Source: Planctomycetia bacterium
Lineage (GTDB): Bacteria; Planctomycetota; Planctomycetia; Pirellulales; JALHLM01
DNA: 38,715 bases
Direction of reading: 5' to 3'
Assembly: GCA_034440135.1 (NCBI GenBank)
Contig: JAWXBP010000388.1
Coordinates: forward strand, 1 to 38,715
Below the pieces are notes generated by a model, which saw nothing but the letters and a program-made list of their open reading frames with translations, did not search any database and was not told the origin of the DNA. The position numbers and the translations under genes were made by a program. This document shows positions 1 through 38,715 of the stretch, piece after piece. Within the stretch, counting starts at the first letter, position 1. Each line of letters starts with the position of its first letter.

Positions 1-1
1 G

Positions 2-184
2 CTGGTGCATGATCTGAAGTTGGTGCTCGGCCAGTGGTCGGTCAACGACGCGAAGTCCAATGAGCCAGCGGTGCTGCGTCAGCGTTTGCCGGAGTTGTTT
101 CAGAACTTCCCGTTACTGCATTCGACACCCCACGAACAGGCTAGCTGTAGGGCAAGACATCCTCTACCCCCCGCGCAAAGATGA
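2..184 (+). pseudogene. Remnant of ISAs1-like transposase (partial at window edge)
   Basis: An open frame runs in from the left edge and stops at a TGA at 182-184. Its first ~40 residues contain LKLVLGQWSVNDAKSNE followed by a leucine-rich stretch, which resembles the LVLGQ...KSNE segment near the catalytic core of ISAs1-family DDE transposases. After about position 125 the frame no longer looks like a transposase and soon ends, so the gene appears truncated or scrambled. No terminal inverted repeat could be placed because the element begins outside the window. The family call rests on recalled motif similarity only; another DDE transposase family is possible. Confidence 0.4.
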
Positions 185-628
185 ACCGCTGTTGCCTGGT
201 CGGCGCGAGCTGGTCACTGGCCTAGCTCCAACCGCCGCGCCGCCTCACGGTACATCCGCAGAAGGTCCGCCCGTTCAAACTCCCCGCGTAGCTGCTTCAG
301 TTGCTACAGTAGCAGCGCCCGAGGGTCCGGCAATTCTCGGCACCGGGCAATGATGGCTTCTAGGTGGTCGCGTAGATCGCGGGCGTTGGCGGGCATTGGG
401 GCCGGGTAGCCCACGGCACCGCTGTCTTTCAGGGCAGGACGCCGGGGCTCTGTGTGTCCCGTTTCTGTCGTCCGCCAAGTGTCTCGTGCCTTTTGGACCG
501 ATACGCTTAGGGTGGTGTCGCCGACACCTGTAACCGCCTGCGACACCCGGTTATTGCATACAACTTGCAAAATGCCGCAAGTGGAGTTGAGCCTATAAAA
601 CAAGGCTTTTATCGAAGAATCCAGGATA
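185..628. other. Gene-poor decayed stretch
   Basis: No convincing gene lies here. A minus-strand frame (603 down to about 220) reads through a coding-looking, Leu/Arg/Glu-rich segment, but a TAG at 304-306 interrupts it and it continues for only 28 more codons. It may be a broken helper or transposon gene. A small palindrome, ggtgtcg-c-cgacacc, lies at 514-528. The stretch sits between a transposase remnant and an abnormal tRNA-like sequence, which fits degraded mobile DNA. Confidence 0.35.
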
Positions 629-689
629 TCGGTCTAAAGCCAAGAACGCTTCCGAAGACCGATGCGCTATCCAGTTGCGCCACGGGCGC
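629..689 (-). pseudogene. tRNA-Arg(UCG)-like segment with 17-nt anticodon-loop insertion and no T arm
   Basis: Read on the minus strand from 689, the sequence matches a tRNA 5' part: acceptor strand GCGCCCG (689-683), TG, D stem GCGC, D loop AACTGGATA, D stem GCGC, then anticodon stem TCGGT (662-658). The 7-nt loop CTTCGGA (657-651) gives anticodon UCG. The matching 3' anticodon strand ACCGA is present at 633-629, but 17 extra nucleotides (650-634) separate it from the loop. No T arm or complementary CGGGCGC acceptor strand was found after it. It is either a tRNA relic, for example left by an element that inserted at the anticodon loop, or an intron-like interrupted gene with a divergent 3' half. 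Relic is the default reading. Confidence 0.5.
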
Positions 690-713
690 GTGGGGCCTGA
701 TCGGCCGGGAGCA

Positions 714-741
714 ATTGTACCAGAATACGGCGAAGTGCCAA
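714..741 (-). promoter_or_regulatory. Sigma-70-type promoter for the tRNA-like segment
   Basis: On the minus strand TTGGCA (741-736) and TACAAT (719-714) are separated by 16 nt, close to the TTGACA/TATAAT consensus. The tRNA-like 5' end at 689 lies 24 nt downstream of the -10 box, a normal leader length for a tRNA gene. The promoter suggests the locus was once, or still is, transcribed. Confidence 0.45.
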
Positions 742-793
742 ACCGCCGTGCGTGAGGCGAGCGCGGGGGCGCGGGGGTCCCTGATCGGCGGAA

Positions 794-1966
794 CTAGAGT
801 CTTGCGAAGGCTTCCAGGGCTTGTTCGATGTGTTCCGGCTCGAGCGCCGCGGAGACCTGCACGCGAAGCCGGGCCTGACCCTGAGGGACGACCGGGAAGC
901 CGAAGCCGACGACCATCACGCCGAGTTCCAGCAGGCGTTCGCTCTTGGCGATCGCTGCGGCCGCGTCGCCGATCATGATCGGGATGATCGCCGTGGGAGA
1001 ATCATGCAGGTCGAAACCGAGGCGGCTCAGTCCGGCGCGCATGGCGGCGACGTTGGCATGTAGTCGCGCGACGCGCTCAGGTTCACGTTCAACGATTTCG
1101 ATCGCACGCCGCGCGCTGTAGGCGACGGTGGCGGGCAGCGCGTTGGAAAACAAGCTGGGCCGACTGCGCTGGACCAGCAGATCGATCACCGCCTGTGAAG
1201 CGGCTACGTAGCCGCCGGCTGCGCCGCCGAGCGCTTTGCCGAGGGTGCCGGTGAGGATGTCGATTTCGTTGAGCAGGCCGAAATGTTCCGGCGTGCCGCG
1301 CCCCGTTTTGCCGAGGACGCCGACGCCGTGCGAGTCGTCTACGATGAGCAGCGCCTCGTAGCGACGGCATAGCTCAACAATCTCCGGCAACCGGGCAACG
1401 TCGCCTTCCATGCTGAAGACGCCGTCGGTGATCACGAATCGGGCCGCCTTGTCGGCGTGCTCGCGCAGCTTGGTTTCCAAGTCGTTGAGATCACTGTGCC
1501 GGTAGACCGCCTTCGTCGCGCCGCGGACCAGGCGGCAACTGTCGATGATGCTGGCGTGATTCAACTCGTCGGAGAGAATCACGTCCCCTTCGCCAGCGAT
1601 CGTGGGCAACAAAGCTTCGTTGGCGTTCCAGCAACTGACGTAAGTGAGCGCGCTCGGTGCGCCGACGAAGCGGGCGATCGTTTCCTCGATCTCGCGATGG
1701 CAGGCCAACGTCCCGCAGATGAAGCGGACGCTGGCCGTGCCGGCGCCGTACGCCCGGAGGCCGTCGTGGCCGGCGGCGACTACTTCCGGATGGTCGGCCA
1801 GGCCAAGGTAATTGTTGGAGCAGAGCACAATCACCGGGCCGCGGCCTTGGATCGTGGCGGTGGCCGACATCGGACCGGTGACGTAGGCCAGCCGCTTGTA
1901 TTGGCCGGATTGCCGGAGACCGGCCAGGAGGGCGTCGGTGCGTTCGTTGAATTGGCGATTGGGCAT
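794..1966 (-). CDS. kbl: 2-amino-3-ketobutyrate CoA ligase / AKB synthase-family PLP enzyme
   Basis: The 390-aa protein belongs to the alpha-oxoamine synthase family of fold-type I PLP enzymes. Kbl cleaves 2-amino-3-ketobutyrate with CoA to glycine and acetyl-CoA, the second step of threonine catabolism. Visible motifs: SNNYLGL near residue 50, GTASVRFICGT near 76-86, DELNHASIIDS near 133, DDSHGVGVLG near 210 (PLP ring contacts), and the Schiff-base lysine in GTLGKALGG (K244). FICGTLACH and the TLGKALGGAAGGY context favour Kbl over BioF. The start MPNRQF at 1966 was chosen because the longer frame runs into the divergent kinase gene and has no family-like residues. No threonine dehydrogenase gene is adjacent. 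It is divergent from the kinase/regulator pair and near a proline catabolism gene. Confidence 0.85.
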   Translation of the reverse strand: MPNRQFNERTDALLAGLRQSGQYKRLAYVTGPMSATATIQGRGPVIVLCSNNYLGLADHPEVVAAGHDGLRAYGAGTASVRFICGTLACHREIEETIARFVGAPSALTYVSCWNANEALLPTIAGEGDVILSDELNHASIIDSCRLVRGATKAVYRHSDLNDLETKLREHADKAARFVITDGVFSMEGDVARLPEIVELCRRYEALLIVDDSHGVGVLGKTGRGTPEHFGLLNEIDILTGTLGKALGGAAGGYVAASQAVIDLLVQRSRPSLFSNALPATVAYSARRAIEIVEREPERVARLHANVAAMRAGLSRLGFDLHDSPTAIIPIMIGDAAAAIAKSERLLELGVMVVGFGFPVVPQGQARLRVQVSAALEPEHIEQALEAFARL

Positions 1967-2064
1967 GAATACAGGTTCCCTGGGCCGTACGGTTCGAGCA
2001 TCATTGTCCCCAACTTTGTTGGGTCGGCAAGGCAGATGAGCCAGCCGGTAGGTGTCGCTCCGCA

Positions 2065-2093
2065 TTGCGAATCGGTGGAGAATGATCGACAAT
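2065..2093 (+). promoter_or_regulatory. Possible promoter for the histidine kinase gene
   Basis: TTGCGA (2065-2070) and GACAAT (2088-2093) are separated by 17 nt, about 55 nt before the chosen kinase start at 2149. A short dyad, cccaac-ttt-gttggg (2009-2023), lies further upstream in the same divergent spacer. The boxes only partly match the consensus. Confidence 0.3.
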
Positions 2094-2148
2094 TTACGAT
2101 GTCGGCCGCATGAATGCGGTCTGTTGCGTCGCCCCAGCCGGGATCGCC

Positions 2149-3582
2149 ATGACTGAGAACGCCACACCGGACATCACCTGGCCGATTCGCTATCAGTTAC
2201 TACTGCCGAACCTGGGCGTATTGGGGTTCGCGATTGTCGGCGCGGCGCTGTTGGGCGCCGTTTGGTCGGGGCGCGTGGCGGATCGGCGGATTGAGCACCA
2301 GTTGCATTCGATGGCGGCGACCTTGGCCAATTCTCGTTTTCCGTTGACGGACGCCGTGTTGGCGCAGGTGCGCGACCTTTCGGGAACGCAATTGGCGGTT
2401 ACCAACCAAGCGGGCAAGGTCGTTACGTTGAGCGACCCTGCGCTGGCCGCGTTTCCGTTTCAGGAGCTCTCGCCGCTGCGATCGGGAAACACGGAGCGCG
2501 TGAAGGTCATCTCCGATCGACAAGGCGAACAGTATTTGCATTGCACCGTTGCGCTGAATTCGCGTTCCGCGAACACGCGGGGCGAGACGTTGCATGTGCT
2601 ATTTCCGCATGCGCTGTGGTGGGACGCCGTCGCCACCGCGGTGTGGCCGCCGCTATTGGTGGGACTGGTCGGCGCGGGCATCGGCGTGCCGACAGGATTG
2701 CGTCTGGCGTGGCGGATCGCCGAACGCATCGAACGCCTGCGGCAACATTTGGCGCAACTCGCCGCGGGCCGGACGGAGCGACTTATTGTCGACGGGCCGC
2801 ATGACGAGTTGCGTTCGCTCGCCGTCGCGGCGAATCAATTGGCGGATCAACTCGACGGTTTTCGACAGACGATTCAACGGCAGGAGCGACTGGCCGTCGT
2901 CGGGCAGTGGAACGCAGGGCTATTGCATCAACTGCGGAACTGCGCCGCCGGAGCGCAGATGGCCGTGAGGATTCATCGTAAGCACTGCATTTACGGCGAC
3001 GTCGAAAGCTTGGACGTGGCGGCGCGGCAATTGGATTTGTTATCGGACCACGTGCAGCGTTCCTTGGTTATGGGACGCGAGGAGCGGCCCGCGCGCGGCA
3101 GTTGCCAAGTGGGAGAAGCGCGTCAGGAAATCATGCGGTTGCTCTCCCCGATGTTGCGACATCGCCGCGTGACGCTGGAATGGAATGGCGATGCCGACGC
3201 GACGATCGTGCCCGTCAGCTCCGAAAACCTGCGGCATTTGATTTCCAACTTGTTGATCAACGCGGTGGATGCGGCCGGGGCGGGTGGGAAGGTGACCGTA
3301 GCGTCGACGCGCAGCGAAGATCTGCGCACCTGCATTCACGTACGGGATTCCGGCCCGGGTTTGGCGACAGAGGTTGTTGCATCGGCCTTTGAGGCATTCG
3401 TCACCACCAAGGCTGAAGGAATTGGACTTGGGTTGGCGATTTGCCGGAGAATCATGGAAGACTGTGGCGGCAGCCTGAGCTATCGGCACGGCGACGGCGC
3501 GTGTTTCGAAGCGCAGTTTCCCGCTATAACTGCGGATACATTGAAGACTACTGAAACAGTGTCTGCCGGCGATACGACATAG
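2149..3582 (+). CDS. Membrane-bound sensor histidine kinase
   Basis: The protein has an N-terminal membrane segment (LGVLGFAIVGAALLGAVW, near residue 22-40), an extracytoplasmic domain of about 120 residues and a second membrane segment (PLLVGLVGAGIGVPTGL, near 167-184). A HAMP-like linker follows, then a dimerisation/phosphoacceptor helix with H260 in LLHQLRN. The HATPase region has an N box (NLLINAVDAA), a G1 box (RDSGPGL) and GIGLGLAICRRIM. It resembles NtrB-class kinases, which pair with sigma-54 activators, and the next gene is such a regulator 102 bp downstream. The input signal is unknown. The start at 2149 (MTENATPD) was preferred over ATG 2110 because a GGGA lies just upstream; the earlier start adds 13 residues and is not excluded. 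Confidence 0.88.
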   Translation: MTENATPDITWPIRYQLLLPNLGVLGFAIVGAALLGAVWSGRVADRRIEHQLHSMAATLANSRFPLTDAVLAQVRDLSGTQLAVTNQAGKVVTLSDPALAAFPFQELSPLRSGNTERVKVISDRQGEQYLHCTVALNSRSANTRGETLHVLFPHALWWDAVATAVWPPLLVGLVGAGIGVPTGLRLAWRIAERIERLRQHLAQLAAGRTERLIVDGPHDELRSLAVAANQLADQLDGFRQTIQRQERLAVVGQWNAGLLHQLRNCAAGAQMAVRIHRKHCIYGDVESLDVAARQLDLLSDHVQRSLVMGREERPARGSCQVGEARQEIMRLLSPMLRHRRVTLEWNGDADATIVPVSSENLRHLISNLLINAVDAAGAGGKVTVASTRSEDLRTCIHVRDSGPGLATEVVASAFEAFVTTKAEGIGLGLAICRRIMEDCGGSLSYRHGDGACFEAQFPAITADTLKTTETVSAGDTT

Positions 3583-3584
3583 CG

Positions 3585-3630
3585 TCGTTTCGCTCCGCGA
3601 AAGGAAATGCCCTTTCACGGAGCGAAACGA
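3585..3630. repeat. 20-bp inverted repeat between kinase and response regulator
   Basis: Arms 3585-3604 and 3611-3630 are complementary over 20 bp with one mismatch and enclose a 6-nt loop. The hairpin starts 2 bp after the kinase stop codon. No run of T follows, so it is not a classic terminator. It may partly terminate, attenuate or stabilise the mRNA between the two genes, or be a palindromic intergenic repeat. ATG 3607 lies in the loop, which argues against that codon as the regulator start. Confidence 0.7.
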
Positions 3631-3684
3631 GACTGTGGTTGTTCGCCAACAAAGCGTTTTCATCATTCTTATAGGACTGCTGCT

Positions 3685-5088
3685 TTGAGCCGCGTACTGG
3701 TAGTGGACGACGAAGAGAGCATTTGCTGGGCGCTGGAACGCGTGTTGACCGGCGAAGGACACGAAGTGTTTTCCGCTGCCACGGCGGAGGACGCCTTGCG
3801 ATGCGCGCGTCAAGCGCCGCCGGACGTGATCATGTTGGACGTGCGGTTGCCGGGCCGTGACGGACTAGACGCGATGAGCGACCTGCGCGAGGCGTCGAGC
3901 GCCGCCTCCGTGGTGGTGATGACGGCATTCGGCGATCTCGATACCGCGGTCCGCGCGATGTCGCAAGGCGCTTCGGATTATCTCACGAAGCCGTTCGACC
4001 CGGATCGCGCCGTGGCAGCGGTGCGCCAAGCGACGCGCAAGCGGCCAGCGCCGTCGAACGAATCGCTCGTGGCGGCGCCGGGCGGCATGGTCGGTTCGAG
4101 CCCGCCGATGCAGGAAGTTTTTAAGCGCATTGCGCTGGCCGCGCCGACGGAAGCGCCGGTGCTGATCTCCGGCGAAAGCGGGACCGGCAAGGAATTGGTG
4201 GCCGCCGCCTTGCATCGACATTCCCCGCGCGCAGAACGGCCGTTAATTCCCGTGAATCTGGCCGCGCTCAGCGAAGGCGTCGCCGAGAGCGAGTTGTTCG
4301 GCCATGTGCGCGGCGCGTTCACCGGAGCGGTGGAAAATCGGCGCGGCCTTCTGGAATCGGCCGACGGCGGGACTTTGTTCCTGGATGAAGTGTCGGAGAT
4401 TCCGCTGTCGCTGCAAGTCAAGCTGCTGCGCGTGCTGGAGCAAGGCCAGGTCGCGCCGGTCGGAGGGACGATCGAACGTCAGATCAACGTGCGCCTGATT
4501 TCGGCGACGAATCGCGACTTGCGCACCGCGGTGCGCGAAGGGACGTTTCGCGAGGATTTGTACTATCGTTTGGCCGGTTTCGAGATTGGACTTCCCCCTC
4601 TGCGCGAGCGCGGCGAAGATCTATTAACGTTGGCCCGGCACTTCTTGCGCGCGGAATGGCGAGGCGCGGAGCGACCGGATTTCTCCTCAGACGCAATCTC
4701 CGCGCTACGCCGCCGCCGTTGGCTGGGCAATGTCCGCGAGCTGCGCCATGCCGTGCTGCACAGCGCGATTCTGGCGCGCGGCGGCATCATCGGCGCGGAG
4801 CACTTGCCGCCGCCGCTGGAAGTGGGACGCGCTGCCGACGGGAACATCGCGCGACGCGTACAGGAATCCGTGGCGCAATGGGCGGACGATTTGCTCGCGC
4901 GGGAACCGCAGGCCATCGATATGTACGAGCGGCTATTGTCACTCGTCGAACCGCCCGCACTGCACAAAGCATTGGATTTCCATCGCGGCAATCGGTTGGA
5001 GGCCTCGCGCACACTTGGGTTGCATCGAATGACTCTCCGCAAGAAGCTGCGCGGCGCGACATCGGAAGCGGATACGACCGAGGAATAA
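3685..5088 (+). CDS. NtrC-family sigma-54-dependent response regulator
   Basis: The protein has about 467 residues in three domains. The receiver starts [12 protein letters not shown] with acidic residues D8/D9 and phosphoacceptor D52 in MLDVRLPG. The central AAA+ domain has Walker A GESGTGKE, the sigma-54 contact loop GAFTGA, and Walker [14 protein letters not shown]. The C-terminal Fis-type helix-turn-helix is near residues 430-460 ([20 protein letters not shown]). GAFTGA is intact, so it should activate sigma-54 RNA polymerase when phosphorylated, presumably by the kinase just upstream. The start is taken as TTG 3685 because AGGA at 3673-3676 is well spaced and the receiver homology starts there; ATG 3607 lies inside a hairpin and adds 26 unrelated residues. 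A likely target is the putA-type gene downstream (inference). Confidence 0.88.
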
Positions 5089-5107
5089 GGTCGTACAATG
5101 CATAGCG

Positions 5108-5181
5108 CCGGAAGCGTGAGCGCTCGGAGAGAATGGAGTACGACGTCATTTGCAATTCTCTCCGGACGTTGACGCTTTCGG
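5108..5181. promoter_or_regulatory. Nested dyad upstream of putA (possible activator site or terminator)
   Basis: Inner arms 5125-5134 (cggagagaat) and 5155-5164 (attctctccg) are perfect 10-bp complements. Outer arms 5108-5117 and 5172-5181 match with one wobble-type difference. The structure lies between the regulator stop and the -24/-12-like element at 5202-5217. It could be a dyad enhancer site for the NtrC-type protein or an RNA hairpin ending the regulator transcript; the sequence alone does not decide. Confidence 0.45.
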
Positions 5182-5201
5182 GACTCTGGCTTAGGTCTGC
5201 T

Positions 5202-5217
5202 TGGCACGGAACTTGAA
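5202..5217 (+). promoter_or_regulatory. Sigma-54-like -24/-12 element at putA
   Basis: TGGCACG-GAAC-TTGAA has exact sigma-54 promoter spacing and differs from TGGCACG-N4-TTGCA at one base, the C of the -12 GC. It lies just after a gene for a sigma-54 activator. A concern is position: transcription would start near 5228, slightly inside the predicted coding start at 5221, so either a later start codon is used or the match is fortuitous and overlaps the ribosome-binding region. Confidence 0.35.
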
Positions 5218-5220
5218 TTC

Positions 5221-8200
5221 ATGGACGACTTTACTGGAGCGGACCTCGCGGCAATCGAACGGACGACTCAAGAAGTCGGCCGGCAGTTGCTGGCCGCCGC
5301 TTCGGCCCGGCAGCCGAACGTGCTGGAACGACGCTGGTGGGAAGACCGAATCATGTCCTGGGCGATGCAGGACGAGTCGGTCAAGGTGCAGATGTTCCGT
5401 TTTGTGGACGTGTTGCCGATGCTCGATGCAAGCGAGGCGGTGCTCCGGCATCTGCACGAGTACTTCGACGAAGTGCGTCAGTTTCTGCCGTCGGCCGTGC
5501 GGATGGGGCTCGCCGTGGCGCAGCCGGATTCGTTGGCCGGTCGCGCGCTAGCGATCGCGGCACGCCGCAACGCGATGAACCATGCACGGCGTTTCATCGC
5601 CGGCACAAACGCCGATGAAGTTTTGAGCGCCGCAGTGCGACAGCGCAAGCTACGGCGCGCGTTCACGCTCGATTTGTTGGGCGAGGCCGTGGCCAGCGAG
5701 GCGGAAGCGGAACGTTATCTGCAAGCCTACCTCGGCTTGATCGAATCGATCGCGCCCATAGCGAACGCCTGGCCCGAGGCGCCGCAGGTCGATCGCGCCG
5801 ACTACGGTCTGCTGCCGCGGATGAACGTCTCCATTAAGCTTTCGGCGCTTGATTGCCGGTTCGACGCGATCGACCCCGAAGGGACGTCGCGGCGCGTCGG
5901 GGCGCGGTTGCGAAAGTTGCTGCGCGTCGCGCGCGAGCGGCGGACATACGTGCATGTCGATATGGAGTCGTACAAGACGAAAGATCTCACGCTCCGCATC
6001 TTTCAGGAGATCTTGCTGGAAGAAGAATTCTGCGACCTGGCCGACGTAGGCATTGTGATTCAATGCTATCTCCGCGACGCGCTGGACGATTTGGCGCAGC
6101 TACGGGATTGGGCCAAGCACCGCGGCACGCCGGTGTGGGTGCGGTTGGTGAAAGGGGCGTACTGGGACTACGAGACAGTGCATGCGCAAGCCACCGGCTG
6201 GCCAATTCCGGTATTTCAAGAGAAGTGGGAATCGGACGCCTGCTTCGAGCAAGCGACTCGCTTCGTGTTGCGAAACCGACAATGGCTGCGTCCGGCGCTC
6301 GGCAGTCATAACCTGCGCTCCTTAGCGCACGGCATTGCCGTCTCGCGACACTTGGGCCTGCCGACCAACTCGCTCGAAATGCAGATGCTCTACGGAATGG
6401 GCGACGCCGAGAAGGACGCAATTGTGCAGATGGGATATCGCCTGCGCGTCTATATGCCGTTCGGAGAACTGATCCCGGGCATGGCGTATCTGGTGCGAAG
6501 ACTGTTGGAAAATACTTCAAATGATTCCTTCCTACGGGCCAGCTTTACCGAGCATGTGGCCCCGGAGAAGTTGCTGATGAACCCGCTCGACGCGCAGCGC
6601 GCGCCCCTTTCCGCCGAACGCCAAGACGCATCGCATCACGACGGGCCATTCGCGCCGCGGTTTCGCAATGAACCGCCGGCCGATTTCACCAAGCCCGCTG
6701 CACGGCACGCGATGCAAACGGCGATCGATGCGGCTCGCGCGCAGTTCGGACGCCACCATCGGCTCATGATCGGCGGGCGCGAGATCGACACGCCTACCAA
6801 GATCGTGTCGCTGAATCCATCGCATTTGAAACAAATCGTCGGCACGACGGCCTCGGCGGACGCAAAGTTGGCCGCGGACGGTGTGACGACCGCGCATGCC
6901 GCGTGGCCGGCATGGAGCGCGCTCGGTGCTGCGCAACGCGCCGAGTACTTGCGCGCCGTCGCAGAGGGCATGCGCCGCCGGCGCTGGGAATTGTCCGCGT
7001 GGATCGTGCATGAAACCGGTAAGGGCTGGCGCGAGTCCGACGCAGACGTCTGCGAGGCCATCGACTTTTGCGAGTTTTATGCCCAGCAAGCGATCTTCCT
7101 GGAAACATCGCAGGGCGTCGACGTGCCGGGCGAAGAAAACCGGTTCATCTATCAATCGCGCGGCGTGGCGGCCGTGATCGCGCCGTGGAATTTTCCGCTC
7201 GCGATTCTGACCGGCATGGCCGTGGCGGCGCTCGCCACGGGCAATACCGTGGTGATGAAGCCGGCGGAACAGTCTTCGATCGTCGCCGCGAAGCTGATGG
7301 AACTGTTCGTCGCGGCGCAACTGCCCGCGGGTGTTGTCAACTTTTTGCCCGGCGATGGCGCGGCGGCCGGCGCGGCGCTGGTGGAGCATCCGCAAACTGC
7401 GATCATCGCCTTCACCGGTTCGCTTCAAGTTGGCTTGGCAATCCACGCCCGAGCGGCGGACACGTCGCCGCAAGCGGTCAGCGGCGTGAAACGCGTGATC
7501 GCCGAAATGGGGGGTAAGAACGCCATCATCGTCGACGACGACGCCGACCTCGACGAGGCGGTGCTGAGCGTGGTGCAAAGCGCGTTCGGCTATCAAGGGC
7601 AGAAGTGTTCCGCATGCTCGCGCGTGATTGTGTTGGAACGCATTCACTCCGTATTTGTCGAACGCCTGGTCGAAGCGGCGCGGAGCCTGTCGATCGGGCC
7701 CGCCGAAGCCCCCGGGACCGACGTCGGACCGGTGATCGACGCCGAGGCCTTCGCGCGGATTCAGGACTATTGCCGGCTCGCGGAACAGGAAGGACGCGTG
7801 GCGCTGGCAAGCGACGTTGGCACATTGGCGGGCGAGGGTTACTACGTCGGCCCACGGATTGTCACGGACGTATCGCCGCAGTCGCGTTTAGCTCAAGAAG
7901 AAATCTTTGGGCCCGTGCTGGCGGTGCTCCGCGTGAAAGATTTCGCGGAAGCGTTGCGGGTGGCGAATGGTACGGAGTACGCCCTTACGGGCGGAGTGTT
8001 TTCGCGCAGCCCAGCGCACCTGGACCAGGCACGGCGCGAGTTTCAGGTCGGCAATCTTTATCTGAACCGTGCGATCACCGGCGCGCTTGTCAATCGCCAA
8101 CCGTTCGGCGGCTTCAAAATGTCGGGCATCGGCAGCAAGGCCGGCGGCGCGGATTATTTGCTGCAGTTCGTGGTGCCGCGGACGATCACCGAAAACACGA

Positions 8201-8232
8201 TGCGCCGCGGGTTCGCTCCACCGGCTGAATGA
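5221..8232 (+). CDS. putA: Bifunctional proline dehydrogenase / L-glutamate gamma-semialdehyde dehydrogenase
   Basis: This 1003-aa fusion converts proline to glutamate. The N-terminal half (about residues 100-440) is an FAD-dependent proline dehydrogenase barrel: ISIKLSAL-type NVSIKLSALDCRFD, WVRLVKGAYWD, ALGSHNLRSLA, QMLYGMGD and a YMPFGELIPGMAYLVRRLLENTSN end. The C-terminal half (about 530-985) is an NAD aldehyde dehydrogenase: IAPWNFPLAI, FTGSLQVG, catalytic Glu in VIAEMGGKNAI and catalytic Cys C796 in YQGQKCSACS, then EEIFGPVL and QPFGGFKMSGIGSK. The N-terminal ribbon-helix-helix DNA-binding domain of enterobacterial PutA is absent, so it should not repress itself. The ATG at 5221 has CGGA about 11 nt upstream. 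It follows the two-component pair, which may regulate it. Confidence 0.93.
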   Translation: MDDFTGADLAAIERTTQEVGRQLLAAASARQPNVLERRWWEDRIMSWAMQDESVKVQMFRFVDVLPMLDASEAVLRHLHEYFDEVRQFLPSAVRMGLAVAQPDSLAGRALAIAARRNAMNHARRFIAGTNADEVLSAAVRQRKLRRAFTLDLLGEAVASEAEAERYLQAYLGLIESIAPIANAWPEAPQVDRADYGLLPRMNVSIKLSALDCRFDAIDPEGTSRRVGARLRKLLRVARERRTYVHVDMESYKTKDLTLRIFQEILLEEEFCDLADVGIVIQCYLRDALDDLAQLRDWAKHRGTPVWVRLVKGAYWDYETVHAQATGWPIPVFQEKWESDACFEQATRFVLRNRQWLRPALGSHNLRSLAHGIAVSRHLGLPTNSLEMQMLYGMGDAEKDAIVQMGYRLRVYMPFGELIPGMAYLVRRLLENTSNDSFLRASFTEHVAPEKLLMNPLDAQRAPLSAERQDASHHDGPFAPRFRNEPPADFTKPAARHAMQTAIDAARAQFGRHHRLMIGGREIDTPTKIVSLNPSHLKQIVGTTASADAKLAADGVTTAHAAWPAWSALGAAQRAEYLRAVAEGMRRRRWELSAWIVHETGKGWRESDADVCEAIDFCEFYAQQAIFLETSQGVDVPGEENRFIYQSRGVAAVIAPWNFPLAILTGMAVAALATGNTVVMKPAEQSSIVAAKLMELFVAAQLPAGVVNFLPGDGAAAGAALVEHPQTAIIAFTGSLQVGLAIHARAADTSPQAVSGVKRVIAEMGGKNAIIVDDDADLDEAVLSVVQSAFGYQGQKCSACSRVIVLERIHSVFVERLVEAARSLSIGPAEAPGTDVGPVIDAEAFARIQDYCRLAEQEGRVALASDVGTLAGEGYYVGPRIVTDVSPQSRLAQEEIFGPVLAVLRVKDFAEALRVANGTEYALTGGVFSRSPAHLDQARREFQVGNLYLNRAITGALVNRQPFGGFKMSGIGSKAGGADYLLQFVVPRTITENTMRRGFAPPAE

Positions 8233-8240
8233 GAAGAACT

Positions 8241-8376
8241 AACCGCGAAAGTCGCGAAATGGCGCGAAAAGGAAGCGAGTCCATGACTTTGCACAAGTTG
8301 AAAGTAGATTGCTTGCTATTCTCTGCGGTTCGACGGTAAAGTCATCCCTTCGCGTCGTTTCGCGCATTTCGCGGTT
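8241..8376. repeat. Inverted CGCGAAA-type repeat pair
   Basis: The left arm from 8241 (aaccgcgaaa, then cgcgaaa and gcgcgaaa units) and the right arm ending at 8376 are reverse complements over about 30 bp with a few mismatches. They enclose about 75 bp without a gene. The arrangement resembles a non-autonomous palindromic intergenic element. It sits between putA and the NHL-repeat gene and ends 29 bp before the latter's start. Confidence 0.6.
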
Positions 8377-8405
8377 CCACCTGATCTATCAACTTGAGTG
8401 CAAAC

Positions 8406-9488
8406 ATGATGACTCGCGCGCCGCTCTCATTGTCGTGGGCAATCTTCCTCGCGTTGGCGGCACAAGCGGACGCGGGACACGTCGAACGCGTTGCCGGTGG
8501 TGGAACTAAGCCAGCGGACGGTGTGCGCGGCATCGATGCGCAATTGAATGAGCCGTTCGCCGTGGCCTTCGATCGCGACGGACTGATGTACATCGCCGAG
8601 ATGGTCGGCGGGCGTATCCTGCGCGTTGATGCGGAGGGGATGATCGAAACGCTGGCTGGTCGCGAAGCAGAGGGCTTTGCCGGCGACGGCGGTGTGGCAA
8701 AAGACGCGGTGTTCAATGGCATGCATCACTTGGTTTATGGTCCCGGTCACGCGCTGCTCGTCGCGGATACGTTTAATCATCGCGTGCGTCGCCTTGATCT
8801 GGGAGCGATGACCATCGAACCGTTCGCGGGGAGCGCTCAAAAAGGTTTTGCCGGCGACGGCGGACCTGCGCTCTTGGCAGAGTTTGGGGATACCTATTGC
8901 CTCGCTTTCGGTCCGAACAACAAGGCGCTATACATCGCGGATCTCGACAATCGTCGGATTCGACGGATCGATATGGCGACGGGAGTTGTGAGCACGGTCG
9001 CCGGCAACGGTGAACAAGGAGTGCCGGAAGACGGTGCGACCGCCGTCGAGGCGCCGCTCGTCGACCCGCGCGCCGTGGCCGTGGACTCGCGCGGCAAGGT
9101 CTATGTCCTTGAGCGGGGAGGTCATGCGCTGCGAGTCGTCGGCCCAGGCGGCCGCATTCGCACGGTTGCCGGCACGGCTGAAAAAGGAAACACCGGCGAC
9201 GGCGGCGATGCACGGCTGGCGACGATGAACGGGCCGAAGCATCTTTGCGTCGACGCGAATGACGACGTGTTGATCGTCGACACGGAGAATCATGTTGTGC
9301 GCAAGTTCATCGCCAAGGACGGCAAGCTGGTCCGCATCGCCGGCGCCGCACGGCAGGGGCACGCGGGCGAGGGGGGCGATCCCTTGGAGCTCGAAATGAA
9401 TCGTCCGCACGGCGTGGCGATCGGCCCGGACGGAGCGTTGTACATCGCCGATAGCAGTAATCACCGGATTCTGAAAATCACGCCCTGA
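8406..9488 (+). CDS. Exported NHL-repeat beta-propeller protein
   Basis: The protein of about 360 residues has a signal peptide (MMTRAPLSLSWAIFLALAAQADA) and a series of repeats of roughly 55 residues. Each repeat carries an AG-x-GFAGDGG-like turn (AGREAEGFAGDGG, AGSAQKGFAGDGG, AGTAEKGNTGDGG, AGAARQGHAGEGG) and an LYIADxxNHRIRRID-like strand. This is the NHL-repeat pattern of a six-bladed propeller and implies an extracytoplasmic binding or scaffold role; no catalytic residues can be assigned. ATG 8406 was preferred to the upstream in-frame TTG 8394 because it gives a conventional signal peptide. Upstream is a repeat pair, downstream a phosphoglycerate mutase gene with its own likely promoter. 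Confidence 0.85.
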   Translation: MMTRAPLSLSWAIFLALAAQADAGHVERVAGGGTKPADGVRGIDAQLNEPFAVAFDRDGLMYIAEMVGGRILRVDAEGMIETLAGREAEGFAGDGGVAKDAVFNGMHHLVYGPGHALLVADTFNHRVRRLDLGAMTIEPFAGSAQKGFAGDGGPALLAEFGDTYCLAFGPNNKALYIADLDNRRIRRIDMATGVVSTVAGNGEQGVPEDGATAVEAPLVDPRAVAVDSRGKVYVLERGGHALRVVGPGGRIRTVAGTAEKGNTGDGGDARLATMNGPKHLCVDANDDVLIVDTENHVVRKFIAKDGKLVRIAGAARQGHAGEGGDPLELEMNRPHGVAIGPDGALYIADSSNHRILKITP

Positions 9489-9538
9489 CGCCCGGTTTTC
9501 GCGGCGTTTTCGCTGGCCGGCAGTCGCGTTGGCTCCGG

Positions 9539-9566
9539 TTGCGTTTCGGGCGTAAGCGGTTATCCT
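9539..9566 (+). promoter_or_regulatory. Possible promoter of the phosphoglycerate mutase gene
   Basis: TTGCGT (9539-9544) and TATCCT (9561-9566) are separated by 16 nt and lie 26 nt before the ATG at 9592. The match is partial; no other candidate in the 103-bp spacer is clearly better. Confidence 0.3.
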
Positions 9567-9591
9567 GCTTATTCTTTACGCGGGACCGCTC

Positions 9592-10800
9592 ATGAAATAT
9601 GCCATCATCATTCCGGACGGCTGCGCGGACGAGCCGCAGGCCACGTTGGGGGGAAAAACCCCGCTCCAGGCCGCGCGCACGCCGGCGATGGACGCCATCG
9701 CCGCCGCGGGCGTCGTCGGCCGGGCGAACAACGTGCCGGCCTCCCTGCCGGCCGGTTCGGACGTGGCAAATCTGAGCTTGTTGGGCTACGACCCGCTCCA
9801 GAATTTCACCGGCCGAGCGCCCTTGGAAGCCGCCGCGCAGGGCTTGGAACTAGGCCCGAATGACTGGGCGATCCGCTGCAATCTGGTGACGGTCGAACAG
9901 CAGATGATGCGCGACTTCACCGCCGGACACATTTCCACGGCAGAAGCGACGCAGTTGCTGGCCACGTGCCAGGAGCATCTGGGCGGGGACCAACTTCGCT
10001 TTGTGCCAGGCGTGAGCTACCGCAACTTGCTGTTGTACAAGCCTGGCGCAGGGCAGTCCCCGTTCAGCACCGACACTCGCGCGACACCGCCGCACGACTT
10101 GACGGACAAATCGGTGCTGGACGACTACCCGCGCGGGCCAGGCAGCGACGTATTGAATCAATTGATGTGCGACAGCGAGCCGCTGTTCGCGGATCATCCG
10201 GTGAATCGAGCGCGGATCGCGGCGGGTAAGCTGCCGGCGACGAATATCTGGCTCTGGGGGCAAGGCCGCCGCCCGGCGTTGCCCCCGTTCGCGGAGATGC
10301 ACGGCATTCAAGGCGCGATGATCACCGCGGTGGATCTTTTGCGTGGTTTGGCGGCGCTCTTAGGTTGGAAGCGAATTGAAGTCCCTGGGGCGACGGGCTA
10401 TCTCGATACGGACTACGCGGCGAAGGGACGCTATGCGATCGACGCGATCGGCAGCACCGATCTGATCTGCGTGCATGTCGAAGCGACGGACGAAGCGTCG
10501 CACGAAGGGCGGGCCGAGGCGAAGATCGAGGCGCTCGAGCAAATCGACCAGCACATCGTCGGGCCGCTGCACGAAGCTCTCAAGAAACAAGGCGAGTACC
10601 GTATCCTGGTTTCGCCGGATCACCCGACGCCGCTTAGAACCAAAACCCACAGCCACGGTTTCGTGCCGCTGGCGATCTGCGGCGCCGGCATCACGCCGGA
10701 CGCCGTGACGACGTACGACGAAGCGGCGGCCGGCGCTGCGGCGTTATCATTCGCCGAGGGGTGGCGGATGATGGATTACTTTCTGCATTTGAAACGGTGA
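9592..10800 (+). CDS. apgM: Cofactor-independent phosphoglycerate mutase, archaeal (ApgM) type
   Basis: The 402-aa protein is of the alkaline-phosphatase-like ApgM family, which interconverts 2- and 3-phosphoglycerate without 2,3-bisphosphoglycerate in glycolysis and gluconeogenesis. Family features: start MKYAIIIPDGCADEP (metal-binding Asp), TPLQAARTPAMDAIAAAGVVG, the DVANLSLLGYDP motif with the nucleophile Ser region, GRAPLEAAAQGL, and C-terminal metal ligands in VHVEATDEASHEG and SPDHPTPLRTKTHSHGFVPL. The length matches the family. A related phosphonopyruvate decarboxylase/homoserine kinase-like subgroup is hard to exclude. That matters because aspartate kinase is the next gene, and ApgM-like homoserine kinases are known from bacteria without ThrB. 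The spacer to lysC carries an inverted repeat. Confidence 0.82.
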   Translation: MKYAIIIPDGCADEPQATLGGKTPLQAARTPAMDAIAAAGVVGRANNVPASLPAGSDVANLSLLGYDPLQNFTGRAPLEAAAQGLELGPNDWAIRCNLVTVEQQMMRDFTAGHISTAEATQLLATCQEHLGGDQLRFVPGVSYRNLLLYKPGAGQSPFSTDTRATPPHDLTDKSVLDDYPRGPGSDVLNQLMCDSEPLFADHPVNRARIAAGKLPATNIWLWGQGRRPALPPFAEMHGIQGAMITAVDLLRGLAALLGWKRIEVPGATGYLDTDYAAKGRYAIDAIGSTDLICVHVEATDEASHEGRAEAKIEALEQIDQHIVGPLHEALKKQGEYRILVSPDHPTPLRTKTHSHGFVPLAICGAGITPDAVTTYDEAAAGAAALSFAEGWRMMDYFLHLKR

Positions 10801-10816
10801 CGAGAGTCATTGTTTC

Positions 10817-10947
10817 TTCACCACAGAGACACGGAGACACGGAGAAGGCGAGACTTAGTGCTAGTAGCCGTTCGGCGAGTCGACTCCTGCATGCAAGCCA
10901 AGTCACGCATCCTCTTCCTCTCCGTGCCTCCGTGTCTCCGTGGTGAA
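10817..10947. repeat. Inverted CACGGAGACACGGAG-type repeat pair
   Basis: The left arm (10817-10852) and right arm (10911-10947) are reverse complements over about 35 bp with a handful of mismatches. Each carries repeated CACGGAG units (ccacagagacacggagac and its complement). They enclose about 60 bp with no gene. It resembles a miniature inverted-repeat element inserted between apgM and the aspartate kinase gene. I recall similar CACGGAG-rich spacers in other planctomycete-like genomes, but did not check this. Confidence 0.6.
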
Positions 10948-10988
10948 TCTCAGTATTCCTCACGTGGCACTTCAGGTTTCAGTTCAAC

Positions 10989-12764
10989 ATGCCATTGATC
11001 GTCCAAAAATTCGGCGGCACCAGCGTTGCCGATAGCCAGAAGATTCTGGCCGCTGCGCGGCGCGCGATTCGCGCGCAGCAGGCCGGCAACCAGGTCGTCA
11101 TGGTCGTGAGCGCCATGGGGCACAACACGGATATGCTCGTCGATCTGGCCCAGCAAATCAACGACGACCCGCCTGCCCGGGAGATGGACATGCTGCTCTC
11201 CACGGGCGAGCAAGTCAGCGTCGCGTTGATGGCCATGGCCGTCGAGGCGCTCGGTGCAAAGGCCATCAGCTTCACCGGCGCGCAGATCGGCATCAAGACC
11301 GACAGCACGCACACCAAGGCGCGGATTCGCTCGATCAGCACCGAGCGGATGCGGAAGGCGCTCGACGAAGGGCGGATCGTGATCGCCGCCGGGTTTCAGG
11401 GCATCGACGAGGACTACAACATCACCACGCTCGGCCGCGGCGGCAGCGATACAACCGCCGTGGCCCTGGCCGCGGTGCTCAACGCGGACGCCTGCGAAAT
11501 CTACACCGACGTGGACGGCGTCTACACGACCGATCCGCGCCTGTTGCCCGAAGCCCGGCGGATGACGCGTGTCAGTTACGACGAGATGCTGGAATTGGCC
11601 AGCCTCGGCGCAGGCGTGATGCATAGCCGATCGATTGAATTCGGCAAGAAGTTCGACGTGCCGATTCACGTCCGCAGCAGCTTTACCGATATTCCCGGCA
11701 CGATGATCGTCGCCGAGAGCGAAGTGCCCGGCCAGGCCGTCGGCGGTGCGGCGCTGACGAAAGACGAAGCCCGGGTTACCGTGGCGAGCCTGCCTGATCG
11801 CCCGGGGACGAGCCTGGCGCTGTTTTCCAAAATCGCCGCGAAAAACATCTCAGTTGACATGATCGTGCAGAACGTCGGCGCCGATGGAAAGGCGGATATT
11901 TCGTTCACAGTCGTGCGCAACGATCTACAGAACACGCTCCGGGCCGTCGAAGAAGCGGCCCGAGAGCTCGGCGCTGGGGGCGTGTCGCATGACGACAACG
12001 TCTCGAAAGTGTCGGTGGTCGGTCTCGGCATGGCGACGCAAACTGGCGTCGCCGATCGCATGTTCCGGGCGCTCGCCAAGGCCGGCGTGAACATCGTGAT
12101 GATCACCACGAGCGAAATCAAAATCTCCGTACTCGTTTCGCGCGAGCACTCCCAAGCGGCGCTTCGCGCGGTACACCAGGCGTTCGAGTTGGAAAAACCG
12201 CCGGTGCAGCCAGTCGTCGCGACGACGTCACAACCGTCCGCCGCGCCGTCGGACATCATGGCCGTCGTGCGACGACTGCAAGGCATGGAAGACTTAACGA
12301 TTGACGACGTGACACTCGACGATCGACAGGCTCGCGTGACCATCACCGGCGTGCCGGATGCGCCGGGCGTGGCCGCGCAGGTCTTTGAGGAAGTCGCGGC
12401 GGCCGGCGTGTTCGTGGACATGATCGTGCAGAGCTACGGGGCTGGCGGCAAGGCGGACCTGAGCTTTACGGCGCCGCACAAGTCGCTGAAGACGTCGCTG
12501 GAAGTGGCGGAGCGATTGGCCAAGCAATTTGGCTGCCGCGGCGTGACGTACGCCACGAAGGTGGCCAAGCTCTCCGTCTCCGGCATCGGGATGCGCAGTC
12601 ACACGGAAGTGGCCATTCGCATGTTCCGCTGCCTGGCGGACGCCGGCATCAACGTCGAGATGATCAATACCAGCGAAGTGCGCGTGAACGTCGTTGTCGA
12701 CGGAGCCGCGGGCGAGAAGGCCCTGGCCTGTTTGCAAGCGGCGTTTCAGGATGTCCGCGGGTAG
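10989..12764 (+). CDS. lysC: Aspartate kinase with four ACT domains
   Basis: The 591-aa aspartokinase phosphorylates aspartate, the first step toward lysine, threonine and methionine. The kinase domain (residues 1-250) has KFGGTSVAD at the N terminus, FQGIDEDYNITTLGRGGSDTTA, and EIYTDVDGVYTTDPR. Two ACT pairs follow: about 258-395 (VASLPDRPGTSLALF, then VSVVGLGMATQTGVADRMF) and about 440-585 (ITGVPDAPGVAAQVF, then LSVSGIGMRSHTEVAIRMF). The second pair looks like a duplicate of the first. Most bacterial LysC proteins have two ACT domains; four occur in cyanobacterial-type enzymes. Feedback inhibition by lysine and/or threonine is expected but not readable from sequence. No L-box or other riboswitch was recognised upstream; the spacer holds only a repeat element. 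Confidence 0.93.
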   Translation: MPLIVQKFGGTSVADSQKILAAARRAIRAQQAGNQVVMVVSAMGHNTDMLVDLAQQINDDPPAREMDMLLSTGEQVSVALMAMAVEALGAKAISFTGAQIGIKTDSTHTKARIRSISTERMRKALDEGRIVIAAGFQGIDEDYNITTLGRGGSDTTAVALAAVLNADACEIYTDVDGVYTTDPRLLPEARRMTRVSYDEMLELASLGAGVMHSRSIEFGKKFDVPIHVRSSFTDIPGTMIVAESEVPGQAVGGAALTKDEARVTVASLPDRPGTSLALFSKIAAKNISVDMIVQNVGADGKADISFTVVRNDLQNTLRAVEEAARELGAGGVSHDDNVSKVSVVGLGMATQTGVADRMFRALAKAGVNIVMITTSEIKISVLVSREHSQAALRAVHQAFELEKPPVQPVVATTSQPSAAPSDIMAVVRRLQGMEDLTIDDVTLDDRQARVTITGVPDAPGVAAQVFEEVAAAGVFVDMIVQSYGAGGKADLSFTAPHKSLKTSLEVAERLAKQFGCRGVTYATKVAKLSVSGIGMRSHTEVAIRMFRCLADAGINVEMINTSEVRVNVVVDGAAGEKALACLQAAFQDVRG

Positions 12765-12788
12765 TTCGCTTCGATTACACTAGAACGT

Positions 12789-12930
12789 GGGTGCCTGGGG
12801 CTGAGGCAGGCAGCGTATGCAACCAAGTCGAAACGGCTGGGGAATCGCGGCGATTTGTTGACACGTCTAGCAAAGCCCCAGTGGTTGCGCCATGGCGACC
12901 GCGCCTCCGGTGCCCCTGCCCCAGGCACCC
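12789..12930. mobile_element. 142-bp MITE-like element, copy 1
   Basis: Perfect 13-bp terminal inverted repeats, gggtgcctggggc (12789-12801) and gccccaggcaccc (12918-12930), bound 142 bp without a gene. The reverse complement of this copy aligns along its length with a second element at 36437-36578 of the same length. Shared internal blocks include aggggca, the ctggggctt block and ga(t)ccccagc. No transposase is encoded, so it would be non-autonomous. No target-site duplication could be read with confidence. Confidence 0.65.
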
Positions 12931-12964
12931 GCGCTCGAAGTTGCATTGCCAATGGATAAACGCG

Positions 12965-13447
12965 ATGGTGAGCGAAAACCCCTACGAATCGCCGCGTTCG
13001 CAAGACTCCAACGGTGTTCAAAGCGAAACGCCGTCGCTTGGATTTCGTTGCTTGCGTGCGATCGTCCTTGGCACGCTTGGCTACAGCGCGTATGCCGTAG
13101 CACAAACCATCAACATGCCAACACGCTATTGGTACGCCAATCTTTTCCATCCATTGTATCTGATCGGATTGAACGTTGCGGCGGCCTTTGCTGGCTCTGA
13201 GTTGCTAGTGGCGGACGCTTGGTCCCTAAGAAGTTCAGTTTTGCGGAGGATCATCGTTTCCTCCTTACTGATGCTCCCCGCTTGTTTGATCGGCGGAGCG
13301 ATTGGAGAAGTCTTTGCACGCCCCTTGCCGAACAATATGATGATACATGATTCTCGGCCAGCGGTCTTCGTCAGCGTTGTGACGGGCCTTATCTTGATGC
13401 TATGCGCGCGGATGTATCTTCGCCGCTCGTCCAGGCCATTACACTGA
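12965..13447 (+). CDS. Small multi-pass membrane protein with NPYESP N terminus
   Basis: The 160-aa protein starts MVSENPYESPRSQDS, an N-terminal signature I associate with small planctomycete membrane proteins. Three or four hydrophobic segments follow: AIVLGTLGYSAYAVAQ, YLIGLNVAAAFAGSELLV, IIVSSLLMLPACLIGGAIG and AVFVSVVTGLILMLCARMYL. It ends in a basic tail. No enzymatic motif is visible and the function is unknown. ATG 12965 was chosen over in-frame starts from 12791 on because those lie inside the MITE-like element. It converges on the minus-strand gene at 13463 with only 15 bp between stop codons. Confidence 0.7.
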   Translation: MVSENPYESPRSQDSNGVQSETPSLGFRCLRAIVLGTLGYSAYAVAQTINMPTRYWYANLFHPLYLIGLNVAAAFAGSELLVADAWSLRSSVLRRIIVSSLLMLPACLIGGAIGEVFARPLPNNMMIHDSRPAVFVSVVTGLILMLCARMYLRRSSRPLH

Positions 13448-13462
13448 ACACTTCAATCTCGC

Positions 13463-14539
13463 CTAATACATCGCCGTCTTGGCTTTCGCCGGTTTCCCTC
13501 CCGGCAGGGGCAGTGCGCGAATCGCTTCATCATAGTCGATGACATAGCGCCACCAACTGTTGTGGAAGCCGTCGGTTTCGCCTTGGTTGTTCGGCAGATG
13601 GGCCAGCCACCAGCGTTGGTAGTTGAGGTGGTGCGGCTCGCCCCAGGTGGCGCAGCTTACCATCGACTTCTTGCCGGTCACGTGCGGATAGTTGAGCCAA
13701 TCTTCCGCGGCGCTCAGCACTTCTTTCACCTGTGAGTAATCGTAGCCGTCCTCGGCATTCGGACCGCCGTGAACGTTGCCGACCTGGGCGTTGTCCGGGT
13801 ATTCCTTGGCTTGCCGCGTGAAGCGCGACCACGGATTGCTGGCGTCTTTCGTATCCCAAGCGCCGCGGCCGACGGTGATCGAGAGCATCCCTTCGCAGCG
13901 ATGGCCGAAACTATGCAGGGCGTTGTCCTCGCCGACTTCGTAGTTGAAGCCCAGCACCGCGACCGTGCGGCCGCAATCGGGAATGTCGTACGGGCGATAG
14001 AACCAAGGATTGTCGGACTGGTACTGCACGATGTCGCCCGGAATCTTGAACGCGTATTCGTCGAAGCCGAAGTACGGCGCGCCCCAGACCCAGATTTCGT
14101 CGACATCGCCGCTGGTCACGCGCCTGGCGAGATCGGCGTCTTCGAACAATTCCTTGTAACTGGCCGCATCGGGCTGATGTACAAGTTCGCGGTTTTTCCA
14201 CATCGCCAGGAACGACTCGTCGTCGTAGCGAAAGCCGTCCCGCTTCGCTGAAAAGACGTCGACGTCGATCCAATCGACCAACTGGTAGTCCGCGTAGCCG
14301 GCGCTGGACTCGCGCAGATAGCCGATTAACTTCTCGGTCATCGGCCGCGGGTCGTTCCAGCCCATGTGCTGAGACAGACGCTGGTTTCCCTGCGATTTGA
14401 GCGGGGGATCGTAGCAGACGACGATCACTCTGACGGTGCGCTTGCCCGCAATGCGTTGGATTTGCTCGCGAGGCGCTGCCCAGGCTGAGGGAGTGAAATA
14501 CGCCAGGCACGGCAGGGCCAGGAAGGTTCGTCGTTGCAC
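13463..14539 (-). CDS. Exported protein of unknown family with Tat-like signal
   Basis: The 358-aa protein starts at GTG 14539, with GAGAGG 5 nt upstream. It begins MQRRTFLALPCLAYFTPSAWA; RRTFLA resembles a twin-arginine motif and AWA-AP a signal-peptidase I site. The mature part is aromatic- and acid-rich with conserved-looking motifs: VCYDPPLKSQGNQRLS, GDVDEIWVWGAPYFGFDEY, HSFGHRCEGMLS, VHGGPNAEDGYDYSQ and CATWGEPHHLNYQRWWLAHLP. The many Trp, His and Asp residues suggest a folded extracytoplasmic domain, perhaps metal- or sugar-binding, but I do not recognise the family. It is flanked by an unrelated membrane protein gene and a small unknown gene. Confidence 0.75.
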   Translation of the reverse strand: MQRRTFLALPCLAYFTPSAWAAPREQIQRIAGKRTVRVIVVCYDPPLKSQGNQRLSQHMGWNDPRPMTEKLIGYLRESSAGYADYQLVDWIDVDVFSAKRDGFRYDDESFLAMWKNRELVHQPDAASYKELFEDADLARRVTSGDVDEIWVWGAPYFGFDEYAFKIPGDIVQYQSDNPWFYRPYDIPDCGRTVAVLGFNYEVGEDNALHSFGHRCEGMLSITVGRGAWDTKDASNPWSRFTRQAKEYPDNAQVGNVHGGPNAEDGYDYSQVKEVLSAAEDWLNYPHVTGKKSMVSCATWGEPHHLNYQRWWLAHLPNNQGETDGFHNSWWRYVIDYDEAIRALPLPGGKPAKAKTAMY

Positions 14540-14709
14540 GTACGCCTCTCGTCAGCGCGGTGATTTCAGATACCGGAGCGCTGCCAGCTTAGACTGCCGC
14601 ACGGCGGAAGACAACGACTTGGGAATTCCTCGGAAAAGCCGATATTGGCCCAAACAAGGCGAGCCAGCGAAGCTGCCCCTCCACCGGCTCGGACGTCAAA
14701 TTCGGGACA

Positions 14710-14949
14710 TCAGCAAGTCACGTCGTAGCACGACTCGTGGAGTCGGTGCATTACGCGTTCGAGTGCGGCCAACTCGTGTTGCAAGGTGGCAGAATCCTCG
14801 GGCAACTTTTCCTGCCGCAAGTTGCGTCTCAGTTCGCAAATGCGGCGTTCGACCACTCGGGTCAAGACCGCGTCGTCATTGTGTTCTAGCAGCAGAAACA
14901 TGGCCCACATCCTTTCGTCAGCGACGCTCGGTGCGCCGACATCCTTCAT
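14710..14949 (-). CDS. Small hypothetical protein
   Basis: The 79-aa frame starts MKDVGAPSVADERMW at 14949 and is mostly helical and charged (MFLLLEHNDDAVLTRVVERRICELRRN, then LQHELAALERVMHRLHESCYDVTC). GC-rich third positions and the even amino-acid mix suggest a real gene. No known domain is recognised. The upstream extension to 15030 is Pro/Ala-rich and probably not translated. Only a weak ribosome-binding site is visible. It lies 119 bp downstream of the hsp20 gene on the same strand and could be co-transcribed with it. Confidence 0.5.
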   Translation of the reverse strand: MKDVGAPSVADERMWAMFLLLEHNDDAVLTRVVERRICELRRNLRQEKLPEDSATLQHELAALERVMHRLHESCYDVTC

Positions 14950-15068
14950 CGGGGCGGCGCCATCAGGGAGCGGTGGCGCCGCGAGTCCGCATCGTCTAGG
15001 TTTCAGTTGACGGGTTGATGCTCCCTTCAACCTTCTACGCAGGCGACGGCCTGCGCAGCCAAGAAAGT

Positions 15069-15521
15069 TCAGGTTTTCACCTCAACACGTCTCGGCCGGG
15101 CTTCGGCGGTCTTGGGGACGGTCACCCTCAGCACGCCCGTTTTGTACTCCGCTGCGACCTTGTCCTCGGCGACCGTGGCCGGCAGCGGAATCACACGGCG
15201 GAATTCACCGTAGCTCCGCTCGACGCGATGAAATGTCTTCCCCTTTTCTTCCTTCTCCTCTTTCTTTTCCCCGGAGATCCACAGCGCTCCGTTCTTGACT
15301 TCCACATTGAAGTCCTCAGGCTTCATGCCTGGCAGTTCCACGGTGATCTCCACGCCCTCCGCGTTCTCGACGACGTTGACCGTGGGGACGAACGCGCCTT
15401 CGAGGCTCATCCAGCGATCATCTTCGCTGAGCATGCCCTCGACGAATCGCCCAAAATCACGTTCCAGGCGGCCCAGCGTGCGGGGCAGCCTCTCCGTCCA
15501 AGGAACCATTGTGCGTGCCAT
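15069..15521 (-). CDS. Small heat shock protein, Hsp20/alpha-crystallin family
   Basis: The 150-aa protein is an ATP-independent holdase chaperone. It has a variable N-terminal arm (MARTMVPWTERLPRTLGRLERDFGRFVEGML) and an alpha-crystallin domain of about 95 residues with ITVELPGMKPEDFNVEVKNGALWISGEKK and GEFRRVIPLPATVAEDKVAAEYKTGVLRVTVPK, the latter holding the A-x-x-x-N/K-GVL signature. It ends in a short tail. The start at 15521 is set by a strong AGGAGG (15533-15528), 6 nt before ATG. A perfect 7-bp hairpin (15534-15553) touches that site and a second lies at 15576-15593, so leader RNA structure may affect translation. No CIRCE element or clear sigma-32 promoter was seen. Confidence 0.92.
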   Translation of the reverse strand: MARTMVPWTERLPRTLGRLERDFGRFVEGMLSEDDRWMSLEGAFVPTVNVVENAEGVEITVELPGMKPEDFNVEVKNGALWISGEKKEEKEEKGKTFHRVERSYGEFRRVIPLPATVAEDKVAAEYKTGVLRVTVPKTAEARPRRVEVKT

Positions 15522-15533
15522 GACAGACCTCCT

Positions 15534-15593
15534 GCGAAGCACCCTCGCTTCGCCCCTCAAAGCCTTGCGACCGCCGCCGGGCGAACGCCCGGC
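15534..15593 (-). promoter_or_regulatory. Leader hairpins upstream of hsp20
   Basis: Hairpin A pairs 15534-15540 with 15547-15553 (gcgaagc/gcttcgc, 7 bp, 6-nt loop) and abuts the AGGAGG ribosome-binding site. Hairpin B pairs 15576-15583 with 15586-15593 (gccgggcg/cgcccggc). Small heat shock genes often carry RNA thermometers (ROSE, fourU), but here the ribosome-binding site itself is not visibly base-paired, so a thermometer role is only a possibility. Confidence 0.35.
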
Positions 15594-16159
15594 CGTCGCA
15601 CTGTGCAGAAGTTTCATTTCGTGAATAGATAGATAGTTGCAAAATCCGGGCCGTTTGTGGCGATTCGACGCGTGATTGCAACGACTATGCCTGGCACAAG
15701 CTACGTTACGCCTCCACGAGCGAATCGCGGACGTTGATGTGCGAAAAGCGCGCACGCGGCGCGCACCGCGCGCGACCATACGATCGCCGGACGTTTCCTG
15801 GGATTTCTGAGAACCGATTCTGCCCCGCAATCGTAGTAAGAGTAGAAGGAGCAAGACCAAGTAACGGGCAAAAACAAACGGTGACGCGGCAACGAGGAGT
15901 TCCCTCACCGAAGTGTTAGAAGGAGGCGCAAAGTTTGATCTGCTCGGCATGTCGGAAGTTGAGCCTCGAGGGCGTGGAGTGAGTTTCGCACATACGAGGC
16001 GCGCCTAGCGAGCGTCGCATCCTGCCTGCGGGTAACCAGCGACTCACGCTCCCACGAGGCTCGGGGCTTTGGTTCTTCGGTAGTAGTTTTGACATGCACG
16101 GCCGGCGGAAACGTCGGCCGTTGGCGTTTACGCGGGTCCGGGAGCAGGGGCGAAAGGGG

Positions 16160-16165
16160 TATACT
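16160..16165 (+). promoter_or_regulatory. Possible -10 box of the cysteine desulfurase gene
   Basis: TATACT lies 42 nt before ATG 16208. No good -35 hexamer is seen 16-18 nt upstream, so the call is weak. Confidence 0.3.
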
Positions 16166-16207
16166 GCGCTAGTTGTCTCCCCTCTGACTTTCCATCGCGG
16201 CGTACTG

Positions 16208-17449
<1,242 letters not shown>

Positions 17450-17467
17450 CTTTCCCTGCGTGAAATC

Positions 17468-17755
17468 ATGAACGACGACGACGAGGTTTGTCTCTGCTTT
17501 CACGTTTCCCGGCGCAAGTTGGCGAACTACCTGCGCGTCGAGCGAATCTCGCGCGCCAGCCAACTCAGTGAATGCGGCGGCGCGGGCACCGGTTGCGGCT
17601 GGTGCCGGAGCTATCTGGAGCGGCTCTTCGCCGCCAGTCGCCAGGGGTTACCCCAGGATGCGGAGCCGACGGCTCAAGAATACGCATCGCAGCGTGCGCG
17701 TTACATTCACGCTGGAGGCGGTACGCCCCCTGCAGGCAGCGAGCCGCGTGAATAA
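17468..17755 (+). CDS. Small BFD-like [2Fe-2S]-binding protein
   Basis: The 95-aa protein has a bacterioferritin-associated-ferredoxin-like cysteine pattern: C8-x-C10 in EVCLCFHVSRR, then CGGAGTGCGWCRSYL with C36, C43 and C46. The C-x-C ... C-x2-C set matches the four [2Fe-2S] ligands of BFD-type domains, and GAGTGCGWC is very like the family's second half. The C-terminal 40 residues are low in structure. The gene begins 18 bp after sufS on the same strand, so the pair is probably one transcript. It could be a scaffold, carrier or redox partner in Fe-S assembly or iron release (inference). A perfect terminator-like hairpin follows. Confidence 0.8.
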   Translation: MNDDDEVCLCFHVSRRKLANYLRVERISRASQLSECGGAGTGCGWCRSYLERLFAASRQGLPQDAEPTAQEYASQRARYIHAGGGTPPAGSEPRE

Positions 17756-17776
17756 TCGTCCCTGTTGAAATGCGAA

Positions 17777-17810
17777 ACGCCGCGAAACGCAACCCGTCGT
17801 TTCGCGGCGT
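17777..17810. terminator. Perfect 13-bp hairpin between convergent genes
   Basis: Arms 17777-17789 (acgccgcgaaacg) and 17798-17810 (cgtttcgcggcgt) are perfectly complementary with an 8-nt loop. It lies between the stop codons of the BFD-like gene (plus) and the lipoprotein gene (minus), so it probably terminates both transcripts. No long T tract is present. Confidence 0.65.
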
Positions 17811-17838
17811 ATTCGAATTGTCGTACTGCGAGACCGAA

Positions 17839-18789
17839 CTACTGTTGATAGCTCGGCGCGCCTTGCGGCGACGGATCATAGCTGGCCGGAGTTACGCCGG
17901 AGGCTGGCGCCGGACTGTAGTCCGTCGTCCCGCCTGGGCGATAAGGCTGAGCGGCCGGCTGCTGCTGATACTGAGGATACGACGTCTGAGTCGCCGGACC
18001 GTATCCGCTTTGTTGCGCGGGCGGCCAGGCTTCTTGTTGCTGCGGCGCCACCGGTTCATATCCGGTCGGTGCGGCGTTCGGATCTTGCGTGTATTGCTGG
18101 CCGCCGTCGTACTGCGTGGCGGCCGGGTAACGTGTGTTGTCCGCCATCTGAGCGGCGGGCGCGGCCTGCGGAGCGTACTGTTGCGGCTGCGAATAGCTCG
18201 AAGGCGCCGGGCCGTACTGCGCGCCCGGATCCCACGAGTTCATCGGCTGTTGAGCAGCAGGGGCGGCGGGCTGTGCGCCATACGCGGCCTGCTGACCGTA
18301 CGCGGGCTGCTGCTGCGGATACGTCGCCGCAGCCGGTTGTTGCTGACCGGCGTCATAGTAGCCGACTTGCGGCGCCGCGGCGGGACCCGTGGGGCCAGCT
18401 GCATACGAGGCGGCGTCGTATTGCGTGTTCGGCGCCCCCGGGGAACCGGTCGACGGGGCCGTAGCCCAGGCGCCTTGAGAATTCTCGGCGCCGGTGTAGC
18501 TGGTCGGCATGCCGGCGTAGCCCGTGTTGTACTGTCCGCCTGCGCCGTAACCATTGTTCGCGACCGGCGCGCCGTAGCCGGGCGTCGCGCCTTGCGACGG
18601 CATCCAGGGACCGGCGGTCGACTCGGGACCGGTCGTGGCGTTGCTGGCCACGGCGGTGTCCTTATTGCGTCCGAATGACGGCCACTTCGGCTTCCAACTG
18701 AATTTACCCAAGCTGGAGGACTGGCAGCCAGTCGTGCTGACGGCCAGCAGCCCGACGATCGCGAGTGTGCGAGTGAACGAAGCTTGCAT
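17839..18789 (-). CDS. Low-complexity Tyr/Gln/Pro/Ala-rich lipoprotein
   Basis: The protein of about 316 residues has a lipoprotein signal peptide (MQASFTRTLAIVGLLAVSTTGC; predicted lipidated C22) and a short basic/aromatic stretch (FSWKPKWPSFGRNKD). Most of the rest is low-complexity sequence rich in Tyr, Gln, Pro, Ala and Gly (YPQQQPAYGQQAAYG and similar). No folded domain is recognised; it is probably an intrinsically disordered envelope protein. The start at 18789 was chosen because the longer frame from 18843 would put 18 residues before the signal peptide. Repetitive codons (cag, tac, ccg) make opposite-strand frames look long, but those are shadows. Confidence 0.75.
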   Translation of the reverse strand: MQASFTRTLAIVGLLAVSTTGCQSSSLGKFSWKPKWPSFGRNKDTAVASNATTGPESTAGPWMPSQGATPGYGAPVANNGYGAGGQYNTGYAGMPTSYTGAENSQGAWATAPSTGSPGAPNTQYDAASYAAGPTGPAAAPQVGYYDAGQQQPAAATYPQQQPAYGQQAAYGAQPAAPAAQQPMNSWDPGAQYGPAPSSYSQPQQYAPQAAPAAQMADNTRYPAATQYDGGQQYTQDPNAAPTGYEPVAPQQQEAWPPAQQSGYGPATQTSYPQYQQQPAAQPYRPGGTTDYSPAPASGVTPASYDPSPQGAPSYQQ

Positions 18790-19319
18790 GGTACTGCGCC
18801 CTGGGGTTGTTGAGGGCCTCGCGGAGAATAGCGCCGTCGCCAAGGGACTTCCGTGTGCCGGTCGTGCCCTAGTCGTGTCGCGGCCCTCTTCCTTGAGGAC
18901 AGGTGCTTGTTCGGGAACTTTCCTCTAGTTCGTCGCGCGGCGTGCCGGCAACGACCTAGAGTGCGGGGCTCATTTGTAGGTTATTCGGACATTGACGCCT
19001 GCGACCGTCAGCGAAACTTTGAGGTTCGCTCCGATTTTCCGGTGCGAAACCGCGCCGATGGGGCGTTTCGGGGCGGGATACTAGGGACACGCCACCGCGC
19101 GGTCAACGGCAGTCGTTGAGATTTCGCGATCTGGTGAACGCCTGCCTTTAGATTGCGAGAACGGTGTGCGTTTGATCTTGACTCGCCCGCGCGCCGGCGC
19201 TAGAGTCCGCCCCGATTTCCAGCTTTTTTGCGGGCGCGCTGTCGATTTCCCTGGCGGGTGGGAAGCGGCGCTTCCGCATCATCCGGGCAAGGATGCTCGG
19301 CGTAACTTCGGAGGGAGCC
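18790..19319. other. Divergent spacer upstream of the FlgI-like gene
   Basis: Apart from the promoter at 19178-19206 and the ribosome-binding site at 19310-19316, no gene is supported. Short plus-strand frames here are Arg-rich and lack recognisable features. Confidence 0.45.
19178..19206 (+). promoter_or_regulatory. Sigma-70-type promoter for the FlgI-like lipoprotein gene
   Basis: TTGACT (19178-19183) and TAGAGT (19201-19206) are separated by exactly 17 nt. This is the best match to the housekeeping consensus in the window. Transcription would start near 19213, giving a leader of roughly 100 nt. Confidence 0.55.
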
Positions 19320-21227
19320 GTGGCCAGCTCATTCGCCCATTCCCTGACAATTCACTCGAGCGCCTTCGCGCGCCGCTCGGTTTGGTGCGGCGTTCCGCGC
19401 CGCCAATTCCTGGCCAGCATGTGCGGGCTCGTCGGTTGGACGATGCTCAGCGGTTGCACCGCGCCGGCGATTCGCACGCAAAGCCCGGAAGACGAAGAGC
19501 TGGAATCGAATACCCACCTGGTCGGCGAATACTCCGTGCCGTTTGGCATGGTGATTCAGAAGGTGGAAGGCATCGCGCTCGTCAATGGACTTCCGGGCAC
19601 CGGCGGCGATTGTCCGCCATCGCCACAGCGCAATGCATTACTGCGCGACTTGCAATCACGCGGGGTGCCGAAGCCGCAGAGCGTGATGGATTCTCCCAGT
19701 ACGGCACTGGTGTTGGTGCGCGGATTCATCCGCCCGGGAGCGCAACAGGGAGACAACTTCGATTTGGAGTTGCGATTGCCGACCAACAGCGAATGCACCA
19801 GCTTGCGCGGCGCCTGGATGATGGAAACACGGCTCACGGAATCGGCCTACATTGATGGCCAGGTCTACGACGGCCATTTGATTGGTCGCGGCGGCGGCCC
19901 GGTGCTGGTCGATCCGAATGCCGATAGCTCCGGCGACGATACGGCGATCAAGCGCGGCAAGGTGCTCGGCGGCGGCGTGTTGCTCAAGCAACGCCCGATC
20001 GGTTTGGCGCTCAAGCCGGAACATCAAAATCTGCGCACGAGCGCCGCCGTCGGCACGGCGATCAATCGCCGGTTTCACACGTTCCACAAAGGGCGTAAGG
20101 AACCGGTCGCCACGCCGAAGACCGGCGAATACGTCGACCTGTTGCTCCACGAGCGTTACAAACACAACGTGCCGCGTTACATGCAAGTGCTGCGAGCGAT
20201 CCCGCTCCGCGAAACCTCCTCGGAACGTTTGGCCCGGCTGGCCTTGCTGGAACGGCAGCTCATGGATCCGATTACCGCTTCGACGGCCGCGCTGCGGCTG
20301 GAAGCGATCGGCAATGAGGGAGTCGACGTTCTGGAAAAAGGCATCGCCTCGCGTGATCCCGAGGTGCGGTTCTATGCCGCGGAAGCGCTGGCTTACCTTG
20401 ACGAAGGCGCGGCCGCTCCGCCGTTGGGGCAAGCCGCGTTGGAAGAACCGGCCTTCCGCGTATTCGCGCTGACGGCGCTCTCCGCGATGGACGACTACGC
20501 AGCCTACGAAGAGCTGCGCAAGCTGCTCGACGTGCCCAGCGCCGAGACGCGCTACGGCGCGTTCCGTGCGATGTGGGCGATGAACGCCAATGATCCGCTG
20601 GTCCGCGGCGAGAAGCTGAGCGATCAGTTCAGCTACCACGTGCTGCACACCGGCGGCCCGCCGATGATTCACGCCACGCGCAGCTTCCGTCCGGAAATCG
20701 TGGTCTTCGGGCACGAACAGCGGCTCAAGACGCCGTTCAAGTTCGACGCCGCGCATAATAAGATCATGGTCTCCGGAGATCCTTCGGGCGTGGTGACCGT
20801 CACGCGTTTCGACGTCAACGGCGTCGATCAGAAGCGCGAGGTGGATACCACGGTGGACGCCGTCATCCGGGGGATCGTGGAACTGGAAGGCGACTACCCC
20901 GACGTAGTGCAAATCCTGCAGCAGGCCGCCCAAAGCGACTTGCTGACGGGCCGGTTCGAGGTCGACGCCCTGCCTGAGGCCAATCGCCGGTATGAGAACC
21001 GCGGCAACGACGACAGCGGCTCCGAGGAGGGCGAGGAATCGCTCGATTCCCGGGAAATCCAGGTTTCCAACCCCACGCCGGAGCTGTTCGCCCCCGCAGA
21101 AAAGAAGGAAAAGCGTAAGAAAAGCGAGGACGCGCACGGCATTTCCGGGCATCACGGGGAGAAAAAGCAGGTTAGCCGCTGGGAGGCTTTCCGTGATAAA
21201 ATCATGCCTTGGTCCGCCGGCGATTAG
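19320..21227 (+). CDS. FlgI-like domain lipoprotein with HEAT-type repeats
   Basis: The protein of about 635 residues has a Tat-like/lipoprotein signal (VPRRQFLASMCGLVGWTMLSGC; Cys at residue 46). The next part resembles flagellar P-ring protein FlgI: VQKVEGIALVNGLPGTGGD, STALVLVRGFIRPGAQQGDNFDLELRLP, TSLRGAWMMETRLT, DGQVYDGHLIGRGGGPVLVDP and GGGVLLKQRPIGLAL. Residues of about 300-430 look like HEAT/PBS-lyase-type helical repeats (LEAIGNEGVDVLEKGIASRDPEVRFYAAEALAYLDEGAAAPPL). The tail is acidic then Lys-rich. No flagellar genes are nearby, so an envelope ring or scaffold role away from flagella is more likely than P-ring function. GTG 19320 has GGAGGG just upstream; ATG 19293 is in frame and possible. 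Confidence 0.75.
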   Translation: MASSFAHSLTIHSSAFARRSVWCGVPRRQFLASMCGLVGWTMLSGCTAPAIRTQSPEDEELESNTHLVGEYSVPFGMVIQKVEGIALVNGLPGTGGDCPPSPQRNALLRDLQSRGVPKPQSVMDSPSTALVLVRGFIRPGAQQGDNFDLELRLPTNSECTSLRGAWMMETRLTESAYIDGQVYDGHLIGRGGGPVLVDPNADSSGDDTAIKRGKVLGGGVLLKQRPIGLALKPEHQNLRTSAAVGTAINRRFHTFHKGRKEPVATPKTGEYVDLLLHERYKHNVPRYMQVLRAIPLRETSSERLARLALLERQLMDPITASTAALRLEAIGNEGVDVLEKGIASRDPEVRFYAAEALAYLDEGAAAPPLGQAALEEPAFRVFALTALSAMDDYAAYEELRKLLDVPSAETRYGAFRAMWAMNANDPLVRGEKLSDQFSYHVLHTGGPPMIHATRSFRPEIVVFGHEQRLKTPFKFDAAHNKIMVSGDPSGVVTVTRFDVNGVDQKREVDTTVDAVIRGIVELEGDYPDVVQILQQAAQSDLLTGRFEVDALPEANRRYENRGNDDSGSEEGEESLDSREIQVSNPTPELFAPAEKKEKRKKSEDAHGISGHHGEKKQVSRWEAFRDKIMPWSAGD

Positions 21228-21349
21228 CCCCTGGCGAGCGATTCGGAAAAATCGCCGCCCCCCCCCTCAAGGGACGGGTAGGAACAGCTTCTCGTCGCCG
21301 TCGGCAGCACCTCATTGCAATAGCAGACTGCCCTGGGCGTTTCGTCTCC

Positions 21350-24300
21350 ATGCTCAAAGCGCTCGAACTCGCCGGCTTCAAGAGCTTCGCCGATAAAACG
21401 CGGTTCGAGTTTCACTCCGGCATCACGGTCGTCGTGGGGCCGAACGGCTCCGGCAAATCCAACGTCGTCGACGCCATCAAATGGGTGCTCGGCGAGCAAA
21501 GCGTGAAAAGTTTGCGCGGCAAGGAGATGGCCGACGTCATCTTCAACGGCTCGGCCAGCCGCAGTGCGCTGAATTCCTGCGAAGCGACGCTGACGTTCGA
21601 CAATTCCCGGCGATTGCTGGCAGTCGATACGGACGAGGTGTACGTCACTCGCCGGGTGTATCGCAGCGGCGAAGGCGAATACCTGATCAACCGGCAGCCC
21701 AGCCGGCTCAAGGATATCCGCGAGTTGTTCTCTGGCACGGGCGTGGCGACGGAAGCGTACAGCGTCATCGAGCAGGGCAAAGTCGATGTGATGCTGCAAT
21801 CGTCGCCGCGCGAGCGCCGGGCGATCTTCGAGGAGGCCGCCGGGATCAGCCGGTTCAAGGCCAAGAAGGTGGAATCGCTCCGCCGCTTGGAGCGCGTCGA
21901 ACAGAACCTGTTGCGGCTCTCCGACATCGTCCAAGAAGTCGAAGGACGATTGAAGAGCGTGCGGCAACAAGCAGCCAAGGCCCGACGGCACAAGGAACAT
22001 ACCGACCGCCTGCAATCCCTGCGCACGCAAGTCGGCCTGGCCGACTGGCGGCATTTGTCGGAACGCATTGATGCGCTCCGCGAAGAGTTGCACGGGCTAG
22101 ACGCCGATGTCGCGTCGGTCAGCGCCTCCGTGGAAACACAGGAAGCCGAGGCGTTGGCGCTCGACGTAACGCTGTCCGATGCGCACGAAGGAATCCGCGC
22201 GGCGGAGTTTCGTCTCGCGCAAAATCGTGAGCGGATTGCCGGCCAGGAATCGACCATCGATCAAGGCCGCGCGCGATTGCGGGACGTCGAGGAAGAAATT
22301 GCCCGGCGGCAACAGCAATTGGCCGCGATCAACCAGCGGGCCGTCGACCTACACTGCTTGTTGAATGAGACGCGGGCGGAACTGACCGCGGCGGAGCTGG
22401 AGCATACGGCGCTGTCCGCGCGGCTGTCGGACGACGAGAAGACCGCGGAGCTCGTGGTCCGCGACGCGAATGCTTCGCGTGAAGCCACCGAGCGGCTGCG
22501 ATTGCAGTATATGGACCGGATGCGGCAGGGCGCCGCGATCGGCAATCAGATCAGCGGCGCCACTTCGCAACTCGATGGCTTGCGCGCTACGCAGCAACGG
22601 CGCGAGACGCAACTTGTCGAGTTGCTCGAACAACGCGAGAAGCTTGACGCGGAGCTTGAATCGCTCCGCGAACAGTTGGAGGAGCGCTTGGCGGCGGTCG
22701 AAACTGCGCGAGGTGCTGCCGACCAGGCCGACACGGACGTCGCCACGCTGCGCGAGCGCCGCGCCACGGAACAAGCGGAGCTGCATGCCACGGAAACGCA
22801 ACACGCGGCGCTGTCGGAACGGTCCGGCGTCTTGTCCGAGCTGGAGAATCGCCTGGAGGGACTGACTTCGGCCGCGAAAGAGGTTTTGGTTCGCGCCCGG
22901 GCCGCGCTTGGCGGTCCGTTGAGTCAAATTCGCGGGTTGCTGGCCGATCAATTCGTGGTGGCGATGGAATACGCGCCGGCGATCGAGGCCGCGCTGGGAG
23001 AGCAATCGGGCTATCTGCTGGTCGAACCGAACGACGAATTCCGCGACTATCTTACCCGGGCTGACGCCCATTTCGCGGGGCGGATCGGCTTTATCCGCGT
23101 GGATCGTGCGAAGACCGTCGTCGATGACGATGCCATGTTTGCGGACGACCCCGGCGTCGTCGGGCGCGCGGACCGGTTGGTCGAGGCCTCGCCGGAATAC
23201 GTGCCGTTGCTCTCACGCCTGCTGGGAACGACGTGGGTCGTGCGCGAATTGGCCGACGCGCTGCGACTCTCTGAGACGCATGGCGGACGTTGGAATTTCG
23301 CCACGCTGACGCGGGACGTGGTCGCCGCCGACGGCACGATGACGCTGGGCGCGCGCAAGGGCGCGACGGGCATCATCTCGCGCCGCAGCGAATTACGCGC
23401 GTTGGCGAAGCAACTCACGGACTTGCAATCGCGCGTCGGAGCGGAGCGGGAACGACTCGCCGCGACGGACAGTTCGATTCAGACCGCGGAACTCGCGGCC
23501 CGTGCGGCGCAACAGGCGCTGGGTGCGGCGCAAAGCTCGCTAGGGGAACATCGCACCAAGGTGCAATCGTCGCAGGAGCGCGCGCTCCAGGTCGATCGTC
23601 AATCCGGCGCGTTGGAACGCGAATTGGCCACCGGCGGAACACAGATCGCCGACGGCGAAGCCAAGCTCGCCAAATCGCGCGAGGAACTGGCCGGCATCGA
23701 GCGGCAGCTCGCCGACCAGGAGCAGGAGATCAGCGCGCGCAACGCCGAACGTGAAGCGTTGGAAGATCGACGTCGTGCTCAGGACCAGCAATTGACCGTC
23801 GTGCGGATCGATCTGGCCAAAAGCGACGAAAGGCTTCGTAGCTTGCGGGATCGTTTGCAACAGTTCGAAGTCGATCACGACGATCGCCGCACTTCGCTGG
23901 GCGAGCAGCATCGGCAGATCGCCTCCGGACGCGGACGGGCGGAGCAGATCGTGCGGTCGATCCTGGCCGCCGAAAGCGAAGTCGCCGGGTTGTATCTGCG
24001 TAAAGAAGAGTTTTCCCGAGACATCGTGCGGTTGCTTAACGAGACGGAATCGCACCGCCGACGGCGCGCGGCCTTGCAAACAGGCATTCAGGACGGCCGC
24101 TCCATGCAGCGGCAACTCGAGGAACGCGTACACAAGCGTCGGTTGTCGCTGGGCGAATTGCAGTTGGAGCGCGGCGCGATCGAAACGCGGCTCCGCGACG
24201 ACTACGACATTGAGCTGGCCGCGTTGAGCGAAGCGATCGCCCATCAGCCGCAGGAAGAGCGCGAAGCGATTGATCGAGAAATTGCGGACTTGCGCCGTAA

Positions 24301-24964
24301 AATCAATTCCATCGGCGTCGTGAATTTAGCGGCGCTCGACGAGTTGGATGACTTGGAAACGCGGCATGCGCATCTGGCGGGGCAGTTCCGCGATCTCACG
24401 GAGGCGAAGGAATCGCTGGAGCAGATCATCCAACGAATCAACGCCGACAGCCGCAGACTGTTTGCCGAGACGCTGGACGCCGTGCGAGGCAATTTTCAAA
24501 CACTGTTCCGCAAACTGTTCGGGGGCGGCCAGGCCGATATCGTGCTGGAAGAAGGCGTCGACATTCTGGAAAGCGGCGTCGAGATTGTCGCCAAACCTCC
24601 GGGCACGAAGCCGGCCTACATCGCACAGCTCAGCGGCGGCCAGCGGGCGCTCACCTGCGTGGCGCTGTTGATGGCAATTTTTCAGTTCCGTCCCAGCCCC
24701 TTCTGCGTGCTGGATGAAGTCGATGCGCCGCTGGACGAAGCGAATATCGAGCGCTTTGTCGGCGTCCTCAAGGACTTTCTCGCCTGGACGCAATTTATCG
24801 TCGTCACGCATTCTAAGAAGACGATGACCTGCGCGAGCACGCTCTACGGCGTGACAATGCAGGAATCCGGCGTGTCGAAACGCGTCAGCGTGCGCTTTCA
24901 GGATGTCAGCGACACGGGCGAGATTCTAAAGCCGGCCGATGAGGATGAGACGGCGGCGGCTTGA
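21350..24964 (+). CDS. smc: Chromosome segregation protein SMC
   Basis: The 1204-aa SMC ATPase forms with ScpA and ScpB the complex that extrudes and organises chromosome loops. The N-terminal head starts MLKALELAGFKSFADKT with Walker A GPNGSGKS at residues 30-37 and VIEQGKVDVMLQSSPRERRAIFEEAAGISRFK. Long heptad coiled coils flank a hinge at about 500-680 (AALGEQSGYLLVE ... GRIGFIRVDRAKTV). The C-terminal head has the ABC signature AQLSGGQRALTCVAL near 1092 and Walker B FCVLDEVDAPLDEANIERF near 1120. Length and order are typical. The start at 21350 begins at the conserved first strand; the longer frame from 21209 overlaps the previous gene. No scpA or scpB gene is adjacent. It lies 122 bp after the FlgI-like gene. 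Confidence 0.96.
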   Translation: MLKALELAGFKSFADKTRFEFHSGITVVVGPNGSGKSNVVDAIKWVLGEQSVKSLRGKEMADVIFNGSASRSALNSCEATLTFDNSRRLLAVDTDEVYVTRRVYRSGEGEYLINRQPSRLKDIRELFSGTGVATEAYSVIEQGKVDVMLQSSPRERRAIFEEAAGISRFKAKKVESLRRLERVEQNLLRLSDIVQEVEGRLKSVRQQAAKARRHKEHTDRLQSLRTQVGLADWRHLSERIDALREELHGLDADVASVSASVETQEAEALALDVTLSDAHEGIRAAEFRLAQNRERIAGQESTIDQGRARLRDVEEEIARRQQQLAAINQRAVDLHCLLNETRAELTAAELEHTALSARLSDDEKTAELVVRDANASREATERLRLQYMDRMRQGAAIGNQISGATSQLDGLRATQQRRETQLVELLEQREKLDAELESLREQLEERLAAVETARGAADQADTDVATLRERRATEQAELHATETQHAALSERSGVLSELENRLEGLTSAAKEVLVRARAALGGPLSQIRGLLADQFVVAMEYAPAIEAALGEQSGYLLVEPNDEFRDYLTRADAHFAGRIGFIRVDRAKTVVDDDAMFADDPGVVGRADRLVEASPEYVPLLSRLLGTTWVVRELADALRLSETHGGRWNFATLTRDVVAADGTMTLGARKGATGIISRRSELRALAKQLTDLQSRVGAERERLAATDSSIQTAELAARAAQQALGAAQSSLGEHRTKVQSSQERALQVDRQSGALERELATGGTQIADGEAKLAKSREELAGIERQLADQEQEISARNAEREALEDRRRAQDQQLTVVRIDLAKSDERLRSLRDRLQQFEVDHDDRRTSLGEQHRQIASGRGRAEQIVRSILAAESEVAGLYLRKEEFSRDIVRLLNETESHRRRRAALQTGIQDGRSMQRQLEERVHKRRLSLGELQLERGAIETRLRDDYDIELAALSEAIAHQPQEEREAIDREIADLRRKINSIGVVNLAALDELDDLETRHAHLAGQFRDLTEAKESLEQIIQRINADSRRLFAETLDAVRGNFQTLFRKLFGGGQADIVLEEGVDILESGVEIVAKPPGTKPAYIAQLSGGQRALTCVALLMAIFQFRPSPFCVLDEVDAPLDEANIERFVGVLKDFLAWTQFIVVTHSKKTMTCASTLYGVTMQESGVSKRVSVRFQDVSDTGEILKPADEDETAAA

Positions 24965-25006
24965 GAGTTGGAAGTTTTCAGTGTTCAGTTTTCAGTGAGA
25001 TCAGAC

Positions 25007-27208
25007 TCACGCAAGTTGCGCGCGGCGGCGAACGGTTTTGCGCGTCAGTTCCTGGTCCAGAGATGTATCGGACCAACTGCCGAAGACCGCATCGGTTGAG
25101 GCGGTCGTTCGTCGTGCGGAATTCGAGGCAAGTGACTGGCGGCGCTGTCGTTCGGCGCTGGAAACTGCGGCGATCGATGACGCGGCGGCCGGCGGTGGTT
25201 GCGATTGGATGGCTAGCGACTGGCGCTGCTTGTTCAGCACGTTGATCGTCTGCAAGGCGTCGAGCGCCGTCAGCTTGTTGTCGCCGTTCACGTCGTAGTA
25301 CGGAGGCGGCTTCTGGCCTTCGTCTGGCGGCGGCAACGAGTGCGGGCCGTGCTTGTTGAGGCGATTGATGATGATTAACGCGTCGAGACCGCTGACAATG
25401 CCGTCGCCATTGACGTCATAGGGATTGTCGGGATTTCGCCACGGGTGGGTCGGTGCAAGCCCGACGCCCACGACGGCGAACTGGAACGGACCCTCGTCCG
25501 TGTCGTCCGTGTGGACGGTCACCGTTGCCGAGCGCATTCCCACTGCGGCCGGCGCGAAGCTGAGCACGAACGCGACGCTGTCGCCGGGATCGAGATAGTC
25601 CACGTCCAAATCGGCGACAGTGAATTCTCCCTCCTCACCGCCTTCCACCGTGACGCTCGGATCACCGGCGAACCGAAGCCGCCCGAAGCCGGCGTTGCGG
25701 ATTACAAATTCGCGATTTGTGCGACCCTCGCCCGCCAGCGCTTCGCCCAGCCGCGTGCCGGCTTCCAGCGACGTTTCGGTCTCGCCATCGAGAATCGAAC
25801 CGCCACTGCCGAGCACATCGATGTCGCCAACCGGGGCGAGCAACTGGATGCCTTGAAAGAAGACTCCGGCCGAGTCGCTTTGATCGCCGGACTCTGGCGT
25901 AGCGTCGACCTGATCTCCGAAGCCGGACCAGACAACGACGGCCACACCCTCGGGCGACATCTCCACGCTGGCGAAGGTCTGCGCGCCTGCATCCGTTGAG
26001 TTGATACTGAACTCGTCGCCAAAGGGCGCGCCGGTGCTGTCGAACTCTCGGGCGAGAATTCCTACATAGTGGGTTTCGTCTTCTTGAGCTTCGGAGCTGG
26101 TCCAGGCGACTAGGAAACTCCCGTCCCCGGCGGCCGCGACGCGACCGAGGCGTTGGTCTCCCTCGACGGTCGTGTTGACCGGCGTTAAAACTTCGTCGAT
26201 TGGAGCGCCGCCGACGCTAAAGCGGCGGACAAAGATGTCGTGTGACGCGTCGATCTGGTGACTCGACTCCGCTTGCGTGTAGGCGACGACAAAGTTCCCC
26301 GAGGCGTCCATATCGAGCGAAGGCCATTTCCGCTCGTTCGTTGATCCGTCGTCGAAGGACAAATCGACCGGGGCTCCGCCATCCGCAGAGAAATACTGCC
26401 CGAGTACTTCGCTGCCCTGGTCGAGTGAGATTCGATCCACGACTGACCAGGCGATTGCGAGATTACCGTCGTTGTCGACATCAAGCGTGGGCGACTCCGT
26501 GAAGGCGCCGCCAGAAAAAAGCCGCGCTTCCGGGCCGTCGAGTGGCTGGCCGGTGGCGTCAAACCGTCGGAGCCAGACTCCCCCCAATTGGTCCGCCGCA
26601 TCGCGGCCGGCCCAGGAAATCGAATACCCGCCGTCCGGCGAAGCGGCGACGGCCGGCGAAGTTTCCGCGCCGGACAGGTCGACGTTGACGCGCCATGGTT
26701 CGGCGTCGACTGCTTCGCCCGATGCGTCAAATCGACGAGCAAAAATGGCATCTTCGCCATCGAAAGGGGCGGAACAGGCGTCATCAAGGCCCAACGAACA
26801 ACCGCGGTCGTACCAGGCCACCAGGAGCCCGCCGCCGGGCAGCGTGGTGATCGCGGCGTTGTTCTGGTCGCCGGCGCCGTCAGTCGAAACGCGCAGCAAG
26901 TCATTGTCTGGGAGCGGTTTGCGATCGGCGCCAAAACGCCGAATGTAGACTTCGTCTCCCAGTCCATCTTCGCCATGACTGGTATAGGCTACCGCGAAAC
27001 TTCCGTCGTCGTGGACCGCGACCGCCTGATCGGTGAATTCGGTCACGGACTGTGGGTACAGCGCCGCCTGCTCGAATGGCGAGACCAGGGTTTCACCGCC
27101 AAGTGGGAATCCGGTCAGCAGGTGACGGACCTCGAGCGCTTCCAGCCGCAGGGGGCTAGCGCCGCGCCCGCGAAATTCGCTCCATCGAGTTCGCCTGAAG
27201 ATCCGCAT
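25007..27208 (-). CDS. Large exported dockerin-type protein
   Basis: The protein of about 733 residues begins MRIFRRTRWSEFRGRGASPLRLEALEVRHLL, a basic N terminus with the LEALEVRHLL pattern seen on large planctomycete surface proteins. Residues of about 30-455 are repeated beta-rich units with DDGSFAVAYTSHGED- or DGNLAIAWS-like strands. Next comes a choice-of-anchor D-like immunoglobulin fold (NREFVIRNAGFGRLRF ... FVLSFAPAAVGMRSATVTVHTDD). Near the C terminus are two dockerin-type calcium loops (YDVNGDGIVSGLDALIIINRL and YYDVNGDNKLTALDALQTINVL). It ends in a basic tail with no PEP-CTERM anchor. It is probably exported to the surface; the function is unknown. ATG 27208 was preferred to the in-frame TTG 27223. 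Confidence 0.85.
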   Translation of the reverse strand: MRIFRRTRWSEFRGRGASPLRLEALEVRHLLTGFPLGGETLVSPFEQAALYPQSVTEFTDQAVAVHDDGSFAVAYTSHGEDGLGDEVYIRRFGADRKPLPDNDLLRVSTDGAGDQNNAAITTLPGGGLLVAWYDRGCSLGLDDACSAPFDGEDAIFARRFDASGEAVDAEPWRVNVDLSGAETSPAVAASPDGGYSISWAGRDAADQLGGVWLRRFDATGQPLDGPEARLFSGGAFTESPTLDVDNDGNLAIAWSVVDRISLDQGSEVLGQYFSADGGAPVDLSFDDGSTNERKWPSLDMDASGNFVVAYTQAESSHQIDASHDIFVRRFSVGGAPIDEVLTPVNTTVEGDQRLGRVAAAGDGSFLVAWTSSEAQEDETHYVGILAREFDSTGAPFGDEFSINSTDAGAQTFASVEMSPEGVAVVVWSGFGDQVDATPESGDQSDSAGVFFQGIQLLAPVGDIDVLGSGGSILDGETETSLEAGTRLGEALAGEGRTNREFVIRNAGFGRLRFAGDPSVTVEGGEEGEFTVADLDVDYLDPGDSVAFVLSFAPAAVGMRSATVTVHTDDTDEGPFQFAVVGVGLAPTHPWRNPDNPYDVNGDGIVSGLDALIIINRLNKHGPHSLPPPDEGQKPPPYYDVNGDNKLTALDALQTINVLNKQRQSLAIQSQPPPAAASSIAAVSSAERQRRQSLASNSARRTTASTDAVFGSWSDTSLDQELTRKTVRRRAQLA

Positions 27209-27608
27209 GTCCGACCCTGACAACGCAGCCGATTATTCGTCCGCCAATGCGAAGTGGTTCGCCCAACCTGCCGTCATCTTAGAGAATTTCTGCGGGTTAC
27301 GCTCGGGGCGGATAAGTTACCGCGCTGGATTTCCTGTCTACCTCACGTGCCTCCGCAAAGGATTCACGCACCACAAGCGCGCAATTCCACCTCGCGCCGC
27401 GTTAGACGATGCGAATGCGAATAAAGTTCCGCAACGATCCGTGCATTCGTTCCGAGCGGAGCGACCGGTCTAGCTTCTCCCGTATGTGCCAGTTGCGCCA
27501 GGGGTTACCGCGCGAGCCATGGAAATGCACGGATGGCCGCGACCCGGTCGAAAACGTCTAGGTAAGCTTCGTCATGGCGGTCCCCCACGGTCACGGAACG
27601 ACCTCGCG
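27209..27608. other. Divergent spacer between dockerin and methyltransferase genes
   Basis: About 400 bp without a supported gene, repeat or clear promoter. A plus-strand frame from 27207 is compositionally unlike its neighbours and was not called. The methyltransferase frame stays open back to 27486, but its upstream 41 codons are Arg/Pro-rich. Confidence 0.4.
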
Positions 27609-28733
27609 ATGCATCCGGAATTTTTGCCCAACTATCGCAGCCCCGACGGCAGTGGTCCGCTGGAGCTGGTCGAAGTCTTGGAATGGCGTAACGGAGAAGT
27701 AATCCGTGGACGGCTGCGGTCGCGCCGCACGGGCGCGGAGTTCCCCATTGAGGACGGCGCCCCGCGATTGATCGTCCCCGAGGAGTTGACTCCCGCGCGG
27801 GCGGTCGACCAGCGGCAAATCGATCTCTCAGACCAACAGATCGATCGCTGGATTGCGGAGCAAACGCTCTCGCCAGAACTGACTGACGCGATTCGCATCC
27901 ACGACGAGGAAAAGTTCGCCCGGACGGAGTTTCTGTTCCAGGCGTTCGATTACGATTCCCCCGGCGAGAAGTACGTGCTCGACTTGGGATGCGGCGATCC
28001 CTCGCTGACGCTCCGCTTTGCGCAACTGGGCTTCCGTTGCTTTGCGTTGGACTTCGCTCCCTACCGGCTGTGCCACAATGGCGGCCGCTACATCGAAGAC
28101 AGCGGGCAACATTTTGAGCGCGTAGTGGCGCTGATGAGCCGGCTGCCGTTTCCGGATCGGATGTTCGACCTGGTGTTCGTGAGCGCAGCCTTGCACCACG
28201 CCACGCCGAATCGCGAGGACGAGTTCGAGTGGTATAACCCACGGAACATGTTCGACACATTGCGCGAAGTCAAACGCGTGCTGAAACGGCACGACGAAGG
28301 CGGGCGATTTATCGCGGCGGGCGAAGGCGTCTATCCCGACGACATGCCGGTCTCCGAGCGTCCGCTGGAAAAGGTCGCGAAGGTCAACGGCTGCTACGAA
28401 TCGCATTACACGATGGCCGAATACCTGTCGCAGTTCGAGGCCGCCGGCATTTACCCGATGTTCTTCGCCAACCAGTTAGACCGCCGGCTCTATTTCGACG
28501 GCTACCTGCCCGACGGGACGCGGTTGCCGTTGCTGCGCCCGGACGACGGCGTCACCATGGATCAACTCTGGCGGATGCGCCACCTATGTCGCCGCAATGC
28601 GACGGCGGCGTCGTTGCGCGAAGTGCTGCCGGACTGGATGCACTTTCGCCGGCTCTATCCGTGGAAACTTCATGAGCCAGCCGGTTGGTTACCTTCAGCA
28701 CATGAATACTGGCGGCTGCGGCTGTCGGCATAG
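27609..28733 (+). CDS. SAM-dependent methyltransferase with degenerate Trm112-like N terminus
   Basis: The 374-aa protein has two parts. The N-terminal ~75 residues (LELVEVLEWRNGEVIRGRLRSRRTGAEFPIEDGAPRLIVPEE) resemble the Trm112/YcaR fold, but zinc-ribbon cysteines are missing. From about 115 on is a class I Rossmann methyltransferase: motif I YVLDLGCGDPSLTLRFA, motif II-like FALDFAP, MSRLPFPDRMFDLVFVSAALHHA as motif IV/post-I, then LREVKRVLK. The substrate is unknown; such proteins are common in polysaccharide or lipid modification loci. The start MHPEFLPNYRSPDG at 27609 fits the domain. It converges on a second methyltransferase gene of similar domain plan, with a hairpin between the stop codons. 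Confidence 0.82.
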   Translation: MHPEFLPNYRSPDGSGPLELVEVLEWRNGEVIRGRLRSRRTGAEFPIEDGAPRLIVPEELTPARAVDQRQIDLSDQQIDRWIAEQTLSPELTDAIRIHDEEKFARTEFLFQAFDYDSPGEKYVLDLGCGDPSLTLRFAQLGFRCFALDFAPYRLCHNGGRYIEDSGQHFERVVALMSRLPFPDRMFDLVFVSAALHHATPNREDEFEWYNPRNMFDTLREVKRVLKRHDEGGRFIAAGEGVYPDDMPVSERPLEKVAKVNGCYESHYTMAEYLSQFEAAGIYPMFFANQLDRRLYFDGYLPDGTRLPLLRPDDGVTMDQLWRMRHLCRRNATAASLREVLPDWMHFRRLYPWKLHEPAGWLPSAHEYWRLRLSA

Positions 28734-28752
28734 CCTCGTGAAAGTGGAGGCT

Positions 28753-28789
28753 CTTCTGTAGCCGAGGTCTGTGACCTCGGCTACAGAAG
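28753..28789. terminator. Perfect 17-bp hairpin between convergent methyltransferase genes
   Basis: Arms 28753-28769 and 28773-28789 (cttctgtagccgaggtc and its complement) pair perfectly around a 3-nt loop. The position between two convergent stop codons suggests a bidirectional terminator. The same arm sequence recurs, slightly diverged, at 31591-31677, so it is also a member of a repeat family. Confidence 0.65.
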
Positions 28790-28825
28790 CGCACTATGCA
28801 TGCCCAAGTATGGTTCGAAAATGCA

Positions 28826-29935
28826 CTACGAATCGCACTTTTCGGACGCGGTCAGCACGGCGTCGGCGTAGCGGCGGGCGAACGGATTTCGCAGCGAGAG
28901 TGATTGCGCGACGAAGTTCGGCAATTGGGGCCGCGAGTATTGGCTGGCGAGGATCGTCGTCTCCCATTTGTTGTGCAAGAAGACGTGATGCACCCGGAAG
29001 CCGACGCTCGCCAGGTCGCGGCGCAGTTGGTCCGGATCGAATCCGAGTCCGGGAGCGTTGTGGAATTCCGCCAGTCGATTGTGCTGTTCCAATTCCTTCG
29101 TGCCGCGCGCAAAGCGCTTCTTGCGCGCGCCTGGAATGAAGCGGTAGAGATGTCCGCGTGAGCGGTAGAGCCACATCGCCAGCGGCCCGTAGTTGGCGGC
29201 GTGCTTATTGGGATCGAAATCGGTCACCAACGCACCGTGGTTGCGAAGCACGCGGTACGATTCCCCCATGAAGCGTTTCGGATCGTACAGGTGATGCAGC
29301 AGGGAATAGCCCGTGATCAGGTCGAACTGATTGTCCGCGAAGGGGAGTTTCTCGGCGTCGCCCAGGATGCCGAGGTAACCCTTCGACTTGGTCTTGCGGA
29401 GCGCCTGCAACGAGATGTCGCAGCCGATCTTCGTGGCGAACGCGGAGTCGCTCGTGCCTTCCAGCACATTGCCGGGACCGCAGCCGACGTCCAGATGCCG
29501 GCCAGGGCGCTGCAAATGCAGTTGCCCCAGGACGCTTTCCAGCCGCTGCGACGTGGCCGTGTTGGCGTGAATTTTTTTGTTCTCGTATTCCTCGATCACC
29601 CGCTCATAGACAAAGTGATTCGCCGATTTCACATCCTGCTCGGCGGCCTTCGCACGATCGACGGCCTCAGTTTCAGCGCTTCCCTTGAGCAACGACTCGC
29701 GTAATACGTCCGACCAGAGGACCGGAATTCCGTCCGTCAGCACTGGATAGGCGCGCTGGCAGCGTTCGCACTTGAGCGCCCCCGGAAGGGGGTCGTTAAG
29801 CCGCTGGCGCACCATGTCGGGGAAATGGACATCCGTGGTCACGCATTCCAACGGGCCGTGGCACTCGGGGCAAACGGAGAGCGCCATCAACGTCCGGAGT
29901 TGCGTATCCTCGGACAGGGGGCAGGCAGTCGACAT
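28826..29935 (-). CDS. SAM-dependent methyltransferase with Trm112-like zinc ribbon
   Basis: The 369-aa protein begins with a zinc-ribbon Trm112-like domain (VCPECHGPLECV ... LKCERCQRAYPVLTDGIPVLW; four Cys as CPEC and CERC). A helical linker leads to a class I methyltransferase: HLDVGCGPGNVLEG (motif I), GCDISLQALRKTKSK, GDAEKLPFADNQFDLITGYSLLHHLYDPKRFMGESYRVLRNHGALVTDFDP. A Trp/Arg/Tyr-rich region follows (LAMWLYRSRGHLYRFIPGARKK), perhaps for substrate binding. The acceptor is unknown. The start MSTACPL at 29935 was chosen because the zinc ribbon follows directly; the frame is open to 30082 but that part looks untranslated. It shares its domain plan with the gene converging on it. Confidence 0.85.
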   Translation of the reverse strand: MSTACPLSEDTQLRTLMALSVCPECHGPLECVTTDVHFPDMVRQRLNDPLPGALKCERCQRAYPVLTDGIPVLWSDVLRESLLKGSAETEAVDRAKAAEQDVKSANHFVYERVIEEYENKKIHANTATSQRLESVLGQLHLQRPGRHLDVGCGPGNVLEGTSDSAFATKIGCDISLQALRKTKSKGYLGILGDAEKLPFADNQFDLITGYSLLHHLYDPKRFMGESYRVLRNHGALVTDFDPNKHAANYGPLAMWLYRSRGHLYRFIPGARKKRFARGTKELEQHNRLAEFHNAPGLGFDPDQLRRDLASVGFRVHHVFLHNKWETTILASQYSRPQLPNFVAQSLSLRNPFARRYADAVLTASEKCDS

Positions 29936-30213
29936 GAGCGTTCTCGAAGGCGATGAAGTTTCAGCCGGCAGCGGGCTCTTGAACTCGTTTCCCTGGCCAG
30001 GATTCGCAAGATTTAGTTGCGGAATCCCCTGTCGAACTGGTAATTCAAGAGCGCCAGGCGGCACCGTCCGCGCATTCGCCACCCCCTGCGAAAGCTAGAC
30101 CCCACTCAAGTTTGCCATGGCAGTTGCTGGGTTTCAAGCCGGGACGTGGCGCGGGCACTGTAAATCGGCCTCCCACGGCGCAACTGGCAATGGTGCGAGG
30201 ATTTTGATGGGAG

Positions 30214-31485
30214 CTAGTGGCTGCTACCGGCCAAAGCGATTGCCACCGCTTGACCGGTGCGGGCATAGTTCAGCGTTACAGCCCGCGCCGCTGCGCCGAT
30301 GAGCGGTTGATCCGCGACCACATTTACCGGACACGATGGATCCGGCCGCTCGAAGTTCAGAGTCGTGGGAACCAAATCATGTTGAAACGCGAGGATCGTG
30401 GCCAACAGTTCCACGGCGCCGCCACCGGGCCCCAAATTGCCGAAGTAGCTGGACGGGGCCGTAACTGGGAGGTCACCGAGCGTGGCGCGAATTGCGTCTG
30501 CCTCCATCGCGTCGCCGGACCGCGTGCTCGCGCCATGCGCATTTAAGTGCCCTAACTCCTTGGAATCCCATCGTGCTGCCGCCAGTGCGCCGCAAAGCAC
30601 GCGCCGGATCGCGTCGCCGCGCAATGGGCGACTCGGTGTGACGGGTTCGAAAGCGCTCGAAGCGCCCATGAACCGCGCCAATACCGGCGCATGACGCGCC
30701 GCGGCCGAAGCGGCCGTCTCCAGCACGAACGCCGCGGCCCCTTCGCCATGTACGCGTCCGTCGCGATCGCTGTCAAAAGGGCGGCACGCTTTTTCGGGCG
30801 CAGCGTTGCGCTGGGAAGCATCGAGTTGTTGGGAACGCACAAAAGCCGTTGCCGACAGCCAACTGCCAACGCCGCCGGCAATCATTGCGTCGGCCTGCCC
30901 GCGTTCGATAACGTGGGCGGCTTCGGCGAGTGCCATCAAGGACGAGGCTTCGCCGAGGGTGATCGAGTTGTTCGGACCGCGCGCGTCGTGGGCAATGCCG
31001 ATGTGGCACGCCGGCATGTTGGGCAGGTATTTCAACATCCAGAGCGGAAAAATCTCGCGCATCGCCGCTTCTCCCCAGCGACGGATATCAAAGCGACGAT
31101 CCATGGCGCTGGCGCGATACGCCGACTCAATCTCCTCGGGCGGCGTGTGCATCAATTCCGCGCCGAAGATGACGCCCAGTCGTTCCGGGTCGACGGCGCC
31201 CGGGGTCAGCGCCGCATGCCGCGTCGCCATCCCGGCCGCGGCGACCGCGAACTGAATTTCGCGCGACATCACCTTGAGGCTTTTGCGCGGCGTAATGTAC
31301 TGTTTGCCATCGAAATCGGTGATCTCACCGCCGAAATGGACTGGCAGCCCGTTCGTCGGAAATGCGGCCACCGGCTTCACGCCGCTGCGGCCGCTGAGCA
31401 GGGAATTCCAGAAGGCGTCAACGCCGATGCCAATCGGGCTAACCACGCCGAGGCCGGTGATGACGACTTCCCTGATGGACGACAT
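30214..31485 (-). CDS. Beta-ketoacyl synthase-like protein with altered active site
   Basis: The 423-aa protein is of the thiolase-fold KAS/FabF family (VVITGLGVVSPIGIGVDAFW, VIFGAELMHTPPEE, AGGVGSWLS, CRPFDSDRDGRVHGEGAAAFVLE). Aligned without gaps to the FabF segment from GPSISIATACTS to VAGG, the nucleophilic Cys position is Glu (GPNNSITLGEASS, E179). The first His is kept (NAHGASTRSGDA, H317). The second His, in GHLLGAAG of FabF, is Asn (YFGNLGPGGGAVE, N350), and the preceding Lys is Ser. It therefore cannot condense acyl chains as FabF does. It may be a chain-length-factor-like partner, a decarboxylase or a binding protein (inference). No ACP or active KAS gene is adjacent. The start MSSIREVV at 31485 fits the family; 31518 is also open. 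Confidence 0.8.
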   Translation of the reverse strand: MSSIREVVITGLGVVSPIGIGVDAFWNSLLSGRSGVKPVAAFPTNGLPVHFGGEITDFDGKQYITPRKSLKVMSREIQFAVAAAGMATRHAALTPGAVDPERLGVIFGAELMHTPPEEIESAYRASAMDRRFDIRRWGEAAMREIFPLWMLKYLPNMPACHIGIAHDARGPNNSITLGEASSLMALAEAAHVIERGQADAMIAGGVGSWLSATAFVRSQQLDASQRNAAPEKACRPFDSDRDGRVHGEGAAAFVLETAASAAARHAPVLARFMGASSAFEPVTPSRPLRGDAIRRVLCGALAAARWDSKELGHLNAHGASTRSGDAMEADAIRATLGDLPVTAPSSYFGNLGPGGGAVELLATILAFQHDLVPTTLNFERPDPSCPVNVVADQPLIGAAARAVTLNYARTGQAVAIALAGSSH

Positions 31486-31590
31486 GGCGATTCGCGGCGT
31501 TCTGACTTCGAAGGCCATCCGGGCCGGGAAACGCTCCTTGCTGCAGTACTAAAAAACCGACTCTTGGTCGGATGCAATTCTGGATTCTTG

Positions 31591-31677
31591 TCTTCAGTAG
31601 CCGACCTCTGTGAGATCGGTGGAGTTGACGCGTTTTGGGATTCGACGGCCGAGGTCACAGACCTCGGCTACAGAAGA
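31591..31677. repeat. Inverted GCCGAGGTC-type repeat pair
   Basis: The left arm (31591-31620, tcttcagtagccgacctctg) and right arm (31648-31677) are imperfect reverse complements. The right arm contains the same cagacctcggctacagaag block as the hairpin at 28773-28789. They enclose about 27 bp and lie between the ketoacyl-synthase-like gene and the stop of the export gene. No gene is supported in 31486-31816. Confidence 0.55.
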
Positions 31678-31816
31678 CGCATCGTAAACCGACGGCGGAC
31701 AACTATTAGTGTGTGCTCAAGGTTCCATTCGCGGCAAGGGCGCTCGGGTTGGCCGAAGTTCGACCGTTCAGGTGCGCAATTCGCTGTTTTGATGACGGCG
31801 GCGGTTTTGAAGGCCG

Positions 31817-33121
31817 CTAGATCGACCCCAATTTTGCAAAGTTCACTGCCACGCCCTGAAACGGGACGACGCCGTAGACGCCGCGGGTGAACACCAGGTT
31901 GATGATATCGTCGGCTACCAGCATGGCGCTCTTGGGAACGACGACGATGTCCGAGTCGTTCAGCCAGATCTCGTCCGCGGGACAGGGGCGGTGAGCGTAC
32001 AACGCCCCGCGCAGGTCGAGCATCGTGGCGATCAAGCGCCAATCGTCGGCGCGCCGGAACACGACCACCTGGCGCAGATTCGCTCCGACGTTCCAGCCTC
32101 CGGCCAGCGCGATCGCTTGCAGCGACGTGGTCGGCCCCTCCAAGGTGAACCGGCCGCCGCTTTTTACTTCGCCCACGACAAAGACGTAGCGCGGCGCCCG
32201 CTGCTCGAGTACCGGCGTGACTTCGATGCCTTCGATTTCCTGGTCGTACCGCGCGTCGATTTCCCGCTTCAGCTCGCCGAGCGTCAGCCCCTGTGCCCAG
32301 ACGCTGCCGATCGCCGGCAACGCGATGGTGCCTTCCGGCGTCACCTTGGCCGAACGCGTCTGGCCGCCGAAGCCGAACCGGCTGTCGACCGTGGCGCGGA
32401 GATCTTCCAGCTTGGTATTCACCTTCGTCGGCGTCACGGTGACGGCGGGCACCGGGTAGAACTTCTTGTAGAGTTCTTCCAACTCATCGCGCAGCTGCGT
32501 GACGTTTTTTCGCGTGGCGCGCACCTGCCCCAACAGCTTGAGCGTGACCGTGCCGTCGGGCAGGATGATCACCGTGCGGTTGAGTTCCTTGTCCGTCACC
32601 GATTCAATGCTCAGCTCGTCGCCGACATTAAGTTGATACGGATGCGCACTTTCATCGCGCGTCACGCGGTACACGAGCGACAGCAAATCATCGACGCGCA
32701 GCCGATATTCCGGCACATGTGCTTCGCGGGCATGCCCCACGTATTCGCCTTGCGCGTAGGCCTGCCACTCGATCAATCGCATCGACTCCCAACCCGATTC
32801 GCCGCAGTTGCCGTCCGCCGTGCAATCGACGCCGTTGATCGCATGGGGCGCTGCCGGGCCGAGCGCCTGGCAGAGTTGCACGTTTCGATCCGCGATGTTG
32901 GCGCTCGGACTCGTCGTTCGCGTCAGCGCCGCCCACATTGGTTTGCCGGTGTGATCGACAGGCCAGCGCAATGGCGTCTGCGACGACGCCGTGGATCGCG
33001 GAGCGCTGGACGGCTGCCGGCCCGACGAGACGGACCAACTCGTCAGGCCTAGGCCAGCCAGCGAAACAATCGCGACGGCGAACGTCGTCAGGCAGTTTTG
33101 GCGACTTAACTTGATACGCAT
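31817..33121 (-). CDS. Polysaccharide biosynthesis/export protein, Wza-like
   Basis: The 434-aa protein begins with a signal/anchor segment (MRIKLSRQNCLTTFAVAIVSLAGLGLTSW). After a Cys-containing spacer (CQALGPAAPH ... CTADGNCGESG) comes a poly-export domain (YQLNVGDELSIESVTDKELNRTVIILPDGTVTLKLLGQVRATRKNVTQLRDEL), a second similar segment (VTPEGTIALPAIGSVWAQGLTLGELKREI) and an SLBB-type domain (YVFVVGEVKSGGRFTLEGPTTSLQAIALAGGW). This is the plan of outer-membrane exopolysaccharide export proteins. ATG 33121 has AAGGA about 9 nt upstream. It lies 25 bp downstream of the TPR gene on the same strand, so the two are probably one operon. No glycosyltransferases or Wzc-like genes are nearby. Confidence 0.85.
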   Translation of the reverse strand: MRIKLSRQNCLTTFAVAIVSLAGLGLTSWSVSSGRQPSSAPRSTASSQTPLRWPVDHTGKPMWAALTRTTSPSANIADRNVQLCQALGPAAPHAINGVDCTADGNCGESGWESMRLIEWQAYAQGEYVGHAREAHVPEYRLRVDDLLSLVYRVTRDESAHPYQLNVGDELSIESVTDKELNRTVIILPDGTVTLKLLGQVRATRKNVTQLRDELEELYKKFYPVPAVTVTPTKVNTKLEDLRATVDSRFGFGGQTRSAKVTPEGTIALPAIGSVWAQGLTLGELKREIDARYDQEIEGIEVTPVLEQRAPRYVFVVGEVKSGGRFTLEGPTTSLQAIALAGGWNVGANLRQVVVFRRADDWRLIATMLDLRGALYAHRPCPADEIWLNDSDIVVVPKSAMLVADDIINLVFTRGVYGVVPFQGVAVNFAKLGSI

Positions 33122-33146
33122 CGAGGACGATCCTTCGATCAGGTTA

Positions 33147-34430
33147 CTATTTCGCGGTGTTCGTCGACTTCCACGGCCACCATCCGCGCGTAGCGCTCGG
33201 CGACGCATCTTGGACAGCCGGCGATTCTTTCGCCGTGACCGCGGACGGCGCGGCGGTCGGTTGATTGTTCAGGAATTGCTCGTGTTTCGCGGCCGTCATC
33301 GAATCGGGCTTGACCCATTCGACTTTCACCGCCGTCGACGGCGCCTTGACGCCAGCCTTGGGCGTCACAGCCGCCAGCGCCGCTTTCGCTTCTTGCTCGG
33401 CGCGCGCGGCGAGGTCGTTTTCGCCGAGTCGCTTGTGCGCCTTCGCCAGGTTGGCCCACGCTACAGGGCTTTCTTGCGATTCCAAGCTTTGCAGAAATAG
33501 GTTTCGCGCCTCGGACCAATTCCCTTTCGCCGCCATCAACGTGCCGAGATCGTTGGCGGCCATGTGATTTTGCGGGGAGGCCAACAGCGCGGCCTGAAAG
33601 TAAACCATCGCCTCGGCTTCCGTGGAGCTGAGACGTTCGCCACGCTCGCCCGCCATCGCGGCCGACAACTTGCCGAGCCCGTGCAGCGCCATCGACCCGG
33701 CCAACTCACGGCCGGAGCAGACGCCTAATTGTTCGCGGGCATACGTGTAGTAGCGTTGCCGTGCGACGAGCGGCGTCACACCTTCCAACGGTTCGTAGCG
33801 ATAGACCGGCGTAGCATGGGCCGTGACGAGCATCGACACGTCGAGGTGGGCTTCCAGACTCGCGCCGCGCGGAACAAAATCCTCGGCTTCGTCGAGCGCC
33901 CGCATGCCGGCGGCCAGCGCGGCGCTATGGGCGTTGACGCTTTGTTCCACGTCGAGCGCTTGGGAAAGCGTCCGCAAAGCATGAATGAATTCTTCCCGAG
34001 CGGAGAAGTAAGCGCGGCGGCCGGCCAGGTCGAAGCCACGGCGCGTATGCGCGTCGGCTTCTTGCGCGACCAGTTCCATCGCCTCGGTATGCCCGGCGTC
34101 AAACGCCGTGATCTGCGATTGGCCGCGTGCCTCGCGGGAATCGAGCCCTGGCGGATCCTCCAGCGGCAAGTCGATGGATTCGCGAGCGAAATTCTCATGG
34201 CGGGGAATCGGCTGCAGTGTTTCGGTTCCCCAGGGCGTCAGCGCGATGGCTTCGATGTGTCCCGTTAGCGCGGCGGGCGGCTCGGCGGCAAAGGCCGGAG
34301 CGGCGCTTCCCAGGCAGCAGAAGACGGCGCCGCGCAACCAACCGGGCGCTCGTGTCGCGGAAGCGGGACGCCTCGTCGGAAAGTTCCTTCCACCGCCGTG
34401 CCGCATAGGACAGTACGCTCCTTCGCTCAT
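33147..34430 (-). CDS. Exported TPR-repeat protein
   Basis: The protein of about 427 residues has a late hydrophobic signal-like segment (GWLRGAVFCCLGSAAPAFAAEPP) after a basic start. A helical middle (AHTRRGFDLAGRRAYFSAREEFIHALRTLSQALD) leads to two or three TPR motifs (AEAMVYFQAALLASPQNHMAANDLGTLMAAKGNWSEARNLFLQSL, then VAWANLAKAHKRLGENDLAARAEQEA). The Ala/Pro/Thr-rich tail ends GWWPWKSTNTAK. TPR proteins mediate protein contacts; with the Wza-like gene next door, a role in an export or envelope complex is plausible. The start is uncertain: ATG 34430 was chosen, ATG 34406 also fits, and the open frame to 34526 is probably not used. Confidence 0.75.
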   Translation of the reverse strand: MSEGAYCPMRHGGGRNFPTRRPASATRAPGWLRGAVFCCLGSAAPAFAAEPPAALTGHIEAIALTPWGTETLQPIPRHENFARESIDLPLEDPPGLDSREARGQSQITAFDAGHTEAMELVAQEADAHTRRGFDLAGRRAYFSAREEFIHALRTLSQALDVEQSVNAHSAALAAGMRALDEAEDFVPRGASLEAHLDVSMLVTAHATPVYRYEPLEGVTPLVARQRYYTYAREQLGVCSGRELAGSMALHGLGKLSAAMAGERGERLSSTEAEAMVYFQAALLASPQNHMAANDLGTLMAAKGNWSEARNLFLQSLESQESPVAWANLAKAHKRLGENDLAARAEQEAKAALAAVTPKAGVKAPSTAVKVEWVKPDSMTAAKHEQFLNNQPTAAPSAVTAKESPAVQDASPSATRGWWPWKSTNTAK

Positions 34431-34578
34431 CCATGACCTGCCCGCGTGAATTCGCAGGGCTTCATCGCGACGTAGCATCATCCACGTCGCGACATACGTT
34501 CGATCGTCACGCCGCAATCTACGCAATCAACCAATTCACATTACATTGACGCGCGAACTCACCACGACGATGGCACAG

Positions 34579-34619
34579 TCGGCATGCCGCGCCGCACCGC
34601 TGAACTCGGCATGTCGCGC
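34579..34619. promoter_or_regulatory. 14-bp direct repeats upstream of the TPR/export operon
   Basis: tcggcatgccgcgc (34579-34592) and tcggcatgtcgcgc (34606-34619) differ at one base and are 27 bp apart. They lie about 150 bp upstream of the TPR gene start. They could be paired operator sites; nothing identifies the regulator. Confidence 0.3.
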
Positions 34620-34663
34620 GACAATGGACTATGCGGAAAGACCCGCCAGGTCGCAGAGATTTC

Positions 34664-34750
34664 GTAGGTCAGGCTTTCCAGCCTGACGCCCGCTTTGTAC
34701 GCATTTCAAAAAATGCGTTTGAACCTGTCAGGCTGGAAAGCCTGACCTAC
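34664..34750. mobile_element. 87-bp palindromic element with perfect 24-bp terminal repeats
   Basis: Arms 34664-34687 and 34727-34750 (beginning gtaggtcaggctttcc) are perfectly complementary over 24 bp. Each arm is itself partly palindromic (caggctttccagcctg). The 39-bp core holds another hairpin, acgcattt/aaatgcgt (34699-34706 and 34711-34718). No gene is encoded. It resembles a miniature inverted-repeat or REP-like element between the nuclease gene end and the TPR operon. It could also act as a terminator for the minus-strand TPR operon's upstream neighbour. Confidence 0.65.
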
Positions 34751-34767
34751 GGGATGGCCCAATGCCG

Positions 34768-35730
34768 TTAAAACAGCCGCTTCTGCCAGGCTCTGCCCAG
34801 CGGATAGGCCTCGTGGCCCGCTTCACACAAACGATCGACAAAGCTTTCCGGACCGTGCGTACAGTAAATCACGCGCGGCTGGACGCGTTCGACCGCCTCG
34901 AACAACTCGTCAAAGTCGGCATGATCCGAAATCGGCAGCGCGTGATCGACGCCCTGCCGATAGCGCGTGGACTCGTCGATCGACCAGCCGGTAACGGCGA
35001 ACTTGACCGGCGCGATGAAGTCGAACGCCGCCCCCGACCTCCGGCTCCGCGGCGGCACGATCGCCACGGCGGGCTGATTGCAGTTCTCGGGCGTCAACAA
35101 TTCGTAAGGGCCCAGGTCGACGCCGCATTGGTGATACACCTGGCTGACCGCGGCGATCGACGGATGCTGCCGCACCAACAACCCGCGGTCGGTCAGCAAC
35201 CGCGTGATCTCTTGCGCCTTCCCCAGGGCATAGGCGTACACCACGGCCGGACGCCCCGCGTCGAGCGTGATGCGAATCAGCCGCTCGAACTTGTCCAGCA
35301 CCTCTTCACGCGGCGGCATCCGATATCGCGACACGCCGTAGGTGGTTTCCATGACCAGGACGTCGGCGTGCGGCAATTCCGCCGCCTCGGCCGTCGCACT
35401 GGCGCCCAGCTTGAAATCGCCTGTATAGAGCAGCGATTGATCGCCGTCTTCGGCCAGCAACATCGCCGAGCCCAAACAATGCCCGGCTGGATACGTTGTC
35501 AGTCGCACGTCGCCGAACTCCAGCGGTTGGCGATACGGCATTTCCATCACGGGGCCGCCGCTCATCCGCAGGCGATACAACAAACCGGTGGCCGGCGTGC
35601 AGAGCGCCATCTCGTGCCGCGCCATGTGATCGGAATGCGCGTGCGAGATAAAACCGCGCGGCTGACGATGCGTGGCGTCAACCGCGAGGCTTGCTCGAGT
35701 AATCTTCAGCGCCCGGTCGTAGTGAAACAT
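34768..35730 (-). CDS. MBL-fold beta-CASP exonuclease
   Basis: The 320-aa metallo-beta-lactamase-fold protein resembles mRNA 3'-processing/exonuclease proteins (COG1236-like). Metal motifs: ISHAHSDHMARHE (motif II), GHCLGSAMLL (motif III His), YTGDFKLG (motif IV Asp). A beta-CASP region has METTYGVSRYRMPPREEVL, VVYAYALGKAQEITRLL and the motif C-like PISDHADFDELFEAVERVQPRVIYCTHG. It is probably a DNA or RNA nuclease; a DNA repair role is possible, since similar proteins sit beside ATP-dependent ligases, but no ligase is present here. MFHYDRALKITRASLAVD at 35730 was chosen as the likely start; ATG 35757 is in frame. It lies 102 bp downstream of the HAMP-like gene. Confidence 0.83.
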   Translation of the reverse strand: MFHYDRALKITRASLAVDATHRQPRGFISHAHSDHMARHEMALCTPATGLLYRLRMSGGPVMEMPYRQPLEFGDVRLTTYPAGHCLGSAMLLAEDGDQSLLYTGDFKLGASATAEAAELPHADVLVMETTYGVSRYRMPPREEVLDKFERLIRITLDAGRPAVVYAYALGKAQEITRLLTDRGLLVRQHPSIAAVSQVYHQCGVDLGPYELLTPENCNQPAVAIVPPRSRRSGAAFDFIAPVKFAVTGWSIDESTRYRQGVDHALPISDHADFDELFEAVERVQPRVIYCTHGPESFVDRLCEAGHEAYPLGRAWQKRLF

Positions 35731-35832
35731 CGAGCAGCAACTGTAGAAAGTCGCCATAGAGCCAGCAGCGTCAGCGCCTGGAGCGCACCGCCCACGGCGA
35801 CGCCACCGAAGATTCTCGCCGAGCGCGAGCGA

Positions 35833-36297
35833 TCAGTCGCCCACCCATTCGGCGGCCTGAGCGGAATTCGGCGAACGCTCGGAGTCCGCTTGCATGCAAC
35901 GCTGTTTGACCAGCACGGCGTTGAACTCGTCGCCCAAGTCTTGCCAGAAATCGTCCTTGCGGAATGACACCGGCGAAACGTCTTCGCCACGCACCAAACC
36001 CCGCAATCCGTCGCGGACGCGGACCAGCGGCCCGCAGAAGCGATTGCTGAGCCGTACGATGTCCGTCGCCAGGAACGGCAACAACAAACACGACGCGGCG
36101 AACATCGGCACGCAATCGAACCAGAGATTGCGCACATGGGTGATAAACGGCGCCGGCGTATGCGTCAGCACGCGCCAGCCGAGCATCAGCACCGCCACGG
36201 CGAACATATAAAACGCCCAATAGGCGATCACCCGCGCCAGCAAGGCGCCTTGTACTTTGGGATCGACGAACAACTGGCGCCGTTTGGCCTTAAACAT
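35833..36297 (-). CDS. Small membrane protein with HAMP-like domain
   Basis: The 154-aa protein has a basic N terminus (MFKAKRRQLFVDPKVQ), two membrane segments (VIAYWAFYMFAVAVLMLGW and WFDCVPMFAASCLLLPFLATDIV) and a cytoplasmic HAMP-like helix pair (GPLVRVRDGLRGLVRGEDVSPVSFRKDDFWQDLGDEFNAVL). No kinase, cyclase or methyl-accepting output domain follows, so it is a stand-alone HAMP module, as seen in small signalling proteins of this group. The partner is unknown. AGG lies about 6 nt upstream of ATG 36297. It lies just downstream of a 142-bp repeat element. Confidence 0.72.
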   Translation of the reverse strand: MFKAKRRQLFVDPKVQGALLARVIAYWAFYMFAVAVLMLGWRVLTHTPAPFITHVRNLWFDCVPMFAASCLLLPFLATDIVRLSNRFCGPLVRVRDGLRGLVRGEDVSPVSFRKDDFWQDLGDEFNAVLVKQRCMQADSERSPNSAQAAEWVGD

Positions 36298-36436
36298 CCG
36301 ACCTGCCCTCGGATTGACTCAGCCGATACATCAAGGAAGCATAGCTCACCCTATGCGACGATTCCGGTTCGGTCAATCGGTCGGGTCGTAACATTTAACG
36401 GACTGCGGCGAAATGCTAGCAGCTGGTTAGTAGCGC

Positions 36437-36578
36437 GGGTGCCTGGGGCAGGGGCAAAGGAGATGTGGCCGCAATGGCAAAAACACTGGGGCTTCGTTTG
36501 AGTTGCTAGCAGAACATCACGATACCCCAGCTCCATCGGCGTGGTTTCTTTATTCGCTTGCCCCAGCCCCAGGCACCC
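36437..36578. mobile_element. 142-bp MITE-like element, copy 2
   Basis: The 13-bp ends gggtgcctggggc (36437-36449) and gccccaggcaccc (36566-36578) are identical to those of the element at 12789-12930, and the length is the same. Internal blocks align with the reverse complement of copy 1, with many substitutions. It lies between the leuS stop (minus) and the HAMP-like gene (minus). It encodes no protein. Confidence 0.65.
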
Positions 36579-36597
36579 CGCGTCGAACGGCAAATCG

Positions 36598-38715
36598 TCA
36601 TTTCACCACAAAATTCACCATCCGCTTCGGCACCACGACCACTTTCACGATCGTTTTGCCGGCCAGGTTTTCCGCCACTTTCACGTCGGCCCGGGCGGCG
36701 GCCTCCAAGGCGGCCTGGTCGGCGTCTGCCGGGACCATCACCTGGGCGCGGAGTTTCCCGTTCACCTGGACGGGGATCTCGATCGTGTCGTCCTTGAGCC
36801 ACTTTTCCTCGGCCGTCGGCCAGGGCTCGTAGGCCAACGTCTTCGGATTGCCGAGCACCTGCCAAAGCTCTTCGGCCAGGTGCGGGGCGAACGGCGAGAG
36901 CAGCAGTGCGAACGTCGCCATGGCGCTCTTGGGGCGCACGTCGCACTTCAGGAAGAAGTTGGTGAACTCCATCATCTTGGCGATGGCCGTATTGAACTGC
37001 ATCCGCTCGATGTCTTGCGTGATGCCATGTACCGTGCGGTGCAACACGCGGTTCTGCTCATCGGTCGGGGCGACGTCCTGGAGCGCGGCGTTCAACTCGA
37101 TCTGCTCGGCGCGGTCATTGACCATCATCCGCCACACGCGATCGAGAAACCCGCGCACCCCGTTCACGCCTTCGGTGCTCCACGGTTTCGAGGCTTCCAG
37201 CGGCCCCATGAACATTTCGAACAGCCGCAACGAATCCGCGCCGTACTCCTGCACGACGTGATCCGGGTTCACGACGTTACCGCGGCTCTTCGACATCTTG
37301 AACGCGCGGCCGGTCTCCGCTTCGACTTCACCGAGAATCATGCCCTGATTCACCAGCTTCTGAAACGGCTCCTTCGTCGTTACAAAGCCATGATCGAAGA
37401 GCACCTTGTGCCAGAAGCGCGCGTAGAGCAGGTGCAGCACCGCGTGCTCGGCGCCGCCGATGTAGAGATCGACCGGCATCCACGCCTTTTCAATCTCGGG
37501 GTCGATGAATCGCTCGCTGTTCTTCGGATCGAGAAATCGCAGGAAATACCAGCACGAGCCGGCCCATTGCGGCATGGTGTTGGTTTCGCGCTTGTAACGC
37601 TTCCCATCCAGCGTGATGTAAAGCCAATCCCGCGGCGCTTCTTCCAGTGGCGGATCCGGCCGCCCGTGCGGTTTGAAGTTGGGCATGTCCGGCAACAACA
37701 CCGGCAAGTCCTTCGCGTCGACCGCGCGTAGCCGCCCGGTAAAATTGCCCTCGGCATCCAATTCATGCAGAATCGGAAACGGCTCGCCCCAGAAATGCTG
37801 CCGGCTAAAGAGCCAGTCGCGCAGCTTGTAGTTCACGGCGCTGCGACCGAGCCCTTGCGCCTGCAAGTCCGCGGCGATGCGTGGCTTGAACTCCGCCGTG
37901 GGCAGCCCGTTGTACTTGCCCGAGTTGATGGCCGTGCCCGTCGTCGCAAAGACTTCCTTGCCGGCAAGCACCGCGCTGCGATTGACATCCGCAGCGTCGC
38001 CGGGATCGACCACCGCCTTGATCGGAATGCCGAACTTTTCCGCGAATTCAAAATCCCGCGTATCATGCGCCGGCACCGCCATGATGGCCCCGGTGCCGTA
38101 GCTGATCAGCACGTAGTCGGCGACCCAGATCGGCACCGGTTCGCCGTTCACCGGGTTCAATGCGTACGAACCGGTGAAGACGCCGTTTTTGTCTTTTGCC
38201 AGGTCGGTGCGGTCGAGGTCGCTTTTGAACTGCGCCTGATCACAATAGGCTTTCACCCGCGCTGCTTGCGCCGGCATCGTGAGCCGTTTCACGAGCGGAT
38301 GTTCCGGCGCGATCACCATGTACGTCGCGCCGAAGAGCGTATCGGGTCGCGTGGTGTAAACGCGGACCACGTCCTCGCCCGGTTGCTTGGGCCAGCCGGA
38401 CGTGCCTCGCGCCGTGGTCCATTGATCAAACGCCGGGCGGATCGGCAGCCCTTCACGGCGATCTTCCTCCGCGCCAATGAAGAAATCGACCTCGGCCCCG
38501 GTGCTGCGGCCGATCCAGTTGCGCTGCAACGCCTTGATGCTCTCCGACCAATCGAGCCCTTCGAGATCGTTTTCCAGCCGATCGGCGTAGGCGGTGATCC
38601 GCAACATCCATTGCCGGAGCGGAATCCGCATCACCGGATGCCCGCCACGCTCGCTCACGCCCTGCACCACTTCTTCGTTGGCCAAGGCGGTCCCCAAGTT
38701 CGGGCACCAATTCAC
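36598..38715 (-). CDS. leuS: Leucyl-tRNA synthetase, N terminus beyond window edge
   Basis: A 705-codon frame enters from the right edge and lacks roughly the first 150 residues (its first codon, GTG, is an internal Val of a VNWCPN-like motif). It is a class Ia synthetase charging tRNA-Leu. Features in order: [34 protein letters not shown], the CP1 editing domain with [23 protein letters not shown] and [19 protein letters not shown] (editing Asp), and [13 protein letters not shown]. Next are the catalytic [34 protein letters not shown], the anticodon-binding helices, and a C-terminal domain ending in [13 protein letters not shown]. The zinc-ribbon cysteines after NWCP are not evident. A TGA at 36598-36600 ends it. 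Confidence 0.95.

Follow-up and report, generated by a model that had tools for sequence, protein, structure and literature searches.

Half of a tRNA-Arg(UCG) gene on a planctomycete contig as a probable scar of site-specific integration, and the integrases that presumably left it

Introduction

How does a bacterial tRNA gene come to have a faultless first half, a promoter in front of it, and no second half? This question is raised by a stretch of 38,715 nucleotides from a Planctomycetia bacterium, called the window here, which is all of contig C388 in a genome of 7.3 Mb and 534 contigs. A first-pass annotation had described positions 629-689 as a tRNA-Arg(UCG)-like gene with 17 nt inserted next to position 37/38, and had taken decay after insertion of an element at the anticodon loop as the simplest explanation. 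Of this explanation the insertion of an element stands in outline, but neither the size of 17 nt nor the decay does, as the orphan half is undamaged over 40 of 40 nucleotides. What is seen is the precise integration, at a specific site, of an element several kilobases long, rather than a 17-nt insertion followed by decay. What looked like a puzzling interrupted tRNA thus turns into a real and well-explained integration scar, and what is of interest is the integrase family behind the scar, not the hairpin. Positions 629-689 are very probably the attachment site, attL or attR, at the distal end of an integrative element whose tyrosine integrase crosses over in the anticodon loop.

The orphan half and the intact gene in a related genome

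Read from 689 to 650 on the minus strand, the window gives GCGCCCGTGGCGCAACTGGATAGCGCATCGGTCTTCGGAA, which corresponds to nucleotides 1-40 of a tRNA-Arg with the anticodon TCG. The acceptor 5' strand, D arm and anticodon stem-loop that had been noticed from the sequence are therefore present, on the minus strand, which the first-pass annotation did not specify. Also the promoter-like boxes reported upstream held up, forming a native promoter TTGGCA-N16-TACAAT with a spacer of 16 bp that was matched in 0 of 300 shuffles. After nucleotide 40 no T arm or acceptor 3' strand is found in the window, in agreement with what had been noted for the T arm, and the sequence which follows is unrelated to tRNA. 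ARAGORN and Rfam searches of the window called no tRNA or RNA family relevant to 629-689. A search for the 3' half on its own elsewhere in the genome returned complete tRNAs as the close matches. An intron-bearing or split tRNA was considered and rejected, there being neither a T arm nor an acceptor 3' strand in the window and no lone 3' half among the close matches in the genome.

On the other side of the orphan half lies chromosomal DNA, with a gene presumably of the 2-amino-3-ketobutyrate CoA ligase (kbl) type. In a genome of the same genus (G001) the kbl-type gene is followed by a complete, intact tRNA-Arg(UCG), identical to a copy on contig C487 of the genome studied here. DNA synteny between the window and G001 amounts to 86% over 5,359 bp and ends at window position 647, three bases beyond the 40-nt identity, and nucleotides 41-75 of the tRNA in G001 directly continue where the window has positions 1-649. 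The intact gene thus matches the window over nucleotides 1-40 and over nothing meaningful beyond, and an insertion of 17 nt beside position 37/38 was not confirmed. According to the definition used by Islander, G001 presents an empty site, although for the window's element only: downstream of its tRNA a different integrase is encoded, one with the usual arginine (GCRPQE). The presence of this second integrase makes the locus an integration hot spot. The features of the window are collected in Table 1.

Table 1. Features of the window around the orphan tRNA half
Feature	Position	Strand	Evidence
Distal end of the integrated element	1-649		absent from G001; arm-like sites; contig C388 starts inside the element
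Degenerate reading frame within the element end	2-181		no Pfam match
Second arm-like copy AGGTGTCGG	521-529	-	sequence; family arm motif GGTGTC
Arm-like site CCGGGTGTCGCA	539-550	-	12-nt exact match to a site beside the C487 integrase
Palindrome-like box GCCTATAAAACAAGGC	591-606		inverted copy of the C487 box beside the tRNA 5' end (GCCTAAAACAAGGC)
AGACCGAT, complement of the anticodon stem 5' strand	628-635	-	in element DNA; comparable match in 1 of 8 other elements
Displaced 5' half left as an orphan: nt 1-40 of tRNA-Arg(UCG)	650-689	-	40/40 identity to the complete C487 tRNA and the intact G001 gene
Anticodon loop CTTCGGA, predicted 7-bp crossover (overlap) region	651-657	-	direct-repeat ends in seven single-contig relatives suggest the position
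-10 box TACAAT, native tRNA promoter	714-719	-	0/300 shuffles as good
-35 box TTGGCA, native tRNA promoter	736-741	-	shuffle test; TTGGCA conserved in G001 too
Chromosomal flank, presumed kbl-type gene	794-2167	-	95% protein identity to G001, same gene order

As a side observation, positions 1-120 of the window show a 78% DNA match to G000:C389:4779-4897 in the same genome, and the stretch 1-181 is perhaps a transposase relic.

A complete tRNA beside an integrase gene

The first-pass annotation had suggested counting the tRNA-Arg(UCG) genes of the genome. A complete gene is located at G000:C487:6531-6605, the only other close copy of the orphan-half tRNA in the genome. A tyrosine integrase gene (6464-5286, minus strand) starts 66 bp from the 5' end of this tRNA and is transcribed away from it. 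Its product belongs to the Phage_integrase family (Pfam PF00589, E 2.2e-12) and to the PHROG 1 integrases (E 4.5e-30). A search of plasmid and phage collections for the integrase gave no match. Elsewhere on C487, comparison with PHROGs showed genes similar to phage primases and to a family of phage topoisomerases; the contig also encodes a small protein with a helix-turn-helix (HTH_17), possibly an excision factor.

The sites around the junction are shared between the two contigs. The palindrome-like box of the window agrees with its inverted counterpart on C487 over 11 nt exactly and over 15 nt if one mismatch is allowed, which none of 100 shuffles equalled, and CGGGTGTCGC occurs in two copies on C487. 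When inverted/direct scores against the window were compared, C487 reached 12/12 versus 8/10 and 8/11 for the other two elements of the genome. A single orphan half of this tRNA and a single complete, closely similar copy were found in the genome. Taken with the scores, this suggests that C388 and C487 are the two ends of one element, to which the C487 integrase would then belong. Against the pairing it has to be said that the two ends lie on different contigs of the assembly, so that the element is not seen whole, that no overlap between them was seen by eye, and that the arm match is short. The element of another genome (G157) matches the window arm region about as well, which is expected of one arm family. 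The 3' flank on C487 does not lend itself to comparison with G001 because G001 carries its different integrase there. In favour of the pairing, a further genome (G044) shows the same two-part pattern on two contigs.

A variant of the integration reading would derive the window junction and C487 from two different elements of one family, for example after partial deletion of an array, the window then being an abandoned half-site. It would be compatible with the separate contigs, with the similarity of arm motifs across family members, and with the degenerate appearance of window positions 1-181. We consider it improbable in view of the single orphan half and single complete close copy, and of the sequence which C487 shares with the window in excess of the genome's other two elements.

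The same genome contains further family integrases at tRNA-Met(CAT) (G000:C133, L021) and tRNA-Thr(CGT) (G000:C278, L011), both faced by the tRNA 5' end. A second, more diverged tRNA-Arg(TCG) is located on C87 (G000:C87:32-1583, L046), where a related integrase has the usual orientation, with the tRNA 3' end facing it; this integrase, too, reads GLGPAD at the position of the first arginine.

The integrase family in related genomes

An order-wide search with the C487 integrase covered 396 genomes, 101 of which gave hits with E <= 1e-40. In this order-level set, in which a few loci repeat one place, the adjacent tRNA faces the integrase start with its 5' end in 40 of 42 loci. A second list comprised 80 named loci (L163-L242), almost all of which come from records of Planctomycetota. 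Some source genomes occur in both lists, which are therefore not independent. An adjacent tRNA was found in 65 of the 80 loci, and in all 65 it turns its 5' end towards the integrase; 15 isoacceptors are represented. Of the remainder, 12 had no tRNA upstream of the integrase, a point against the reading proposed here, and three ran off the contig. The distance from integrase to tRNA ranges from 65 to 469 bp in the relatives.

Seven relatives carry the whole arrangement on a single contig: a complete tRNA lies next to the integrase, and its 5' half recurs exactly, over 39-41 nt and in the same orientation, at distances of 7.0, 14.5, 15.0, 16.1, 16.7, 16.8, and 30.8 kb. In all seven, the repeated sequence stops at the 3' edge of the anticodon loop or just beyond it. 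Judged by the two ends which Islander looks for, a complete tRNA and a cognate fragment in the same orientation and on the correct side with the integrase between them, all seven are complete elements, while in the genome studied here the presumed two ends are on C388 and C487. Viral contigs complement this picture. L245, L247, and L249 have a tRNA-Lys 5' half beside the integrase, with 36-38 of 40 nucleotides matching and then 8-12 of 34; a 5' half only is what is expected of an attP. L251 is similar but weaker. A chromosomal case is L193 (CP053450.1, isolate PNC22), with an integrase beside only the 5' half of a tRNA-Arg(CCT) (39 of 40, then 13 of 34), possibly a tandem array junction.

Between integrase and tRNA, a pair of GGTGTC-like direct repeats, mostly with a 12-bp period, was found in 54 of 65 loci as compared to 2 of 65 after shuffling. 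Counted back from the rebuilt tRNA in the loci with an adjacent tRNA, these repeats occupy roughly -77 to -59, and from there to the tRNA A-rich tracts recur at intervals of some ten bases (near -32, -22, and -11). From their sequence the repeats look like arm sites of the integrase and the A-tracts like bent DNA.

Proposed mechanism

The integrase would recombine an attP carrying a copy of nucleotides 1-40 of tRNA-Arg(UCG) with the tRNA gene that lies downstream of the kbl-type gene in the chromosome, the crossover falling within the anticodon loop. What the host had as its own 5' half would be left, together with the host promoter, at the far end, as seen in the window, and the 5' half of the element would be joined to the native 3' half to give the complete tRNA beside the integrase on C487. 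As the element supplies nucleotides 1-40 and the host the rest, a complete tRNA is rebuilt at the integrase end. The observations behind this scheme are that the tRNA is split at nucleotide 40, that a relative has the site intact, that a complete copy lies next to an integrase, and that arm-like sites are shared; in addition, relatives show the same architecture on one contig, and viral contigs have an attP in which only the 5' half is present. From these observations we presume where exactly the crossovers fall, that C388 and C487 belong together, and that the integrase is active.

Two unlikely alternatives: decay or a functional hairpin

Two further explanations have to be weighed at the junction itself, and both take their origin from the hairpin. 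ATCGGTCT (664-657) is able to pair with AGACCGAT (635-628), and the minus-strand RNA does fold into the one long hairpin that had been proposed, at -24.9 kcal/mol with a z score of -2.1; on the plus strand the hairpin was not obtained. The presumed displaced 3' anticodon strand, AGACCGAT, sits in foreign DNA. Its complementarity to the anticodon stem beats most shuffles at this locus (p about 0.009). Among eight other elements, one had a comparable complement (7 nt, p 0.055), so that it is no feature of the family and may be due to chance.

Decay of the tRNA gene to a pseudogene, with a short insert of 17 nt, would account for the missing T arm and for the ability of displaced AGACCGAT to pair with the anticodon stem. 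It is nevertheless very unlikely, since the 5' half is intact over all 40 positions, foreign sequence runs to the contig end, and the position of the junction and the arm-like sites fit the family of integrative elements; the intact site in G001 and the seven complete elements with the same junction disfavour it as well. Decay with a 17-nt insert was likewise discarded as a description of the window, in which everything leftward from 649 is foreign.

Least probable of all, to the point of being barely credible, is an intron-containing, split or processed tRNA or small RNA functional as a long hairpin, the alternative raised in the first-pass annotation, for which the retained native promoter and the stable predicted fold might speak, but which finds no tRNA or intron family match at 629-689 of the window even at a permissive threshold, lacks the T arm and acceptor 3' strand, and has to contend with an uninterrupted gene in G001, a complete tRNA elsewhere in the genome, relatives that become unrelated after nucleotides 39-41, and other elements most of which have no hairpin.

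The active site of the integrases

Integration into the tRNA gene thus being the preferred reading, the integrases themselves deserve attention. In an alignment with XerA the first catalytic arginine falls on Gly230 of the C487 integrase, and glycine occupies this position in 79 of the 80 named loci. The HxxR motif reads YxxR in the family, and Lys255, Arg333, His355, and Tyr364 are invariant or nearly so; Arg253 and Arg260 are conserved as well. The integrases are probably active, because the direct repeats of their elements are clean and related genomes do not have the same elements. Loss or a shift of the first catalytic arginine has been described for IntCTnDOT and IntDes (PMC8138268). As in the family described here, the first arginine is missing from its usual place in all or some members of these groups, and IntDes also has a tyrosine at the first histidine of the pentad, comparable to YxxR. 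IntDes, described only from Desulfovibrio and without an assigned function (PMC8138268), resembles the present family in motif, whereas the present family is tied to tRNA 5' halves.

Expression of the rebuilt tRNA

A review states that, very few exceptions apart, tRNAs rebuilt in bacteria retain the promoter they had originally (PMC8371274). This cannot hold here, where the host promoter sits on the orphan half. The working tRNA must be expressed from element DNA, and the host therefore either depends on the element for this tRNA or has it down-regulated; both are testable. Sigma-70-like promoters that beat shuffles (p<0.05) were found in 5% of the 65 element upstream regions, which corresponds to chance, as compared to 40% of 48 other tRNAs, in a consensus scan with E. 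coli-like weights, where a low score does not show absent transcription. Possible, though rather doubtful, is the broader proposal that a clade of planctomycete elements, whose integrases have a non-canonical active site (Gly in place of the first catalytic Arg and Tyr in place of the first His), nearly always exchanges the 5' half and promoter of a tRNA gene and thereby puts the host tRNA supply under an attP region with 12-bp-spaced arm repeats, phased A-tracts, and no recognisable sigma-70 promoter.

Relation to known systems

Of the 3,919 islands counted by Islander, 3,760 leave a 3' fragment and 159 a 5' fragment (PMC4383910). Its 5'-fragment islands resemble the elements described here in the tyrosine integrase, the crossover centred on the anticodon, and the complete tRNA at one end with the cognate fragment at the other, but 5' fragments are rare there (PMC4383910), whereas in the present integrase family the 5' arrangement is nearly exclusive, over at least 15 isoacceptors. 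In the review cited above, archaeal pTN3-like integrases are said to use the 5' half of tRNA genes, and loss of the native promoter to be seldom encountered in bacteria (PMC8371274). The attB described there, citing Cossu et al. 2017, is a tRNA 5' half, and the rebuilt tRNA is without its native promoter, as here. The review also characterises pTN3-like integrases as archaeal and 'suicidal', with the att site inside the integrase gene (PMC8371274), whereas the hosts of the present family are mostly Planctomycetota and the integrase reading frame on C487 is whole, divergent and 66 bp away from the tRNA.

The kind of event is thus known; a bacterial integrase family that performs 5' restoration nearly always, and for which this rare mode is the norm, seems to be less described in the open-access papers searched. 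The rule that the tRNA faces the integrase with its 5' end offers a simple way to locate both ends of such elements in planctomycete genomes, and scars consisting of 5' halves explain false tRNA fragments in annotation. In classical 3'-restoring tRNA islands the anticodon loop and stem is also a possible core site, but there the 3' fragment is displaced and the host promoter stays on the working tRNA, whereas here the promoter is left on the orphan half. An arrangement apparently of the 3'-restoring type was observed at the same tRNA in another genome (G019:C116; L079, L080), where a complete tRNA-Arg(TCG) is followed by two copies of its 3' half 0.5 and 35 kb downstream.
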